Of a DNA stretch of 64,000 nt, positions 1 through 64,000 are shown one piece after another. This DNA comes from Enterobacter vonholyi (GTDB taxonomy: Bacteria > Pseudomonadota > Gammaproteobacteria > Enterobacterales > Enterobacteriaceae): NCBI RefSeq assembly GCF_008364555.1, contig NZ_VTUC01000008.1:64001-128000 (forward strand), read 5' to 3'. Both the position numbers and the translations under genes were made by a program. The stretch's first letter is position 1, and the number at the start of each line of letters is the position of its first letter. The notes beneath the pieces were generated by a model. It did not search any database and had not been told where the DNA came from. It was given only the letters and a program-made list of their open reading frames with translations.

Positions 1-83
1 CCTTGTTCCTCAGTCAGTTAAAAGTCCCTTCCAACATCAATGACTTTAAAATTTGAGTCAACCGCTATTTTTTGCAAAAAGTA

Positions 84-118
84 TTGGACAAGTGCGAATG
101 AGAATGATTATTATTGCT
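84..118 (+). promoter_or_regulatory. ryhB promoter with overlapping Fur box
   Basis: A TTGGAC -35 (84-89) and GATTAT -10 (106-111) are spaced by 16 bases and lie just before the RyhB start. The A/T-rich tract GAATGAGAATGATTATTATT (96-115) overlaps the -10 and resembles repeated GATAAT Fur hexamers. Repression by iron-loaded Fur is the known control of ryhB; the site here is inferred from that match. Confidence 0.8.
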
Positions 119-120
119 CT

Positions 121-215
121 GCGTTCAGGAAGACCGCTACGGGAACCTGAAAGCACGACATTGCTCACATTGCTTCCAGTATTACTTTAGCCAGCTTTTA
201 GCTGGCTTTTTTTTT
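121..215 (+). ncRNA. ryhB: RyhB iron-sparing small RNA
   Basis: The transcript region matches E. coli RyhB through its conserved core (CCTGAAAGCACGACATTGCT at 147-166, followed by TCACATTGCTTCC). It ends in a terminator stem AGCCAGC/GCTGGCT with a T run (189-215). RyhB is an Hfq-dependent RNA made under iron limitation that base-pairs with mRNAs of iron-using proteins and lowers their translation. Its position directly upstream of and codirectional with yhhX is the same as in E. coli. The 5' stem differs from E. coli at several bases, but the pairing core is intact. The start is set by homology. Confidence 0.93.
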
Positions 216-255
216 GTTATGGTTAGACTCAGTAACCTTCCAAAAGGACTGAGCC

Positions 256-1293
256 ATGACACTACATTGCGCATTTATTGGATTTGGTAAAAGTACGACC
301 CGCTATCACCTGCCGTATGTTCTTAACCGCAAAGACAGCTGGCATGTGGCCCATATCTACCGCCGCCGCGCGAAGCCGGAAGAGCAATCTCCGCAGTACT
401 CCCACATCCACTTCACCTGCGATCTCGACGAGGTGCTTAACGACCCACAGGTGAAGCTGGTGATTGTCTGCACCCACGCCGACAGCCATTTTGACTATGC
501 CAAACGCGCGCTCAATGCGGGTAAAAACGTGCTGGTAGAAAAGCCGTTCACCCCGACTATCGCCGAAGCGAAGGAACTGTTTACGCTGGCGAAAAGTCAA
601 GGCCTGACCGTTACGCCATATCAGAACCGGCGCTTTGACAGCTGCTTCCTGACGGCGAAAAAAGCGATTGAAAGCGGCAAGCTCGGCAACATCGTGGAAA
701 TCGAAAGTCACTTCGATTACTACCGTCCTGTGGCGGAAACGCAACCCGGACTGCCTCAGGATGGTTCGTTCTATGGTCTGGGCGTGCACACCATGGACCA
801 GATCATCTCCCTGTTTGGCCGCCCGGACCACGTGGCGTATGACATTCGCAGCCTGCGCAACAAAGCCAATCCGGACGATACCTTCGAAGCCCAGCTGTTC
901 TACGGCGACATGAAGGCCATCGTCAAAACCAGCCACCTGGTGAAGATCGACTACCCGAAATTTATCGTTCACGGTACCCGGGGTTCGTTCATTAAGTACG
1001 GCATTGACCAGCAGGAGACCAGCCTGAAGGCCAACATCATGCCGGGCGAGCCGGGCTTTGCGGCGGACGATTCCGTGGGCGTGCTGGAGTATGTGAACAA
1101 CGAGGGCGTGACGGTCAAAGAAACGCTGAAGCCGGAAATCGGCGACTATGGCCGCGTCTACGATGCGCTGTTTGAGACCCTCACAAACGGCACGGCGAAT
1201 TACGTCAAGGAATCTGACGTTCTGACCAACCTGGAAATCCTTGAGCGGTCCTTCGAGCAGGCTTCTCCTGCCACGATAACCCTTGCGAAATAA
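256..1293 (+). CDS. yhhX: Gfo/Idh/MocA-family oxidoreductase YhhX
   Basis: This 345-residue protein is a full-length YhhX. It has an N-terminal Rossmann NAD(P)-binding fold (FIGFGKSTTRYHLPYV, about residues 7-22), the family EKP motif at 95-97 and a C-terminal alpha/beta substrate domain. The family oxidises or reduces sugar-like substrates in the cytoplasm, but no substrate is established for YhhX. ATG 256 follows an AAAAGGA ribosome site at 242-248. It lies 40 bases after the RyhB terminator, and yhhW follows in the same direction as in E. coli. Confidence 0.93.
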   Translation: MTLHCAFIGFGKSTTRYHLPYVLNRKDSWHVAHIYRRRAKPEEQSPQYSHIHFTCDLDEVLNDPQVKLVIVCTHADSHFDYAKRALNAGKNVLVEKPFTPTIAEAKELFTLAKSQGLTVTPYQNRRFDSCFLTAKKAIESGKLGNIVEIESHFDYYRPVAETQPGLPQDGSFYGLGVHTMDQIISLFGRPDHVAYDIRSLRNKANPDDTFEAQLFYGDMKAIVKTSHLVKIDYPKFIVHGTRGSFIKYGIDQQETSLKANIMPGEPGFAADDSVGVLEYVNNEGVTVKETLKPEIGDYGRVYDALFETLTNGTANYVKESDVLTNLEILERSFEQASPATITLAK

Positions 1294-1302
1294 GCAAAAA
1301 CG

Positions 1303-1342
1303 GCTCCTCTGTGCTTGTTCATAATTTTTGAACAGAGGAGTC
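1303..1342 (+). terminator. Hairpin between yhhX and yhhW
   Basis: CTCCTCTGT (1304-1312) pairs with ACAGAGGAG (1332-1340), and the loop can extend the stem through TTCA/TGAA. The tail is only CAATTTTC, so it may be a weak terminator or an mRNA stabiliser. Confidence 0.5.
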
Positions 1343-1416
1343 AATTTTCACCCTCTATGATCCCAGACCGTTTGCGTCCACACTTACTCCATCGAAACGA
1401 ACTGAGGGTGAAAACA

Positions 1417-2112
1417 ATGATCTACTTACGCAAAGCAAACGAACGTGGTCACGCGAATCATGGCTGGCTGGACTCATGGCATTCATTCTCGTTTGCCGAC
1501 TACTACGACCCGAACTTCATGGGCTTCTCCGCGCTGCGCGTGATTAACGACGACGTGATTGATGCAGGGCAGGGCTTCGGTACTCACCCGCACAAAGACA
1601 TGGAAATCCTGACCTACGTGCTGGAAGGGGCGGTTGAGCACCAGGACAGCATGGGCAACAAAGAGCAGGTTCCGGCGGGCGAGTTCCAGATTATGAGCGC
1701 GGGTACCGGGGTGCGTCACTCCGAGTACAACCCGAGCAAAACGGAAAAACTGCACCTGTATCAAATCTGGATCATTCCAGAAGAGACCGGCATCACGCCG
1801 CGCTACGAGCAGCGCCGCTTCGACGCGAAACAGGGCAAACAGCTGGTGCTCTCCCCGGATGCGCGTGAAGGTTCCCTGAAGGTGCATCAGGATATGGAGC
1901 TGTACCGCTGGGCGCTGGCAAAAGACGAACAGTCTGTCCATCAGATTGCCGCCAACCGCCGCGTCTGGATCCAGGTGGTGAAAGGTGAGGTGTCCATTAA
2001 TGGCACCAAAGCAACTACCGCCGATGGTCTGGCCATCTGGGATGAGCAGGCGCTCTCCGTGCACGCCGACAGCGACAGTGAAATCCTGCTGTTTGACCTG
2101 CCGCCGGTGTAA
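1417..2112 (+). CDS. yhhW: Pirin-family quercetin 2,3-dioxygenase YhhW
   Basis: A 231-residue bicupin matching E. coli YhhW in length. The pirin metal site is intact: His57, His59 (THPHK), His101 and Glu103 (RHSEY). E. coli YhhW binds a metal here and cleaves quercetin in vitro; its physiological role is unknown. The frame stays open upstream to 1315, but ATG 1417 is chosen because it gives the family N-terminus MIYLRKANERG and follows GAGGGTG at 1404-1410. It is cytoplasmic, with no signal peptide. The yhhX-yhhW order is as in E. coli. Confidence 0.92.
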   Translation: MIYLRKANERGHANHGWLDSWHSFSFADYYDPNFMGFSALRVINDDVIDAGQGFGTHPHKDMEILTYVLEGAVEHQDSMGNKEQVPAGEFQIMSAGTGVRHSEYNPSKTEKLHLYQIWIIPEETGITPRYEQRRFDAKQGKQLVLSPDAREGSLKVHQDMELYRWALAKDEQSVHQIAANRRVWIQVVKGEVSINGTKATTADGLAIWDEQALSVHADSDSEILLFDLPPV

Positions 2113-2128
2113 TAAAACATAAATAAAT

Positions 2129-2166
2129 CCCCATCCTTCCCTTTCACAGGGGAAGGATGGGCTTTG
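2129..2166 (+). terminator. Terminator hairpin after yhhW
   Basis: A perfect stem CCCCATCCTTCCC / GGGGAAGGATGGG pairs 2130-2141 with 2149-2161, with a short loop and a weak CTTTG tail. It separates yhhW from gntR. Confidence 0.65.
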
Positions 2167-2213
2167 TCCGTGGTAAACTGAGCAAATCTCTCACTTCAAG
2201 ATTTCTCAGGACG

Positions 2214-3209
2214 ATGAAAAAGAAACGCCCCGTACTTCAGGATGTCGCCGATCGCGTCGGTGTGACCAAAATGACGGTCAGCCGTTTTTTACGTAACCCG
2301 GAGCAGGTTTCCGTGGCGTTACGTGGCAAGATTGCCGCTGCCCTTGATGAACTGGGTTATATCCCCAACCGCGCGCCCGATATTCTCTCGAATGCGACCA
2401 GCCGCGCGGTGGGCGTTCTGCTTCCTTCCCTGACCAACCAGGTTTTCGCCGAAGTATTACGGGGAATCGAAAGCGTCACCGATGCTTTTGGTTATCAGAC
2501 CATGCTCGCCCACTACGGGTACAAGCCGGAGCTGGAAGAGGAGCGACTTGAATCGATGCTTTCCTGGAACATCGACGGCCTGATTTTAACCGAACGTACC
2601 CACACTGCCCGTACGCTCAAAATGATCGAAGTGGCCGGTATCCCGGTGGTAGAACTGATGGACAGCCAGTCGCCGTGCCTCGACATCGCCGTTGGGTTCG
2701 ATAACTTCGAAGCGGCGCGCCAGATGACGGCGGCTATCATCGCCCGCGGGCATCGTCATATCGCCTATCTGGGTGCGCGTCTTGATGAACGTACTATCAT
2801 CAAACAGAAGGGATACGAGCAGGCGATGCTCGACGCGAACTTAACCCCGTACAGCGTGATGGTGGAGCAGTCCTCTTCCTATACGTCGGGTATTGAGCTG
2901 ATGCGTCAGGCGCGACGCGAGTATCCGCAACTGGACGGTATTTTCTGTACCAACGATGACCTTGCGGTCGGCGCAGCATTTGAGTGTCAGCGTCTGGGGC
3001 TGAAGATCCCTGATGATATGGCGATCGCCGGTTTCCACGGCCACGACATTGGCCAGGTGATGGAGCCGCGTCTGGCGAGCGTCCTGACGCCGCGTGAACG
3101 TATGGGCCGCATTGGCGCAGAACGCCTGCTGGCGCGCATTCGTGGCGAGACGGTGACCCCGAAAATGTTAGATTTAGGTTTCACCTTGTCACCGGGTGGA
3201 TCTATTTGA
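2214..3209 (+). CDS. gntR: LacI-family gluconate repressor GntR
   Basis: A 331-residue LacI/GalR-type repressor, near identical to E. coli GntR over its length. The N-terminal helix-turn-helix (about residues 7-26, DVADRVGVTKMTVSRFL) binds DNA, and residues of about 60-331 form the periplasmic-binding-like gluconate sensor. It represses gluconate uptake and the gntK/gntU genes until gluconate is present. An open frame extends 19 codons upstream (to 2157), but that start lies inside the preceding hairpin. ATG 2214 has TCAGGA upstream and gives the known MKKKRPVLQD start. It stands directly before gntK, its target. Confidence 0.96.
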   Translation: MKKKRPVLQDVADRVGVTKMTVSRFLRNPEQVSVALRGKIAAALDELGYIPNRAPDILSNATSRAVGVLLPSLTNQVFAEVLRGIESVTDAFGYQTMLAHYGYKPELEEERLESMLSWNIDGLILTERTHTARTLKMIEVAGIPVVELMDSQSPCLDIAVGFDNFEAARQMTAAIIARGHRHIAYLGARLDERTIIKQKGYEQAMLDANLTPYSVMVEQSSSYTSGIELMRQARREYPQLDGIFCTNDDLAVGAAFECQRLGLKIPDDMAIAGFHGHDIGQVMEPRLASVLTPRERMGRIGAERLLARIRGETVTPKMLDLGFTLSPGGSI

Positions 3210-3215
3210 ACTGAC

Positions 3216-3237
3216 AAATTTGAAGTAGCTCACACTT
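3216..3237 (+). promoter_or_regulatory. CRP-binding site for gntKU
   Basis: TTTGA-N6-TCACA (3219-3234) matches the CRP consensus at 9 of 10 key positions. It lies about 110 bases before the gntK start. E. coli gntKU is known to be catabolite-repressed; the assignment here is by sequence. Confidence 0.6.
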
Positions 3238-3288
3238 ATTCACTTCGCGCACGTTTGGATATTGCTTCTCTTTTGCCCCGGCAGGACA

Positions 3289-3316
3289 ATGTTACCGATA
3301 ACTGTTACCCGTAACA
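3289..3316 (+). promoter_or_regulatory. Two adjacent GntR operators
   Basis: ATGTTACCGATAAC (3289-3302) and TGTTACCCGTAACA (3303-3316) are adjoining palindromes of the GntR type (ATGTTA-N4-TAACAT). They end 19 bases before the gntK start codon, so bound repressor should block gntKU transcription. Confidence 0.8.
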
Positions 3317-3335
3317 ATTGACTGAGGGACACCCT

Positions 3336-3863
3336 TTGAGCACGACTAATCACGATCACCACGTCTACGTCCTGATGGGCGTTTCCGGTAGCGGGAAATC
3401 AGCCGTGGCCAGCGAAGTGGCGCATCAACTCCAGGCTGCGTTTCTTGATGGCGACTTCCTCCATCCGCGCAGCAACATCATGAAAATGGCCTCCGGCGAG
3501 CCGCTGAACGATGACGACCGCAAACCGTGGTTGCAGGCGCTAAATGACGCCGCGTTCGCTATGCAGCGTACCAATAAAGTCTCCCTGATCGTCTGCTCCG
3601 CGCTGAAAAAAACCTACCGCGACCTGCTGCGTGACGGCAACCCGAATCTCTCTTTCATCTACCTGAAAGGGGATTTCGAGGTGATTGAAAGCCGCCTGAA
3701 GGCGCGTAAAGGTCACTTCTTCAAAACCCAGATGCTGGTAACGCAGTTCGAAGCGCTGCAGGAGCCGGGTGAAGACGAGAAAGACGTCTTAGTGGTTGAT
3801 ATCGATCAGTCACTGGAGGGTGTTGTTGCCAGCACCATCGAGGTCATTAATAAAAGGCAGTAA
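3336..3863 (+). CDS. gntK: Thermoresistant gluconokinase GntK
   Basis: GntK phosphorylates gluconate with ATP to 6-phosphogluconate, feeding the Entner-Doudoroff and pentose phosphate routes. The 175-residue protein has a P-loop GVSGSGKS at 15-22 and matches E. coli GntK in length. The start is TTG 3336, giving MSTTNHDHH, preceded by GAGGGAC at 3324-3330; a second TTG at 3318 would add six residues not found in the family. gntU follows after three bases, so the two are an operon under GntR and probably CRP. Confidence 0.95.
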   Translation: MSTTNHDHHVYVLMGVSGSGKSAVASEVAHQLQAAFLDGDFLHPRSNIMKMASGEPLNDDDRKPWLQALNDAAFAMQRTNKVSLIVCSALKKTYRDLLRDGNPNLSFIYLKGDFEVIESRLKARKGHFFKTQMLVTQFEALQEPGEDEKDVLVVDIDQSLEGVVASTIEVINKRQ

Positions 3864-3866
3864 GTT

Positions 3867-5207
3867 TTGAGTACATTAACGCTAGTTTTGACAGCAGTGG
3901 GTTCGGTATTGCTGCTGCTGTTTTTAGTGATGAAGGCGCGTATGCACGCCTTTGTTGCTTTGATGGTGGTTTCTATTGGCGCAGGTCTCTTTTCCGGTAT
4001 GCCGCTCGACAAGATCGCCGCGACAATGGAAAAAGGGATGGGCGGAACGCTGGGCTTCCTGGCGATTGTGGTCGCGCTGGGCGCGATGTTTGGCAAGATT
4101 TTGCACGAGACGGGCGCGGTCGACCAGATTGCCGTTAAGATGCTGAAATCCTTTGGCCACAGCCGTGCGCACTACGCGATTGGCCTGGCGGGCCTGATTT
4201 GCGCGCTGCCGCTGTTCTTTGAAGTGGCCGTTGTGTTGCTGATAAGCGTCGCGTTCTCCATGGCGCGCCATACCGGCACAAACCTCGTGAAGCTGGTTAT
4301 TCCACTGTTTGCGGGCGTTGCGGCGGCCGCAGCGTTTCTGCTGCCGGGGCCTGCACCGATGCTGCTGGCGTCCCAGATGCACGCCGACTTTGGCTGGATG
4401 ATCCTGATAGGCCTGTGCGCGGCAATTCCGGGAATGATTATCGCCGGCCCGCTCTGGGGTAACTTCATCAGCCGTTACGTTGAGCTGCATATTCCGGACG
4501 ACATCACCGAGCCGCACCTGGGCGAGGGCAAAATGCCGTCCTTCGGCTTCAGCCTGTCGCTGATCCTGCTCCCGCTGGTTCTCGTGGGTCTGAAAACCAT
4601 CGCCGCGCGCTTTGTGCCGGTGGGTTCTACCGCGTACGAATGGTTTGAGTTCATCGGTCACCCGTTCACGGCGATCCTGGTGGCGTGCCTGGTGGCGATT
4701 TACGGCCTGGCGATGCGTCAGGGGATGCCAAAAGACCGGGTGATGGAGATCTGCGGTGCCGCGCTGCAGCCTGCGGGTATTATCCTGCTGGTGATTGGTG
4801 CCGGCGGCGTGTTCAAGCAGGTACTGGTGGATTCCGGCGTGGGTCCGGCTCTGGGCGAAGCGCTGACCGGGATGGGCCTGCCGATTGCGGTAACCTGTTT
4901 CGTACTGGCCGCGGCGGTACGTATCATTCAGGGTTCCGCAACCGTGGCGTGTTTAACCGCCGTGGGTCTGGTGATGCCGGTGATTGAACAGCTGAACTAT
5001 TCCGGTGCGCAGATGGCCGCGCTCTCTATCTGTATCGCGGGCGGTTCGATTGTGGTCTCTCACGTTAACGACGCCGGCTTCTGGCTGTTCGGTAAGTTTA
5101 CCGGTGCTACCGAAGCGCAAACTCTGAAAACCTGGACGCTGATGGAAACCATACTCGGCACGACGGGTGCGATTGTCGGGATGATAGCCTTTACACTGCT
5201 GAGCTGA
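3867..5207 (+). CDS. gntU: Low-affinity gluconate permease GntU
   Basis: A 446-residue GntP-family inner-membrane transporter with about 12-14 hydrophobic segments, the same length as E. coli GntU. It imports gluconate with protons, supplying GntK. It starts at TTG 3867, three bases after the gntK stop, which suggests translational coupling; the next in-frame ATG would delete the first membrane segment. In E. coli yhgN and asd lie beyond gntU, whereas here plsB does. Confidence 0.95.
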   Translation: MSTLTLVLTAVGSVLLLLFLVMKARMHAFVALMVVSIGAGLFSGMPLDKIAATMEKGMGGTLGFLAIVVALGAMFGKILHETGAVDQIAVKMLKSFGHSRAHYAIGLAGLICALPLFFEVAVVLLISVAFSMARHTGTNLVKLVIPLFAGVAAAAAFLLPGPAPMLLASQMHADFGWMILIGLCAAIPGMIIAGPLWGNFISRYVELHIPDDITEPHLGEGKMPSFGFSLSLILLPLVLVGLKTIAARFVPVGSTAYEWFEFIGHPFTAILVACLVAIYGLAMRQGMPKDRVMEICGAALQPAGIILLVIGAGGVFKQVLVDSGVGPALGEALTGMGLPIAVTCFVLAAAVRIIQGSATVACLTAVGLVMPVIEQLNYSGAQMAALSICIAGGSIVVSHVNDAGFWLFGKFTGATEAQTLKTWTLMETILGTTGAIVGMIAFTLLS

Positions 5208-5237
5208 ATGCGGTGATTTGACCAGGCTCAAAAATAA

Positions 5238-5306
5238 GGCCCGGTAGCGTAAGCGCTTACCGGGCCTTTTTATTATCCAGGGCGTCAGGCCGGGCCATAA
5301 CCCGGC
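5238..5306. terminator. Bidirectional terminator and REP-like palindromes between gntU and plsB
   Basis: GGCCCGGTAGCG / CGCTTACCGGGCC (5238-5265) forms a strong stem followed by CTTTTTATT. A second hairpin GCCGGG-CCATAA-CCCGGC sits at 5289-5306. Both genes end here, so the first stem can serve gntU and the pair can serve plsB. The stem sequence resembles REP elements. Confidence 0.7.
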
Positions 5307-5312
5307 ATTGCG

Positions 5313-7733
5313 TTACTCGCCCTGCGTGGCGCTCTCAATCGTCAAACGCACGTCCGAGGTAATCAGCTCTGCCAGCATCTGGTACACCTTCAGCGTCTCT
5401 TCCGGTTCGGCATCGCCCGTATCGCTGATGAAGCCTTCATCGCGCAGCGTCAGCACCAGAGAACTGAAGACTGCTTTGTCGAAGAATTCAGGGGCGTTAA
5501 TGCCGTGCAAAACGGACAGACGCTGGGCCAGCGTCCGGCTTTCTTTCTCCAGCGTACCGCGGTTGATAGACGGGTTCGCACTCAGCAGCCAGAACGTAAT
5601 GGCGTAGCGCTGCAGCGTTTCACGCGCACCGGCCGCCAGCAGCTGCAGGGTACGGGAGCGTGATGGATTGATGTGCAGCTCGTCGTCTGAAACGGTGATC
5701 AGCCCCTGGCGACGCATCTCTTCCGTCATCTTATCCAGTTCTGTCGCCAGCTCATCCCTACTCCAGCGCAGGAACAGCTCCGCTTTCAGCATCGGATAGA
5801 TGGTCTCAAGATGGCGCAGTAGCTCCTGACGGGAAATATGTCGATGCTGGGTAATAATGGCGGCCATTAGCGACGGCAGCATCAGCATATGCGTGATGTT
5901 GTTGCGGTAGTAGGTCATCAGCACCGCCTGCTCGCGCGGCAGAATGATGATGTCGCCGATCGTGTCCTTTTCGACTTCAAACTTATTCATCTGAAGCGCG
6001 TGATCGATAAGCTCACTGGCGGTCGCAGAAGGTACGGTCGAATCAACCGAATACGGTACGTTCCGCATCATATCCAGATAGCAATCCAGCTGCTCTGTGA
6101 GCTGTTCACGGGTCAGCGAGCGCTGGCGCGAAGCCAGAAGCGCCGTACAGCACAGGTTCATGGCGTTAGCCGCACCGGCGTTGTTAATGCGCACCATCAG
6201 CTCGGACGCGATGCCGTTAACCGTTGGCGTCAGCCAGGCCGGACGCACCGCTTCGATAGGATCGATGGACTCGCGCCACTCCGGAACGTGATGGTTCAGG
6301 TACGTCATCAGCGGCATCGGCTCGCCGAAGTTAACGTAGCCCTGACCAAGATTGCGCAACTTGCTCAAGCCGCGCAGCATCTGCGGCAGGCTCTCTTTCT
6401 CTTTGGTCGCGCCACGCAGCTCTTTCGCGTACGTGCCCACTTCCATCACGTGCTCGTAGCCAATGTAGATAGGCACCAGCGTGATCGGACGGGTACCTCC
6501 GCGCAGCATGGCCTGGATGGTCATCGACAGCGTGCCGGTCTTCGGATCGAGCAGACGACCGGTACGGGAACGCCCGCCTTCAACGAAGTACTCCACGGAA
6601 TAGCCGCGGCTGAACAGCTCGCCCAGATACTCGCGGAACACGGTAGAGTAGAGCTTGTTGCCCTTGAAGGTACGACGAATAAAGAACGCGCCCAGGCGAC
6701 GGAAGATTGGGCCCGCCGGCCAGAAGTTCAGGTTGATACCGGCAGCAATGTGCGGTGGTACCAGCCCCTGGTGATAGAGCACGTAGGAGAGAAGCAGATA
6801 GTCCATGTGGCTGCGGTGGCAGGGGACATAGACAATCTCATGGCCATCATGCGCCAGCTGACGCACGCGCTCGGCGTTATGGACGTTGATGCCCTGATAA
6901 AGGCGGTTCCACGTAAAGCCGAGAATACGATCGGAAAGGCGAATCATCTCGTAAGAGAAGTTCGCTGCAATCTCTTCCATCAGCGCAATGGCGTTCTGCT
7001 GGGCTTTCTCATGCGAAATTTTCTTGCTGCGCGCTTCATCTTCAACGGCGCGGGCAATCGCTTTGGAAGCCAGCAGCTTGTTGAACAGATCCTGACGCGC
7101 CGGGAGGCGTGGCCCTACGGCAGCCAGGCGCTGACGGGCGAAGTGCATACGCGCCACGCGCGCCAGTTTTTGCGCGATGATCTTGTCGGTGCCGTGCTCG
7201 TCCGCCATGCGACGCAGCGAAACAGAAGGGGAGAAACGCACAAAGCTGTCGCGTCCCAGCCAGGAGACCGCGAAGAACTTCTGGATGCCGTTAAGCATGC
7301 GCAGCGGCGGGTTCTCTTCACCTTTTTCGCGGCCCGGACGACGACCAAACATCACCGATACCGGCACCATCTGCACATCCAGATCGGGATTGCTGCGGTG
7401 CAGGTCGAGATAGTCATGGAACAGCTTGATGGACTCTTCTTTCGGCGTGTAATAGGTAAACACGCGCGGCCCGCCGTGGATGAACACGTAGCGCGGCAGC
7501 AGCGTGCCGTCAACTTCCAGCGGTTCAAGCGGATCTGGTAAGTCATGCGCCAGACACTGGGCGCGAAGCGTCAGTAAGTCAGCCTTCGAGTTATAAGGCA
7601 AAACGTACATAATGGGACGCGACGTATCGAGCCCCAGTTCCAGCGCGGGTTCTGCTGGGATAGACTTGCTTTTTACCAGGATGCTTAATGGTAAATTAAG
7701 TAATTTGTAGTAAATTCGTGGCCAGCCGGACAT
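5313..7733 (-). CDS. plsB: Glycerol-3-phosphate acyltransferase PlsB
   Basis: PlsB transfers the fatty acyl group from acyl-CoA or acyl-ACP to sn-glycerol 3-phosphate at the inner membrane, the first step of phospholipid synthesis. The protein has 806 residues, one fewer than E. coli. The catalytic HX4D box (HRSHMD, near residue 305) and the substrate-binding block around VEGGRSRTG are present. The open frame extends 21 codons further, but ATG at 7731-7733 gives the family start [10 protein letters not shown]. It diverges from dgkA, as in E. coli, but its downstream neighbour is gntU instead of ubiA. Confidence 0.97.
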
Positions 7734-7887
7734 AAACGATGTAAAGCCTCTGGTTAATAATGCAATTGCGGCGCAAGGATAACAGAAAGCGCGCAAAATT
7801 TCTGTTGTTACCCGTCATACTTCAGGCTGTAGCGAAACGCGCTACGGCCCCTGTTACTGACGCTCTTTTTTAAAAAAGGTTCTTTTA

Positions 7888-8256
7888 ATGGCCAATAATA
7901 CCACTGGGTTAACACGTATCATCAAAGCCGCCGGCTATTCATGGAAAGGTTTCCGTGCCGCATGGGCCAACGAGGCCGCGTTTCGCCAGGAGGGCGTCGC
8001 CGCTATCATCGCGGTGATCGTCGCCTGTTTCCTTGATGTTGATGCTATTACCCGCGTACTTCTTATCGGTTCCGTACTTCTGGTGATGATAGTGGAAATT
8101 CTTAATAGCGCTATTGAGGCCGTTGTGGATCGCATCGGTTCCGATTTCCATGAGCTTTCTGGCCGCGCAAAAGACATGGGATCTGCTGCCGTATTACTGG
8201 CGATTATCACTGCCGTTATCACCTGGGTCACGCTGCTTTGGTCACATTTCCGATGA
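7888..8256 (+). CDS. dgkA: Diacylglycerol kinase DgkA
   Basis: A 122-residue inner-membrane enzyme that phosphorylates diacylglycerol to phosphatidate, recycling lipid left over from periplasmic glucan and LPS modification. It has three transmembrane helices; the signature EILNSAIEAVVDR is at 70-82 and the catalytic-region motif SGRAKDMGSAA at 91-101. Length equals E. coli. It starts at ATG 7888, diverges from plsB and precedes lexA. Confidence 0.96.
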   Translation: MANNTTGLTRIIKAAGYSWKGFRAAWANEAAFRQEGVAAIIAVIVACFLDVDAITRVLLIGSVLLVMIVEILNSAIEAVVDRIGSDFHELSGRAKDMGSAAVLLAIITAVITWVTLLWSHFR

Positions 8257-8319
8257 GCCTCGAGGAATAATTAAGTCCCTGGTTTTTTGTGCAGTTTTTG
8301 GTTCCAAAATCGCCTTTGA

Positions 8320-8356
8320 CTGTATATACTCACAGCATAACTGTATATACACCCAG
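8320..8356 (+). promoter_or_regulatory. Tandem SOS boxes of lexA
   Basis: CTGTATATACTCACAG (8320-8335) and CTGTATATACACCCAG (8341-8356) are LexA boxes of the form CTGT-N8-ACAG (the second ends CCAG). They are spaced by five bases, directly before the lexA ribosome site. This is the autorepression arrangement of E. coli lexA. Confidence 0.93.
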
Positions 8357-8364
8357 GGGGCGGA

Positions 8365-8973
8365 ATGAAAGCGTTAACGACCAGGCAGCAAGAGGTGTTT
8401 GATCTCATCCGGGATCATATCGGCCAGACGGGTATGCCACCTACGCGTGCGGAAATCGCGCAGCGTCTGGGTTTCCGTTCTCCGAATGCTGCCGAAGAAC
8501 ACCTGAAAGCGCTGGCGCGTAAAGGCGTGATTGAGATTGTATCAGGCGCGTCACGCGGTATCCGACTGCTGGTAGAAGAAGAGACGGGCATTCCGCTGGT
8601 AGGTCGTGTTGCTGCCGGTGAGCCTTTACTGGCACAGCAGCATATTGAAGGTCATTACCAGGTCGATCCAGCCATGTTCAAGCCGAGCGCTGATTTTCTG
8701 CTGCGCGTTAGCGGCATGTCGATGAAAGACATCGGTATTCTTGACGGCGATCTGCTTGCGGTACATAAAACGCAGGATGTGCGTAACGGCCAGGTGGTTG
8801 TCGCGCGCATTGACGATGAAGTCACCGTCAAACGTCTGAAAAAACAGGGTAACACCGTTCAGTTACTGCCTGAAAACAACGAGTTCACCCCAATTGTGGT
8901 CGATCTCCGCGAACAGAACTTCTCTATCGAAGGTCTGGCAGTAGGCGTGATTCGTAACGGTGAATGGCTGTAA
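8365..8973 (+). CDS. lexA: SOS repressor and autoprotease LexA
   Basis: A 202-residue repressor of the DNA-damage regulon. The winged helix-turn-helix fills residues 1-70. The self-cleavage site Ala84-Gly85 and the catalytic dyad Ser119/Lys156 are all present at the E. coli numbering. RecA filaments trigger its cleavage. AGGGGGCGGA precedes ATG 8365. Two boxes in its own promoter give autoregulation, and dinF follows 62 bases downstream, as in E. coli. Confidence 0.98.
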
Positions 8974-8983
8974 TCTCTTCCTG

Positions 8984-9010
8984 ACAGGCTACGCTTCCGC
9001 TGTAGCCTGT
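8984..9010 (+). terminator. Hairpin between lexA and dinF
   Basis: ACAGGCTAC (8984-8992) pairs perfectly with GTAGCCTGT (9002-9010), with a nine-base loop. The downstream TCATCTACCTTTCC is not a clean T run, so it may be a leaky terminator that reduces dinF read-through. Confidence 0.45.
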
Positions 9011-9035
9011 TCATCTACCTTTCCCGGTATTTCGC

Positions 9036-10373
9036 ATGTCACTACTGACGGCATCAGATAAGGCATTGTGGCGTCTTGCCCTGCCGATGATTTTCTCCAA
9101 TATTACCGTGCCTTTGCTGGGACTGGTTGATACTGCCGTTATAGGCCATCTTGATTCACCGGTTTATCTTGGCGGCGTGGCGATTGGCGCGACGGCAACC
9201 AGCTTCCTGTTTATGCTGTTGCTCTTTTTACGCATGAGCACCACCGGTCTTACCGCACAGGCTTATGGTGCGAAAGATCCGCTGCGTCTGGCGCGCGCGC
9301 TGGTGCAGCCGCTTATACTCGCGCTTGGCGCGGGTGCGTTAATCGTTGTATTACGGACACCCCTGATCGATCTTGCGCTTCATATCGTTGGCGGCAGCGA
9401 GGCGGTACTGGATCAGGCGCGACGTTTCCTTGAAATCCGGTGGCTCAGCGCGCCAGCGTCGCTGGCTAACCTGGTTCTGCTGGGGTGGCTACTGGGCGTT
9501 CAGTATGCCCGGGCGCCAGTGATTTTGCTGGTGGTGGGCAACCTTCTCAACATTGTGCTGGATATCTGGCTGGTGATGGGCCTGCATATGAACGTGCGGG
9601 GCGCGGCGCTGGCGACGGCGATTGCCGAATACGGGACCTTTATCATTGGCTTGTGGATGGTCTGGCGCGTGCTGTCGATGCGCGGGATCTCTCTGGCGCT
9701 GCTCAAAAGCGCATGGCGCGGCAATATCCGTAAGCTGCTAGCCCTCAACCGTGACATCATGCTGCGCTCGCTGCTTCTTCAGCTCTGCTTCGGCGCGCTG
9801 ACGGTTTTCGGGGCTCGACTGGGGCCAGAAATCGTGGCGGTCAACGCGATATTGATGACGCTTCTGACCTTTACCGCCTATGCGCTGGACGGTTTTGCCT
9901 ACGCGGTTGAAGCGCATTCCGGGCAGGCGTACGGTGCGCGAGAAAGCGGGCAGCTTCGGGATGTCTGGCGGGCAGCCTGCCGTCAGTCGGGACTGGTGGC
10001 GCTGGCCTTTGGTCTGGTTTACGCCTGCTTTGGTGAGCAGATCGTTGCATTGCTGACGACTATCCCTGCTCTGCGCGAGCTGGCGAGTCACTATCTCCTC
10101 TGGCAAGTCATCTTACCGGTGGTCGGCGTCTGGTGTTATCTGCTGGACGGCATGTTTATTGGTGCGACGCGCGGAGCAGAAATGCGCAACAGCATGGCGG
10201 TCGCGGCGGCAGGGTTTGGTCTGACGCTGCTAACGCTTCCCTGGCTGGGTAATCACGGTTTGTGGCTGGCCCTGGCCGTCTTCCTCACGCTGCGCGGGTT
10301 ATCGCTGGCGTTTATCTGGCACCGCCACTGGCAAAACGATACCTGGTTCTCTTCGCGCCACGATATATCGTGA
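9036..10373 (+). CDS. dinF: MATE-family efflux protein DinF
   Basis: A 445-residue MATE transporter with about 12 hydrophobic segments, closely matching E. coli DinF (for example LGLVDTAVIGHLDSPVYLGG near residue 27). MATE proteins export cationic drugs and metabolites using H+ or Na+ gradients; DinF has been linked to oxidative and bile stress. It follows lexA in the same direction and is expected to be damage-induced through the lexA promoter. ATG 9036 has only a weak ribosome site. Confidence 0.93.
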   Translation: MSLLTASDKALWRLALPMIFSNITVPLLGLVDTAVIGHLDSPVYLGGVAIGATATSFLFMLLLFLRMSTTGLTAQAYGAKDPLRLARALVQPLILALGAGALIVVLRTPLIDLALHIVGGSEAVLDQARRFLEIRWLSAPASLANLVLLGWLLGVQYARAPVILLVVGNLLNIVLDIWLVMGLHMNVRGAALATAIAEYGTFIIGLWMVWRVLSMRGISLALLKSAWRGNIRKLLALNRDIMLRSLLLQLCFGALTVFGARLGPEIVAVNAILMTLLTFTAYALDGFAYAVEAHSGQAYGARESGQLRDVWRAACRQSGLVALAFGLVYACFGEQIVALLTTIPALRELASHYLLWQVILPVVGVWCYLLDGMFIGATRGAEMRNSMAVAAAGFGLTLLTLPWLGNHGLWLALAVFLTLRGLSLAFIWHRHWQNDTWFSSRHDIS

Positions 10374-10493
10374 CGGTTAAAGATTCCGAATATGAAATTA
10401 ACTACGGAATCCTTAACTACAATAATTATCACGTCCAGCAGAAAAGAACGTAACGGACGTTACGACCCGACGCTTAACTAAGAGGACACGATG

Positions 10494-10703
10494 ATGAATA
10501 AAGACGAAATCGGCGGCAACTGGAAGCAGTTCAAAGGTAAAGCGAAAGAAAAGTGGGGTAAGCTGACTGATGACGACATGACCGTCATTGAAGGTAAACG
10601 CGATCAGCTTGTCGGTAAAATTCAGGAACGTTACGGCTACGCGAAAGATCAGGCGGAAAACGAAGTCAAAGACTGGGAAACCCGTAACGACTACCGCTGG
10701 TAA
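10494..10703 (+). CDS. yjbJ: CsbD-family stress protein YjbJ
   Basis: A 69-residue, highly charged cytoplasmic protein (NKDEIGGNWKQFKGKAKEKW) of the CsbD family, abundant in stationary phase in E. coli; its molecular role is unknown. Two ATGs stand together. The second (10494) lies seven bases after AGAGGA and gives the E. coli N-terminus, so it is preferred over 10491. A CTACAAT stretch upstream (about 10417) looks like a -10 readable by sigma-S. Confidence 0.9.
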   Translation: MNKDEIGGNWKQFKGKAKEKWGKLTDDDMTVIEGKRDQLVGKIQERYGYAKDQAENEVKDWETRNDYRW

Positions 10704-10720
10704 CGCTGAATAACCCACAG

Positions 10721-10746
10721 GGCGGCTCCAGGCCGCCTTTTCTTTT
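10721..10746 (+). terminator. yjbJ terminator
   Basis: The stem GGCGGC (10721-10726) / GCCGCC (10732-10737) is followed by TTTTCTTTT, a typical Rho-independent terminator between convergent yjbJ and zur. Confidence 0.8.
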
Positions 10747-10750
10747 GCCG

Positions 10751-11263
10751 CTAACGCGGCTTTTTCTTCACCAGGATAGAGTGGTCGTGCTGACAGGCGT
10801 CCTGATGGCGACAGGCTTCCACCTCCACGCACGCGGAACAGAGCCCGTGGGCTTCAATCACGTTATGACGCAGGGCAAAGCCCATTTTCGCTGCCAGCGT
10901 ATGCATTATATCTTCCACGCCTTCCGCAGCTTCTTCTTTCACCACGCCGCAGCGGTCACAGATAAACATCGCCGATGTGTGGGTGGGCTGATCGAACAGA
11001 TGGCACAGCACATAGCTGTTGGTGGATTCCACCTTGTGCACGAACCCTTGTTCCAGCAGGAAATCCAGTGCGCGATAAACCGTCGGCGGCTTTGCCTGCG
11101 GCTCGCTTTCGCGGAGCAGGTCGAGCAGATCGTAGGCGCTGATAGCACCCTGCTGCAGGCTCATCAGGCGTAATACTTCAAGGCGCTGCGGAGTCAGGCG
11201 CACATTGCGTTGCGCACACAGCTTTTCGGCCTGCGCTAACAGCTCTTTTGTGGACTTATCCAT
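10751..11263 (-). CDS. zur: Zinc uptake regulator Zur
   Basis: A 170-residue Fur-family repressor that, with zinc bound, shuts off zinc uptake genes. An N-terminal winged helix is followed by a dimerisation domain. The structural zinc cysteines (C102/C105 and C142/C145) and the sensing-site Cys87 are visible, one position lower than E. coli because this protein is one residue shorter. It is divergent from the cupin gene at 11379. In E. coli zur is followed by yjbL/yjbM; those are absent here. Confidence 0.95.
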   Translation of the reverse strand: MDKSTKELLAQAEKLCAQRNVRLTPQRLEVLRLMSLQQGAISAYDLLDLLRESEPQAKPPTVYRALDFLLEQGFVHKVESTNSYVLCHLFDQPTHTSAMFICDRCGVVKEEAAEGVEDIMHTLAAKMGFALRHNVIEAHGLCSACVEVEACRHQDACQHDHSILVKKKPR

Positions 11264-11378
11264 GTAGCACCCCGGATGTTATAGGACGGAAAACCCTCAC
11301 TTTATCATGTTCTGGTAAAAACGCCGAGATCCGCCAGTCTGTGCTATACCTGACCCATTACAAACCGGGAAATAAACA

Positions 11379-11867
11379 ATGAAAAAACCTGACTGTATTC
11401 GACACTGGCGCGACCTTGAAGGCGCGGATGATTCGACCTATCCCGACAGCGATGAGCTTTTTTCTATCGGCGCCCCGTTGGCTCGAAAGCTTGGGCTCGG
11501 GCGTATTGGCATCCATCATGAGCGCCTGCCGCCTGGGCGCAGGACGTCCTATCCGCACGCGGAGAGCGACGAAGAAGAGTTTATTTACGTGCTTGAAGGC
11601 CACCCTGACGCCTGGATTAATGGCTACTTGTGGAAGCTGGAGCCTGGCGACAGCGTAGGTTTTCCCGCCGGTACCGGCATCTGTCATACCTTTATCAACA
11701 ACACGGACGACGAGGTTCGGCTCCTGGTCGTTGGCGAGGCCAACAAGAAGCATAACCGCATATACTATCCGCTTAACCCGGTTTATGCCGCTACCCGAGA
11801 GGATCGCTGGGTAGACCACCCGCCCCAGTTTTTTGGACCGCATGATGGAAAACCTGGGAAAAAATAA
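11379..11867 (+). CDS. Single-domain cupin protein, function unknown
   Basis: A 162-residue cytoplasmic protein with a clear cupin second motif G-x5-P-x-G-x2-CH-x3-N (GDSVGFPAGTGICHTFIN). The first motif is degenerate around YPHAESDEEEFIYVLEG. Cupins bind a metal in a beta barrel, and many act on small acids or sugars; I cannot name a substrate. ATG 11379 follows GGGAAA. It lies divergent from zur across 115 bases. No clear Zur box was seen between them, so co-location with zur need not mean zinc control. Confidence 0.8.
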   Translation: MKKPDCIRHWRDLEGADDSTYPDSDELFSIGAPLARKLGLGRIGIHHERLPPGRRTSYPHAESDEEEFIYVLEGHPDAWINGYLWKLEPGDSVGFPAGTGICHTFINNTDDEVRLLVVGEANKKHNRIYYPLNPVYAATREDRWVDHPPQFFGPHDGKPGKK

Positions 11868-12039
11868 TTTCCTCTTCTATAAATATTGAGGGCCGTCACA
11901 AAATATAACAGGCCGTAAGGGAGTTTTACTTAGGGATAGAAATAGCGGGTCTTTTACTACTTATTCACAGCAATAGTTCGTTCCTGTTTGGGTGATAACA
12001 GACAGGGGTTATTTCATAACAGACTATAACGGGCATACT

Positions 12040-13350
12040 GTGAAAAAAAATTTTAAATTTTCGGTGGTTAGTATCGCTGTTTCCTTGTTTATGGCAAATC
12101 AGGCGGGAGCAGCCAATACCTGGACAGAATCACGGAGCGACGCAATGGGTGGCACTGGCGTTGCCTCCGGGAGCTATGGCAGTGGGGCATTAATCAACCC
12201 CGCGCTGCTGGCAAAGGCAAAACCTGACGATGATGTGACGGTTATTTTGCCGTCCATTGGCGTACAGGTAACGGATGAGGACAATCTTCAGGACGAGATT
12301 GATACCATCAACGACAAAATCAATCACTACAAGGATGTGGTTGATAATCTCACGCCAAGAGAAATTATCACCAATCCATTAGGTTCCATTAATCAATTCC
12401 AGGGCGCGGCCAAAGATCTGGCCGATGAGCTGGACTATCTCAAAGGCAAAACCGCACGCGCAACGGCAGGGGCAGGGCTTGCGGTGAGTATCCCTAACGA
12501 TGTCCTTTCGGTAGCCTTCATGGCGAAAGGCTATGCCCATGGCCGGGTGAGCTCGTCTATCGATCAGCAGGATATTGATTACCTTCGCGGTATTCAACGC
12601 AGTAACGTGGTGGCTGCCGGTGTTGCACTGGACGCTGCGCTGAACGGCACGGATCAGATCACCAAAAATCTCAACTCAACGGCATCCGGCCGGGCGGCGA
12701 TTGTCTCCGACTATGGTGTTGCCGTTGCCCGTCAGTTTGACCTCGGCGGCGTCCCTGTTTCCGTGGGCGTGACGCCAAAGCTGCAAAAAACCTGGGTCTA
12801 TAACTACACCACGTCAATCTACGATTACGACAGTAACAAGTGGAACGACAGCCGCTACCGTACTGACGATACGGGCTTCAACGTGGATGCCGGTATTGCG
12901 GCCGATTTCGGCGAACACTGGACCGTTGGCGTGAGCGGACAAAACCTGATGTCGCGCGATATCGACACCAAAGATATCCGTATCCGCAATGGCCGTACGG
13001 GAGAAGTGGTGAGCTATAAAGACACCTATCAGATCCGCCCACTGGTAACCGCCGGTGCCGCCTGGCACAACGACCTGGTGACGCTGACCGCCGATGGCGA
13101 TCTGACCGAAACCAAAGGCTTCAAGAGCGAAGATACGTCGCAGTACGTGGGTGTCGGTGCCGAGGTGACGCCGCTGAGCTGGCTGGCGGTGCGTGCGGGT
13201 TATCGTGCAGACGTGAAGGGTAACGACAGCAATGTCTTTACCGGCGGTGTCGGTTTCGCGCCGTTTAGCACCGTGCATGTTGACCTGATGGGCCTGTACG
13301 GTGAAGACGAAACCTGGGGCGCAGGGGCTCAGCTGAGCATGACGTTCTAA
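12040..13350 (+). CDS. TraF-like outer-membrane beta-barrel protein, unknown role
   Basis: A 436-residue protein of the family usually annotated as conjugal transfer TraF (TraF_2 type). It has a signal peptide (residues 1-24, KKNFKFSVVSIAVSLFMANQAGA, cut before ANTW), a Gly/Ser-rich MGGTGVASGSYGSGALINPALLA block as in FadL-like barrels, alternating beta-strand segments and a C-terminal phenylalanine, a mark of outer-membrane barrels. No transfer genes are nearby, so a conjugation role is unlikely. GTG 12040 is chosen over GTG 11992 because it starts the signal peptide. It sits where E. coli has yjbL/yjbM. Confidence 0.75.
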   Translation: MKKNFKFSVVSIAVSLFMANQAGAANTWTESRSDAMGGTGVASGSYGSGALINPALLAKAKPDDDVTVILPSIGVQVTDEDNLQDEIDTINDKINHYKDVVDNLTPREIITNPLGSINQFQGAAKDLADELDYLKGKTARATAGAGLAVSIPNDVLSVAFMAKGYAHGRVSSSIDQQDIDYLRGIQRSNVVAAGVALDAALNGTDQITKNLNSTASGRAAIVSDYGVAVARQFDLGGVPVSVGVTPKLQKTWVYNYTTSIYDYDSNKWNDSRYRTDDTGFNVDAGIAADFGEHWTVGVSGQNLMSRDIDTKDIRIRNGRTGEVVSYKDTYQIRPLVTAGAAWHNDLVTLTADGDLTETKGFKSEDTSQYVGVGAEVTPLSWLAVRAGYRADVKGNDSNVFTGGVGFAPFSTVHVDLMGLYGEDETWGAGAQLSMTF

Positions 13351-13356
13351 AGTCAA

Positions 13357-13386
13357 CCGGAGGCGCTGCGCCTCCGGCTTTTCTTT
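13357..13386 (+). terminator. Terminator after the TraF-like gene
   Basis: CCGGAGGCG (13357-13365) / CGCCTCCGG (13369-13377) is followed by CTTTTCTTT: a strong hairpin with a T-rich tail. Confidence 0.85.
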
Positions 13387-13432
13387 GTGCTATAGTAGCG
13401 CCCCTTTTCCACCAGATGCTTAAAACTTCGCC

Positions 13433-14428
13433 ATGTCGTCAGAATCACAGACCGCTTTCCCCGCACACCGTTTCTCCATTGCGCCGATGCTCGACTGGAC
13501 GGACAGACACTGCCGCTATTTCCTGCGCAAGCTCTCCCGCCATACGCTGCTGTACACCGAAATGGTGACCACGGGCGCAATTATTCACGGGAAGGGCGAC
13601 TATCTGGCCTATAGCGAAGAAGAGCATCCGGTTGCCCTGCAGCTGGGCGGCAGCGATCCGGCCGCGCTGGCGCAGTGCGCGAAGCTGGCGGAAGCGCGCG
13701 GCTACGACGAGATCAACCTGAACGTTGGCTGCCCGTCCGACCGTGTGCAAAACGGTATGTTCGGTGCCTGCCTGATGGGGAACGCGCAGCTGGTAGCGGA
13801 CTGTATCAAGGCGATGCGCGATGCGGTCTCCATTCCGGTCACGGTCAAAACCCGTATCGGGATTGACGACCAGGACAGCTACGAATTCCTGTGCGACTTC
13901 ATCGATACGGTCTCCGGAAAGGGCGAATGCGAGATGTTCATCATCCACGCGCGAAAAGCCTGGCTCTCCGGCCTGAGCCCGAAAGAGAACCGCGAAATCC
14001 CGCCGCTGGACTACCCGCGCGTGCATCAGCTGAAGCGTGACTTCCCTCACCTGACCATGTCCATTAACGGCGGCATCAAGTCGCTGGAAGAGGCCAAAGC
14101 GCATCTGGCGCATATGGATGGCGTGATGGTCGGCCGCGAGGCGTATCAGAACCCGGGCATTCTGGCGACGGTCGATCGCGAAATCTTTGGCATTGAAGGC
14201 GCAGACACCGATCCGGTTGCCGTCGTGCGGGCGATGTATCCTTATATTGAGCGCGAGCTGAGCAACGGTACGTATCTCGGCCATATCACCCGCCATATGC
14301 TGGGTCTGTTCCAGGGTATACCGGGCGCGCGTCAGTGGCGCCGCTACCTGAGCGAGAATGCGCATAAAGCCGGAGCCGATATTGAGGTGCTGGAACATGC
14401 GCTGCGACTGGTGGCAGACAAGCGATAA
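13433..14428 (+). CDS. dusA: tRNA-dihydrouridine(20/20a) synthase DusA
   Basis: DusA reduces uridines 20/20a in the D-loop of tRNAs with NADPH and FMN. The 331-residue protein has the FMN TIM barrel beginning [12 protein letters not shown], the catalytic-cysteine motif [10 protein letters not shown] (near residue 100) and the C-terminal tRNA-binding helical domain. The N-terminus ([14 protein letters not shown]) is shorter than in some annotations of E. coli DusA. dusA is a known integration site for mobile DNA, but the gene is intact here and nothing integrative flanks it. Confidence 0.95.
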
Positions 14429-14458
14429 CTTTCGCTAAAAGTTCGTCAAATTCACCAC

Positions 14459-14490
14459 GCCCTGCGAGTTCTTGCGGGGCGTTTTGCTTT
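14459..14490 (+). terminator. dusA terminator
   Basis: GCCCTGC (14459-14465) pairs with GCGGGGC (14474-14480), followed by GTTTTGCTTT. Confidence 0.7.
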
Positions 14491-14509
14491 AAGAACAAAA
14501 CGTTAGCTT

Positions 14510-14525
14510 TGGCATGGATCTTGTA
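14510..14525 (+). promoter_or_regulatory. Sigma-54 promoter of pspG
   Basis: TGGCATGGATCTTGTA matches the -24/-12 consensus TGGCAC-N5-TTGCW, with GG at 14511-14512 and the -12 GT at 14523-14524 (GC in the consensus). E. coli pspG is a sigma-54/PspF gene, so this is the expected promoter. PspF sites upstream were not identified. Confidence 0.75.
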
Positions 14526-14564
14526 ATGCTTAATGCATTACTCGGGAACTCGTGGGAGAGCACC

Positions 14565-14807
14565 ATGCTGGAACTACTTTTTGTGATTGGCTTTTTTGTC
14601 ATGCTGTTAGCGACAGGCGTTTCGTTGCTCGGCATTCTGGCGGCTATCGTGGTGGCGACGGTGGTCATGTTTATTGGCGGACTGTTTGCGCTGACGATCA
14701 AACTGCTGCCGTGGTTACTGCTGGCCGTTGCGGTGGTGTGGGTGATTCGGTCGATTAAATCGCCAAAAGTGCCCGGTTATCAGCGCAATAACCGCTTTCG
14801 TTACTAA
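14565..14807 (+). CDS. pspG: Phage shock protein G
   Basis: An 80-residue inner-membrane protein of the Psp envelope-stress response with two or three hydrophobic segments (MLELLFVIGFFVMLLATG at the start) and a basic tail ending RFRY. PspG is induced with the pspA operon when the inner membrane loses proton-motive force. An earlier in-frame ATG (14514) lies inside the sigma-54 promoter, so ATG 14565, with GGGAGAG at 14554-14560, is the start. Confidence 0.92.
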   Translation: MLELLFVIGFFVMLLATGVSLLGILAAIVVATVVMFIGGLFALTIKLLPWLLLAVAVVWVIRSIKSPKVPGYQRNNRFRY

Positions 14808-14944
14808 GGTATTGAGGGGTTCGTCACATAGTTGTAACTTTTCCGGCAGCATGGCTTAGAACAGAATAGGATTTACTTATCGAATCTGTCACTATGACTG
14901 CCGTTAAAGAATTCATCGTGCTGTACCCTACATACAGCCGAACT

Positions 14945-14976
14945 AAAAAAAGAAAGGGCTTCCCACGGGAAGCCCA
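14945..14976 (-). terminator. qorA terminator
   Basis: GGGCTTCCC (14956-14964) and GGGAAGCCC (14967-14975) form a perfect stem. Read on the minus strand it is followed by TTTCTTTTTTT, just past the qorA stop. Confidence 0.85.
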
Positions 14977-14991
14977 ATTTCTTTTTGGGGC

Positions 14992-15975
14992 TCAGGGAAT
15001 CAACAGGCTCGACCCCTGCGTCGCCCGGCTCTCCAGCACCTCATGCGCGCGCTGCGCATCGGTCAGCGCGAATTTCTGCGCATCTGCCACATCCACTTTG
15101 ATGACACCGCTGGCGATCAGCGAGAACAGCTCGTTGCTGGCTTCCTCAAGTTCTTCCCGGTTGGTGATGTAGCCCTGCAGGGAAGGGCGCGTGACGTACA
15201 GCGAACCTTTCTGATTCAGAATACCGAGATTCACGCCGGTGACAGCGCCTGACGCATTGCCGAAGCTCACCATCAGCCCACGACGCTGCAGACAGTCCAG
15301 CGACGCTTCCCAGGTGTCTTTCCCAACCGAGTCATACACGACGCGCACCTTTTTGCCGCTGGTGATCTCCTTCAGCCGTTCGACAATGCTCTCTTCACGA
15401 TAGTTAATCACCTGCCAGGCGCCCGCCTGCAGCGCGCGCTGCGCTTTTTGGGCATTGCCCACGGTGCCGATCAGTTTTGCGCCCAGGGCTTTTGCCCACT
15501 GACAGGCGATGAGCCCGACGCCGCCCGCCGCGGCATGAAACAGGAACTGCTCGTCGGGTTTAATTTCATAGGTTTTACGCAGCAGGTAGTAAACGGTTAA
15601 GCCTTTCAGGAACGAGGCCGCCGCCTGTTCGAAGGAGATAGCGTTAGGCAGCAGGGCGGCTTTATCCGCCGGAACGTTGTGGACGGAGCTGTAAGCGCCC
15701 AGCGCAGACTGCGCATATACCACGCGGTCGCCCTCTTTAATATGCTTAACCGCGCTGCCCACTTTTACGACGACACCGGCTGCCTCGGTGCCGAGGCCGC
15801 TCGGCATTGACGGAGGCGGGTAGAGACCGCCGCGAATATAGGTGTCGATGTAGTTTATGCCTATGGCTTTGTTTTCAACCTGCACTTCGTTTTCGCCAGG
15901 CGCGGTGGGGGTGAACTCCACCGCTTTGAGTACGTCTGGCCCACCGTGTTTCTGGAATTCAATGCGCGTTGCCAT
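14992..15975 (-). CDS. qorA: NADPH-dependent quinone oxidoreductase QorA
   Basis: A 327-residue zinc-free medium-chain dehydrogenase/reductase. The N-terminal GroES-like part is followed by a Rossmann domain with AAAGGVGLIACQWAK (about residues 148-162) for NADPH. The length equals E. coli QorA (zeta-crystallin type), which reduces quinones in the cytoplasm. It is divergent from dnaB across 66 bases, the same arrangement as in E. coli. Confidence 0.95.
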   Translation of the reverse strand: MATRIEFQKHGGPDVLKAVEFTPTAPGENEVQVENKAIGINYIDTYIRGGLYPPPSMPSGLGTEAAGVVVKVGSAVKHIKEGDRVVYAQSALGAYSSVHNVPADKAALLPNAISFEQAAASFLKGLTVYYLLRKTYEIKPDEQFLFHAAAGGVGLIACQWAKALGAKLIGTVGNAQKAQRALQAGAWQVINYREESIVERLKEITSGKKVRVVYDSVGKDTWEASLDCLQRRGLMVSFGNASGAVTGVNLGILNQKGSLYVTRPSLQGYITNREELEEASNELFSLIASGVIKVDVADAQKFALTDAQRAHEVLESRATQGSSLLIP

Positions 15976-16041
15976 GCTCCCTCCGTAAGAAAAATATGGT
16001 AATCTTTCGACCCACTCTTTATCTCGGTAACTCCATTCACT

Positions 16042-17454
16042 ATGGCAGGAAACAAACCCTTCAACAAACAGACTGAACCTCGCGAGCGTGATTTCCAGGT
16101 CGCAGGGTTAAAGGTCCCGCCGCACTCGATTGAAGCGGAACAGTCGGTGTTGGGCGGTTTAATGCTGGATAACGAGCGCTGGGACGACGTCGCCGAGCGC
16201 GTCGTGGCGGAAGATTTCTACACCCGTCCGCACCGCCATATCTTTACCGAAATGGCGCGTCTACAGGAGTCGGGCAGCCCGATCGACCTGATCACGCTCG
16301 CGGAATCGCTGGAGCGTCTTGGTCAGCTCGACAGCTGCGGTGGGTTTGCCTATCTGGCGGAACTGTCAAAAAACACGCCTAGTGCGGCGAACATCAGCGC
16401 TTATGCCGATATCGTGCGCGAACGTGCCGTCGTCCGCGAGATGATCTCGGTGGCGAACGAGATCGCCGAAGCCGGTTTTGATCCGCAGGGGCGCACCAGC
16501 GAAGACCTGCTTGACCTTGCTGAGTCCCGCGTTTTTAAAATCGCCGAAAGCCGCGCTAACAAAGACGAAGGCCCAAAAAATATCGCCGATGTGCTCGACG
16601 CCACCGTCGCCCGTATCGAACAGCTGTTCCAGCAGCCGCACGATGGCGTCACCGGGGTGAACACCGGCTATGATGATTTGAACAAGAAAACCGCCGGTCT
16701 GCAGCCGTCGGATTTGATTATCGTCGCCGCGCGTCCGTCGATGGGTAAAACCACTTTTGCGATGAACCTCGTCGAAAATGCGGCGATGTTGCAGGATAAG
16801 CCGGTGCTTATCTTCAGTCTTGAGATGCCCTCCGAGCAGATTATGATGCGTTCTCTGGCGTCGCTGTCGCGCGTGGATCAGACCCGCATTCGTACCGGCC
16901 AGCTTGACGATGAGGACTGGGCGCGCATCTCCGGCACCATGGGCATTCTGCTGGAAAAACGGAACATCTATATCGATGACTCCTCCGGCCTGACGCCGAC
17001 GGAGGTTCGTTCCCGCGCGCGCCGTATCGCCCGTGAACACGGCGGCATCGGCCTCATCATGATCGACTACCTTCAGCTGATGCGCGTCCCGTCGCTTTCC
17101 GACAACCGTACGCTGGAAATTGCGGAGATTTCCCGCTCGCTCAAGGCATTAGCCAAAGAGCTGCACGTGCCGGTGGTGGCGCTGTCGCAGCTTAACCGTT
17201 CTCTGGAACAACGCGCCGACAAGCGCCCGGTCAACTCCGACCTGCGTGAATCCGGCTCCATCGAGCAGGATGCCGACTTAATCATGTTTATCTACCGTGA
17301 TGAGGTTTATCACGAGAACAGCGACCTGAAAGGGATCGCCGAAATTATTATTGGTAAACAACGTAACGGCCCGATCGGGACGGTACGTCTGACCTTTAAC
17401 GGACAGTGGTCGCGTTTCGACAACTATGCCGGTCCTCAATATGATGATGAGTAA
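16042..17454 (+). CDS. dnaB: Replicative DNA helicase DnaB
   Basis: DnaB is the hexameric 5'-3' helicase of the replication fork, loaded by DnaC. The 470 residues contain the N-terminal primase-interaction domain (residues 25-130), a linker and the RecA-like ATPase with Walker A ARPSMGKTT (about 230) and Walker B LIMIDYLQLM. The DnaB helicase motif DLRESGSIEQDAD follows. It is one residue shorter than E. coli. No intein is present. alr follows after 16 bases. Confidence 0.97.
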   Translation: MAGNKPFNKQTEPRERDFQVAGLKVPPHSIEAEQSVLGGLMLDNERWDDVAERVVAEDFYTRPHRHIFTEMARLQESGSPIDLITLAESLERLGQLDSCGGFAYLAELSKNTPSAANISAYADIVRERAVVREMISVANEIAEAGFDPQGRTSEDLLDLAESRVFKIAESRANKDEGPKNIADVLDATVARIEQLFQQPHDGVTGVNTGYDDLNKKTAGLQPSDLIIVAARPSMGKTTFAMNLVENAAMLQDKPVLIFSLEMPSEQIMMRSLASLSRVDQTRIRTGQLDDEDWARISGTMGILLEKRNIYIDDSSGLTPTEVRSRARRIAREHGGIGLIMIDYLQLMRVPSLSDNRTLEIAEISRSLKALAKELHVPVVALSQLNRSLEQRADKRPVNSDLRESGSIEQDADLIMFIYRDEVYHENSDLKGIAEIIIGKQRNGPIGTVRLTFNGQWSRFDNYAGPQYDDE

Positions 17455-17470
17455 TTTCTAAGGAATTCAA

Positions 17471-18550
17471 ATGCAAGCGGCAACTGTTGTTATTAACCGC
17501 CGCGCTCTGCGACACAACCTGCAACGTCTGCGTGAACTGGCGCCTGCCAGCAAGCTCGTTGCAGTCGTGAAAGCGAACGCTTACGGACACGGTCTTCTTG
17601 AGACCGCGCGAACGCTCCCCGATGCCGATGCCTTTGGCGTCGCCCGTCTTGAAGAAGCCCTCCGCCTGCGCGCGGGGGGGATTACCCAACCGATTCTCCT
17701 CCTCGAAGGCTTTTTCGAAGCCAGCGATCTGCCAACCATTGCTGACCAGCATCTGCACACGGCGGTACACAATGAAGAACAGCTGGCCGCACTTGAAACC
17801 GCCGAGCTGAGCGAGCCGGTGACCGTCTGGATGAAGCTCGACACGGGCATGCACCGTCTGGGCGTGCGTCCTGAAAGCGCGGAAGCGTTTTACCAGCGTT
17901 TATGCCGGTGCAAAAACGTGCGCCAGCCGGTGAATATTGTTAGCCACTTCGCCCGTGCCGATGAGCCCGAGTGCGGTGCAACCGAGCGGCAGCTGGATAT
18001 CTTTAATACCTTCTGCGAAGGCAAGCCGGGGATGCGCTCGATCGCAGCTTCCGGCGGGATCCTGCTGTGGCCGCAGTCGCACTTCGACTGGGCGCGACCG
18101 GGTATCATCCTTTACGGCGTATCACCGCTGGAGAACAAGCCCTGGGGGCCGGATTTTGGCTTCCAGCCGGTCATGTCGCTGGTCTCTAACCTGATTGCCG
18201 TGCGTGACCATAAAGCGGGTGAGCCGGTGGGCTACGGCGGTACCTGGACCAGCGAGCGTGATACCCGTCTTGGCGTGGTGGCGATGGGCTATGGCGACGG
18301 TTATCCCCGTGCCGCGCCGTCGGGTACGCCGGTTCTCGTCAACGGTCGCGAGGTGAAGATTGTTGGTCGCGTGGCGATGGACATGATTTGCGTCGATCTG
18401 GGGCCAGAAGCGCAGGATAAACCCGGCGACGGTGTGGTGATGTGGGGGGAAGGTTTACCCGTTGAACGTATTGCTGAAATCACTAAAGTGAGTGCTTACG
18501 AACTTATTACCCGCCTGACGTCTCGGGTGGCGATGAAGTACGTCGACTAA
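17471..18550 (+). CDS. alr: Alanine racemase, biosynthetic
   Basis: This PLP enzyme makes D-alanine for peptidoglycan. The 359-residue protein has the PLP lysine in [10 protein letters not shown] (Lys34) and the conserved GYGGTW block around the catalytic tyrosine. Its length equals E. coli Alr. TAAGGA precedes ATG 17471. In E. coli tyrB follows alr directly; here two nicotinamide riboside genes stand between them. Confidence 0.96.
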
Positions 18551-18572
18551 CGTTTCATTCCAGGGAAGGATA

Positions 18573-19130
18573 ATGTCACCTTCAGAAATCGCTGCGTGTC
18601 TGGCCTATGCTCTCTCAGTCTGGCTGGCCGCCAGAAACAATATCCATACGTGGTGGATAGGCATCATCGGTAGCGGGCTTTATGCCTGGGTCTTCTATTC
18701 TGTGCAGCTTTATGCTGACGTTACCCTTCAGTTCTTTTTCATCATAACGAGCATAACCGGCTGGCTGCATTGGCTTAAAGGCAATCATGGAGAGGTCTTG
18801 CCTGTTCGTCGTACCAGACCGAGACATTTTTTTATGCTTTTAACCTGCGCCATAAGCGTAGCAGTGGTATACGGGTGGATACTGCATCTCTATACTAATG
18901 CATGGGCCCCCTGGCTGGACTCCATCATTTTGACATTCAGCATTCTTGCTCAGTTTATGTTGATGGGACGGCGTCTGGAAAATTGGTACATCTGGCTTGC
19001 CGTTAATACGCTCGCAGTACCGCTGTACGCGACGAGAGAACTGTATCTGACCGCCGGTTTATATCTGGTGTTTTGGTTAAATGCGTGGCACGGACTGTAT
19101 CAATGGCGCAAGGAGATCCGTGCGCAATGA
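18573..19130 (+). CDS. pnuC: PnuC-family nicotinamide riboside transporter
   Basis: A 185-residue inner-membrane protein with about seven hydrophobic segments. The C-terminal block NTLAVPLYATRELYLTAG and the Trp/Asn-rich end (FWLNAWHGLYQW) are typical of PnuC, which lets nicotinamide riboside into the cell by facilitated diffusion. GGAAGGATA precedes ATG 18573. Its stop overlaps the next start codon (ATGA), coupling it to the NadR-like kinase that traps the substrate. By eye it is richer in A+T than alr and tyrB, suggesting acquisition. A second, unlinked pnuC (nadA-linked in E. coli) would be outside this window. Confidence 0.82.
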   Translation: MSPSEIAACLAYALSVWLAARNNIHTWWIGIIGSGLYAWVFYSVQLYADVTLQFFFIITSITGWLHWLKGNHGEVLPVRRTRPRHFFMLLTCAISVAVVYGWILHLYTNAWAPWLDSIILTFSILAQFMLMGRRLENWYIWLAVNTLAVPLYATRELYLTAGLYLVFWLNAWHGLYQWRKEIRAQ

Positions 19131-20137
19131 CGCTGTATGCCAACGGTCTGGTGGTAGGCAAATTCGCACCATTACATGCGGGCCATGAAGCGCTCATCAA
19201 TACGGCACTTGAGCAGTGCGAGACGGTCTGTATCATCAGCTATTCGTCGCCGGAAATACGCGGTTACGAACCTGAAAAGCGGCTTAACTGGTTAACAACG
19301 CGCTTCCCACAATGTCGCCACCTCGTGCTTTCGCCGCAAGTGTTGGCTTCATATGGCCTTGCGCCACCGCCACCGAATGACGCTGATGACGATCTTCACA
19401 GGCATTATGTTGCAACGCTGTGTGAGGACATTTTGCATTGTCAGCCAGAAGCGGTATTTACTGCCGAAGACTATGGAGACGGGTTTGCCACTGTCCTGAG
19501 CCAGCGTTTCGGACGACCGGTTGCGCACGTGCGTCTCCAGCGTCAACGGGGACCAGAAGCTCCATCGGGAACGCTCATCCGCTCTGATGTTCATCGTTAT
19601 CGCAAGATGATGTCCCCAGAGGTGTACCGTAGCTTTGTTTTTCGTATCTGCTTATTAGGTGGAGAATCGACGGGCAAAAGCACGCTTGCAAAGGCACTGG
19701 CGCAAACGCTAAACGTTCCGTACGTTGCAGAGTATGGTCGTGAACACTGGGAAAAGAAGAACGGTATCCTGGATCGGGAGGATTTGCTGCATATTGCCCG
19801 CGAGCAGGTGCGTCGGGAAGAATTAGCCTGCACGGCGCCTTATCTGGTCTGTGATACGTCACCTTTAACGACCCTGTTTTACGCGCTCGATCAGTTTGGC
19901 AACGCGCCGCAGGCGTTAATTGAGTTAGCCGAACGCGACTATTCTCTGGTCGTACTCTGCGGGGATGAATTTCCCTTTGTGCAGGATGGGACCCGGCAGG
20001 GCGAGGCGTTTCGCCACAGACAGCAGGTATGGTATGAAGCAGAGCTGTCGGCACGAAATATTCCTTTTCTGCGCGTGCGGGGCTCATTGCCTGAGCGAAT
20101 CGATCACATTTGCCGATATATCCAGGGACTGATCTGA
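19127..20137 (+). CDS. NadR-like nicotinamide riboside kinase / NMN adenylyltransferase without repressor domain
   Basis: A 336-residue bifunctional enzyme. Residues 1-165 form a nucleotidyltransferase with GKFAPLHAGH (11-20) that adenylylates NMN to NAD; residues 170-336 form a kinase with P-loop GGESTGKST (178-186) that phosphorylates nicotinamide riboside. The helix-turn-helix that makes E. coli NadR a repressor is missing, as in Haemophilus-type NadR. ATG 19127 overlaps the pnuC stop by four bases, so the open frame back to 19073 is not used. Together with PnuC it forms a complete riboside-to-NAD salvage unit. Confidence 0.85.
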   Translation: MTLYANGLVVGKFAPLHAGHEALINTALEQCETVCIISYSSPEIRGYEPEKRLNWLTTRFPQCRHLVLSPQVLASYGLAPPPPNDADDDLHRHYVATLCEDILHCQPEAVFTAEDYGDGFATVLSQRFGRPVAHVRLQRQRGPEAPSGTLIRSDVHRYRKMMSPEVYRSFVFRICLLGGESTGKSTLAKALAQTLNVPYVAEYGREHWEKKNGILDREDLLHIAREQVRREELACTAPYLVCDTSPLTTLFYALDQFGNAPQALIELAERDYSLVVLCGDEFPFVQDGTRQGEAFRHRQQVWYEAELSARNIPFLRVRGSLPERIDHICRYIQGLI

Positions 20138-20212
20138 TATCGCTCTCGACCTTCACCTGCTTCCGGTTTATTGTTGAAATCCCTGCCTCATCGAATTCCG
20201 GAGAACCATCGC

Positions 20213-21406
20213 GTGTTTCAGAAAGTTGACGCCTATGCCGGCGACCCTATCCTCTCCTTAATGGAGCGTTTCAAAGAAGATCCTCGTAGCGACAAAGTGA
20301 ACCTCAGCATCGGTCTGTATTACAACGAGGATGGCATCATTCCTCAATTAAAAGCCGTTGCCGAAGCCGAAGCGCGTCTGAACGCTGTTCCACACGGCGC
20401 TTCCCTTTATCTGCCGATGGAAGGGCTAAACGCTTATCGCAACACCATTACACCGCTGCTGTTCGGCGCCGATCACGCAGTGCTCGCGCAAAAACGCGTG
20501 GCGACGATCCAGACGCTGGGCGGCTCGGGTGCGCTGAAAGTGGGTGCAGACTTCCTGAAAAAATACTTCCCGGATTCAGGCGTGTGGGTCAGTGACCCGA
20601 CGTGGGAAAACCACGTTGCGATCTTCGAGGGCGCAGGCTTTAAGGTCGAGACCTATCCATGGTTCGACAGCAAAACTAACGGCGTGCGCGTTGAAGCGCT
20701 GTTAGAAAAACTGAACACGCTGCCGGCGCGCAGTATTGTGCTGCTGCACCCATGCTGCCATAACCCGACCGGTGCAGATCTCACTAACGCCCAGTGGGAT
20801 GCGGTGATTGAGGTACTGAAGGCCCGTGACCTGATCCCGTTCCTCGACATTGCCTACCAGGGATTTGGCGCGGGCATGGAAGAAGATGCTTACGCCATCC
20901 GCGCCGTAGCCAGCGCCGGGCTGCCTGCTCTGGTTAGTAACTCCTTCTCTAAAATCTTCTCCCTGTACGGTGAACGCGTTGGCGGTCTGTCCGTAGTGTG
21001 TGAGGATGCCGAAGCAGCCAGCCGCGTGCTCGGCCAGCTGAAAGCGACGGTACGCCGTATCTACTCCAGCCCGCCAAACTTTGGTGCGCAGGTGGTGGCG
21101 ACGGTTCTCGGTGATGAGCAGCTGAAAGCGTCCTGGCTTGGCGAAGTGGAAGCGATGCGTAAGCGCATTCTTTCGATGCGTCAGGAACTGGTTAACGTCC
21201 TGAAAGAGGCGGTGCCGGGACATAACTTCGACTATCTGCTCAAGCAGCGCGGGATGTTCAGCTATACCGGACTGAGTGCGGCGCAGGTCGATCGCCTTCG
21301 CGAAGAGTTCGGCATTTATCTCATCGCCAGCGGCCGTATGTGCGTGGCGGGTCTGAATTCCAGCAACGTTCATCGCGTGGCGCAGGCGTTTGCTGCTGTA
21401 ATGTAA
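20213..21406 (+). CDS. tyrB: Aromatic amino acid aminotransferase TyrB
   Basis: A 397-residue class I PLP aminotransferase making tyrosine, phenylalanine and leucine from their keto acids. The PLP lysine lies in [17 protein letters not shown] (near residue 247). It starts at GTG 20213 ([10 protein letters not shown]), as in E. coli, after CCGGAGAA; the frame is open to 20171, but that gives a non-family N-terminus. I saw no TyrR box (TGTAAA-N6-TTTACA) in the 75 bases upstream. Confidence 0.95.
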
Positions 21407-21425
21407 GTACTCACTACTCTTTTCC

Positions 21426-21458
21426 CCCTCTCCCTGTGGGAGAGGGTTGGGGTGAGGG
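21426..21458 (+). repeat. GC-palindrome repeat, copy 1
   Basis: CCCTCTCCC-TGT-GGGAGAGGG followed by TTGGGGTGAGGG, after tyrB. The rest of the 246-base gap to aphA holds a second short palindrome (GCCCGGTTACCGGGC, 21481-21495) and no gene that I can support. Confidence 0.85.
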
Positions 21459-21652
21459 CATCAGGCCGCACAAGAATCTTGCCCGGTTACCGGGCCTACA
21501 CGTCACATCTGCGCTTTGTGATCATCTTCTTTTTATTCATCTTCATAAGTAAAAACTCCTTCCCTTCACCTCCCGCTGGGGTTATGGTCGGATAGTTTTT
21601 TGACCGTTCGCTCAAATTAAAACGATAACAAACTGAATTTTCAGGGGAAAAT

Positions 21653-22366
21653 ATGCGCAAGATCACACTGGCGCTCAGCGCCGCCTGCTTATTGTTCTCG
21701 CTTAATAGCGCCGTCGTCGCGCGAGCTTCTGCCCCGACGCCGCTTTACACCGGCACCACCGCCGCCATTCTTGCCGAGCAGGCACCTATTCACTGGGTTT
21801 CCGTGGCCCAAATCGAAAACAGCCTGATGGGCCGCGCGCCAATGGCCGTGGGCTTTGACATTGACGATACCGTGCTGTTCTCAAGCCCTGGCTTCTGGCG
21901 CGGGAAGAAAACGTATTCACCCGACAGCGAAGCGTATCTGAAGAACCCGGAATTCTGGGAAAAAATGAATAACGGCTGGGACGAATTCAGCATCCCGAAA
22001 GAGGTTGCCCGTGCACTTATTGCCATGCACGTGAAGCGCGGTGACAGCATTTATTTTGTGACCGGCCGCAGTCAGACCAAAACGGAAACCGTCTCGAAAA
22101 CGCTGCAGGATGATTTCCAGATCCCGGCGACCAGCATGAATCCGGTGATTTTTGCTGGTGACAAAGAAGGGCAAAACACCAAAACCCAGTGGCTGGAAAA
22201 GAAAAATATCAAAGTATTCTACGGCGATTCGGATAACGACATCACCGCCGCGCATGACGTGGGTGCCAGAGGAATCAGGGTATTGCGTGCCTCTAACTCC
22301 ACCTATCGACCGCTGCCGATGGCCGGAAAGTTTGGCGAAGAGGTCATTGTGAACTCTGAGTATTAA
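21653..22366 (+). CDS. aphA: Class B acid phosphatase AphA, periplasmic
   Basis: A 237-residue secreted HAD-superfamily phosphatase that removes phosphate from nucleotides and other organic phosphates. It has an N-terminal signal peptide (residues 1 to about 24), the nucleophile motif FDIDDT (residues 68-73) and the C-terminal acidic motif YGDSDNDI. It is the same size as E. coli AphA. GGGGAAA precedes ATG 21653. Confidence 0.95.
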
Positions 22367-22367
22367 A

Positions 22368-22424
22368 CCGCAGGCGACGAGTTTGACTCTTTTTTAAGCA
22401 AATCTCGTCGCTGCGGGTTTTACC
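22368..22424 (+). terminator. aphA terminator
   Basis: CCGCAGGCGACGAG (22368-22381) pairs with CTCGTCGCTGCGG (22404-22416) across a T-rich loop and is followed by GTTTTACC. Confidence 0.7.
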
Positions 22425-22479
22425 TTTTGCCTTCTTGCTGCACACTTAGAAAGATTCATCTTTCATTACGGAGCAGCAC

Positions 22480-22896
22480 ATGTGGTATCAACAGACCCTG
22501 ACCTTAAGCGCGAAACCACGCGGATTTCATCTGGTGACGGACGAAGTCATCGGGCAAATCCGCGACCTGCCGCGGGTCAAAACGGGTTTGCTGCATCTGC
22601 TCCTTCAGCACACGTCTGCCTCTCTCACGCTTAATGAAAATTGCGATCCCACCGTCCGGTCAGACATGGAGCACCATTTTCTGAAGAGCGTCCCGGACAA
22701 CGCTCCTTATGAGCATGACTATGAGGGGGCAGACGATATGCCTTCGCATATTAAATCCTCCCTGTTGGGCGTATCGCTTATGCTGCCGGTTCACAACGGG
22801 CGGCTGCTGTTGGGAACGTGGCAGGGGATCTGGCTGGGAGAGCATCGCATTCACGGTGGTTCGCGTAAAATTATCGCCACGCTACAAGGGGAATAA
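22480..22896 (+). CDS. yjbQ: UPF0047 family protein YjbQ
   Basis: A 138-residue cytoplasmic protein of the YjbQ family, with the signature [19 protein letters not shown] (near residue 45) and HGGSRKI near the end. E. coli YjbQ has weak thiamine phosphate synthase activity; its real role is unclear. yjbR starts two bases after its stop, so the two are co-translated. Confidence 0.92.
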
Positions 22897-22898
22897 AG

Positions 22899-23252
22899 AT
22901 GACAATTTCGGAGATACTTCAGTACTGCATGAGCAAGCCCGGCGCGGAGCAGAGCGTCCATAGCGACTGGAAAGCCACGCAGGTTAAGGTGGGGGATGTG
23001 CTGTTTGCGATGGTGAAAGAGGTGGAAGGCCGTCCTGCGGCGTCGCTGAAAACCAGCCCTGAACTGGCTGATTTGCTACGTCAACAGCATGATGACGTGA
23101 GGCCGAGCAAGCACCTGAATAAGGCGCACTGGAGCACCGTCTATCTGGATGGATCGATTCCAGGCTCGCAAATTTACTACCTGGTGGACGCGTCCTATCA
23201 GCAGGCGGTTGAGCTGCTGCCGGAAACGACCCGACAGCAGCTCTCCGTGTGA
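22899..23252 (+). CDS. yjbR: MmcQ/YjbR-family DNA-binding-like protein YjbR
   Basis: A 117-residue protein of the MmcQ/YjbR fold (begins MTISEILQYCMSKPGAEQSV; contains KASLKTSPEL-like and LNKAHWSTVYLDG segments). The fold resembles CyaY-type DNA-binding proteins, but no function is proven. Its stop lies only three bases from the uvrA stop on the opposite strand, leaving no room for an intergenic terminator. Confidence 0.9.
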   Translation: MTISEILQYCMSKPGAEQSVHSDWKATQVKVGDVLFAMVKEVEGRPAASLKTSPELADLLRQQHDDVRPSKHLNKAHWSTVYLDGSIPGSQIYYLVDASYQQAVELLPETTRQQLSV

Positions 23253-23255
23253 CAA

Positions 23256-26078
23256 TTACAGCAACGGTTTAAGGAAGCGCGCAGTGTGCGAGGCTTCGCA
23301 CTCTGCAACCGTCTCTGGCGTACCGGAGACGAGAATTTCACCGCCGCCGCTGCCGCCTTCCGGGCCGAGATCGACAATCCAGTCCGCGGTTTTAATCACG
23401 TCCAGGTTATGTTCGATGACCACGATAGTGTTGCCCTGATCGCGCAACTGATGCAGCACGTCGAGCAGCTGCTGGATATCGGCAAAGTGCAGGCCGGTGG
23501 TCGGCTCGTCCAGAATGTAGAGCGTCTGACCGGTGCCGCGTTTTGACAGCTCGCGCGCCAGCTTCACGCGCTGCGCTTCGCCGCCGGACAGCGTGGTTGC
23601 CGACTGCCCCAGACGAATGTAGGTCAGGCCCACGTCCATCAGCGTCTGCAGCTTACGCGCCAGCGCAGGAACGGCATCAAAGAATTCGCGCGCCTCTTCG
23701 ATGGTCATGTCCAGCACTTCGTGGATGGTCTTGCCTTTGTACTTAATCTCCAGCGTTTCTCGGTTATAGCGCTTGCCTTTGCACTGGTCGCACGGCACGT
23801 AGATATCCGGCAGGAAGTGCATCTCAACCTTGATCACGCCATCGCCCTGGCACGCTTCGCAGCGGCCACCGCGTACGTTAAAGCTGAAACGTCCTGGCGT
23901 ATAGCCGCGGGAGCGTGCTTCCGGCACACCGGCAAACAGTTCACGTACGGGCGTGAAGACGCCGGTATAGGTTGCCGGGTTAGAGCGCGGGGTACGGCCA
24001 ATCGGGCTCTGGTCAATATCGATAACTTTGTCGAAATGCTCCAGCCCCTGGATGTCACGGTACGGCGCCGGCTCGGCCAGCGTCGCGCCGTTCAGCGCCG
24101 TCTGCGCAATCGGGAACAGCGTATCGTTGATCAGCGTCGATTTACCGGAACCGGATACGCCGGTGATACAGGTAAACAGGCCAACAGGCAGCGTCAGGGT
24201 GACGTCTTTGAGGTTGTTGCCGCGCGCGCCGGTCAGCTTCAGCACTTTTTCTGGATCTGCCGCTACGCGCTGTTTTGGCACCTCAATCTTACGCTTGCCG
24301 CTCATGTACTGGCCGGTCAGCGATTCGGGCACCGCCATGATGTCCTTCAGCGTCCCTTCTGCAACCACCTGCCCGCCGTGTACGCCTGCGCCCGGACCAA
24401 TATCGATCACGTGATCAGCCGCGCGGATCGCATCTTCATCGTGCTCGACCACGATTACCGTGTTGCCGAGGTTGCGCAGGTGGACCAGCGTGCCGAGCAG
24501 ACGCTCGTTGTCGCGCTGGTGCAAGCCGATGGACGGCTCATCCAGTACGTACATCACGCCTACCAGACCCGCGCCAATCTGGCTCGCCAGACGTATACGC
24601 TGCGCTTCACCGCCGGAGAGCGTTTCTGCCGAGCGGGATAACGTCAGGTAGTTCAGGCCGACGTTCACCAGGAATTTCAGGCGATCGCCAATCTCTTTCA
24701 GCACTTTTTCGGCTATTTTCGCGCGCTGGCCGGAGAGCTTCAGGTTATTGAAGAAGTCCATCGCGTGGCCGATGCTCATGTCTGAGATGGTCGGCAGCGC
24801 CGTGTTTTCCACAAACACGTGGCGCGCTTCGCGGCGCAGGCGCGTTCCTTCACAGGTGGCACAGGAGCGGTTGCTGATGAACTTCGCCAGCTCCTCGCGC
24901 ACCGCGCTGGATTCAGTCTCTTTGTAGCGGCGCTCCATGTTGTGCAGCACCCCTTCGAACGGGTGGCGACGCACGGAGGTATCGCCGCGATCGTTCATGT
25001 ATTTGAACTCGATGTTCTCTTTACCGGAACCGAACAGGATCACTTTGTGCACGTTCGGGCTCAGGCTGGCCCACGGCGCTTCAACGTCGAACTTGTAGTG
25101 TTCTGCCAGCGATTTCAGCATCTGGAAGTAGTAGAAGTTACGCTTGTCCCAGCCGCGAATGGCCCCGCCCGCCAGCGACAGCTCCGGGTTCTGGATCACG
25201 CGATCCGGATCGAAATACTGCTGCACGCCCAGGCCGTCACACGTCGGGCACGCGCCCGCCGGGTTGTTAAAGGAGAACAGGCGCGGTTCCAGCTCGCGCA
25301 TGCTGTAGCCGCAAATCGGGCAGGCAAAGTTGGCGGAGAAGAGCAGCTCTTCCGCTTTTGGATCGTCCATGTCGGAGACCACGGCCGTGCCGCCAGAGAG
25401 TTCCAGCGCCGTTTCAAAGGATTCCGCCAGGCGCGTGGCGAGATCGTCGCGCACCTTAAAGCGGTCAATCACCACTTCGATGGTGTGCTTCTTCTGCAGC
25501 TCCAGCTTTGGTGGATCGGACAGGTCACACACTTCGCCGTCGATACGGGCGCGGATATAGCCCTGGCTTGCCAGGTTTTCCAGCGTTTTGGTGTGTTCGC
25601 CCTTACGCTCTTTGATGATTGGCGCAAGGAGCATCAGGCGCTTGCCTTCCGGCTGCGACAGCACGTTATCGACCATCTGGCTCACGGTTTGCGCCGCCAG
25701 CGGGACGTCGTGGTCCGGGCAGCGCGGCTCGCCCACGCGGGCATACAGCAGACGCAGGTAGTCATGAATTTCGGTAATGGTACCGACCGTTGAGCGCGGG
25801 TTATGCGACGTGGACTTCTGCTCAATAGAGATAGCAGGTGACAACCCTTCAATATGGTCGACATCCGGTTTTTCCATCAGTGACAGGAACTGACGAGCGT
25901 ACGCCGAGAGCGATTCAACGTAACGACGCTGTCCTTCGGCATACAGAGTGTCGAAAGCCAGTGAGGATTTGCCAGACCCCGAAAGCCCGGTCACGACAAT
26001 GAGTTTGTCGCGAGGGATTATGAGGTTGATATTCTTGAGATTGTGGGTGCGGGCGCCCCGAACTTCGATCTTATCCAT
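23256..26078 (-). CDS. uvrA: Excision nuclease subunit UvrA
   Basis: UvrA is the damage-sensing ATPase of nucleotide excision repair; it loads UvrB at lesions. The 940 residues hold two ABC ATPase modules with P-loops GLSGSGKSS (31-39) and GVSGSGKST (about 640), two zinc-finger modules ([11 protein letters not shown] and [10 protein letters not shown]...CDQC) and two LSGGEAQR signatures. The length equals E. coli. It is divergent from ssb across 250 bases with a shared SOS box. Confidence 0.98.
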
Positions 26079-26165
26079 TCACCTTTCCCGGTTGGAACAC
26101 GGATTGCCTGGTTTGTTTGAAGGACAAACGGCTGTCAGAAACGGCTAATTATGACACAATTTGAC

Positions 26166-26181
26166 CTGTTTGAATATACAG
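26166..26181. promoter_or_regulatory. SOS box between uvrA and ssb
   Basis: CTGTTTGAATATACAG is a full CTGT-N8-ACAG LexA box. It lies 88 bases from the uvrA start and 148 from the ssb start, the position used in E. coli for uvrA and the ssb upstream promoter. Confidence 0.9.
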
Positions 26182-26328
26182 TATTGGAATGCATTTTCTG
26201 ATTCGCTGTGTAACAATGTTGAGTTGCGGGAGAACTCTGGAACGTGCTACGCAACTATCAAAGTGCAGCATGGAAATGGTACACTCGCGCGTTTACACTA
26301 TTAAGAAACGTATTCAGGAGACACGAAC

Positions 26329-26859
26329 ATGGCCAGCAGAGGCGTAAACAAGGTGATTCTCGTCGGTAATCTGGGCCAGGACCCGGAAGTACGCTACATG
26401 CCGAGTGGTGGTGCAGTTGCCAACATTACGCTGGCTACTTCCGAATCCTGGCGTGATAAAGCGACCGGTGAGATGAAAGAGCAGACCGAATGGCACCGCG
26501 TTGTGCTGTTTGGCAAACTGGCCGAAGTGGCCGGAGAATATCTGCGCAAAGGTTCTCAGGTCTATATCGAAGGCCAGCTGCGTACCCGCAAATGGACCGA
26601 TCAGTCCGGAGCTGAGAAGTATACGACTGAAGTAGTGGTCAACGTGGGCGGCACCATGCAGATGCTGGGTGGCCGTCAGGGCGGCGGCGCACCTGCAGGT
26701 GGCGGTCAGAGCCAGCAGCAGGGCGGTTGGGGTCAGCCTCAGCAGCCGCAGGGTGGCAACCAGTTCAGCGGCGGAGCACAGTCTCGTCCGCAGCAGCAGT
26801 CTGCTCCGGCGCCGTCTAACGAACCGCCAATGGATTTCGACGACGACATTCCGTTCTGA
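26329..26859 (+). CDS. ssb: Single-stranded DNA-binding protein Ssb
   Basis: A 176-residue homotetrameric protein coating single-stranded DNA in replication, repair and recombination. The OB fold covers residues 1-112, then a Gly/Gln/Pro-rich linker and the conserved acidic tip MDFDDDIPF that recruits partner proteins. It is two residues shorter than E. coli, in the linker. AGGAGACACGAAC precedes ATG 26329. Confidence 0.98.
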
Positions 26860-26875
26860 TTTCCGCGTGCTAAAC

Positions 26876-26906
26876 AAAAAACCCAGACCATCGTCTGGGT
26901 TTTTTT
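26876..26906. terminator. ssb/yjcB bidirectional terminator
   Basis: ACCCAGAC (26881-26888) / GTCTGGGT (26893-26900) is flanked by an A run and TTTTTT, so it can end both ssb and the convergent yjcB transcript. Confidence 0.9.
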
Positions 26907-26919
26907 ATTCCGTAAGGGA

Positions 26920-27201
26920 TCAGGTAATCACCATCGGCCAGTCTGGCGGCGTGTGGCTCATCGCCTCAACCATCACCACTTTAATATTTTCCCAGACGGC
27001 AGCGATATCCAACAGGGTGATACCAAGCAGACCCGTTGCAAACCAGCAGGCAGCGCCCAGCCCCAGCAGGGTGCTGATGACAGCAAGACCCGCATAGTCA
27101 GATTTACGAAACTGAATGTTCAGCGTGCTGGCTAAAAACATCAGTACCGCACTCAACAAAGGCCAGCGCAGAAGAACCATGCTGGTAGTAATGGTTGCCA
27201 T
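26920..27201 (-). CDS. yjcB: Inner-membrane protein YjcB
   Basis: A 93-residue small membrane protein with three hydrophobic stretches, matching E. coli YjcB (LLSAVLMFLASTLNIQFRKSD); function unknown. Two start codons are possible. ATG at 27199-27201 has AGAGGA eight bases away and gives the E. coli length; the one at 27210 abuts the ribosome site and is rejected. A perfect CRP half-site pair lies about 70 bases upstream. Confidence 0.85.
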   Translation of the reverse strand: MATITTSMVLLRWPLLSAVLMFLASTLNIQFRKSDYAGLAVISTLLGLGAACWFATGLLGITLLDIAAVWENIKVVMVEAMSHTPPDWPMVIT

Positions 27202-27260
27202 AAAACCCATCCTCTACAAAACAGACGAACTGAATGAAACAGTGTTTCTCGTTACAAAAT

Positions 27261-27282
27261 ATGTGTGAACTATATCACAATT
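27261..27282. promoter_or_regulatory. Consensus CRP-binding site upstream of yjcB
   Basis: TGTGA (27264-27268)-N6-TCACA (27275-27279) matches both CRP half-sites exactly. Its centre is 70 bases before the yjcB start codon and 575 before pdeC, so yjcB is the likely target. The remainder of the 27202-27845 gap shows no supported gene or RNA. Confidence 0.65.
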
Positions 27283-27845
27283 GATGATTTATTCGCCAGT
27301 GCCAGTGCGATCAAAAAAGAGGATTTTATTCCTCAGGAAAAGCGATTCTGTAGGCAGGACCAGCCTCGGCGCATGAGGAAGTGAACCCACAACGTGCCGG
27401 AAACGACCGTCGGGTAAGTGGGGATACCGCAAATTCGGTTTTTATAACAGGGGCGTTATTCTCCGCCATTACTGAAAATACTGTGGTCAAGACTGATTAT
27501 TTATAAATCAACAAACACAGTACCCGGCGCAAATAGCATAAAACGTCATGACGATGTTGTACTTTTTTCATGCTGTCAGACGTTTGGCTTAATCAACGAT
27601 CGCCTGTTGTGTTATCTTTCCGTCGGCCCCGGCGGGCTGGATAATTATTTCCCTTAATTGAAACGGAACGAATACTTACAGTTTAACTTACGGGAAAATA
27701 TTATCGTCATAACGAAATTTAAGATTTTTAATACTAAAAGTCAGTTGCTAACTTTGCATGATTCATGCAACGTAATCACCTGTTTAACAAAGCATCCGGC
27801 CTTCATTACTACAGGCGTACAACATGCAGGGATATAGGGCGGGAA

Positions 27846-29411
27846 ATGAATCGTAGCGCGCGGCGCAAAATGCTCAGGGTGGTAGGGATCATCATGGTAG
27901 TTATGCTGCCGGTGATGCTTGCGCTATGGTTTGCCCAGCTACGCGCCGTGTCTGAAACAAGCGCACAGCTACGCACATTTGCTGAACTGGCTTTGGACAA
28001 AACAGAGCTGGTTATTCAACAGGTTGAGCTGGCCCGGGACGAGGCTGAAAAATATCAGGGTGAGCTTTGCACGCCGGGACACCGTCAATATATGCTGAAC
28101 GTTGTTCGTGGCCGCCTGTTTGTCGCCGATTTAATTTACGCTGAAGGTCAGAATTTTCTTTGTTCGACCGTTTTTACACCGGATCATCCCTACGCTATTC
28201 CTGTCGCTAATTACACGCGTAAACCTGACGTCGCTATCTATTATTATCGCGATACCCCATTTTATACTGGCTATAAAATGACATATATGCAGCGCGGAAA
28301 TTATGTGGTGGTCGTCAATCCGCTTTCATACAGCGAAGTCATGTCCGCGGATCATTCTCTCTCGTGGGGGGTGTACGACACGGTAACCAATGCTTTCTTT
28401 TCGGTTAGCCAGAAAGCCAATGTTTCTTTATTAAATTCGATGATTCGAGATAAGGAATCGGTATTTCAAAAAGATAACCGCTTTTATACGATAGTAACGT
28501 CTCCCAAAAGACCTATTGCGGCCATTGTGTCGACATCGAATAAACGCTTTTATGAAACGCTTTATCACCAGGCGACGTTGACGCTACCGCTGGGCATGAT
28601 CTGCAGCATTATTATTTTGCTGGTATGGTCCCGTACCCATCGTGAGCTTAATTCGCCGGGGCGCTTACTGCACCGGGCGCTGAACAAGCGACAGCTTTGC
28701 GTCCACTATCAGCCGATTATTGATATCAAGAACAACCAGTGTGTGGGTGCGGAAGCGTTGTTACGCTGGCCGGGTTTTAACGGGCAGGTGATGAGCCCGG
28801 CTGAGTTTATTCCGCTGGCGGAAAATGAGGGAATGAGCGAGCGGATTACGGACTATGTCGTTGAGGAGGTGTTCAACGATCTGGGCCATTTCCTGGCGGA
28901 GCATCCGCATCTCTATATTTCGATTAACCTGTCGGCCACGGATTTCCACTCCTCGCGGCTGATCGCCATGATTTCCGACAAGGCTCGCCACTACGCCGTC
29001 CGCGCGCAGCAAATCAAAATTGAAGTGACGGAACGTGGTTTTATCGATGTGCCAAAAACCACGCCGGTGATTCAGGCTTTCCGTCAGGCGGGTTATGAAG
29101 TCGCGATCGATGACTTCGGTACCGGCTACTCGAACCTGCACAATCTCTACTCGCTGAACGTGGATATCCTGAAGATCGATAAATCGTTTATCGATACCTT
29201 AACGACCAACAGTACCAGCCACCTGATCGCCGAGCATATTATCGAGATGGCGCAGAGCCTGCGCCTGAAAACCATTGCGGAAGGGGTAGAGACGGCAGAG
29301 CAGGTGAGCTGGCTGTTGAAGCGCGGCGTCCAGTTTTGTCAGGGATGGCACTTCGCGAAAGCGATGCCGCCCCAGGAATTTATGACCTGGCAGCAGCAGC
29401 CTTTGCACTGA
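27846..29411 (+). CDS. pdeC: Cyclic-di-GMP phosphodiesterase PdeC (CSS-EAL type)
   Basis: A 521-residue inner-membrane enzyme that hydrolyses c-di-GMP. A first membrane segment (about 11-30), a periplasmic sensor domain with Cys75 and Cys106, a second membrane segment (about 245-262) and a cytoplasmic EAL domain are seen. The EAL motif is at 303-305, followed by NLSATDF, EVTERGF, DDFGTGYSNL and AEGVET, all consistent with activity. The sensor motif reads CST where E. coli has CSS. ATG 27846 starts MNRSARRKML after GGGCGGGAA; the frame extends 27 codons upstream without a good ribosome site. Confidence 0.9.
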   Translation: MNRSARRKMLRVVGIIMVVMLPVMLALWFAQLRAVSETSAQLRTFAELALDKTELVIQQVELARDEAEKYQGELCTPGHRQYMLNVVRGRLFVADLIYAEGQNFLCSTVFTPDHPYAIPVANYTRKPDVAIYYYRDTPFYTGYKMTYMQRGNYVVVVNPLSYSEVMSADHSLSWGVYDTVTNAFFSVSQKANVSLLNSMIRDKESVFQKDNRFYTIVTSPKRPIAAIVSTSNKRFYETLYHQATLTLPLGMICSIIILLVWSRTHRELNSPGRLLHRALNKRQLCVHYQPIIDIKNNQCVGAEALLRWPGFNGQVMSPAEFIPLAENEGMSERITDYVVEEVFNDLGHFLAEHPHLYISINLSATDFHSSRLIAMISDKARHYAVRAQQIKIEVTERGFIDVPKTTPVIQAFRQAGYEVAIDDFGTGYSNLHNLYSLNVDILKIDKSFIDTLTTNSTSHLIAEHIIEMAQSLRLKTIAEGVETAEQVSWLLKRGVQFCQGWHFAKAMPPQEFMTWQQQPLH

Positions 29412-29417
29412 GAGTGA

Positions 29418-29744
29418 TTAATTCAACTGGTGGCGATAGTCGCTCGGCGTACGGTCAAACTCGCGGCGAAACACGCGGGAAAAGGTTTGTTGCGACACAT
29501 AGCCAAGATCCATCGCGATATCAAAAATGGGCCGCTGCGTTGAGCGTAGCGCCTGCGCTGCCAGCAGAAGTCTGCGCTGGCGAATGTACTCACCCAGCGT
29601 CTGATGCATGACCGTGCGGAACATTCTCTGTAAATACCATTTCGAATAGCCCGACTTTTTCGCGACCACATCAATGTTCAACGGTTGGTCGATATGGTCA
29701 TCAATCCATTCAATAAGCGTCTGAATAATCTGCTGATGCGACAT
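29418..29744 (-). CDS. soxS: AraC-family superoxide response activator SoxS
   Basis: A 108-residue stand-alone AraC/XylS DNA-binding domain with two helix-turn-helices (NIDVVAKKSGYSKWYLQRMF and FDIAMDLGYVSQQTFSRVFR). SoxS turns on superoxide and antibiotic defence genes. It is one residue longer than E. coli. Eight further codons are open upstream, but ATG 29744 gives MSHQQIIQ, the known start. It is expressed only when oxidised SoxR acts on the shared control region. Confidence 0.97.
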   Translation of the reverse strand: MSHQQIIQTLIEWIDDHIDQPLNIDVVAKKSGYSKWYLQRMFRTVMHQTLGEYIRQRRLLLAAQALRSTQRPIFDIAMDLGYVSQQTFSRVFRREFDRTPSDYRHQLN

Positions 29745-29803
29745 AAGGTTGCCCCTCTGTAGATACAACTATCTCGGTTAATTCGTCGTTTTCTCTGCGG
29801 GTG

Positions 29804-29834
29804 AGTATAATTCCTCAAGTTAACTTGAGGTAAA
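29804..29834 (-). promoter_or_regulatory. soxS promoter with perfect SoxR palindrome
   Basis: CCTCAAGTTAACTTGAGG (29813-29830) is a flawless 18-base palindrome and the SoxR binding site. On the minus strand it fills the 19-base spacer between -35 TTTACC (29834-29829) and -10 TATACT (29809-29804). The over-long spacer is the MerR-family hallmark that SoxR untwists to start soxS transcription. Confidence 0.95.
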
Positions 29835-29842
29835 GAGGTTTT

Positions 29843-30301
29843 ATGGAAAAGAGATTGCCGCGAATTAAAGCGCTTTTAACTCCCGGTGAAGTGGCGAAAC
29901 GAAGCGGCGTTGCGGTATCGGCGCTCCACTTCTATGAAAGCAAAGGGTTAATCAAGAGCATCCGTAACGGGGGTAACCAGCGTCGCTATACTCGCGACGT
30001 GCTCCGCTACGTGGCGATAATCAAAATTGCGCAACGAATCGGAATTCCCCTGGCCACGATCGGTGAGGCCTTTGGGGTACTGCCGGAAGGGCACACGCTG
30101 AGTCCGAAAGAGTGGAAAGAGCTGTCGTCCCAGTGGCGTGAAGAGCTGGACAGGCGTATTCACACGCTGGTCGCTCTGCGTGACGAGCTGGATGGCTGCA
30201 TCGGCTGCGGCTGCCTGTCGCGCAGCGACTGCCCGCTGCGTAACCCCGGCGACAAACTGGGCGAGCAGGGGACGGGGGCGCGGCTGCTGGAAGAGGATTG
30301 A
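29843..30301 (+). CDS. soxR: Redox-sensing transcriptional regulator SoxR
   Basis: A 152-residue MerR-family activator. The winged helix (residues 11-80), a coiled-coil dimerisation helix and the [2Fe-2S] ligands Cys119, Cys122, Cys124 and Cys130 ([12 protein letters not shown]) are intact. Redox-cycling compounds oxidise the cluster and switch on soxS. It is two residues shorter than E. coli, at the C-terminus. AAAGAGG precedes ATG 29843, and its own promoter overlaps the soxS operator. Confidence 0.97.
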
Positions 30302-30324
30302 GATTGCGCGGCAAAAAGCACATA

Positions 30325-30470
30325 AAGAACTAAAGCGCCACATAAGGGCGCTTTAGTTTTTCCCGGTCTTTGTCTTTCACTCTATCCCGCTGGTTCACGG
30401 GAGGGTTTCCCCCGACGTCAGCACCCCTCAGTGTCGAGCTGGTTGGGGAGGTTCCGGATTGTGCTGACAC
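30325..30470 (-). ncRNA. sraL: Probable SraL (RyjA) small RNA
   Basis: The soxR-GST gap contains no ORF but has a GC-rich block ending, on the minus strand, in a strong terminator. In E. coli and Salmonella this is the place and strand of SraL, about 140 nt, whose terminator faces soxR. A CATAGAAT element (minus strand, about 30483-30476) can serve as a -10. The transcript would run from about 30470 to 30325. Bounds are inferred; I matched position, strand, length and terminator rather than the full sequence. Confidence 0.6.
30329..30361. terminator. Shared soxR / SraL terminator
   Basis: ACTAAAGCGCC (30329-30339) / GGCGCTTTAGT (30347-30357) is followed by TTTTTCCC on the plus strand. On the minus strand the tail after the stem is TCTTTATG, weaker but usable. 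Confidence 0.85.
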
Positions 30471-30589
30471 TTTAATTCTATGCAAGCCCCGTTTTTTCGC
30501 CAGCGTCGCTGACCGGTTTTTAGCCGAATTTTTTTCGCGGTGTTGTTCAATTTTCTATAGTTAAAAAGTATGAATAACAGGAGAAAGCC

Positions 30590-31261
30590 ATGCTCACGGT
30601 ACACCACCTTAACCAGTCGCGCTCACACCGCGCCATCTGGGCGCTGGAAGAACTCGGCCTGCCTTATGAGATCGTTCACTATCAGCGCCAAAAAAACATG
30701 CTGGCGCCGGAGGCTCTCAAAAAGGTACATCCGTTGGGTAAATCACCGGTTATCGAAGATAACGGGCTGATCCTTGCGGAGTCTGGCGCCATTCTGGAGT
30801 ACCTGCAGGAAACTTACGATCCCGAGTCGCGGCTTAAGCCTTTAGATCCGGCGCATAAGGTGCAGTACCGCTTCTGGCTGCACTATGCGGAAGGATCGCT
30901 GATGCCGCTGTTGTTAATGAAGCTGGTCTTCAGCAGCCTCGGCAAACCGCCGGTGCCGTTTGGTATCAGAACCCTGGGGAAAGCGCTGGGGCAGGGGGTG
31001 CAGAAAGCGTACCTCAACCGCCAGCTGGAAACCCATGCGCGCTTTATTGAATCACATCTGGCTAAAAACAGCTGGTTTGCCGGGGATACGTTCAGCATGG
31101 CCGACATCCAGATGAGCTTTCCGATTTTTGCCCTGCTGGCGCGCGGCGGTATTAACAACCTGCCGCATATTCAGGCGTGGAAAAGTAAGGTTGAGAACAG
31201 CCCTGGCTGGCAAAGAACCCTGGAACAAGGGGGGCCGTTATCCATCCCGGGTGAGGATTAA
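30590..31261 (+). CDS. Glutathione S-transferase family protein
   Basis: A 223-residue cytoplasmic GST. The N-terminal thioredoxin-like domain (residues 1-80) includes the HPLGKSPVIEDNGLILAESGAI stretch, with the glutathione-binding ESGAI motif near residue 65, followed by an all-helical C-terminal domain with AGDTFSMADIQMSFPIFAL. GSTs conjugate glutathione to electrophiles; the substrate is unknown. CAGGAGAAAGCC precedes ATG 30590. Salmonella carries a GST gene in the same place beside soxR; E. coli K-12 does not. Confidence 0.88.
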   Translation: MLTVHHLNQSRSHRAIWALEELGLPYEIVHYQRQKNMLAPEALKKVHPLGKSPVIEDNGLILAESGAILEYLQETYDPESRLKPLDPAHKVQYRFWLHYAEGSLMPLLLMKLVFSSLGKPPVPFGIRTLGKALGQGVQKAYLNRQLETHARFIESHLAKNSWFAGDTFSMADIQMSFPIFALLARGGINNLPHIQAWKSKVENSPGWQRTLEQGGPLSIPGED

Positions 31262-31282
31262 ATGTAAACAAATTGCGCATTG

Positions 31283-31441
31283 ACGATAACGTTTGCGCAT
31301 CCTCTGTTTATTTCTTCAGCGTCATAAGTGAATTTTAGCGAAAAACGATAAAGTTCAGTTGAAAAGGGCGGGGATTAGGCTAGATAATCGTTTGCCTTAA
31401 TTTGACCACCCGTTTGTAAGCGCGGAGCTAAACGTTTGCTT
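31283..31441 (+). promoter_or_regulatory. Three PurR-box-like sites before ghxP
   Basis: ACGATAACGTTTGCGC (31283-31298), AGATAATCGTTTGCCT (31382-31397) and AGCTAAACGTTTGCTT (31426-31441) each resemble the PurR operator ANGCAANCGNTTNCNT, sharing the AA-N-CGTTTGC core. The 293-base gap otherwise holds no gene. Confidence 0.5.
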
Positions 31442-31554
31442 TTTCTGTGACGCCCTTTCGTCGCAAACGCAACACAAGGATTTGACGTTTAGCTGGCAGT
31501 GGCGTCTCCACCTCGCTTACGGACTTCCTAAAAAACTCTCAGGGGATGTTTTCT

Positions 31555-32904
31555 ATGTCTACGCCATCTGCGCGTACTGGCGGTTCACTTGACGCCATGT
31601 TTAAAATTTCGGCCCGCGGCAGCACCGTGCGTCAGGAAATCGTTGCCGGTTTGACAACGTTTCTGGCGATGGTTTATTCCGTCATCGTTGTGCCGGGCAT
31701 GCTGGGCAAAGCGGGCTTCCCGCCAGCGGCTGTCTTTGTAGCGACCTGCCTTGTGGCCGGCGTGGGCTCTATCGTGATGGGCCTGTGGGCGAACCTGCCG
31801 CTGGCGATTGGTTGCGCCATCTCCCTGACCGCGTTTACCGCGTTCAGCCTGGTGCTGGGTCAGCACATCAGCGTACCGGTTGCGCTGGGCGCCGTGTTCC
31901 TGATGGGTGTGCTGTTTACCGTTATTTCAGCGACCGGCATCCGTAGCTGGATCTTGCGCAACCTGCCGCAGGGCGTAGCGCACGGTACCGGCATCGGCAT
32001 CGGCCTGTTCCTGCTGCTGATCGCCGCCAACGGCGTCGGTCTGGTCATCAAGAACCCGCTGGACGGCCTGCCGGTGGCGCTCGGCCATTTCGCCAGCTTC
32101 CCGGTGATCATGTCGCTGATCGGACTGGCGGTGATTATCGGTCTGGAAAAACTAAAAGTCCCGGGCGGCATTCTGCTGACCATTATCGGCGTGTCGATTG
32201 TGGGCCTGATTTTCGATCCGAACGTCCATTTCTCCGGCATTTTCGCCATGCCGTCGCTGAGCGATGACAAAGGCAACTCTCTGATTGGCAGCCTGGATAT
32301 CGTTGGCGCGCTGAACCCGGTGATCCTCCCAAGCGTGCTGGCGCTGGTGATGACCGCCGTGTTTGACGCGACCGGTACTATTCGTGCGGTGGCCGGTCAG
32401 GCGAACCTGCTGGATAAAGACGGTCAGATTATTGACGGCGGCAAAGCGCTGACCACTGACTCCCTGAGCAGCGTCTTCTCTGGTCTGGTGGGTGCGGCGC
32501 CTGCGGCGGTGTACATCGAGTCCGCGGCGGGTACGGCGGCAGGCGGTAAAACCGGCCTGACGGCGATCACCGTCGGCGTGCTGTTCATGCTGATCCTGTT
32601 CCTCTCTCCGCTCTCGTACCTGGTTCCGGCGTACGCGACCGCGCCAGCGCTGATGTACGTTGGCCTGCTGATGCTGAGCAACGTGGCGAAAATCGACTTT
32701 GCGGATTTTGTGGACGCGATGTCTGGCCTGATTACCGCGGTCTTCATCGTACTGACCTGTAACATCGTGACCGGCATTATGATCGGCTTCGCGTCGCTGG
32801 TGATCGGTCGTCTGGTTTCCGGTGAATGGCGCAAGCTGAACGTTGGCACCGTTGTTATCGCCGTTGCGCTGGTGGCGTTCTACGCAGGCGGCTGGGCAAT
32901 CTAA
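31555..32904 (+). CDS. ghxP: Guanine/hypoxanthine permease GhxP
   Basis: A 449-residue purine transporter of the NCS2/AzgA group in the inner membrane, the same length as E. coli GhxP (formerly YjcD). About 12-14 membrane segments are visible, with [20 protein letters not shown] and [16 protein letters not shown] in the transport core. It takes up guanine and hypoxanthine with protons. ATG 31555 follows AGGGGATG and gives [10 protein letters not shown]; the ATG nine bases earlier is not conserved. Confidence 0.95.
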
Positions 32905-32921
32905 GTTGTCCTTTGATGCGA

Positions 32922-32950
32922 AAACGGGTGGCTCAGGCCGCCCGTTTTTA
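32922..32950 (+). terminator. ghxP terminator
   Basis: ACGGGTGGC (32924-32932) / GCCGCCCGT (32937-32945) with a TCAG loop and a TTTT tail. Confidence 0.85.
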
Positions 32951-33054
32951 TTTTCAGGACTCATCCTGTTGCCTTTTGCGTTACTCTGGGGAAGATAGAA
33001 TAAAAGGCACGACGCCTTCCGGAGTACATAAGCAACACAGCAAACAGGGAACGC

Positions 33055-34701
33055 ATGGAAATCTTCTTCACAATACTCATCATGACCCTTGTGGTCTCGC
33101 TATCCGGGGTGGTTACACGCGTACTGCCCTTTCAGGTCCCCCTACCATTAATGCAAATTGCCATCGGCGCGCTGCTGGCGTGGCCGACGTTTGGCCTGCA
33201 CGTGGAATTTGACCCCGAACTGTTCCTCGTGCTGTTTATTCCGCCACTGCTTTTTGCCGATGGCTGGAAAACGCCCACGCGCGAATTCCTTGAGCACGGG
33301 CGAGAGATCTTCGGCCTGGCGCTTGCGCTGGTGGTGGTCACCGTCGTCGGGATTGGTTTCCTGATCTACTGGACGGTGCCGGGCATTCCGTTAATACCGG
33401 CTTTTGCGCTGGCCGCCGTGCTGTCGCCAACCGATGCCGTGGCGCTGTCCGGCATTGTGGGTGAAGGCCGTATTCCGAAGAAAATCATGGGGATTTTACA
33501 GGGTGAGGCGCTGATGAACGACGCCTCCGGCCTGGTCGCCCTGAAGTTTGCCGTGGCCGTAGCGATGGGTACGATGGTCTTTACCGTCGGCGGCGCAACG
33601 CTGGAATTCTTCAAGGTGGCGATTGGCGGTATTCTCGCAGGCTTCGTGGTGAGCTGGCTGTACGGCCGCTCGCTGCGCTTCCTCAGCCGCTGGGGCGGCG
33701 ATGAACCCGCTACGCAGATCGTACTGCTGTTCCTGCTGCCGTTTGCCTCTTATCTGATTGCCGAACATATCGGCGTGTCGGGCATTCTGGCAGCGGTTGC
33801 GGCAGGGATGACCATTACCCGTTCCGGCGTAATGCGCCGCGCGCCGCTGGCCATGCGCCTGCGTGCAAACAGCACCTGGGCCATGCTGGAGTTTGTCTTT
33901 AACGGCATGGTGTTCCTGCTCCTGGGCCTGCAGCTGCCTGGCATTATGGAGTCCTCGCTGGTGGCGGCGGAGGCCGACCCGAACGTTGAGGTCTGGATGC
34001 TGTTTACCGACATCGTGCTGATTTACATGGCGCTGATGCTGGTGCGCTTCGGCTGGCTGTGGACGATGAAAAACTTCAGCGTCCGCTTCCTGAAGAAAAA
34101 ACCGATGGAGTTCGGCTCGTGGACAACGCGTGAACTGCTGATTGCCTCTTTTGCGGGCGTACGCGGGGCGATTACCCTTGCCGGTGTGCTCTCCATTCCG
34201 CTGCTGCTGCCGACAGGCGATGTCTTCCCGGCGCGCTACGAGCTGGTCTTCCTGGCGGCGGGCGTGATTCTCTTCTCACTGTTTGTCGGCGTGATTATGC
34301 TGCCGATCCTGCTGCAGCATATTGATGTCGGCGATTCGACCCAGCAGCACAAGGAAGAGCGCATTGCGCGCGCAGCCACCGCCGAAGTGGCCATTGTCGC
34401 CATCCAGAAAATGGAAGAGCGTCTGGCCGCAGATGCGGAGGAGAACATCGACAATCAGCTGCTGACGGAAGTGAGTTCCCGGGTGATTGGTAACCTTCGT
34501 CGCCGCGCGGACGGGCGTAACGATGTGGAAAGCTCGCTGCAGGAGGAGAACCTGGAACGCCGGTTCCGCCTGGCGGCGCTGCGCTCAGAGCGCGCCGAAC
34601 TGTATCACCTGCGCGCCACGCGCCAGATCAGTAACGAGACGCTGCAAAAGCTGCTGCACGATCTGGACCTGCTGGAAGCGCTGTTGATAGAGAATCAGTA
34701 G
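33055..34701 (+). CDS. yjcE: Na+/H+ antiporter YjcE (CPA1 family)
   Basis: A 548-residue inner-membrane cation-proton antiporter, one residue shorter than E. coli YjcE. The transport core has ALSPTDAVALSGIVGEGRIP and GEALMNDASGLVALKFAVA, with the paired acidic residues of CPA1 antiporters. The last 130 or so residues are a charged, helical cytoplasmic tail rich in Glu/Arg. GGGAACGC precedes ATG 33055. Confidence 0.92.
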   Translation: MEIFFTILIMTLVVSLSGVVTRVLPFQVPLPLMQIAIGALLAWPTFGLHVEFDPELFLVLFIPPLLFADGWKTPTREFLEHGREIFGLALALVVVTVVGIGFLIYWTVPGIPLIPAFALAAVLSPTDAVALSGIVGEGRIPKKIMGILQGEALMNDASGLVALKFAVAVAMGTMVFTVGGATLEFFKVAIGGILAGFVVSWLYGRSLRFLSRWGGDEPATQIVLLFLLPFASYLIAEHIGVSGILAAVAAGMTITRSGVMRRAPLAMRLRANSTWAMLEFVFNGMVFLLLGLQLPGIMESSLVAAEADPNVEVWMLFTDIVLIYMALMLVRFGWLWTMKNFSVRFLKKKPMEFGSWTTRELLIASFAGVRGAITLAGVLSIPLLLPTGDVFPARYELVFLAAGVILFSLFVGVIMLPILLQHIDVGDSTQQHKEERIARAATAEVAIVAIQKMEERLAADAEENIDNQLLTEVSSRVIGNLRRRADGRNDVESSLQEENLERRFRLAALRSERAELYHLRATRQISNETLQKLLHDLDLLEALLIENQ

Positions 34702-34710
34702 CGCTGTTTT

Positions 34711-34776
34711 GCCGGGTGGCGGCTTCGCCTTACCCGGCCTACGGTTCGAACGTAGGCCGGTAAGCGCCACCGGGCA
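34711..34776. repeat. REP pair (BIME) after yjcE
   Basis: GCCGGGTGGCGGCTTCGCCTTACCCGGC and, inverted, GTAGGCCGGTAAGCGCCACCGGGC flank a TTCGAA centre. This is the head-to-head REP arrangement of enterobacteria between two convergent genes. Confidence 0.9.
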
Positions 34777-35664
34777 CTATTCAGACCGCACCCAAAACCC
34801 CTCACAACACTGCAGCCACGCCTGCGCGCTCTGCGACAAATAGACCCCTTCACGCCAGATCATCCCTAACTGCCAGTGCAGATCGCTCTCCAGTGGGATC
34901 CAGCGCAGCGTGTTTTTATCCAGACGCTCGCAAATCGGCTGCGGCAGAATGGCAATTCCCACGCCGGCCTGCACCATCGCCGCCAGGAAATCCCACTGTC
35001 CGCTGCGTACCGCAATGCGTGGCTTGACGTTATGCTGGTTAAACAGCGTCATAAGCTGGCGGCTGAGGGCGAAGTCTTCGTTGTAGATCAGCAGAGGGTG
35101 CTCGCCGAGCAGTTCAGGCTTCACCGACTCCCTCTTTAGCCAGTCGCCGGAGCGGGGCACCAGCACGCACAGCGGGTGGCTAAAGAGCGGAAGCGTCGCC
35201 AGGCCGCTCTCTTCCTCAACGGGGAGGGCGGTCATTGCCACGTCGAGCTCGCCGTTAGTGACCGCCTGCTGGACGGTTAACCCACCAAACTCCGAAATCT
35301 TCAGCTCTACGCCGGGATAACGCTGGCGAAACAGGCTAATCGGTCCGGCCATCATCATGCCGACCATCGGGGGAATGCCGAGGCGAAGCACCCCTTTGGT
35401 CAGATGATTAATATCGTCCAGCTCTGCTTCCAGCTGGCGGAACTCCGCCAGAATCGCCAGCCCGCGTTCGAACACCACGCGTCCGGTGTCGGTCAGCAGC
35501 AGCTTGCGCCCGTCGCGGATCAGCAGGGTACAGTTCAGTTCATCTTCGAGGTTTTTCAGCATTTTGCTGATGGTGGGCTGGGTAACAAACAACTTCTCCG
35601 CTGCGCGGGTAAAACTTTGCTGACGAACCACTTCGACAAAATAGCGCAGCGTTCTTATGTCCAT
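34777..35664 (-). CDS. LysR-family regulator, divergent from lrgAB-like genes
   Basis: A 295-residue LysR-type regulator. The N-terminal winged helix (residues 1-60, FVEVVRQQSFTRAAEKLFVTQPTISKML) is followed by a two-lobed effector domain. It diverges from an LrgA/LrgB pair across 102 bases, the arrangement of CidR with cidAB in Bacillus and Staphylococcus, so it most likely controls those genes; its ligand is unknown. E. coli K-12 has yjcF here instead. Confidence 0.85.
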   Translation of the reverse strand: MDIRTLRYFVEVVRQQSFTRAAEKLFVTQPTISKMLKNLEDELNCTLLIRDGRKLLLTDTGRVVFERGLAILAEFRQLEAELDDINHLTKGVLRLGIPPMVGMMMAGPISLFRQRYPGVELKISEFGGLTVQQAVTNGELDVAMTALPVEEESGLATLPLFSHPLCVLVPRSGDWLKRESVKPELLGEHPLLIYNEDFALSRQLMTLFNQHNVKPRIAVRSGQWDFLAAMVQAGVGIAILPQPICERLDKNTLRWIPLESDLHWQLGMIWREGVYLSQSAQAWLQCCEGFWVRSE

Positions 35665-35705
35665 GATTATTCCTCGAAACTATACCTTTGATGATTTTAA
35701 TTCAT

Positions 35706-35734
35706 TTCAGTCCACACCGTGCGCTCACTATACT
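35706..35734 (+). promoter_or_regulatory. Promoter of the lrgAB-like pair
   Basis: TTCAGT (35706-35711) and TATACT (35729-35734) are separated by exactly 17 bases, 32 bases before ATG 35767. A LysR site should lie just upstream, but I cannot define it. Confidence 0.55.
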
Positions 35735-35766
35735 GGCGCCTCGTCTCATTTTTGAGGAAAACCCCC

Positions 35767-36177
35767 ATGGCCGTGGCGTTAAGCCGTGTTACGCCTGCCG
35801 TTGTACAACGACTCCAGGTCCCGGTTCAGGTACTGCTCTACGCGGGACTGTTTGTTTTCGCCGAATATCTTGTCGGCTGGCTCCATCTGCCGCTGCCTGC
35901 CAACCTGGTGGGAATGCTGCTGATGTTGACGCTCATCCTCTGTCGCGTAATCCCCCTCAACTGGGTGCGCGCCGGGGCGCGCTGGCTGCTGGCGGAGATG
36001 CTGCTGTTCTTTGTCCCTGCCGTGGTGGCGGTGGTGAACTATGCGCAGCTGCTGATGGTGGACGGCTGGCGCATCTTCGCGGTCATCGCGCTGAGTACGC
36101 TGATGGTGCTGGGAGCGACCGCCTGGGTCGTGGATAAAGTCTACCGGTTTGAAATCAGCAGGCACAAACATGACTAA
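35767..36177 (+). CDS. CidA/LrgA-family membrane protein
   Basis: A 136-residue inner-membrane protein with four hydrophobic segments and the family block AEYLVGWLHLPLPANLVGMLL. CidA/LrgA proteins were described as holin-like, and recent work on relatives points to small-acid (pyruvate) export. ATG 35767 is preceded by TGAGGAAAA; an open frame to 35719 is rejected because it covers the promoter region. Its last eight bases overlap the start of the LrgB-like gene. Confidence 0.82.
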   Translation: MAVALSRVTPAVVQRLQVPVQVLLYAGLFVFAEYLVGWLHLPLPANLVGMLLMLTLILCRVIPLNWVRAGARWLLAEMLLFFVPAVVAVVNYAQLLMVDGWRIFAVIALSTLMVLGATAWVVDKVYRFEISRHKHD

Positions 36178-36859
36178 CTTTCAGATCAGCGTCCTGTGCC
36201 TGATTGCGACGCTCGGGATCTACTTTGCCAACAAGCGGCTGTATCGCCGTTTTCATGCCCTGCCGCTGATGCCGCTGGTCTTCACGCCGATCCTGCTGGT
36301 GCTGATGCTGGTCTTCGGCCATATCTCCTGGCAAAACTATATTGGTGAATCCCACTGGCTGCTGTGGCTGCTCGGCCCGGCGACCATCGCCTTTGCCGTG
36401 CCCGTTTACGACAATCTGGCGATTATCAAACGCCACTGGATGTCGCTCAGCGCAGGCGTGATTACCGCCACGGTGGTCGCGGTCTGTAGCTCCGTCTGGC
36501 TGGCGCGGCTGTTTACGCTGCCCGACGAAATTCAGCGCAGCCTGGCCGTACGCTCGGTGACCACGCCGTTCGCGCTGGCGGCGGCTAAACCCCTCGGCGG
36601 ACAGCCGGACCTGGTGGCGCTGTTTGTGGTGGTGACGGGCGTCTTTGGGATGGCGGTGGGCGATATGCTCTTTCTGCGGCTTTCTATTCGGGAAGGGATG
36701 GCCAAAGGCGCGGGGTTTGGCGCGGCGTCGCACGGCGCGGGCACGGCACGTTCCTATGAGCTGGGCCAGCAGGAGGGCGTTGTCGCGAGCCTGGTCATGA
36801 TGCTGTCGGGCGTGGTGATGGTGCTGGTTGCGCCGCTGGTGGCGTGGGTGATGTTTTAA
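36170..36859 (+). CDS. LrgB/CidB-family membrane protein
   Basis: A 230-residue inner-membrane protein with about six to seven hydrophobic segments. It contains the strongly conserved LrgB blocks LLGPATIAFAVPVYDN, RSVTTPFALAAAKPLGG and GAASHGAGTARSYELGQQEG. It works with the LrgA-like partner, with which it overlaps by eight bases. It resembles the E. coli YohJ/YohK pair, but the locus and linked LysR gene differ. Confidence 0.88.
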   Translation: MTNFQISVLCLIATLGIYFANKRLYRRFHALPLMPLVFTPILLVLMLVFGHISWQNYIGESHWLLWLLGPATIAFAVPVYDNLAIIKRHWMSLSAGVITATVVAVCSSVWLARLFTLPDEIQRSLAVRSVTTPFALAAAKPLGGQPDLVALFVVVTGVFGMAVGDMLFLRLSIREGMAKGAGFGAASHGAGTARSYELGQQEGVVASLVMMLSGVVMVLVAPLVAWVMF

Positions 36860-36891
36860 GCTCCCCGGCCAGAATGACCGGGGAGAAAGGC

Positions 36892-38855
<1,964 letters not shown>

Positions 38856-38885
38856 AGAGTCTCCAAAGGTAAGGTTAGTTTTTAT

Positions 38886-38923
38886 CCCCTCTCCCCTATG
38901 GGGAGAGGGTGAGGGGAGAGGGA
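38886..38923 (+). repeat. GC-palindrome repeat, copy 2
   Basis: CCCCTCTCCCCTATGGGGAGAGGG with the tail TGAGGGGAGAGGGAG, lying between acs and yjcH within the operon. Confidence 0.85.
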
Positions 38924-38930
38924 GAAAACA

Positions 38931-40889
38931 CTAGGAAGGCATTGCGATGGCCTGCTTCTCTTCGAGCAGTTTTTCCACCACGCCAGGATCCGCGAGCGTT
39001 GAGGTATCACCGAGGTTGCTGGTGTCCCCTGCCGCGATTTTGCGCAAGATACGGCGCATGATTTTGCCGGAGCGGGTTTTCGGCAGCGAGTCGGTCCAGT
39101 GCAGCACGTCCGGCGTCGCCAGCGGGCCAATCTCTTTACGCACCCAGTTGCGCACCTCAGCATAGAGTTCTGGCGACGGCTCTTCCCCGTGGTTCAGGGT
39201 GACGTAAGCGTAAATTGCCTGGCCCTTGATGTTGTGCGGAATGCCGACAACGGCGGCTTCGGCAATCTTCGGATGCGACACCAGCGCCGATTCAATCTCA
39301 GCGGTGCCCAGACGGTGGCCGGAGACGTTCAGCACGTCGTCCACGCGTCCGGTGATCCAGTAATAGCCATCTTCATCACGACGCGCGCCGTCGCCGCTGA
39401 AGTACATGTTTTTAAAGGTCGAGAAGTAGGTCTGCTCGAAGCGATCGTGATCGCCGAACAGGGTACGCGCCTGACCCGGCCACGAGTCCGTGATCACCAG
39501 GTTGCCTTCGGTGGCCCCTTCCAGCGGGTTGCCTTCGTTATCCACCAGCGCAGGCTGTACGCCGAAGAACGGACGCGTTGCCGAGCCCGCTTTCAGCTGC
39601 GTGGCGCCCGGCATCGGGGTGATCATAAAGCCGCCGGTTTCGGTCTGCCACCAGGTGTCCATGACCGGGCATTTCTCGTTGCCGATTTTCTTCCAGTACC
39701 ACTCCCAGGCTTCCGGGTTAATGGGCTCACCCACGGAACCGAGGATGCGCAATGAAGAGCGGTCAGTGCCTTCGATGGCTTTATCACCTTCCGCCATTAA
39801 TGCGCGGATCGCCGTTGGTGCGGTGTAGAGAATATTGACCTGGTGCTTGTCGACCACCTGACACATCCGCGCCGGAGTCGGCCAGTTCGGTACGCCCTCA
39901 AACATCAGCGTCGTTGCGCCACAGGCCAGCGGGCCGTACAGCAGGTAGCTGTGTCCGGTAACCCAGCCCACGTCGGCGGTACACCAGTAGATGTCGCCCG
40001 GATGGTAGTCAAAGACGTATTTGAAGGTGGTGGCCGCGTAGACCAGATAGCCGCCGGTGGTGTGCAGCACGCCTTTCGGCTTACCGGTCGAGCCGGAGGT
40101 GTAAAGAATGAAGAGCGGATCTTCTGCGTTCATCTCTTCAGGCTGATGCTGGTCGCTCGCTTTTTCAATCAGGTCGCTCCACCACAGGTCACGCCCCTCG
40201 TTCCAGTCGATTTTGCCGCCGGTACGCTTAAGGACGATGACGTTGCTGACCGTTTTGACGTTCGGGTTTTTCAGCGCTTCGTCGACGTTTTTCTTCAGGG
40301 GGATTCCGCGTCCGGCGCGCACGCCTTCATCGGCGGTGATCACCAGTTTTGAACTGGAATCGACAATACGGCCCGCAACCGCTTCTGGTGAGAAACCGCC
40401 AAAGATAACGGAGTGGATCGCACCAATACGCGCGCAGGCCAGCATGGCTACAGCCGCTTCCGGCACCATCGGCATATAGATAGCGACCACATCGCCTTTT
40501 TTAATGCCTTTTTCCAGCAGGACGTTGGCGAAGCGGCACACGTCGCGGTGCAGTTCTTTATAGGTAATGTGTTTGCTCTGGGAGGCATCATCGCCTTCCC
40601 AGATAATCGCCGTCTCGTTTCCGCGCTCGGCAAGGTGACGATCAAGGCAGTTCGCCGCCAGGTTCAGGGTGCCATCTTCATACCATTTAATGGAGACATT
40701 GCCGGGCGCAAAGGAGGTGTTCTTCACCTTCTGGTAAGGTTTGATCCAGTCAAGGATATGACCCTGCTCACCCCAGAAGGTGTCCGGGGCGGTGATAGAT
40801 TGCTGATATTTCTCGTGGTACTGCTCCGGGGTGATCAGGCAACGGTCCGCAATATTTGCGGGAATGTCATGTTTGTGTATTTGGCTCAT
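38931..40889 (-). CDS. acs: Acetyl-CoA synthetase Acs
   Basis: Acs activates acetate to acetyl-CoA through an acetyl-AMP intermediate, the high-affinity route for acetate scavenging. The 652 residues include the AMP-binding motif [12 protein letters not shown] (about 264-275), [11 protein letters not shown], and [11 protein letters not shown] with the lysine whose acetylation switches the enzyme off. The length equals E. coli. AAGGAG precedes the start. The 423-base gap to gltP holds the acs promoter; a GTGATCTGCAG stretch (about 40981) may be a weak CRP site. Confidence 0.97.
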
Positions 40890-41312
40890 GGCTTTTTTTC
40901 TCCTTGTAAGATGTTAATAATATGTCGCAAAAACGTTAATTGTAGGGGCTTTACAAGCTTTGTTTATTATTTGGGCTGCAGATCACGCATTGTTTGAAGA
41001 GTATGAAAATTGAGCGAATGAATCTTTGAAGGAAAATAATTTATGCTGACGATTATTCACATTTATGTTTAAAAAAGCGTTTTTATAACAAAAGGTTATT
41101 TATCAGAATTAGAACAAACTGCCGTCATCGTCGCTTTTGTGAGTGAAACGCGTCGTTCTTTAAGGCTTGCGCAACAGGTCGCGCAAATGATACTCATACG
41201 CCGCGTTAAAAAATCCCATAAACCAACGCAACACAATTCATACCCTTTCAGTATGTCTCCATATTCATGCAGTTTGAGTGAATAAGGCGCTTCATTGAGG
41301 AAGTCAGTTTCT

Positions 41313-42626
41313 ATGAAAAACGTTAAAGTCAGCCTTGCCTGGCAGATCTTAATCGCCCTTGTGCTGGGCATCTTGCTGGGCAGTTACCTTCACTATCACA
41401 GCGACAGCCGCGAATGGCTGATTGCAAACCTGCTCTCACCGGCAGGGGATATCTTCATTCATCTGATTAAGATGATTGTGGTTCCGATTGTGATCTCGAC
41501 GCTGGTGGTCGGTATTGCGGGCGTCGGCGATGCGAAGCAGTTAGGTCGTATTGGTGCAAAAACCATTATCTATTTCGAAGTGATCACTACGGTTGCGATC
41601 ATTCTTGGTATCACCCTGGCGAACGTGTTCCAGCCGGGTTCCGGGATCGATATGTCGCAGCTGGCAACGGTGGATATTTCGAAATACCAAAGTACGACCG
41701 CTGACGTGCAGAGCCATGCGCATGGCCTGATGGGCACAATCCTGTCGCTGGTGCCGACCAACATCGTGGCGTCGATGGCGAAGGGCGAAATGCTGCCGAT
41801 CATCTTCTTCTCGGTACTGTTTGGTCTGGGGCTCTCTTCTCTGCCCGCGACGCACCGTGAACCGCTGGTGACCGTGTTCCGCTCTATCTCCGAGACCATG
41901 TTTAAAGTGACCCACATGGTGATGCGTTACGCGCCGGTAGGGGTGTTTGCGCTTATCGCCGTCACCGTGGCGAACTTCGGTTTTGCCTCCCTGTGGCCGC
42001 TGGCGAAGCTGGTGATCCTGGTGCACTTCGCCATCCTGTTCTTCGCACTGGTGGTGCTGGGCATCGTGGCGCGTCTGTGCGGGCTGAGCATCTGGATCCT
42101 GATTCGTATCCTGAAAGATGAGCTGATTCTGGCCTACTCCACGGCAAGCTCTGAGAGCGTGCTGCCGCGTATTATTGAGAAGATGGAAGCCTACGGCGCG
42201 CCTGCCTCTATTACCAGCTTCGTGGTGCCGACCGGTTACTCCTTTAACCTGGATGGTTCGACGCTATACCAGAGTATCGCCGCTATCTTTATTGCCCAGC
42301 TGTACGGCATTGACCTGTCGCTGTGGCAGGAGATCGTCCTGGTACTGACGCTGATGGTGACGTCTAAAGGTATCGCAGGCGTACCGGGCGTTTCGTTCGT
42401 GGTGCTGCTGGCGACGCTGGGCAGCGTAGGCATTCCGCTGGAAGGTCTGGCCTTTATCGCCGGTGTGGACCGTATCCTCGACATGGCGCGTACGGCGCTG
42501 AACGTGGTGGGTAATGCGCTGGCGGTGCTGGTTATCGCCAAGTGGGAACACAAATTCGATCGTAAAAAGGCGCTGGCGTATGAACGCGAGGTGCTGGGTC
42601 GTTTTGATAAGACTGCTGACCAGTAA
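41313..42626 (+). CDS. gltP: Glutamate/aspartate:proton symporter GltP
   Basis: A 437-residue DAACS-family carrier in the inner membrane, the same length as E. coli GltP. It shows eight membrane segments and the re-entrant loop signatures AYSTASSESVLPRI and TGYSFNLDGSTLYQ, followed by the substrate-binding NVVGNALAV region. The ATG six codons upstream (41295) is not conserved, so MKNVKVSLAW at 41313 is used. In E. coli the nrf operon stands between acs and gltP; it is absent here. Confidence 0.96.
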   Translation: MKNVKVSLAWQILIALVLGILLGSYLHYHSDSREWLIANLLSPAGDIFIHLIKMIVVPIVISTLVVGIAGVGDAKQLGRIGAKTIIYFEVITTVAIILGITLANVFQPGSGIDMSQLATVDISKYQSTTADVQSHAHGLMGTILSLVPTNIVASMAKGEMLPIIFFSVLFGLGLSSLPATHREPLVTVFRSISETMFKVTHMVMRYAPVGVFALIAVTVANFGFASLWPLAKLVILVHFAILFFALVVLGIVARLCGLSIWILIRILKDELILAYSTASSESVLPRIIEKMEAYGAPASITSFVVPTGYSFNLDGSTLYQSIAAIFIAQLYGIDLSLWQEIVLVLTLMVTSKGIAGVPGVSFVVLLATLGSVGIPLEGLAFIAGVDRILDMARTALNVVGNALAVLVIAKWEHKFDRKKALAYEREVLGRFDKTADQ

Positions 42627-42639
42627 TGTAACGTTGTCT

Positions 42640-42675
42640 CCCTCTCCCCTTTGGGGAGAGGGTTAGGGTGAGGGG
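42640..42675 (+). repeat. GC-palindrome repeat, copy 3
   Basis: CCCTCTCCCC-TTT-GGGGAGAGGG with the tail TTAGGGTGAGGGG and a following ATTTTATT, between convergent gltP and yjcO. It may also act as the gltP terminator. Confidence 0.85.
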
Positions 42676-42678
42676 ATT

Positions 42679-43353
42679 TTATTCCCCGCTCAACGCATCA
42701 AACTCTTCGCATCCCGTATCAAACCCTTCCGTACAGCTCAGGTTCAACCAGTACAGTGCTTTCTGTTTATTGGGCGTGATAAAGCCTTTCTCACCCTGCC
42801 TGAACAGCATCCCAGCCCAATACTCGGCATAGCCGGTACGCGAAAGGGCTGAACTCCGCTTGAACCACGAGGCAGCCTGCACGTCATCCTGCGCTACCTC
42901 GACGCCGTTGGCATAAATCAGCCCCAGGAGCAGTTGGGCATCGACCGCAGAGTCGCTGTCGATATCTTCGGTCGCCGTTTGCAGCAGTCTGATGGCCTGG
43001 GGATAGTCAGTTTTCCCCGCCTGAGTATTCACCAGAATGCGCGCCAGCATGATCGCACCGCGTTTGCTGCCAGCAATGTTTGCCTGTTGGGCCAGGGCTT
43101 TGGCCTGTGCGTAATCACCTTGCGTAAAGAGGATTTGCGAGAGCAACCCCATGGCGTCGACATCGCCGCCTTTCGCGGCTTTCTCGGCCCACTGCGCGGC
43201 CTGCTTGCTGTCGCCGGAGCTGAAGTACGTATCGGCAAGATAATACTGGGCACGCGCATCACCGGCTTCGGCCTGTTGTCGATACTGGCTGCCTATCTCA
43301 TCCGCGCGGGCGAAGGACGTAAAAAACAATAACAACAGAAAAATGGCTTTCAT
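42679..43353 (-). CDS. yjcO: Sel1-repeat protein YjcO, exported
   Basis: A 224-residue protein with a signal peptide (residues 1-17, ending FARA) and tandem Sel1/TPR-like helical repeats (AEAGDARAQYYLADTYF, AEKAAKGGDVDAMGLLSQ, ...). It matches E. coli YjcO. Such repeats mediate protein-protein contacts, probably in the periplasm; no function is known. A run of Cys near the end (SCTEGFDTGCEEF) is conserved in YjcO. Confidence 0.9.
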   Translation of the reverse strand: MKAIFLLLLFFTSFARADEIGSQYRQQAEAGDARAQYYLADTYFSSGDSKQAAQWAEKAAKGGDVDAMGLLSQILFTQGDYAQAKALAQQANIAGSKRGAIMLARILVNTQAGKTDYPQAIRLLQTATEDIDSDSAVDAQLLLGLIYANGVEVAQDDVQAASWFKRSSALSRTGYAEYWAGMLFRQGEKGFITPNKQKALYWLNLSCTEGFDTGCEEFDALSGE

Positions 43354-43447
43354 GGATTCTTATCATCTGGGTACACGCCGCGCAGTATAATCGCGGGCGC
43401 AAAAGAAAAAAACGGGTGCATTAAAACCTCAGCATCCTACAAGCCGG

Positions 43448-43465
43448 GCGGAACCGTTGTTCCGC
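43448..43465 (-). other. Hairpin 3' of the hok-like gene
   Basis: GCGGAAC / GTTCCGC with a CGTT loop, ten bases after the toxin stop. Hok mRNAs carry 3' structures that pair back to the leader; this may be part of one or a simple mRNA end. Confidence 0.45.
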
Positions 43466-43474
43466 ACGTAGAGA

Positions 43475-43627
43475 TTAGCCTGCGTTGCAGGCTAATTTTG
43501 CCGCCACCTCCTGATGCTTACTCTTTATTGAGAACTCGCAGAGCTTACCGCGAGTAATAAAGGTAAAAATCACTATCGTCAGGCAAACAATAAAGACGAT
43601 GCCTAACGCAGTTTTTAATGGCGTCAT
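43475..43627 (-). CDS. hok: Hok/Gef-family type I toxin (small membrane protein)
   Basis: A 50-codon ORF encoding one N-terminal membrane helix (VFIVCLTIVIFTFITR) followed by KLCEFSIKSKHQEVAAKLAC. This is the Hok/Gef pattern: IVCLT in the helix, then TR-x2-LCE and EVAA as in plasmid R1 Hok. Hok proteins depolarise the inner membrane when translated, and translation is blocked by an antisense RNA. AAGGAG lies eight bases before ATG 43627, a strong site. It ends ACNAG rather than the usual AYES. The antisense region and leader upstream match known hok/sok loci. Confidence 0.82.
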   Translation of the reverse strand: MTPLKTALGIVFIVCLTIVIFTFITRGKLCEFSIKSKHQEVAAKLACNAG

Positions 43628-43632
43628 GCCTT

Positions 43633-43782
43633 TTACTCCTTGTCAAAAAAAGAATAAGAGGCTACTCTCAACCTGTTGGTTGTTGAGGGGTAGCCTCGGG
43701 TGAATGAAAATTTCCCGGGGCTTTCCACTTTCTGTCCCTCAACAATGCTCAAGACAGAAAGTCTTAAGCATCCGCCGAACAT
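43633..43782 (-). CDS. Mok-like leader ORF upstream of hok
   Basis: A 49-codon ORF starting MFGGCLRLSVL after GGGGATAAG. Its TAA overlaps the toxin ribosome site (AAGGAG-TAA), leaving five bases to the hok ATG. In plasmid R1, translation of the overlapping mok frame is needed for hok translation. This ORF could play that part by terminative coupling, although it is longer and placed further upstream than known mok frames. No product similarity was recognised, so it may only be a spacer. Confidence 0.45.
   Translation of the reverse strand: MFGGCLRLSVLSIVEGQKVESPGKFSFTRGYPSTTNRLRVASYSFFDKE
43660..43696. other. Long hairpin in the hok leader
   Basis: GGCTAC-T-CTCAAC (43660-43672) pairs with GTTGAG-GG-GTAGCC (43682-43695). 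In the toxin mRNA it would stand just upstream of the hok ribosome site. It may hold the site closed or act as the antisense recognition structure. Confidence 0.5.
43674..43730 (+). ncRNA. sok: Sok-like antisense RNA
   Basis: The plus strand opposite the hok leader reads GCCTCGGGTGAATG...CCCGGGGCTTTCC, then an ACTTTCTGTC...GACAGAAAGT stem and AAGCATCCGCCG. This is the same order of elements as E. coli sokC (GCCTCGGGTTGATG...CTCGGGGCTTT...AAGCACCCGCCG). CCTCGGG/CCCGGGG followed by CTTTCC can end the RNA. TTGTCA (43640) and TACTCT (43663), 17 apart, are a possible promoter. It should block leader translation and so toxin synthesis. The ends are estimates. Confidence 0.55.
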
Positions 43783-43892
43783 CTTATCCCCCTGAATTAA
43801 AATGCAAAGATGTAATTCTATTCTGCGTAAATTACATTATTTCTGCGAGCCGCTTTCCAGAATAATAATTTATATTTCTTATGAATTAATCG

Positions 43893-43926
43893 AAAATAAA
43901 AAGGGAGTGAATATATCACTCCCTTT
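43893..43926 (-). terminator. fdhF terminator
   Basis: On the minus strand AAGGGAGTGA / TCACTCCCTT with a short ATAT loop is followed by TTTATTTTCG, just after the fdhF stop. Confidence 0.85.
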
Positions 43927-43948
43927 ATTCAGCGATGAATTAACGGCT

Positions 43949-46096
43949 TCAACCCATTGCGCTTTCGCGCAGTCGGGCTTTCAGCTTGTTATATTCATCG
44001 ATCACGTACTGTTCCGCCGCGTGCTGATCCGCAATCGGCTCAACGTTAACGGCGCAGTATTTATACTCCGGCGTTTTGGTTATCGGGCTTAAGTTCTCTG
44101 TTACCAGCTCGTTGCAGGCACCAATCCACCACTGGTAGGTCATATAGACCGCCCCTTTGTTTGGACGATCGCTGACCTGCGCACGGGTGATGATCCGCCC
44201 TTTGCGCGAGTTCACCCACACCAGCGCTTCATCCTCAATACCGAGCCGTTCCGCATCGGCGGTGTTGATCTGCGCGTAGCCCGGTTCATCCGCCAGCGCC
44301 GCCAGCGCGGCGCAGTTTCCGGTCATCGAGCGGCAGGAGTAGTGGCCCACTTCACGTACGGTGGAGAGCACCATCGGATACTCGTCGGTGAGTTTATCGA
44401 TCGGCGCGACCCAGTCGCAGGTGAAGAACTGCGCCAGCCCGTTCGGGGTGTCGAATTTCTCCTTAAAGAGATAGGACGTGCCTTGATCGGCCTCTGACTC
44501 ATCCCTGCACGGCCACTGGATGTACCCCAGCTCACCCATTTTTTCATAGGTGGCGCCGTAGAAGTCCGGACACAGGCTGCGCAACTCGTCCCAGATCTCC
44601 TGGGTGTTGTTGTAGTGCATCGGGTAGCCCATGCGGGTGGCGATTTCGCTGATGATCTGCCAGTCCGTTTTCAGATCCCACTTCGGCTCGACCGCCTTAA
44701 AGAAGCGCTGGAAGCCGCGGTCCGCCGCCGTATAGACGCCTTCATGCTCGCCCCAGGAGGTCGACGGTAAAATCACATCCGCCGCCGCCGCGGTTTTGGT
44801 CATGAAGATATCCTGGACAATCACCAGCTCCAGATCCTCAAACCCTTTACGCACTGCAGAAAGCTCGGCGTCGGTCTGAAGCGGATCTTCACCCATGATG
44901 TAGGCCGCACGCACTTCGCCATGCGCCGCGCGGTGCGGCAGCTCGCTGATGCGATACCCGGTGTGTTCCGGCAGGCTTTCCACGCCCCAGGCCTTTGCGA
45001 ACTTGGCGCGGTTTTCCGGGAACTTCACGTACTGGTAGCCCGGATAAGTATCCGGCAGCGCGCCCATATCGCAGGCGCCCTGCACGTTATTCTGACCGCG
45101 CACCGGGTTCACGCCAACGTGGGCTTTACCCAGATTACCGGTCAGCATCGCGAGGCTGGTGAGCGAGCGCACGGTTTCCACGCCCTGGTAGAACTGGGTT
45201 ACGCCCATACCCCAGAGAATGGCGGCGGTTTTTGCCCCGGCATACATTCTGGCCGCCTGACGAATCTCCTGCGCGCTGACGCCGGTTATCGCTTCGACGG
45301 ATTCAGGCGTATAGCCCTCGACTATTTTCTTATACTCTTCAAAGCCTTCTGTACGGGTCGCGACAAACGCCTGGTCGTACAGGTTCTCCTCAATAATGAC
45401 GTGCCCCATTGCGTTCAACAGCGCGATGTTTGAGCCGTTTTTCAATGCAATGTGCATATCCGCAATGCGCGCGGTTTCAATTTTGCGCGGATCGCAGACG
45501 ATGATTTTCGCCCCATTCTGTTTAGCGCGAATAACGTGGTTCGCGACGATAGGGTGAGAATCCGCCGGGTTATAACCAAAGATGAAGACGAGATCGGTAT
45601 TATCTATCTCGTTGATGGCATTACTCATTGCGCCGTTACCGACCGACTGGTGCAGACCTGCAACCGATGGGCCGTGTCAGACGCGAGCGCAGCAGTCGAC
45701 GTTATTAGTACCAATAACGGCGCGCGCGAATTTTTGCATCACATAGTTGGTTTCATTTCCCGTCCCGCGGGAAGAGCCGGTAGTCTGGATGGCATCCGGG
45801 CCATACTTGGCCTTGATGGCGCTCAGGCGCGTGGCGACGTAATCCAGCGCCTCGTTCCAGGAGACGGCTTCCAGCTTGCCGCCGCGCTCGCGGCGGATCA
45901 TAGGGGTTTTCAGGCGCGGGGTGAGGATTTGGGTATCGTTAATAAAATCCCAGCCGTAGTAACCTTTCAGGCACAGCGTGCCCTGGTTGGTTTTCCCCTG
46001 TGCGGCCTCCGCCCGGACGATTTTGCCGTTATCGACCACCAGGTGGATCTTGCAACCTGAGGCACAATAAGGGCAAACCGTGACGACTTTTTTCAT
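43949..46096 (-). CDS. fdhF: Formate dehydrogenase H, selenoprotein FdhF
   Basis: A 715-residue molybdopterin enzyme of the formate hydrogenlyase complex that oxidises formate to CO2. The N-terminus has the [4Fe-4S] cysteines CPYCASGC...C. Selenocysteine 140 is encoded by an in-frame TGA (45679-45677) in NVDCCARV-U-HGPSV, so the gene looks split in simple ORF calls. With read-through the length equals E. coli exactly. ATG 46096 gives MKKVVTV. The gene has a sigma-54 promoter and should respond to FhlA and formate. Confidence 0.97.
45640..45679 (-). other. SECIS element of fdhF
   Basis: The 40 bases starting at the TGA fold into the hairpin that recruits SelB; the apical GGTTGCAGGTCTGCACC is unchanged from E. 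coli fdhF. It directs selenocysteine insertion instead of termination. Confidence 0.9.
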
Positions 46097-46134
46097 CAGT
46101 CTGCTCCAGTTAATCGAATCATTCGCACCCACTA

Positions 46135-46150
46135 TGCAGCTTCTATGCCA
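46135..46150 (-). promoter_or_regulatory. Sigma-54 promoter of fdhF
   Basis: On the minus strand TGGCATAGAAGCTGCA matches the -24/-12 consensus (GG at 46148-46147, GC at 46137-46136), 39 bases from the start codon. TGTCG (46236) and TGACA (46256) upstream resemble FhlA half-sites but are further apart than usual. Confidence 0.8.
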
Positions 46151-46352
46151 TATTTTTCGTATGGGTATACCCTGACTTTACGGTCCCTTCGCGGTGAAAA
46201 CCCTGACAAAAAGCAGCCAATCGTCAAAATTGACGTGTCGACAGGGCGGCGGATGTGACATGGGTTGAATTTCCGTCACTGAAAAAACCTTTTGACTGGA
46301 GCCGACGGCAGAATAGTTCAGACTTAACATAATCTCCTGACGGAAGCATACG

Positions 46353-47084
46353 ATGAAACCGGCGATTCTGGTGGTTGATGACGATACGGCAGTCTGCGAA
46401 CTGCTTCAGGACGTGCTGAGCGAGCACGTCTTTAGCGTGCTTGTCTGCCATAACGGCCAGGATGCACTTCGCCGGGTACAACAGGAGCCGAATATCGCGC
46501 TGGTGCTGCTGGATATGATGCTGCCGGATATCAACGGCCTGCAGGTTCTGCTGCAGCTGCAAAAGCAGCGCCCGGCGCTACCGGTTGTGATGCTAACCGG
46601 GCTGGGGAGTGAGTCAGACGTGGTGGTGGGGCTGGAGATGGGGGCCGACGATTATATTGCCAAACCGTTCAACCCGCGCGTGGTGGTTGCCCGCGTGAAA
46701 GCGGTGCTGCGCCGTACGGGTGTGCTGGCGGCGGAAGCTCCCGCAGCACCCGCCGCGGGCATTGCGTTTAACGGATGGACGCTAGATACCACCCGCTGCG
46801 AGCTGAGCGATCCGCAGCGTAATCCCGTGCCCTTAACCCAGGGAGAGTACGGCCTGCTGCTGGCGCTCACGCAGAATGCCCGTCGGGTGCTAAGCCGTGA
46901 CAGGCTGCTTGAGCTGACCCACAGCGAAAGCGCCGACGTGTTCGACCGCACGATTGACGTGCTAATCATGCGCCTGCGCCGGAAAATAGAGGCTAACCCG
47001 CATCAGCCTGCGCTCATCAAAACGATCCGCGGGCTGGGTTACGTGTTTGCCACCGACGTGAGCCGGCCCGAGCAGGCGGCATAA
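46353..47084 (+). CDS. OmpR/TorR-type response regulator, unpaired
   Basis: A 243-residue regulator. The receiver domain (1-120) has acidic residues at 9-11, phospho-acceptor Asp54 (LLDMMLPD), Thr82 and Lys104. The C-terminal OmpR-type winged helix (about 140-235) ends with RTIDVLIMRLRRKIE and IRGLGYVF. No kinase gene is adjacent; the nearest is the hybrid kinase at 54417, beyond seven genes on the other strand. Pathogenic E. coli carry a similar regulator/kinase bracket around a sugar isomerase cluster. Its stop is three bases from the lpxO stop, convergent. Confidence 0.85.
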   Translation: MKPAILVVDDDTAVCELLQDVLSEHVFSVLVCHNGQDALRRVQQEPNIALVLLDMMLPDINGLQVLLQLQKQRPALPVVMLTGLGSESDVVVGLEMGADDYIAKPFNPRVVVARVKAVLRRTGVLAAEAPAAPAAGIAFNGWTLDTTRCELSDPQRNPVPLTQGEYGLLLALTQNARRVLSRDRLLELTHSESADVFDRTIDVLIMRLRRKIEANPHQPALIKTIRGLGYVFATDVSRPEQAA

Positions 47085-47087
47085 GGC

Positions 47088-47996
47088 TTACGTTATTGCC
47101 GGAACAATGATGGCGGCAAAAATTGCGATGATGCACAGATACTTGAGGGCGTAATAGGCCTTACGGTTTCTTTTTTTCAGACGCTGCCCCCGCTCGCGGC
47201 CCGCATGAACGTATTTAAAAATGCGGTTTATGCCGCCGGTGCTGTCATTCTCGTCATTCGGTGAGCTGGCTGCAGACATCAGCGTGGTCCCCACCCAATG
47301 GTTAACCGCCTGCGCCCAGCGCCATTTCATCGGACGCTCAATATCGCAGAAGAGAATAATGCGCGTTTGATCCGATTTATTCTCTGCCCAGTGGACGTAG
47401 GTCTCATCAAAAATAACGGCTTCACCATCCCGCCAGCTGTGGCGCTGCCCGTCGACTTCAATAAAGCAGCGGTCGTCATTCGGTGTGAATAAGCCCAGAT
47501 GGTAACGAACCGAGCCCGCGTACGGGTCCCGGTGCTTGCCAAGCTTTGCACCCGCCGGAAGCTCGGCAAACATGGCCGCCTTCACCGAGGGGATTTCACT
47601 CACCAGCCGGGTCGTCACCGGGCATAAAGACTGCGCGGAGGGATGGGCATCGGCATACCATTTCAGGTAAAACCGTTTCCAGCCGCGTTTAAAAAAGGTG
47701 TTAAAGCCAGCGTCGTTATTATTTTCCGCCGCCTTAATATGGTGCTGCAAACGCAGCGCCTCTTCGCGAATAATCAGCCAGTTTTCCGTCAGCTTATTTA
47801 ATTCAGGAAAACGTTCTGTTTCAAAGAAAGGCTGCCTGGCGGGCAGGGAAGAAAAAGCCGTCATAAACATATTGATGGGCGCCATGAACGTCGAATGGTC
47901 GAAGAGCTGACGGGAAAGCGTCTGTTTTTCTTTGCCGCGTGAATGCGCATAAATAACGCTGATAATGAAAATACCGATGATGATGGCTGCGAACAT
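47088..47996 (-). CDS. lpxO: Lipid A 2-hydroxylase LpxO
   Basis: A 302-residue inner-membrane Fe(II)/2-oxoglutarate dioxygenase that hydroxylates the 3'-secondary myristate of lipid A in an oxygen-dependent way. A membrane helix at 1-17, the iron ligands His155-x-Asp157 (HRDPYAG) and His202 (ETYVHWAENK), and a C-terminal helix (about 280-300) are present. In Salmonella lpxO is also next to fdhF. The modification alters resistance to host peptides. It is read separately from the sugar genes, with a 143-base gap upstream. Confidence 0.92.
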   Translation of the reverse strand: MFAAIIIGIFIISVIYAHSRGKEKQTLSRQLFDHSTFMAPINMFMTAFSSLPARQPFFETERFPELNKLTENWLIIREEALRLQHHIKAAENNNDAGFNTFFKRGWKRFYLKWYADAHPSAQSLCPVTTRLVSEIPSVKAAMFAELPAGAKLGKHRDPYAGSVRYHLGLFTPNDDRCFIEVDGQRHSWRDGEAVIFDETYVHWAENKSDQTRIILFCDIERPMKWRWAQAVNHWVGTTLMSAASSPNDENDSTGGINRIFKYVHAGRERGQRLKKRNRKAYYALKYLCIIAIFAAIIVPAIT

Positions 47997-48139
47997 TTTT
48001 CCCTTGTCCTCTTTCTATCTCATTTCGGAAAAGCGTGCGGACAGAGTGCTGCCCACGCCGAATATGCCAGATGGAGAGAGTGTAGTTCGGAGATGTAAAA
48101 TTCATAGATCTGTAATGAAAAATCGCAATTATTGTTAAA

Positions 48140-49144
48140 TTAAACACTCTCGCGAATAAACGCCTGCAGCTCGGCCAGCGTTTTTGCGCCATCAATCGCA
48201 TTGGCGGCCAGCAGGCTTGCTCGCGCGCAGGCGTGTGCCAGATAAATACTCTCTGTTAGCGGCAGCGATTCATGGCAGCCGTATAAAAAGCCTGCGCAAA
48301 AGGCATCGCCCGCGCCGACGCTGCCGATAATCTCTTCCTGCTCCAGCATCCATGACGGGATCCAGCGACCCTCTTCACCATGTGCTTCTCCCCATGCTCC
48401 TTCCGGACAGTGGATCACCACCCGCTGGCGTACCCCGGCCGCCAGCAGCTGCGCCGCGGCGTCGGCGATATGGGCAACGTGCGGGGCGTCGTTTTCGTCA
48501 CGCATTGTCAGGCCGCTAAACTCACCGGCCTCCAGCTCGTTAATTACCAGATAGTCGAGATGTCGCAGGGCAGGGAGCACCAGCGGCTGATAGCGCGGGT
48601 CGCCCTTGCGGGAAACCAGATCGAGCGACGTTTCATACCCCTGGTCACGCATCTGCGCCAGCAGCCGCGCGCTGCGGGTGCCAAATTCGTCATCGGGCAT
48701 ATCCAGGCTGTCGAGCAGCAGGAGATAGCCGAGATGGAAGATCTTCATCGATCCGTCTAAGCGATCGAAGGCGGGTAGATCCAGCAGGCGGTTGGCCCCC
48801 GGCGAGTGGAAAAAGGTGCGCTGTCCGCTGGGATCGGTCATCACCTGCGACATGGAGGTTGGCGCAAATGTGGTGCGCTGAACGCGCTGGCGGTTGACGT
48901 GGTACTGGTCGAGCATTGCCAGAATGTAGTCCCCGTCGCCATCTTCGCCAATCAGCCCCACCGCCTGCAGCGGCAGGCCAACGTGCATTTTCGCCAGCGT
49001 CAGCAGGACGTTGAGCGGCGCGCCGCCGGTTGAGCGTTCGCTGTGGGTGATTTCCGCCAGCCAGCCGCGCTCCGGCCACTGCACGATCTGGTGGACGTGG
49101 TCCACCAGCATATTGCCTGCGGCGATGATGCCTTTACGTTCCAT
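48140..49144 (-). CDS. PfkB-family carbohydrate kinase
   Basis: A 334-residue ribokinase-like sugar kinase. The N-terminal GGAPLNVLLTLAK block and the C-terminal anion-hole/catalytic motif GSVGAGDAFCAGFLYG (near residue 280) are intact. It should phosphorylate the ketose produced by the isomerase next door, for the aldolase to split; the exact sugar is not shown. Its ATG overlaps the aldolase stop by one base (TAATG), so the two are translationally coupled. Confidence 0.87.
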   Translation of the reverse strand: MERKGIIAAGNMLVDHVHQIVQWPERGWLAEITHSERSTGGAPLNVLLTLAKMHVGLPLQAVGLIGEDGDGDYILAMLDQYHVNRQRVQRTTFAPTSMSQVMTDPSGQRTFFHSPGANRLLDLPAFDRLDGSMKIFHLGYLLLLDSLDMPDDEFGTRSARLLAQMRDQGYETSLDLVSRKGDPRYQPLVLPALRHLDYLVINELEAGEFSGLTMRDENDAPHVAHIADAAAQLLAAGVRQRVVIHCPEGAWGEAHGEEGRWIPSWMLEQEEIIGSVGAGDAFCAGFLYGCHESLPLTESIYLAHACARASLLAANAIDGAKTLAELQAFIRESV

Positions 49145-50004
49145 TATGCCTGCCCCGCGCTGCCGAAGATGCGCATCTGTTCGGCGACCGTATCCGTAAT
49201 CGCCTCTTCTATCCCCAGCAGCAGCTCGGCAAACTCGTCGTACAGCGGCTGGCGGTTAGCCATGCGCTGCTCAACGGCGGCAAGCGCGGCCTGCGACATC
49301 CCGGTATAGAAATTGATTTTATGAATGCCCAGCTCGATGGCGCGGCGGAAGTCAGCATCGCTAATCCCGGAGCCGCCGTGTAAAACCAGCGGCAGCCCCG
49401 TCTGCTGGCGAATGGCGTCCAGGCGCGGGAAATCGAGCTTCGGCTCGCCTTTATACTTGCCGTGCGCGTTGCCGATGGCGACGGCCAGCGCATCGATGCC
49501 GGTTGAATCAACAAATTCGCGCGCCAGCTGCGGATCGGTGAAGAAGGCTTCATCCGCATGTCCGTAAAGCGCGCCGCCTTCATCGCCACCGACCGCGCCC
49601 AGCTCCGCCTCCACCGACACGCCGACCGCGTGGCACATTTTCACCACTTCCCGCGTCTGGCGGATGTTTTCCTCGTAGCTCAGCGTAGAGCCGTCGAACA
49701 TTACCGAGCTGAACCCTAAGCGCAGGGCGCGCACGACGGCGTCAAAATGCAGGCCGTGGTCGAGGTTGAGCACCACGGGAATATCGTGACGGGCGGCTTC
49801 GAACTTAACCGCTTCGACAAGGGAATCCAGCGACACGTACTTAAAATGCACTTCGGCGATGTTGATGATAAACGGCGAGCGTTCCTGCTTTGCGGCGGCG
49901 AACAGCGCGCGCAGGAAGTGGGAGTCGAGCACGTTAAACGCGCCCAGCGCGTAGCGGTGCTGTCTGGCGTGCGCAAGACCGTCGGCAAGAGAAATTAATG
50001 GCAT
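49144..50004 (-). CDS. Class II fructose/tagatose-bisphosphate-type aldolase
   Basis: A 286-residue zinc-dependent aldolase cleaving a ketose bisphosphate or phosphate into two trioses or smaller units. NLDHG (80-84) gives the catalytic Asp82 and zinc ligand His83; VEAELG, NAHGKYKG and HGGSG supply further metal and phosphate contacts. It resembles GatY/KbaY-type enzymes more than FbaA by length. It lies between the isomerase and kinase of the same operon. The substrate is an inference from that context. Confidence 0.87.
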   Translation of the reverse strand: MPLISLADGLAHARQHRYALGAFNVLDSHFLRALFAAAKQERSPFIINIAEVHFKYVSLDSLVEAVKFEAARHDIPVVLNLDHGLHFDAVVRALRLGFSSVMFDGSTLSYEENIRQTREVVKMCHAVGVSVEAELGAVGGDEGGALYGHADEAFFTDPQLAREFVDSTGIDALAVAIGNAHGKYKGEPKLDFPRLDAIRQQTGLPLVLHGGSGISDADFRRAIELGIHKINFYTGMSQAALAAVEQRMANRQPLYDEFAELLLGIEEAITDTVAEQMRIFGSAGQA

Positions 50005-50014
50005 TATTTACCCC

Positions 50015-50701
50015 TTATATCCGAAACAGGTTGTACTCGTTGCACAGCACCAGCAGCGCCGGTTCGTCTTCTTCTATGTTGTTATAGCGGGCAACGGGCT
50101 GCAAAAAGTGGTTGTCGTGTTCATCGTCATTAACCGAGGACACTTCCCCGACCAGCACGTCACCGAAGCCGCGTTCGCCCCAGAAACTGTGGTAAAGACC
50201 GGGCGTCAGGCAGATGCTTTCCCCGGGCAGCAGGCGCAGCTGGCTGCCGGGAGCGTGGGTCTGACGGCAGCCGTCGACGGTGACCGTCACGTCGGTGTTT
50301 TCCGTCTCTTCATGCGCCCCGGCATTCCATAACTCAATAATCAGATTACCGCCGCCCCGGTTGATGATGTCTTCGCGCTTGCGCCAGTGAAAATGCATTG
50401 GCGTGACCTGGCCGTCTCGAACGTGCATGATTTTTTCGGCATAGCATTTTTCATAAGGTACGCCGTTGGGCGAGCCGTTGCGCAGGGTAAACAGCGTCAG
50501 GCCCTCTGCGGCAAAGCTGTTGCCGCCGAACGCCGTCACGTCCCAGCCGAGCTTGAGATCGAACACTTCCTGCCACGCGGCCTGGTCAAGCTGCTGCCAT
50601 TTTGTTGGCGGAAAGCTGGCAAAAGGCGGGAGATGCACGTCGTGCATGGAAAAGAATTGTCGCGTGTGGCCGAGAATTTCATTGATGTCGGAGCGTTTCA
50701 T
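50015..50701 (-). CDS. D-lyxose ketol-isomerase-type sugar isomerase
   Basis: A 228-residue cupin isomerase very close to the E. coli O157 sugar isomerase that prefers D-lyxose and D-mannose. The metal ligands His103, His105, Glu110 and His171 (PMHFHWRKRE, PGLYHSFW) are present at the same numbers. It would turn D-lyxose into D-xylulose or D-mannose into D-fructose. It sits ten bases before the aldolase, with kinase and importer alongside. The physiological sugar could be a rarer aldose. Confidence 0.88.
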   Translation of the reverse strand: MKRSDINEILGHTRQFFSMHDVHLPPFASFPPTKWQQLDQAAWQEVFDLKLGWDVTAFGGNSFAAEGLTLFTLRNGSPNGVPYEKCYAEKIMHVRDGQVTPMHFHWRKREDIINRGGGNLIIELWNAGAHEETENTDVTVTVDGCRQTHAPGSQLRLLPGESICLTPGLYHSFWGERGFGDVLVGEVSSVNDDEHDNHFLQPVARYNNIEEDEPALLVLCNEYNLFRI

Positions 50702-50722
50702 GGGGACTCCTTGAAAACAGTT

Positions 50723-50743
50723 CCCTCTCCCTGCGGGAGAGGG
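50723..50743 (+). repeat. GC-palindrome repeat, copy 4 (core only)
   Basis: CCCTCTCCC-TGC-GGGAGAGGG without the GGGTGAGGG tail, between the binding-protein gene and the isomerase gene. As a stem it could reduce read-through from the transporter genes into the enzyme genes. Confidence 0.85.
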
Positions 50744-50750
50744 AAAAGGA

Positions 50751-51692
50751 TCATTTAACCGTCCACCCCTTATACGTGCCGACGTTCTTTTTATCGATCA
50801 TCGTCACCGGGATCAGCACAGGCTCTTTCGGCGCAGGTTTGCCCTGAAGAATGTCATAGCCGATCTCCACCGCTTTTGCCGCCATAACCTGCGGATCTTG
50901 CGCCGGGGTCGCGACAAACAGGGAGTTTTCGCGCTTCAGCGCTTCCTCACCGTCCGGGCTGCCATCCACGCCGACAATAAAGAACTCATTGCGCTGCGCC
51001 TGCTTCGCGGCCAGATCGGCGCCGATCGCGGTCGGATCGTTAATCGCAAACACGCCGTCGATCTTCGGATTGGCCGCCAGCAGGGAGGTCATGACTTCCA
51101 GACCGCCTTCACGACTGCCCTTAGCGTTCTGGTTATCCGAGAGCACCTTGATATCCGGATGTTTTTTGAACTCCGTCTGGCACCCTTCCACGCGGTTTTG
51201 CACCGCAGAGACCGGCGGCCCGTTGATGATCACCACGTTGCCTTTCCCTTTCAGGCGGTCGGTAATGTACTTACAGGCCATCTCACCCGCCTGGGTGTTA
51301 TCGGAGGTGATGGTGGCATCCGCCCCTTCAGCCGCTACGTCAACCGCCACGACCACGATCCCGGCGTCCTTCGCGCGCTTCACCGCCGGGCCGATCCCTT
51401 TGGAATCCGCGGCGTTGAGGATGATCATGTCCACCTTCGCGGCGATGAAGTTGTCGATCTGCGCCACCTGCTGGCCCAGATCGTAACCGCTGGAGACCAG
51501 CGTCACCTTGACGTTATCCCCCGCCAGCTTGCGCGCTTCCAGCTCGGCACCTTTGGTGATCTGCACGAAGAACGGGTTGGCCAGGTCACCCACCGTCACG
51601 CCAATGGACTTGAGATCTTTCGCCTGCGCAAACGGCGTTGCGGCAAGCAGCGCGCCAGCACAGAGCGCGGTTACTAACGGTTTCAAACGCAT
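50751..51692 (-). CDS. Sugar ABC importer, periplasmic binding protein
   Basis: A 313-residue RbsB-like (CUT2) binding protein. A signal peptide (residues 1-24, cut at AQA-KD) is followed by two lobes, with KSIGVTVGDLANPFFVQ at the start and VDGSPDGEEAL in the second lobe. It captures the sugar in the periplasm and hands it to the permease. It is third in a binding order of ATPase, permease, binding protein (minus-strand reading). Its ligand is unknown but presumably feeds the isomerase. Confidence 0.88.
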   Translation of the reverse strand: MRLKPLVTALCAGALLAATPFAQAKDLKSIGVTVGDLANPFFVQITKGAELEARKLAGDNVKVTLVSSGYDLGQQVAQIDNFIAAKVDMIILNAADSKGIGPAVKRAKDAGIVVVAVDVAAEGADATITSDNTQAGEMACKYITDRLKGKGNVVIINGPPVSAVQNRVEGCQTEFKKHPDIKVLSDNQNAKGSREGGLEVMTSLLAANPKIDGVFAINDPTAIGADLAAKQAQRNEFFIVGVDGSPDGEEALKRENSLFVATPAQDPQVMAAKAVEIGYDILQGKPAPKEPVLIPVTMIDKKNVGTYKGWTVK

Positions 51693-51722
51693 CTTGTCTT
51701 CCTCACTCGTAGGGTATTGTTG

Positions 51723-52718
51723 TTATGCACTTTGATGGTGTCGGGTACGGTATTTGTCGATCAGCACCGCAATGATGATCACCGCCCCTTTGATCACCAG
51801 CTGCCAGAAATAGGAGACGCCCATCAGCGTCATGCCGTTGTTGAGGGTGGCGATGATCAATGCACCGACCAGCGTGCCGGTGATCGTGCCGATCCCGCCG
51901 ACGAAGCTGGTGCCGCCGAGGATCACCGCCGCAATTGCATCCAGCTCGTAACCCGTGCCGAGGTTACCGTTAGCGCTGTAGAGGCGTGAGGCGCTCATGA
52001 CGCCGCCGAGGCCGGAGAGCAGGCCGCTCATGCCGTAGACAAACAGCAGCACCAGCCAGACCTTGATGCCCGTTAAGCGCGCCGCCTGCATGTTGCCGCC
52101 CACGGCGTAGATGTGAACGCCGAGCGTGGTGCGTCGCAGGATGAACCAGCACACCGCAATGACCGCCAGGGCGATCACCACCAGCCAGGGGATCGGGCCG
52201 AGGTAGTTATTGCCGATCCACTCGAAGTTGATGTTGGAGTTAATGACCGTCGTACCGTCGGCCAGCAGATAGGCCGCGCCGCGCAGCGCCGTGTAGGTGC
52301 CGAGCGTGACGATAAAGGGCGGCAGCCCGGCAAAGGCCACCAGCGCGCCGTTGAACAGGCCCAGCACCATGCCGAGCATTAGCGCGGCCGGAATGGAGAG
52401 CATGGCGAACTCAGGAATCAGTGACACCACCATCGCCGCCACCGCCGTGGTGCCGAGAATCGAACCCACGGAGAGGTCAATCCCGCCGGTCAGGATAATA
52501 AAGGTCATTCCCGCCGCTAGCACGATGTTGATCGACGCCTGACGGGTGATGTTGAGCAGGTTGCTCTCGGTAAAGAAGTTGGGGGCGATAAAGCCAAATA
52601 CCGCCACAATCAGGATCAGAATCGGCAGGATACCGACCGTTTGCATCAGATCGCTCATCAGCATTTTTTTTGCGGAGGCGGATTTCGCCACCTGCTGCGG
52701 ACTGGTTGAATGTGTCAT
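51723..52718 (-). CDS. Sugar ABC importer, RbsC-like permease
   Basis: A 331-residue inner-membrane permease of the CUT2 class with eight to ten hydrophobic segments. It carries GGIDLSVGSILG, AVILGGTSFVGGIGTITGTLVGALI, conserved in RbsC/AraH. Its start lies two bases after the ATPase stop. The cytoplasmic N-terminus is about 25 residues of Ser/Lys-rich sequence. Confidence 0.9.
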   Translation of the reverse strand: MTHSTSPQQVAKSASAKKMLMSDLMQTVGILPILILIVAVFGFIAPNFFTESNLLNITRQASINIVLAAGMTFIILTGGIDLSVGSILGTTAVAAMVVSLIPEFAMLSIPAALMLGMVLGLFNGALVAFAGLPPFIVTLGTYTALRGAAYLLADGTTVINSNINFEWIGNNYLGPIPWLVVIALAVIAVCWFILRRTTLGVHIYAVGGNMQAARLTGIKVWLVLLFVYGMSGLLSGLGGVMSASRLYSANGNLGTGYELDAIAAVILGGTSFVGGIGTITGTLVGALIIATLNNGMTLMGVSYFWQLVIKGAVIIIAVLIDKYRTRHHQSA

Positions 52719-52720
52719 GG

Positions 52721-54235
52721 TTACACCGCCTGATGATGAGTGTCGTTTACGCCGGTTGCCAGCGTCATGATGTTTTCCTGAGAGATGTCGCGCCCGTGAA
52801 GTTCACCCGCAATGCTGCCTTCCCGCATCACGTACACCCGGTCGCTCATCCCCACCACTTCCGGCAGCTCGCTGGAGATCATTAAAATTGCCACCCCTTT
52901 GCGGGCCATTTGGTTCATGATGCGGTAGATCTCGCTTTTCGCGCCGACGTCCACGCCGCGCGTGGGTTCGTCCAGAATCAGAATGCGTGGGCCGATGGCG
53001 ACCCAGCGGGAGATGAGCAGCTTCTGCTGATTTCCGCCGGACAGCCCGCCCGCGCGCACCTGCGAATGAGGCACGCGGATGTTGAGCAGGGCGATGGCGT
53101 CATCGGAAATCGACTGGGCTTTTTTGCGGTTTAACATACCGAAGGTCGCGTCGCGCTCCAGCGTCGCCATGGTGATGTTCTCCTGCGCCGCCAGCTCCAG
53201 AAACAGCCCCTGCTCCTTGCGGTTTTCGGTGAGAAAACCGATGCCGTTTTCGATGGCCGCGCGCGGCGAATGGATCACCACCGGCTCGCCGTCGACCTCA
53301 ATCATGCCGCCCGTGGCTTTACGCACGCCGAAGATAAGCTGCGCCAGCTCGGAACGTCCGGCCCCGACCAGTCCCGCCAGCCCGACGATTTCGCCGGAAC
53401 GCACCTGCAGGCTGCACGGCTGTACTTTTTTACCGTCGGTGAGGTGGTGGACGTTGAGACGCGGGCTGCCGAGGGGAATATCACGCTCCTTGTTGAACAG
53501 GTCGCTTAGCGGGCGGCCCACCATCATCTTCACCAGTTCCGACGCGTTCAGCTTGTCGCGCGTCAGGCTCCCGACGTACTGCCCGTCGCGCAGAACGCTG
53601 ACGCGGTCAGAGAGTTCATAGACCTCCGCCATGCGGTGGCTGATATAGATGATCGCCATCCCTTCATCGCGGAGGCGCAAAATCAGTTCAAACAGGCGAT
53701 GCGTTTCGCGGGAGGAGAGGGCGGCGGTGGGTTCATCCATCACCAGAATGCGGCTGTTGCGGTGCAGCGCGCGGGCAATTTCCACCTGCTGCTGTTCGGC
53801 GATGGTCAGCTTCATCACCAGATCGGTGGCGCTGAACTGCGCGCCGAGGCGGTCAATCACCGCCTGCGCCTGGGCTGCCATCTCCTTGCGCTGGACCAGC
53901 CCGCCGCGCGACAGTTCGCTGCCGAGGAAGATATTTTCGGCTACGGTGAGATTGGGCGCGAGCTGCATCTCCTGATAAATCAGCGTGATGCCTGCGGCCA
54001 GCGCATCCTTCGGCCCTTTAATGTGAAATGGCTGACCGTCGATCAGGATCTCGCCGCTGGTGGCAGTATAGGCCCCTGCGAGGATTTTCATCAGCGTGCT
54101 TTTTCCCGCGCCGTTTTCGCCCATCAGCGCGTGGATCTCACCGGGAAAAACCGTCAAATCCACACCCTTGAGCGCGTGGAAACTGCCAAACGTTTTGGCA
54201 ATGCTGCGCATCTCTAATACCGGGGTTCTGCTCAT
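52721..54235 (-). CDS. Sugar ABC importer, duplicated ATPase (RbsA-like)
   Basis: A 504-residue protein with two ABC domains. The first has GENGAGKST (about 38-46) and a degenerate signature [14 protein letters not shown]; the second has [11 protein letters not shown] and [14 protein letters not shown], a pattern typical of RbsA/MglA/XylG. It powers import through the RbsC-like permease. It is the first gene of the operon, with AGGAGATCCGCC before the ATG. Its promoter lies in the 181-base gap shared with the hybrid kinase. Confidence 0.92.
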
Positions 54236-54301
54236 GGCGGATCTCCTGTGAATACCGATTTCTGCACTTCATCACAGGTGCGTAAATGCAAAATGTCAGA
54301 A

Positions 54302-54332
54302 GCTGTTCATATTTGTCATAGTTATGAATAGC
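54302..54332. promoter_or_regulatory. Inverted repeat with TorR-box-like arms between transporter operon and hybrid kinase
   Basis: GCTGTTCATA (54302-54311) and TATGAATAGC (54323-54332) are inverted with one mismatch across 11 bases. The left arm contains CTGTTCATAT, which is identical to the decamer bound by TorR in the E. coli torC promoter. The nearby two-component pair is TorR/TorS-like, so this is the best candidate for the regulator site. This is inference from the motif. Confidence 0.5.
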
Positions 54333-54356
54333 TAATCGCCATCACATTTTCCTTTT

Positions 54357-54389
54357 CCCTCTCCCTGTGGGAGAGGGGCAGGGTGAGGG
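54357..54389 (+). repeat. GC-palindrome repeat, copy 5
   Basis: CCCTCTCCC-TGT-GGGAGAGGG-GCAGGGTGAGGG, in a divergent promoter region, ending 11 bases before the kinase ribosome site (AAAGGAG, 54401-54407). Confidence 0.85.
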
Positions 54390-54416
54390 CAGCAAACCGC
54401 AAAGGAGCCTCAATCC

Positions 54417-56696
54417 ATGCCATCACGCCGCCCGCCCTTTTTCGCCAGCGCCCGCGGTCGCCTGCTGATTTTTAATCTGCTGGTGGTTGCCGTAACGCTA
54501 ATGGCGAGCGGCGTGGCGGTGCTCGGCTTTCGTCACGCCAGCCAAATCCAGGAGCAGGTGCAGCAGCAAACGCTGGACGATATGACCGGCAGCATGAACC
54601 TGGCCCGCGATACCGCCAACGTGGCGACGGCGGCGGTGCGGCTCTCGCAGGTGGTGGGGGCGCTCGAGTACAAAGGGGAAGCCGAGCGCCTGAAGCAGAC
54701 GCAAATGGCCCTGCGCCATTCGCTGGAGCAGCTTGCGGAGGCGCCGCTGGCGCAGCAGGAGCCGGCCCTGGTGGCGCGTATTATTCAACGAAGCAATGAG
54801 TTACAGCAGAGCGTGACGGAGATGCTGGAGCGAGGACAGCGACGCCATCTGGAGCGTAACGCGCTGCTGAGCTCGCTGTATCAAAGCCAGAGCTACCTGC
54901 GCCATCTGCAGGACATCAACCGCCGTTATGACAGCAACGTACCGAATGCGCAGCAGCTGATGGAGATGGACCGGCTGATCGCCGCCGCCATTGACACCCC
55001 TTCGCCGCGCGCGACCGTTCAGCAGCTGGACGCGGTGGCCGCAACGCTGCCCCGGAGTGCCGCACAGCCGGTCGTGAAGGAAGTTCTGCCTGATTTTAAT
55101 GCCGAGTTAGGTAAGCTCGGCCCGCTCTCGAAGCGGCTGGAGGAGAGCGATTTGGCGATAAGCTGGTACATGTTCCACATCAAGGCGCTGGTGGCGATCC
55201 TCAACAGCGACATCAATCAGTACGTTGAGCAGGTGGCGCAGGCCTCCCGGCTTCGCACCGCCCAGAGTCATCACGAGCTACAATCCATCAGCGTGTTTAT
55301 CAGCATCTTCGCCGTGCTGGCGCTGATCATCACCGGGTGTGCCTGCTGGTATATCTACCGCCATCTGGCCTCCAACCTGACGGCCATTTCCCGGGCGATG
55401 TCGCGTCTTGCTCACGGCGAACAGGATGTCTCCGTTCCCGCCCTGCAGCGGCGCGATGAGCTGGGTGAGCTGGCGCGCGCGTTCAACGTTTTTGCCCGCA
55501 ACACCGCCTCGCTTGAACACACCACGCGTCTGCTGAAAGAAAAAACAACGCAGATGGAGATCGACCGCATTGAGCGTCAGGGGCTGGAAGAGGCGCTCCT
55601 GCACAGCCAGAAGATGAAGGCCGTCGGACAGCTGACGGGCGGGCTGGCGCATGATTTTAACAACCTGCTGGCGGTGATCATCGGCAGTCTTGAGCTCACC
55701 GACCCTGAATCAAAAGACGCGCCGCGCATTACCCGGGCGCTAAAGGCGGCCGAGCGTGGCGCCTTACTGACCCAGCGACTGCTGGCGTTTTCCCGCAAGC
55801 AATCCCTGACCCCGCATGCTGTAGAGATGCTGCCGCTGCTGGAGAACCTCCGGGAACTGCTGCGCCACTCCCTGCCTGCTACCCTGACCCTGGAGATTGA
55901 AGCGCAATCCCCTGCATGGCCCGCCTGGATAGACGTCAGCCAGCTGGAAAATGCCATCATCAACCTGGTGATGAACGCGCGCGATGCGATGGAAGGGCAA
56001 AGCGGGGTGATTAAAATTCGCACCTGGAATCAGCGCGTCACCCGCAGCGACGGGCGCAGGCAGGATATGGTGGCACTGGAGGTCATTGACCGCGGCAGCG
56101 GCATGTCGCAGGAGGTGAAATCCCGGGTCTTTGAACCGTTCTTCACCACCAAGCAGACCGGGAGCGGGAGCGGGTTAGGCCTGTCGATGGTCTATGGCTT
56201 TGTCCGCCAGTCCGGCGGTCGTGTGGAGATCGAGAGCGCGCCGGGGCAGGGGACAACCGTCCGGCTACACCTCCCGCGCTCGACGCTGCCCGCTGCTGCA
56301 GTTGATGAAGCATTATCTGCCACCGCCTCCGTCGATAGCGAGCGGCTGGTGCTGGTGCTGGAAGATGAGGCGGATGTCCGTCAGACCCTGTGCGAGCAGC
56401 TGCACCAGCTTGGCTATCTGACGCTCGAAGCGGACAACGGCGAGCAGGCGCTGAGCATGCTGGCGGCGTCGCCGGATATTGGCATGTTTATCAGCGACCT
56501 GATGTTGCCCGGAAGCCTGAGCGGGGCCGAGGTGATTAGCCATGTGCGTAATCATTATCCGCAGCTTCCGGTGCTGCTGATCAGCGGCCAGGATTTACGG
56601 CCCGCGCATAATCCTCAGCTGCCGGACGTTCCATTACTGCGTAAGCCGTTTACGCGGGTGCAGTTGGCGCAGGCGCTGCGGAAAATATGTTTTTAA
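54417..56696 (+). CDS. Hybrid sensor histidine kinase, TorS-like periplasmic sensor
   Basis: A 759-residue membrane kinase. Membrane segments at about 16-38 and 292-315 enclose a 250-residue helical periplasmic sensor; HAMP covers about 316-370. The kinase has phospho-acceptor His412 in LAHDFNNLL, and an ATPase domain with NLVMNARDAM, DRGSGM and GSGLGLSMVYG. A receiver domain (about 643-757) follows with Asp694 and Lys743. There is no C-terminal HPt domain, unlike TorS. It is divergent from the sugar operon it probably controls with the regulator at 46353. Confidence 0.85.
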   Translation: MPSRRPPFFASARGRLLIFNLLVVAVTLMASGVAVLGFRHASQIQEQVQQQTLDDMTGSMNLARDTANVATAAVRLSQVVGALEYKGEAERLKQTQMALRHSLEQLAEAPLAQQEPALVARIIQRSNELQQSVTEMLERGQRRHLERNALLSSLYQSQSYLRHLQDINRRYDSNVPNAQQLMEMDRLIAAAIDTPSPRATVQQLDAVAATLPRSAAQPVVKEVLPDFNAELGKLGPLSKRLEESDLAISWYMFHIKALVAILNSDINQYVEQVAQASRLRTAQSHHELQSISVFISIFAVLALIITGCACWYIYRHLASNLTAISRAMSRLAHGEQDVSVPALQRRDELGELARAFNVFARNTASLEHTTRLLKEKTTQMEIDRIERQGLEEALLHSQKMKAVGQLTGGLAHDFNNLLAVIIGSLELTDPESKDAPRITRALKAAERGALLTQRLLAFSRKQSLTPHAVEMLPLLENLRELLRHSLPATLTLEIEAQSPAWPAWIDVSQLENAIINLVMNARDAMEGQSGVIKIRTWNQRVTRSDGRRQDMVALEVIDRGSGMSQEVKSRVFEPFFTTKQTGSGSGLGLSMVYGFVRQSGGRVEIESAPGQGTTVRLHLPRSTLPAAAVDEALSATASVDSERLVLVLEDEADVRQTLCEQLHQLGYLTLEADNGEQALSMLAASPDIGMFISDLMLPGSLSGAEVISHVRNHYPQLPVLLISGQDLRPAHNPQLPDVPLLRKPFTRVQLAQALRKICF

Positions 56697-56787
56697 ATGC
56701 CCCTGTTTAGGATTTCATCAAGAGCATCGTTAACGCCGGTGATGTTAATCTGCGCAAAATTTAGCAGATTGGGATATAAAAGGAATT

Positions 56788-57444
56788 ATGCCGGTACTCA
56801 CAAAGGGGGACTCACAAATGATCGTGATGCCTACAACATACAGCCCGAGCACAATTGCCAGGTCGTTTAAACTCGTTGATGAGTTTGAGCTTTCCGGGCG
56901 AGTGCTACATGTTATTTTTGATAGCCAGACGCCAAGAGCTGCGATTATTGAAGCGGATATCGAAACCTTCGATGGAGTGCCCCGGCATCGGGTTGTTGCT
57001 GCCCTGGATTTACAACGTAAAACGCATTTGGGTGAAGATATTATTGCCGTCGAGCGCTGTTGGGAAGATGCCAGTGTTATTCAGGTAGAAGGTATCTGCG
57101 TTGATCCCGCCGAGCGTGACAAGGGACTGGCAACTCGCCTGTATGAAGCCCTGGTATTACAGTGTGGCGTGACGCTTGTCAGCGACTTTGAACAATATGA
57201 GGGTGGGAAGATGCTCTGGCAAAAAATTGCCCGCGAGTCTGACCAAATCGCTGTATTTGTTCTCGATACCGAGCAGGGCGCATTTTGGCCGTATGATGGT
57301 AGCAAGGTTATCTATGACGGAGGGTGTATCCCCGAAGATCGTATCTGGAGCCATTCGCCGGATCAAAAATGCTATGGCATCGTCCTGGTTGCAGAAAATA
57401 AACAGCGTGCGAATCAACTGATGGAAGTCCCAGGACACAACTGA
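56788..57444 (+). CDS. GNAT-like acetyltransferase, orphan
   Basis: A 218-residue protein that I assign only tentatively to the GNAT fold: VIQVEGICVDPAERDKGLATRLYEALV (near residue 95) resembles the acetyl-CoA-binding strand-loop-helix with its R/Q-x-x-G-x-A pattern. No substrate can be named. Two starts are possible: ATG 56788 after AAAAGGA, and ATG 56818 after AAAGGGGGA, ten codons later. The gene is visibly richer in A+T than both neighbours and has no partner gene, consistent with recent acquisition. Confidence 0.65.
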   Translation: MPVLTKGDSQMIVMPTTYSPSTIARSFKLVDEFELSGRVLHVIFDSQTPRAAIIEADIETFDGVPRHRVVAALDLQRKTHLGEDIIAVERCWEDASVIQVEGICVDPAERDKGLATRLYEALVLQCGVTLVSDFEQYEGGKMLWQKIARESDQIAVFVLDTEQGAFWPYDGSKVIYDGGCIPEDRIWSHSPDQKCYGIVLVAENKQRANQLMEVPGHN

Positions 57445-57519
57445 ATTTGAGATTCCTCCGCTACCCCCGTTTCCTGCCGTTGATTATCGTAAAGCCAGTT
57501 CACCTGCGAGTCTGGCCTT

Positions 57520-57843
57520 ATGAAACGTTACTCAACTGCTCTGTTATTTGGTCTGCTGTCTCTCACCAGCCAACTGGCTCATGCCGACATTGTTGATGAT
57601 GCTATTGGCAACATTCAGCAGGCGATCAACGATGCCTACAACCCCAGCAGCAGCCGCAGCAATGACGACGACGATCGTTATGACCGCAGCCGTCAAATCG
57701 ACAGTCGACAGTACGACGATCGTCGTCGGCAGCTCGAAGACAGGCGCCGCCGTTTAGACGAGCGCCAGCGCCAGCTGGATGACGACAGACGTCGTCTGGA
57801 AGAGGACGAGCGCAGGTTGGAAGACGATTACGATCGAGGCTAA
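57520..57843 (+). CDS. yjdP: Exported charged coiled-coil protein YjdP
   Basis: A 107-residue protein with a signal peptide (residues 1-22, cut at AHA-DI), the conserved DDAIGNIQQAINDAYNPS block, then a long Arg/Asp/Glu/Gln heptad-like repeat (RRRQLEDRRRRLDERQRQLDD type). It matches E. coli YjdP, of unknown function. It lies convergent with phnP with a repeat between them, as in E. coli, where yjdP also adjoins the phn genes. Confidence 0.88.
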   Translation: MKRYSTALLFGLLSLTSQLAHADIVDDAIGNIQQAINDAYNPSSSRSNDDDDRYDRSRQIDSRQYDDRRRQLEDRRRRLDERQRQLDDDRRRLEEDERRLEDDYDRG

Positions 57844-57856
57844 GTGCGGCCTCTTG

Positions 57857-57890
57857 CCCTCACCCCAACCCTCTCCCACGGGAGAGGGAG
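57857..57890 (-). repeat. GC-palindrome repeat, copy 6 (inverted)
   Basis: GCCCTCACCCCAA followed by CCCTCTCCC-AC-GGGAGAGGG: the same element in the opposite orientation, between convergent yjdP and phnP. Confidence 0.85.
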
Positions 57891-57894
57891 AAAA

Positions 57895-58653
57895 CTAATC
57901 CAGGACCAGCACCATCCCGTCATACCCTGCTTCAATGCCGTCGGGCAGCGGGTTATCCATCATCCACACGTCAAACTGATGGCTGATGTGGGTCAGGATC
58001 ACCTGCGGACAGCCAATCACCTCGTTTAGCGCCATCACGGTATTTAAATCGCAATGGTTTCGCGGCGTTTCGTCGCGCGGTGCATGGCTGCAGTCGATAA
58101 TCATCGCCTGCGGCTGATTGTTGAGCAGGAACTTCACCGTTTTTTCCGGCAGCCCGGCGGTATCGGAGAGCCAGGCTACGCGGCTGTGGGCCGACTCCAG
58201 CAAATACCCGAAGGTCAGTTTCGAATGGTTGAGCGGCAGCGGCGTAACCCGCATTCCCTGAAGTTCAAACATCACAAACGGTTCGACCGTATGGCTGAAA
58301 TCCAGAATCCCCGGATGTTTAAACAGGTCGTCACAGCCCGCTTCATCCGGCGGACCGTAAACGGGGATCGTCGCGCCCACGCCCCAGCGCAGGGGGAACA
58401 GCCCCTGAACGTGATCCATATGATAATGGGTCAGCAAAAACTGCTGAAAGCTGCCTGCGGGCCAGTCGTCCATCAGGTGCGGAATACCCGCGTCCAGCAG
58501 GGTCACCGCATCGTTGAATTTGACCACCGCGCTACAGGGGCGACGGCGATAGGTCTCCTGCAGACGCGCCCGGCGACACGCCGCGCAGTCGCAGCCAAAG
58601 ACCGGCACGAGCTGGGCGCTTCCGGTTCCTGTTAACGCGATCGTCAGACTCAT
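57895..58653 (-). CDS. phnP: Phosphoribosyl cyclic phosphodiesterase PhnP
   Basis: A 252-residue metallo-beta-lactamase-fold enzyme of the C-P lyase pathway; it opens 5-phosphoribosyl 1,2-cyclic phosphate to ribose 1,5-bisphosphate. The dinuclear metal motif THYHMDH gives His76, His78, Asp80 and His81; Cys21, Cys23 and Cys26 form the extra structural zinc site of PhnP. The length equals E. coli. It is the last gene of the leftward operon, nine bases after phnO. Confidence 0.96.
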
Positions 58654-58662
58654 AACGCACCT

Positions 58663-59097
58663 CTACAGCGGTTTAGTGAATCGAAAATGGCTCTGCGTAT
58701 ATCCTTCACGGACGTAAAAACGGTGGGCGTCGGTGCGCTTCACGCTGGTGGAGAGCTCGGTCAGCTCAGCGCCGGCCTGTCTCGCGACGTCCTCTGCCCA
58801 GGCGAGCAGATGGCTGCCCACTTTTAGCCCGCGCGCCTGCGGCATCACCACCAGCTCCTGGATCTCGCCGATCCAGCGCGCGTGATGGAGGTGAAACTGC
58901 AGGTGCAGGCCGATCATGCCGATGACCTGCCCGTCCAGCTCGGCAAGCTGGTAGCGCATATTGTGATCCTGCAGATTGGCAAGATAGCCCGCGTGAAACG
59001 CCTGGCGATCGAATTCCGCCTGTTTCAATTCGCAGATTAACGCATAGACGATTTGCGTATCGTCGGCGGTGGCGGGACGAAGCCTGCAGTCAGGCAT
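58663..59097 (-). CDS. phnO: Aminoalkylphosphonate N-acetyltransferase PhnO
   Basis: A 144-residue GNAT enzyme that acetylates aminoalkylphosphonates before C-P bond cleavage. The core [20 protein letters not shown] carries the acetyl-CoA loop R/Q-x-x-G-x-G/A. The length equals E. coli PhnO. The frame is open far upstream through phnN, but ATG 59097, overlapping the phnN stop by eight bases, gives [10 protein letters not shown]. Confidence 0.95.
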
Positions 59098-59638
59098 GCT
59101 GTTTCTCCTTCTGACGGATAAGCGATAAAAAGGTATCGACTGACTGTAGCAAACTTCCGTCGTTATTAAGGATATGGCAGTCGGACGGGGTGTAGCGCGC
59201 CGCACGTTCCAGCCGCTGGTCGATCTCGCGGGCGGATTCACGACCCCGTCTCTGCAACCGGCTGCGCAGAACCTCCGGTGAAACCTGCAGGCAGACCGGC
59301 AGCAGGGCTGCCCCATAGCGGGCGCGCGCCTGCGAAAGATGCGCCCGCGAGCCGTTGACCAGCACGTCGAACCCCGCATGCAGCCACAGATCGGTCTCGA
59401 TGCCGATTCCGTAGTAATAGCCATTGGCGTGCCAGCTCAGCGCCAGCAGATTTTGCCCGGCGCGGGTGAAAAACTCCTGCTCGCTCAGGGCGATATGGTT
59501 TTCACTCCCCGCATTGGCCGCGCGGGTAATGTACCGGTGCGCCACCAGCAGCTGCGGATGCTCCTGCTGCCGTAAGGCGGACAGCAGGCTGTCCTTACCG
59601 GAGCCGGACGGCCCCATTAGCCAGATAAGTCTTCCCAT
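59090..59638 (-). CDS. phnN: Ribose 1,5-bisphosphate phosphokinase PhnN
   Basis: A 182-residue P-loop kinase making PRPP from ribose 1,5-bisphosphate, returning the ribose of the C-P lyase pathway to nucleotide synthesis. The P-loop GPSGSGKDS is at residues 9-17. It resembles guanylate kinase in fold. It is three residues shorter than E. coli. It overlaps phnM by one base and phnO by eight. Confidence 0.95.
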
Positions 59639-60774
59639 CAGAACACCCTCTTTCCCTGACGCCAGACGTGGTCGATATGGATGTGTTCGCCCTTGCGGTG
59701 GGCCAGGACCAGATCCGCCCGCTTGCCTTCGGCTATCTCGCCGCGATCCTGCAGATTAAGCGCCGAGGCCGGGTTTTTCGTCACCAGGCGAATCGCCTGC
59801 GGCAGCGTAAAGCGGTTGCCCTCGTCGTCGGCCACCCGGAACGCCGCGTCGAGCAGGCTGGCGGGGTAGTAGTCGGACGAGAGGATATCCAGCAGGCCGA
59901 GGGACGCGAGCCTGCTTGCCGCGACGTTGCCGGAGTGCGAGCCGCCGCGCACGATATTCGGTGCGCCCATCAGGACGTTCATGCCGTGCCTGCGGGAGGC
60001 TTCAGCCGCCTCGAACGTGGTGGGAAATTCGGCGATCACGCTGCCAAGCTGGTGGGATTCGAGCACGTGATCGTGTGTGGCATCGTCATGGCTGGCCAGC
60101 GCGATATTGCGGTCCCGGCACATCGCCGCAATCCTGAAACGGTTAGGCTGCGACCACCGTGCCGCAAGCGCCAGCTGCTCTTCTTCGTAACGCGCCATCT
60201 CTGCATCGCTGAGAGAATATTTGCCCTGATAGTATTCGCGATACTTTTCAATGTTGGCGAACTGGCGCTGTCCCGGCGAGTGGTCCATCAGGGAGACCAG
60301 CGACACCGGCTCGCGGCCGACCAGCTTTTCAAACAGCGGCAGGGTGGTGTGGTGCGGCAGCTCGCAGCGCAGGTGCAGGCGGTGCTCGGCGCGGTTGAGG
60401 CCCCGCTTTTGCGTCTCTTCCACGGCGTTGATCATCTTCTCCAGGTTCTCCAGACGGTCCCCGCCGTCGCGCACGTCGCCAATCGCCACCGCGTCCAGTA
60501 CGGTGGTGATGCCGCTGGCGACCATCAGCGCGTCGTGGCTGCTCATCGCAGAATGCGCGGGCCAGTCGACCTTCGGGCGCGGGGTGAAGAATTTATCCAG
60601 ATTATCGGTATGCAGTTCAATCAGCCCCGGCAGCAGCCAGCCGCCTTCACCGTCCATCGCCTCGGGCGAGCGGCTCTGGGTTTCAGCAAACGCGCGGATT
60701 GTTCCGTCCTGGATCTCAATCGAGCCGTCAACCACCTCATTATCCAGCACCAGCTTGACGTTATTGATAATCAT
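59638..60774 (-). CDS. phnM: Triphosphate ribose diphosphatase PhnM
   Basis: A 378-residue amidohydrolase-fold enzyme that removes pyrophosphate from the ribose phosphonate triphosphate, giving the PhnJ substrate. Metal-site stretches [15 protein letters not shown] (near residue 50), [15 protein letters not shown] and [11 protein letters not shown] are present. The length equals E. coli. It overlaps phnL by four bases. Confidence 0.96.
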
Positions 60775-61451
60775 GCGTTTGTCCCCATCGGGTGCAGCCT
60801 GTCCGCGACGCGGGTGCGAACGCTCTCGTCGTGGAAGATCCCGACGATCGCCGCCCCGCGCGCTTTGGCCTGTTCGATCAGCGCCACCACGGCCGCGCTG
60901 TTTTTAGCGTCGAGCGAGGCGGTGGGTTCATCCAGAAGTAAAATCGGGTAGTCGACGATAAAGCCGCGGGCGATATTGACGCGCTGCTGCTCGCCGCCGG
61001 AAAAGGTCGACGGGGCAAGGTGCCACAGGCGCTCGGGCACGTTGAGGCGCGTCAGGAGGCTGGCGGCTTTGGCGGCACAGGTTTCACGCGGTACGCCAAG
61101 ATCCAGCAGCGGCTGCATGACCACGTCCAGGGCGGAGATCCGCGGGATCACCCGCAGAAACTGGCTCACCCAGCCGATCGTTGAGCGGCGCACCTCCAGC
61201 ACCTTACGCGCGGGGGCCTGTACCAGGTCGACCCATTCATCGCCGTGGCGAATATGAATATGGCCTTCGTCGGGCAGATAGTTGGCGTACAGGGAGCGCA
61301 GCAGGGTGGATTTTCCACTGCCGGAGTGGCCGTGCAGCACCACGCATTCGCCGCGATTCACCTCCAGTGAGGCATTTTGCAGCACCGGCAGGCGTACGCC
61401 GTTTTGCTGGTGGAGCACAAAGGTCTTACTTACGTTTTGTACGTGGATCAT
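60771..61451 (-). CDS. phnL: C-P lyase ABC-like ATPase PhnL
   Basis: A 226-residue ABC ATPase without a membrane partner; it associates with the C-P lyase core. It has Walker [12 protein letters not shown] (about 39-49), signature [14 protein letters not shown] and Walker [14 protein letters not shown]. The length equals E. coli. It is not a transporter subunit despite the family. Confidence 0.95.
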
Positions 61452-61460
61452 GTTGGCCTC

Positions 61461-62216
61461 TTAGTTCTGCAACACGGACGACACCAGCAGCTGGGTATAG
61501 GGATGGTGGGGATCGTCGAGCACGCGGTCAGTTAACCCACTTTCCACCACCTGACCCTGCTTCATCACCAGCAGACGGTCCGCCAGCAGGCGCGCGACGC
61601 CTAAATCGTGGGTGACAATCACCACCGCAAGGTTCAGTTCCACCACCAGGCCGCGCAGCAGGTCGAGCAGTCGCGCCTGCACCGAGACGTCCAGCCCGCC
61701 GGTGGGTTCATCCATAAACACCAGCTTCGGATGGGTGACCAGGTTGCGGGCAATCTGCAGACGCTGCTGCATCCCACCGGAGAAGGTCGTCGGCAGGTCG
61801 TCGATGCGCGAGGCGGGAATTTCAACTTCTTCAAGCCAGTGCTGCGCCGTAGCGCGGATGTTGCCGTAGTGGCGCGCGCCGGTAGCCATCAGGCGTTCGC
61901 CGATATTCCCCCCCGCAGAGACCTGACGGCGCAGGCCGTCCATCGGGTGCTGATGCACCACGCCCCACTCGGTGCGCAGCAGGCGGCGGCGCTCGGCCTC
62001 GCTCATGCCGTAAAGGGAGTGTCCCTGGTAGAGTATCTCGCCGTGTTGCGGCGTCAGGCGCGCGGAGATGCACTTCAGCAGGGTGGTTTTGCCGGAGCCG
62101 GACTCGCCGACAATGCCCAGCACTTCGCCCGGCCACAGCTCGAACGACACGTCGCTAAAGCCTTTGCCCGGCGCATACAGGTGGGTCAGGTTATTAACCG
62201 AAAGCAGCGGTTTCAT
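61461..62216 (-). CDS. phnK: C-P lyase ABC-like ATPase PhnK
   Basis: A 251-residue ABC ATPase that docks on the PhnGHIJ core. Walker A is GESGSGKTTLL (about 38-48), signature FSGGMQQRLQIARNL and Walker B LVFMDEPTGGLD. It is one residue shorter than E. coli. ATG 62216 gives MKPLLSVNN and overlaps the phnJ stop by four bases (ATGA); a start ten codons upstream is open but not conserved. Confidence 0.95.
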   Translation of the reverse strand: MKPLLSVNNLTHLYAPGKGFSDVSFELWPGEVLGIVGESGSGKTTLLKCISARLTPQHGEILYQGHSLYGMSEAERRRLLRTEWGVVHQHPMDGLRRQVSAGGNIGERLMATGARHYGNIRATAQHWLEEVEIPASRIDDLPTTFSGGMQQRLQIARNLVTHPKLVFMDEPTGGLDVSVQARLLDLLRGLVVELNLAVVIVTHDLGVARLLADRLLVMKQGQVVESGLTDRVLDDPHHPYTQLLVSSVLQN

Positions 62217-63058
62217 TGGCCGTTCGCCTCGCTCTGTTGGCGGCAAAAATCGGTGTCGGAGCAGACAAACATCCGTTTGCCCGTGTCATCCAGCACCACT
62301 TCATCCAGATAGCTGTGTTTGGATCCGCAGATGGCGCACGGCTCGTCCCACTCCTGAACCGTAAACGGGTGATCGTCGAAATCCAGGCTTTCGACACGCG
62401 TGTACGGCGGGACGGCGTAGATGCGCTTTTCGCGCCCGGCGCCGAACAGCTGCAGGGCGGGCATCATGTCCATCTTCGGGTTATCGAATTTCGGGATCGG
62501 CGACGGGTCCATGACGTAGCGCCCGTTGACCTTCACCGGGTACGCATAGGTGGTGGCGATATGGCCGAAGCGGGCGATATCCTCATACAGCTTCACCTGC
62601 ATCACGCCGTACTCTTCCAGGGCGTGCATGGTGCGGGTTTCGGTTTCGCGCGGCTCGATAAAGCGCAGCGGCTCCGGAATCGGCACCTGGAAAATCAGAA
62701 TCTGATCTTCAGCGAGCGGGGTTTCGGGAATGCGGTGGCGGGTCTGGATCAGCGTCGCGTCTTCGGTTTTTTCCGTGGTCGCGACGCCCGTTACCCGCTG
62801 AAAGAAGCTGCGGATCGACACGGCGTTGGTGGTGTCGTCGGCGCCCTGGTCGATGACCTTCAGCACGTCCGCCTCGCCGATCACGCTGGCGGTAATCTGA
62901 ATACCGCCCGTGCCCCAGCCATAGGGCATCGGCATCTCGCGGCCGCCGAAGGGCACCTGATAGCCCGGAATCGCCACCGCTTTAAGTATCGCTCGGCGGA
63001 TCATGCGTTTGGTTTGCTCATCCAGATATGCAAAGTTGTAGCCGCTTAAGTTAGCCAT
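62213..63058 (-). CDS. phnJ: C-P lyase catalytic subunit PhnJ (radical SAM)
   Basis: PhnJ cleaves the carbon-phosphorus bond of ribosylated alkylphosphonates using a [4Fe-4S] cluster and SAM. The 281-residue protein has the cluster cysteines Cys241, Cys244 and Cys266 and the substrate-radical Cys272 (CAICGSKH...CSDTDFC), plus Gly32, all at E. coli numbering. It overlaps phnI by eight bases and phnK by four. Confidence 0.97.
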   Translation of the reverse strand: MANLSGYNFAYLDEQTKRMIRRAILKAVAIPGYQVPFGGREMPMPYGWGTGGIQITASVIGEADVLKVIDQGADDTTNAVSIRSFFQRVTGVATTEKTEDATLIQTRHRIPETPLAEDQILIFQVPIPEPLRFIEPRETETRTMHALEEYGVMQVKLYEDIARFGHIATTYAYPVKVNGRYVMDPSPIPKFDNPKMDMMPALQLFGAGREKRIYAVPPYTRVESLDFDDHPFTVQEWDEPCAICGSKHSYLDEVVLDDTGKRMFVCSDTDFCRQQSEANGQ

Positions 63059-64000
63059 GTTTGCGCTCCCGTTGCAGGCGTTTCAGCAGTTCCAGTTCGG
63101 CCTGGAAATCGACGTAGTGCGGCAGCTTGAGGTGCGAGACGAAGCCCGCAGCTTCGACGTTATCCGCGTGGGCCAGCACAAACTCTTCGTCCTGCGCCGG
63201 GCCGGAAATGTGCTCGCCGTAGTCGGGTGCCTGCAGGGCGCGGTCGACCAGCGCCATGGCCATGGCCTTGCGCTCGCCGAGGCCGAACACCAGCCCGTAG
63301 CCGCGGGTAAAGTGCGGGTCTTCATTTTCAGGCGCGAAAAAACCGTTGACCATTTCGCATTCGGTCATCAGCAGTTCGCCGACGTTCACCGCAAAACCCA
63401 GCTCTTCCGGCACGATTTCAAGGTCGATGTAGCCGCTGCGAATTTCGGCGGCAAACGGGTGGTTGCGCCCATAGCCGCGCTGGGTGGAGTAGGCCAGCGC
63501 CAGCAGATAGCCCTCGTCGCCGCGCATCAGCTGCTGCAGGCGGGACGAGCGCGAGCACGGGTAAACCGGCGGCGTGCGGGTGATGTCATCCGGCTGCGCG
63601 CCTGAATCTTCTTCCGCCTTCGCCAGGCCCTGTTTCGCCAGCAGGCTGAAAACGTGCGGAGACGGTTCCTGTTCGGCAACGGAGGTGCTGAGCGTCGGCG
63701 CTTCGCCGTTCGCCAGCAGGGTAAAATCCAGCAGGCGGTGGGTGTAGTCGTACGTGGGGCCAAGCAACTGGCCGCCGGGGATGTCTTTATAAACGGCAGA
63801 AATGCGGCGTTCCAGGCGCATCTCCGCGGTATTGACCGGCTCGCTCACCGCCAGTTTGGCAAGCGTAGTGCGGTAGGCGCGCAGCAGGAAGATCGCTTCC
63901 ACGTTATCGCCGCTGGCCTGCTTCAGGGCCAGCGCCGCCAGCTCGCGGTCGGCGATGCCGCCTTCGGTCATCACCCGGTCGACGGCGAGGTTTAGCTGCT
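63051..64000 (-). CDS. phnI: C-P lyase core subunit PhnI (5' end beyond window)
   Basis: The C-terminal 316 residues of PhnI are present. The frame runs off the right edge in QLNLAVDRVMTEGGIADREL, so the start lies outside; full-length E. coli PhnI has 354 residues. PhnI is a purine nucleosidase that joins the phosphonate to ribose triphosphate from ATP, with PhnG, H and L. An internal ATG at 63974 is not the start. Confidence 0.95.
   Translation of the reverse strand, partial: QLNLAVDRVMTEGGIADRELAALALKQASGDNVEAIFLLRAYRTTLAKLAVSEPVNTAEMRLERRISAVYKDIPGGQLLGPTYDYTHRLLDFTLLANGEAPTLSTSVAEQEPSPHVFSLLAKQGLAKAEEDSGAQPDDITRTPPVYPCSRSSRLQQLMRGDEGYLLALAYSTQRGYGRNHPFAAEIRSGYIDLEIVPEELGFAVNVGELLMTECEMVNGFFAPENEDPHFTRGYGLVFGLGERKAMAMALVDRALQAPDYGEHISGPAQDEEFVLAHADNVEAAGFVSHLKLPHYVDFQAELELLKRLQRERKHG

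Follow-up and report, generated by a model that had tools for sequence, protein, structure and literature searches.

A minus-strand open reading frame of 50 codons, 43627–43475, lies between fdhF and yjcO in the window (the whole 64,000-nucleotide stretch of an Enterobacter vonholyi contig that was analysed). Member of the Hok family. The frame scores 44.5 bits against Pfam HOK_GEF (PF01848; cut-off 22) and is matched by NCBIfam Hok models with E values down to 5e-14, yet under their curated cut-offs. VCLT, TRGKLCE and EVAA motifs are present, as are Cys15, Cys30 and Cys47. The product, of 50 residues, is a predicted membrane toxin. A Shine-Dalgarno sequence, AAGGAG, stands at 43636–43641 (minus strand), 8 nt before the hok ATG. 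The Rfam sok model (RF01794) matches the leader at 43773–43625 with 93.9 bits (cut-off 59), on the strand of the hok mRNA. No other Hok was found in a search of the window's own genome. The locus is a real, conserved chromosomal hok/sok-type locus, and the first-pass annotation, which had read here a 50-codon Hok frame with a strong ribosome site and a Sok-like antisense region, is supported in these points. Its limits of 43445–43782 proved too narrow; the unit reaches down to 43414 with the fbi element and up to 43837 with a promoter and a palindrome.

The presumed full-length hok mRNA, with putative ends, spans 43406–43773 (minus strand). The predicted fold of 43773–43406 (z = −7.17) joins its 5′ and 3′ ends by pairing; with the last 40 nt removed, the 5′ end is predicted to fold on itself. 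Pairing was scored in an alignment of 56 of the 60 distinct orthologues; L049, L085, L089 and L153 were set aside because an element was missing or the start misplaced. The lock consists of a tac element as the 5′ half (43763–43773, minus strand) and, beyond the range reported earlier, an fbi element as the 3′ half (43414–43425, minus strand); their helix keeps 614 of 616 pair cells across the 56 orthologues, as expected of an R1-type tac/fbi pair, with no two-sided change. Behind tac follow a 5′ leader stem, ACUUUCUGUC/GACAGAAAGU (43727–43762, minus strand; 557/560 cells paired, with two-sided changes), a leader hairpin whose plus strand is the presumed Sok terminator (43692–43722; 96.7% of cells paired), the Sok target hairpin (43658–43697, minus strand) and a hairpin hiding the Shine-Dalgarno sequence (43628–43662, minus strand; 97.1% of cells paired in the 56 orthologues). 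The target hairpin is recognised by its outer stem (98.4% of cells paired) and by the Rfam sok match. It carries an inner CTCAAC/GTTGAG stem (84.7% of cells paired), and the start scan finds no start codon behind its GAGG.

The inactive structure keeps 98.4% of cells and the active structure 96.6%. Two-sided changes number 20 in the inactive structure (4.0 ± 1.6 when shuffled, at most 11 when slid) and 13 in the active one (3.2 ± 1.5 when shuffled, at most 6 when slid), counts that are inflated by the relatedness of the sequences; counted by the pairs that show such a change, the active structure does no better than its shuffles (325/500). Alignment column 200 has alternative pairings, with the 5′ arm of the target or with the end of the Shine-Dalgarno hairpin. 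It is C in five sequences, matching G on both alternative partners, possibly through one event.

The hok Shine-Dalgarno sequence is paired in every fold tried. Its unpaired fraction is 0.05 here (60 rows) against 0.53 in plasmid-type loci (17 rows, repeats included), so something must open the hok ribosome site. The site of hokC, a mok-bearing locus, is also hidden (0.10 unpaired). Stronger hiding can mean a tighter lock where the leader is absent, or the need for an opener of another kind. Release of the hok Shine-Dalgarno sequence by formation of the target hairpin was rejected as a switch: the competing folds differ little, with the target fold ahead in 29 of 56, and the sequence stays paired.

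The antisense RNA is predicted by position, the Rfam model reading the hok-mRNA strand. In K-12 that model likewise matches the strand of hokC and hokB, with sokC and sokB annotated on the opposite strand; the match therefore marks the hok leader and was rejected as proof of an antisense RNA. K-12 sokC is annotated 49–107 nt upstream of the hokC ATG, and the equivalent place in the window, 43676–43734 (plus strand), is the predicted Sok. A predicted Sok promoter, TTGTCA-17-TACTCT, lies at 43640–43668 (plus strand); the position of the Sok region and the promoter hexamers are kept in orthologues. The presumed hok promoter, TTTGCA-16-TAAGAT, lies at 43781–43808 (minus strand), with a mean column identity of 0.954 against 0.783 for the upstream spacer (18 sequences). 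A promoter consensus scan of the region scored neither one, so both predictions rest on conservation.

A palindrome, ATGTAATT-N12-AATTACAT, lies at 43810–43837 and ends just before the presumed hok −35. At least 6 of its 8 arm pairs are kept in 54 of 58 orthologues with tac (17 of 2900 mononucleotide shuffles); one of the misses, L119, has only 4 nt of upstream sequence. The spacer measures 12 nt in 44, 10 in 6, 11 in 2 and 13 in 2. The arms are 97–99% conserved, the spacer 64%. It is absent from 36 other hok rows (repeats included, 10 rows with no tac match excluded) and from the sequence before K-12 hokC, hokB and hokE. Single in the genome up to 1 mismatch. Membership of a regulon was rejected, as 3 mismatches yield 11 genome sites and a backward control yields 12. 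The palindrome is a possible operator, at which a dedicated regulator may act.

The start of mok is nearly always missing. The test looked for ATG, GTG or TTG 3–18 nt behind the 5′ arm of the target. Of 60 distinct orthologues, 59 have none, and the window is among these; all 14 distinct plasmid-type loci with a target have one (11 ATG, 3 TTG; L007, L014 and L015, which lack a Sok target, and the repeats L108 and L109 excluded), and in K-12 the mok ATG stands at −57 for hokC and −58 for hokB. The sole exception is L116 (G031), where an ATG at that place shares the hok frame and opens an 81-codon frame with hok inside it. A named protein of Lelliottia jeotgali, 81 aa long, has the same length as this frame. 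The earlier reading had implied a standard hok/mok/sok copy; with no mok start at the canonical place, the locus is filed as a hok/sok variant and not as R1-type hok/mok/sok. A 49-aa frame at 43782–43633 was considered as mok and rejected; its ATG shares bases with the presumed −10, upstream of where the RNA is presumed to begin. The test for a start behind the target arm likewise gives no leader into hok in 15 HokA-type loci (repeats L104, L105 and L106 excluded; a TTG in range in L020 opens a frame of 3 codons, not taken as such a leader), 8 MK[RS][RT]-type loci, 10 MKP-type loci or K-12 hokE, and the missing start is thus a wider trait of chromosomal loci in the sample examined. The exact mok-less target pattern occurs in 13 of 392 family genomes and 6 of 154 genera (control 0), a narrow pattern that undercounts: G025, G029, G039 and G048 carry the locus and do not match.

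As the mok start is nearly always missing, Sok likely silences hok in the absence of a canonical mok. Weak substitute leaders may stand in place of mok. A GTG frame of 31 codons (43728–43633, minus strand) stops 5 nt before hok and occurs in 19 of 60 orthologues, the window included; 18 of the copies have a ribosome-site-like sequence, which in the window is GAGGGA, 6 nt upstream. A frame of 12 codons starting at −44 (in the window TTG at 43671) occurs in 48 of 60. Both frames end at the same TAA, and a TAA at −8 is kept in 59 of 60. These frames, with the ATG of L116 (1/60), are among the evidence against a leader-free mode. On this alternative one of the two frames would be translated, hok would be reached by reinitiation, and Sok would act through the leader as in R1. 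We regard this as unlikely, though it is the strongest of the alternatives. Neither frame is universal, and hok stays intact where they are lacking; no row has a ribosome-site-like sequence before the −44 start; the spacing between target arm and hok is not tied to one frame (28, 16 and 15 loci by remainder).

The locus occupies a fixed chromosomal place in Enterobacter and near relatives. In K-12, 93 bases separate yjcO from fdhF. The window's 595-base intergenic stretch, searched by blastn, has no match in a collection of 5,426 E. coli genomes, in agreement with the earlier statement that no hok locus is known there in K-12. A genome scan gives 18 loci in records titled Enterobacter, Lelliottia, Huaxiibacter, Leclercia and Superficieibacter, 17 of them between fdhF and yjcO; the Superficieibacter locus has two tandem copies between fdhF and gltP and lacks yjcO. 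In a 61-genome genus set, which evidently includes genomes titled under other genera in that scan, intact hok, tac and fbi are at the place in 46, the window included. The other 15 lack an intact full unit: the hok stop is changed in one (G049); the frame is intact but an insertion element separates hok from tac in two (G021, G050); hok is broken in two (G011, G054); no hok is at the place in four (G001, G026, G033, G043); yjcO and fdhF are present with no hok in two (G006, G057); in G047 fdhF is present, and the fetched flank contains no yjcO and no gltP; no close fdhF is found in three (G032, G034, G036). The first-pass annotation held that length-filtered gene calls would miss the toxin; the relatives are not simply missed, since public databases already know several of their proteins by the name 'Hok/Gef family protein'.

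The locus is vertically inherited and under purifying selection, a chromosomal family and not the standard copy implied earlier. Distances between hok mRNAs follow those between the first 444 bases of yjcO (r = 0.904, 48 loci; 0 of 2000 permutations as high). The dN/dS of hok is 0.21 (1638 pairs). Mean column identity is 0.78 in the upstream spacer and 0.93–0.97 in the promoter, tac, leader hairpins and fbi (18 sequences, Superficieibacter rows excluded). MKP-type hoks adjoin gltP in other genera at 46–55% identity, with gltP in the fetched flank of 6 of 10 examined; together with the tandem copies, this suggests that the fdhF–yjcO/gltP place is old. A plasmid origin of the window copy was rejected: a blastn search with leader plus hok hits 2 of 72,556 plasmid records, covering 26%, and the 535 plasmid records that tblastn matches all lie below 60% identity. 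A phage origin was rejected as no phage record matched, and a prophage context as the flanks are fdhF, yjcO and gltP.

Tandem hok copies were seen at L048, L143 and L144 and at L154–L158, L160, L161 and L166; Superficieibacter and its set g57 have two here, other genera two or three, several of these beside gltP. Insertion elements with the ends of K-12 IS150 lie just upstream of the Sok target arm in L126 (G050) and L127 (G021), and likewise in six other Enterobacter hok loci (L005, L006, L012, L016, L020, L101); K-12 hokA (L054) also carries IS150. The positions point to the hairpin as a possible insertion hot spot. L042 and L049 hold similar inserts, each about 130 bases long (TACCCTAAATAATTCGA ... 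AAGTATGACGGGTA): the one in L042 lies downstream of hok, the one in L049 inside hok after codon 31, where it breaks hok. Other Rfam matches in the window are SECIS_2 at 45630–45684 (minus strand) in fdhF, which the ORF list splits near the selenocysteine codon, sraL at 30326–30468 (minus strand) and RyhB at 149–214 (plus strand).

A decaying relic, this strain having lost either the production or the toxicity of Hok, would fit the two broken and two split copies in the genus set and the insertion elements carried by K-12 hokA, hokC and hokE. It would also fit two private weakening changes in the window's own lock, an A-C mismatch and a G-U, both found in 0 of the other 55 sequences; the window's duplex is the weakest among loci with both elements (−19.2 kcal/mol; next L095, −22.0). 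The full unit intact in 46 of 61 genomes, the low dN/dS and the conservation of promoter, tac, target and fbi above that of the spacer make such decay improbable.

Least credible is a conventional mok with an unusual start codon behind the target arm, overlapping hok in an ordinary R1-type system: leader order and Rfam score resemble hokC and hokB and the relative L116 has such an ATG, but adding CTG, ATT, ATC and ATA leaves only 9 of 60 loci with any candidate start, and stop codons between target and hok close both off-hok frames in all 60 loci and the hok frame itself in 29.

Cys15, Cys30 and Cys47 occur together in 58 of 60 orthologues and correspond to Cys14, Cys29 and Cys46 of HokB. Position 29 of HokB is encoded as Tyr and is turned into Cys by TadA editing of the mRNA at UACG (PMC12214031); the window family encodes Cys30 outright in the DNA. 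In L095 (G048), codon 30 is TAC followed by G, the TadA motif UACG, in place of Cys. This locus also has a changed Shine-Dalgarno sequence and other private changes, so decay is as likely as editing.

The preferred reading is that of a chromosomal hok/sok-type locus with a predicted toxin, tac, fbi and a Sok target but with no canonical mok start, whose hok is probably silenced by Sok in a mok-free manner. On this proposal, tac–fbi pairing would lock the full-length hok mRNA. Trimming at the 3′ end would free the 5′ hairpin and the Sok target. Binding of the predicted Sok (43676–43734, plus strand) to the target would tag the mRNA for RNase III. With Sok exhausted, ribosomes would reach hok directly; they would probably wait on the target region and then melt the A/U-rich hairpin hiding the Shine-Dalgarno sequence, a standby mode proposed by analogy with tisB. 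The toxin would depolarise the inner membrane; its Cys30 and Cys47 would probably be linked, in line with the proposal for edited HokB. A bolder reading is plausible but tentative, and we hold it at somewhat below even: a chromosomal branch of hok/sok may have discarded Mok, with a target lacking a start, an inner second stem, direct silencing by Sok through an mRNA switch, a dedicated palindromic operator and a hard-wired disulfide that HokB makes only after editing.

For R1, a passage of one review calls the translation of mok an absolute requirement for hok (PMC4147584); a passage of another expects the same principles for chromosomal copies (PMC5668327). A conserved chromosomal family that keeps toxin, lock and target, nearly always with no mok start, opens that expected rule to a test by simple fusions. 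Presence of the full unit in 46 of 61 genomes bears on what chromosomal type I toxins are kept for. The literature searched holds no recognisable paper on a hok locus at yjcO–fdhF or on mok-less hok loci; an earlier description is possible.

Compared with hok/mok/sok of plasmid R1, as the reviews present it (PMC4147584, PMC5668327), the locus shares a Hok-family toxin, a long folded leader, a 5′/3′ lock, a Sok target and, by prediction, an upstream antisense region. Differs in that R1 needs translation of mok, whereas the window locus has no mok start there, is chromosomal and is vertically inherited. Resembles K-12 hokC/sokC and hokB/sokB in leader order and Rfam match, and sokC in the predicted antisense position; unlike the window locus, hokC and hokB have a mok ATG and occupy other chromosomal sites, and HokB has a Tyr29 that needs mRNA editing to become Cys (PMC12214031). 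Shares with K-12 hokE/sokE and with the HokA-type (15) and MK[RS][RT]-type (8) loci of the genus the lack of a mok start behind the target arm leading into hok; these belong to other protein groups at other sites and, in those examined, have no upstream palindrome. The locus may work like tisB/istR-1, described in a passage of one review as having an RNA antitoxin that acts far upstream of a hidden toxin ribosome site, a standby site and no leader peptide (PMC5668327), standby in the window locus being an analogy. Unlike the window locus, tisB/istR-1 has, in that same passage, another toxin, a divergent antitoxin gene and LexA control (PMC5668327).
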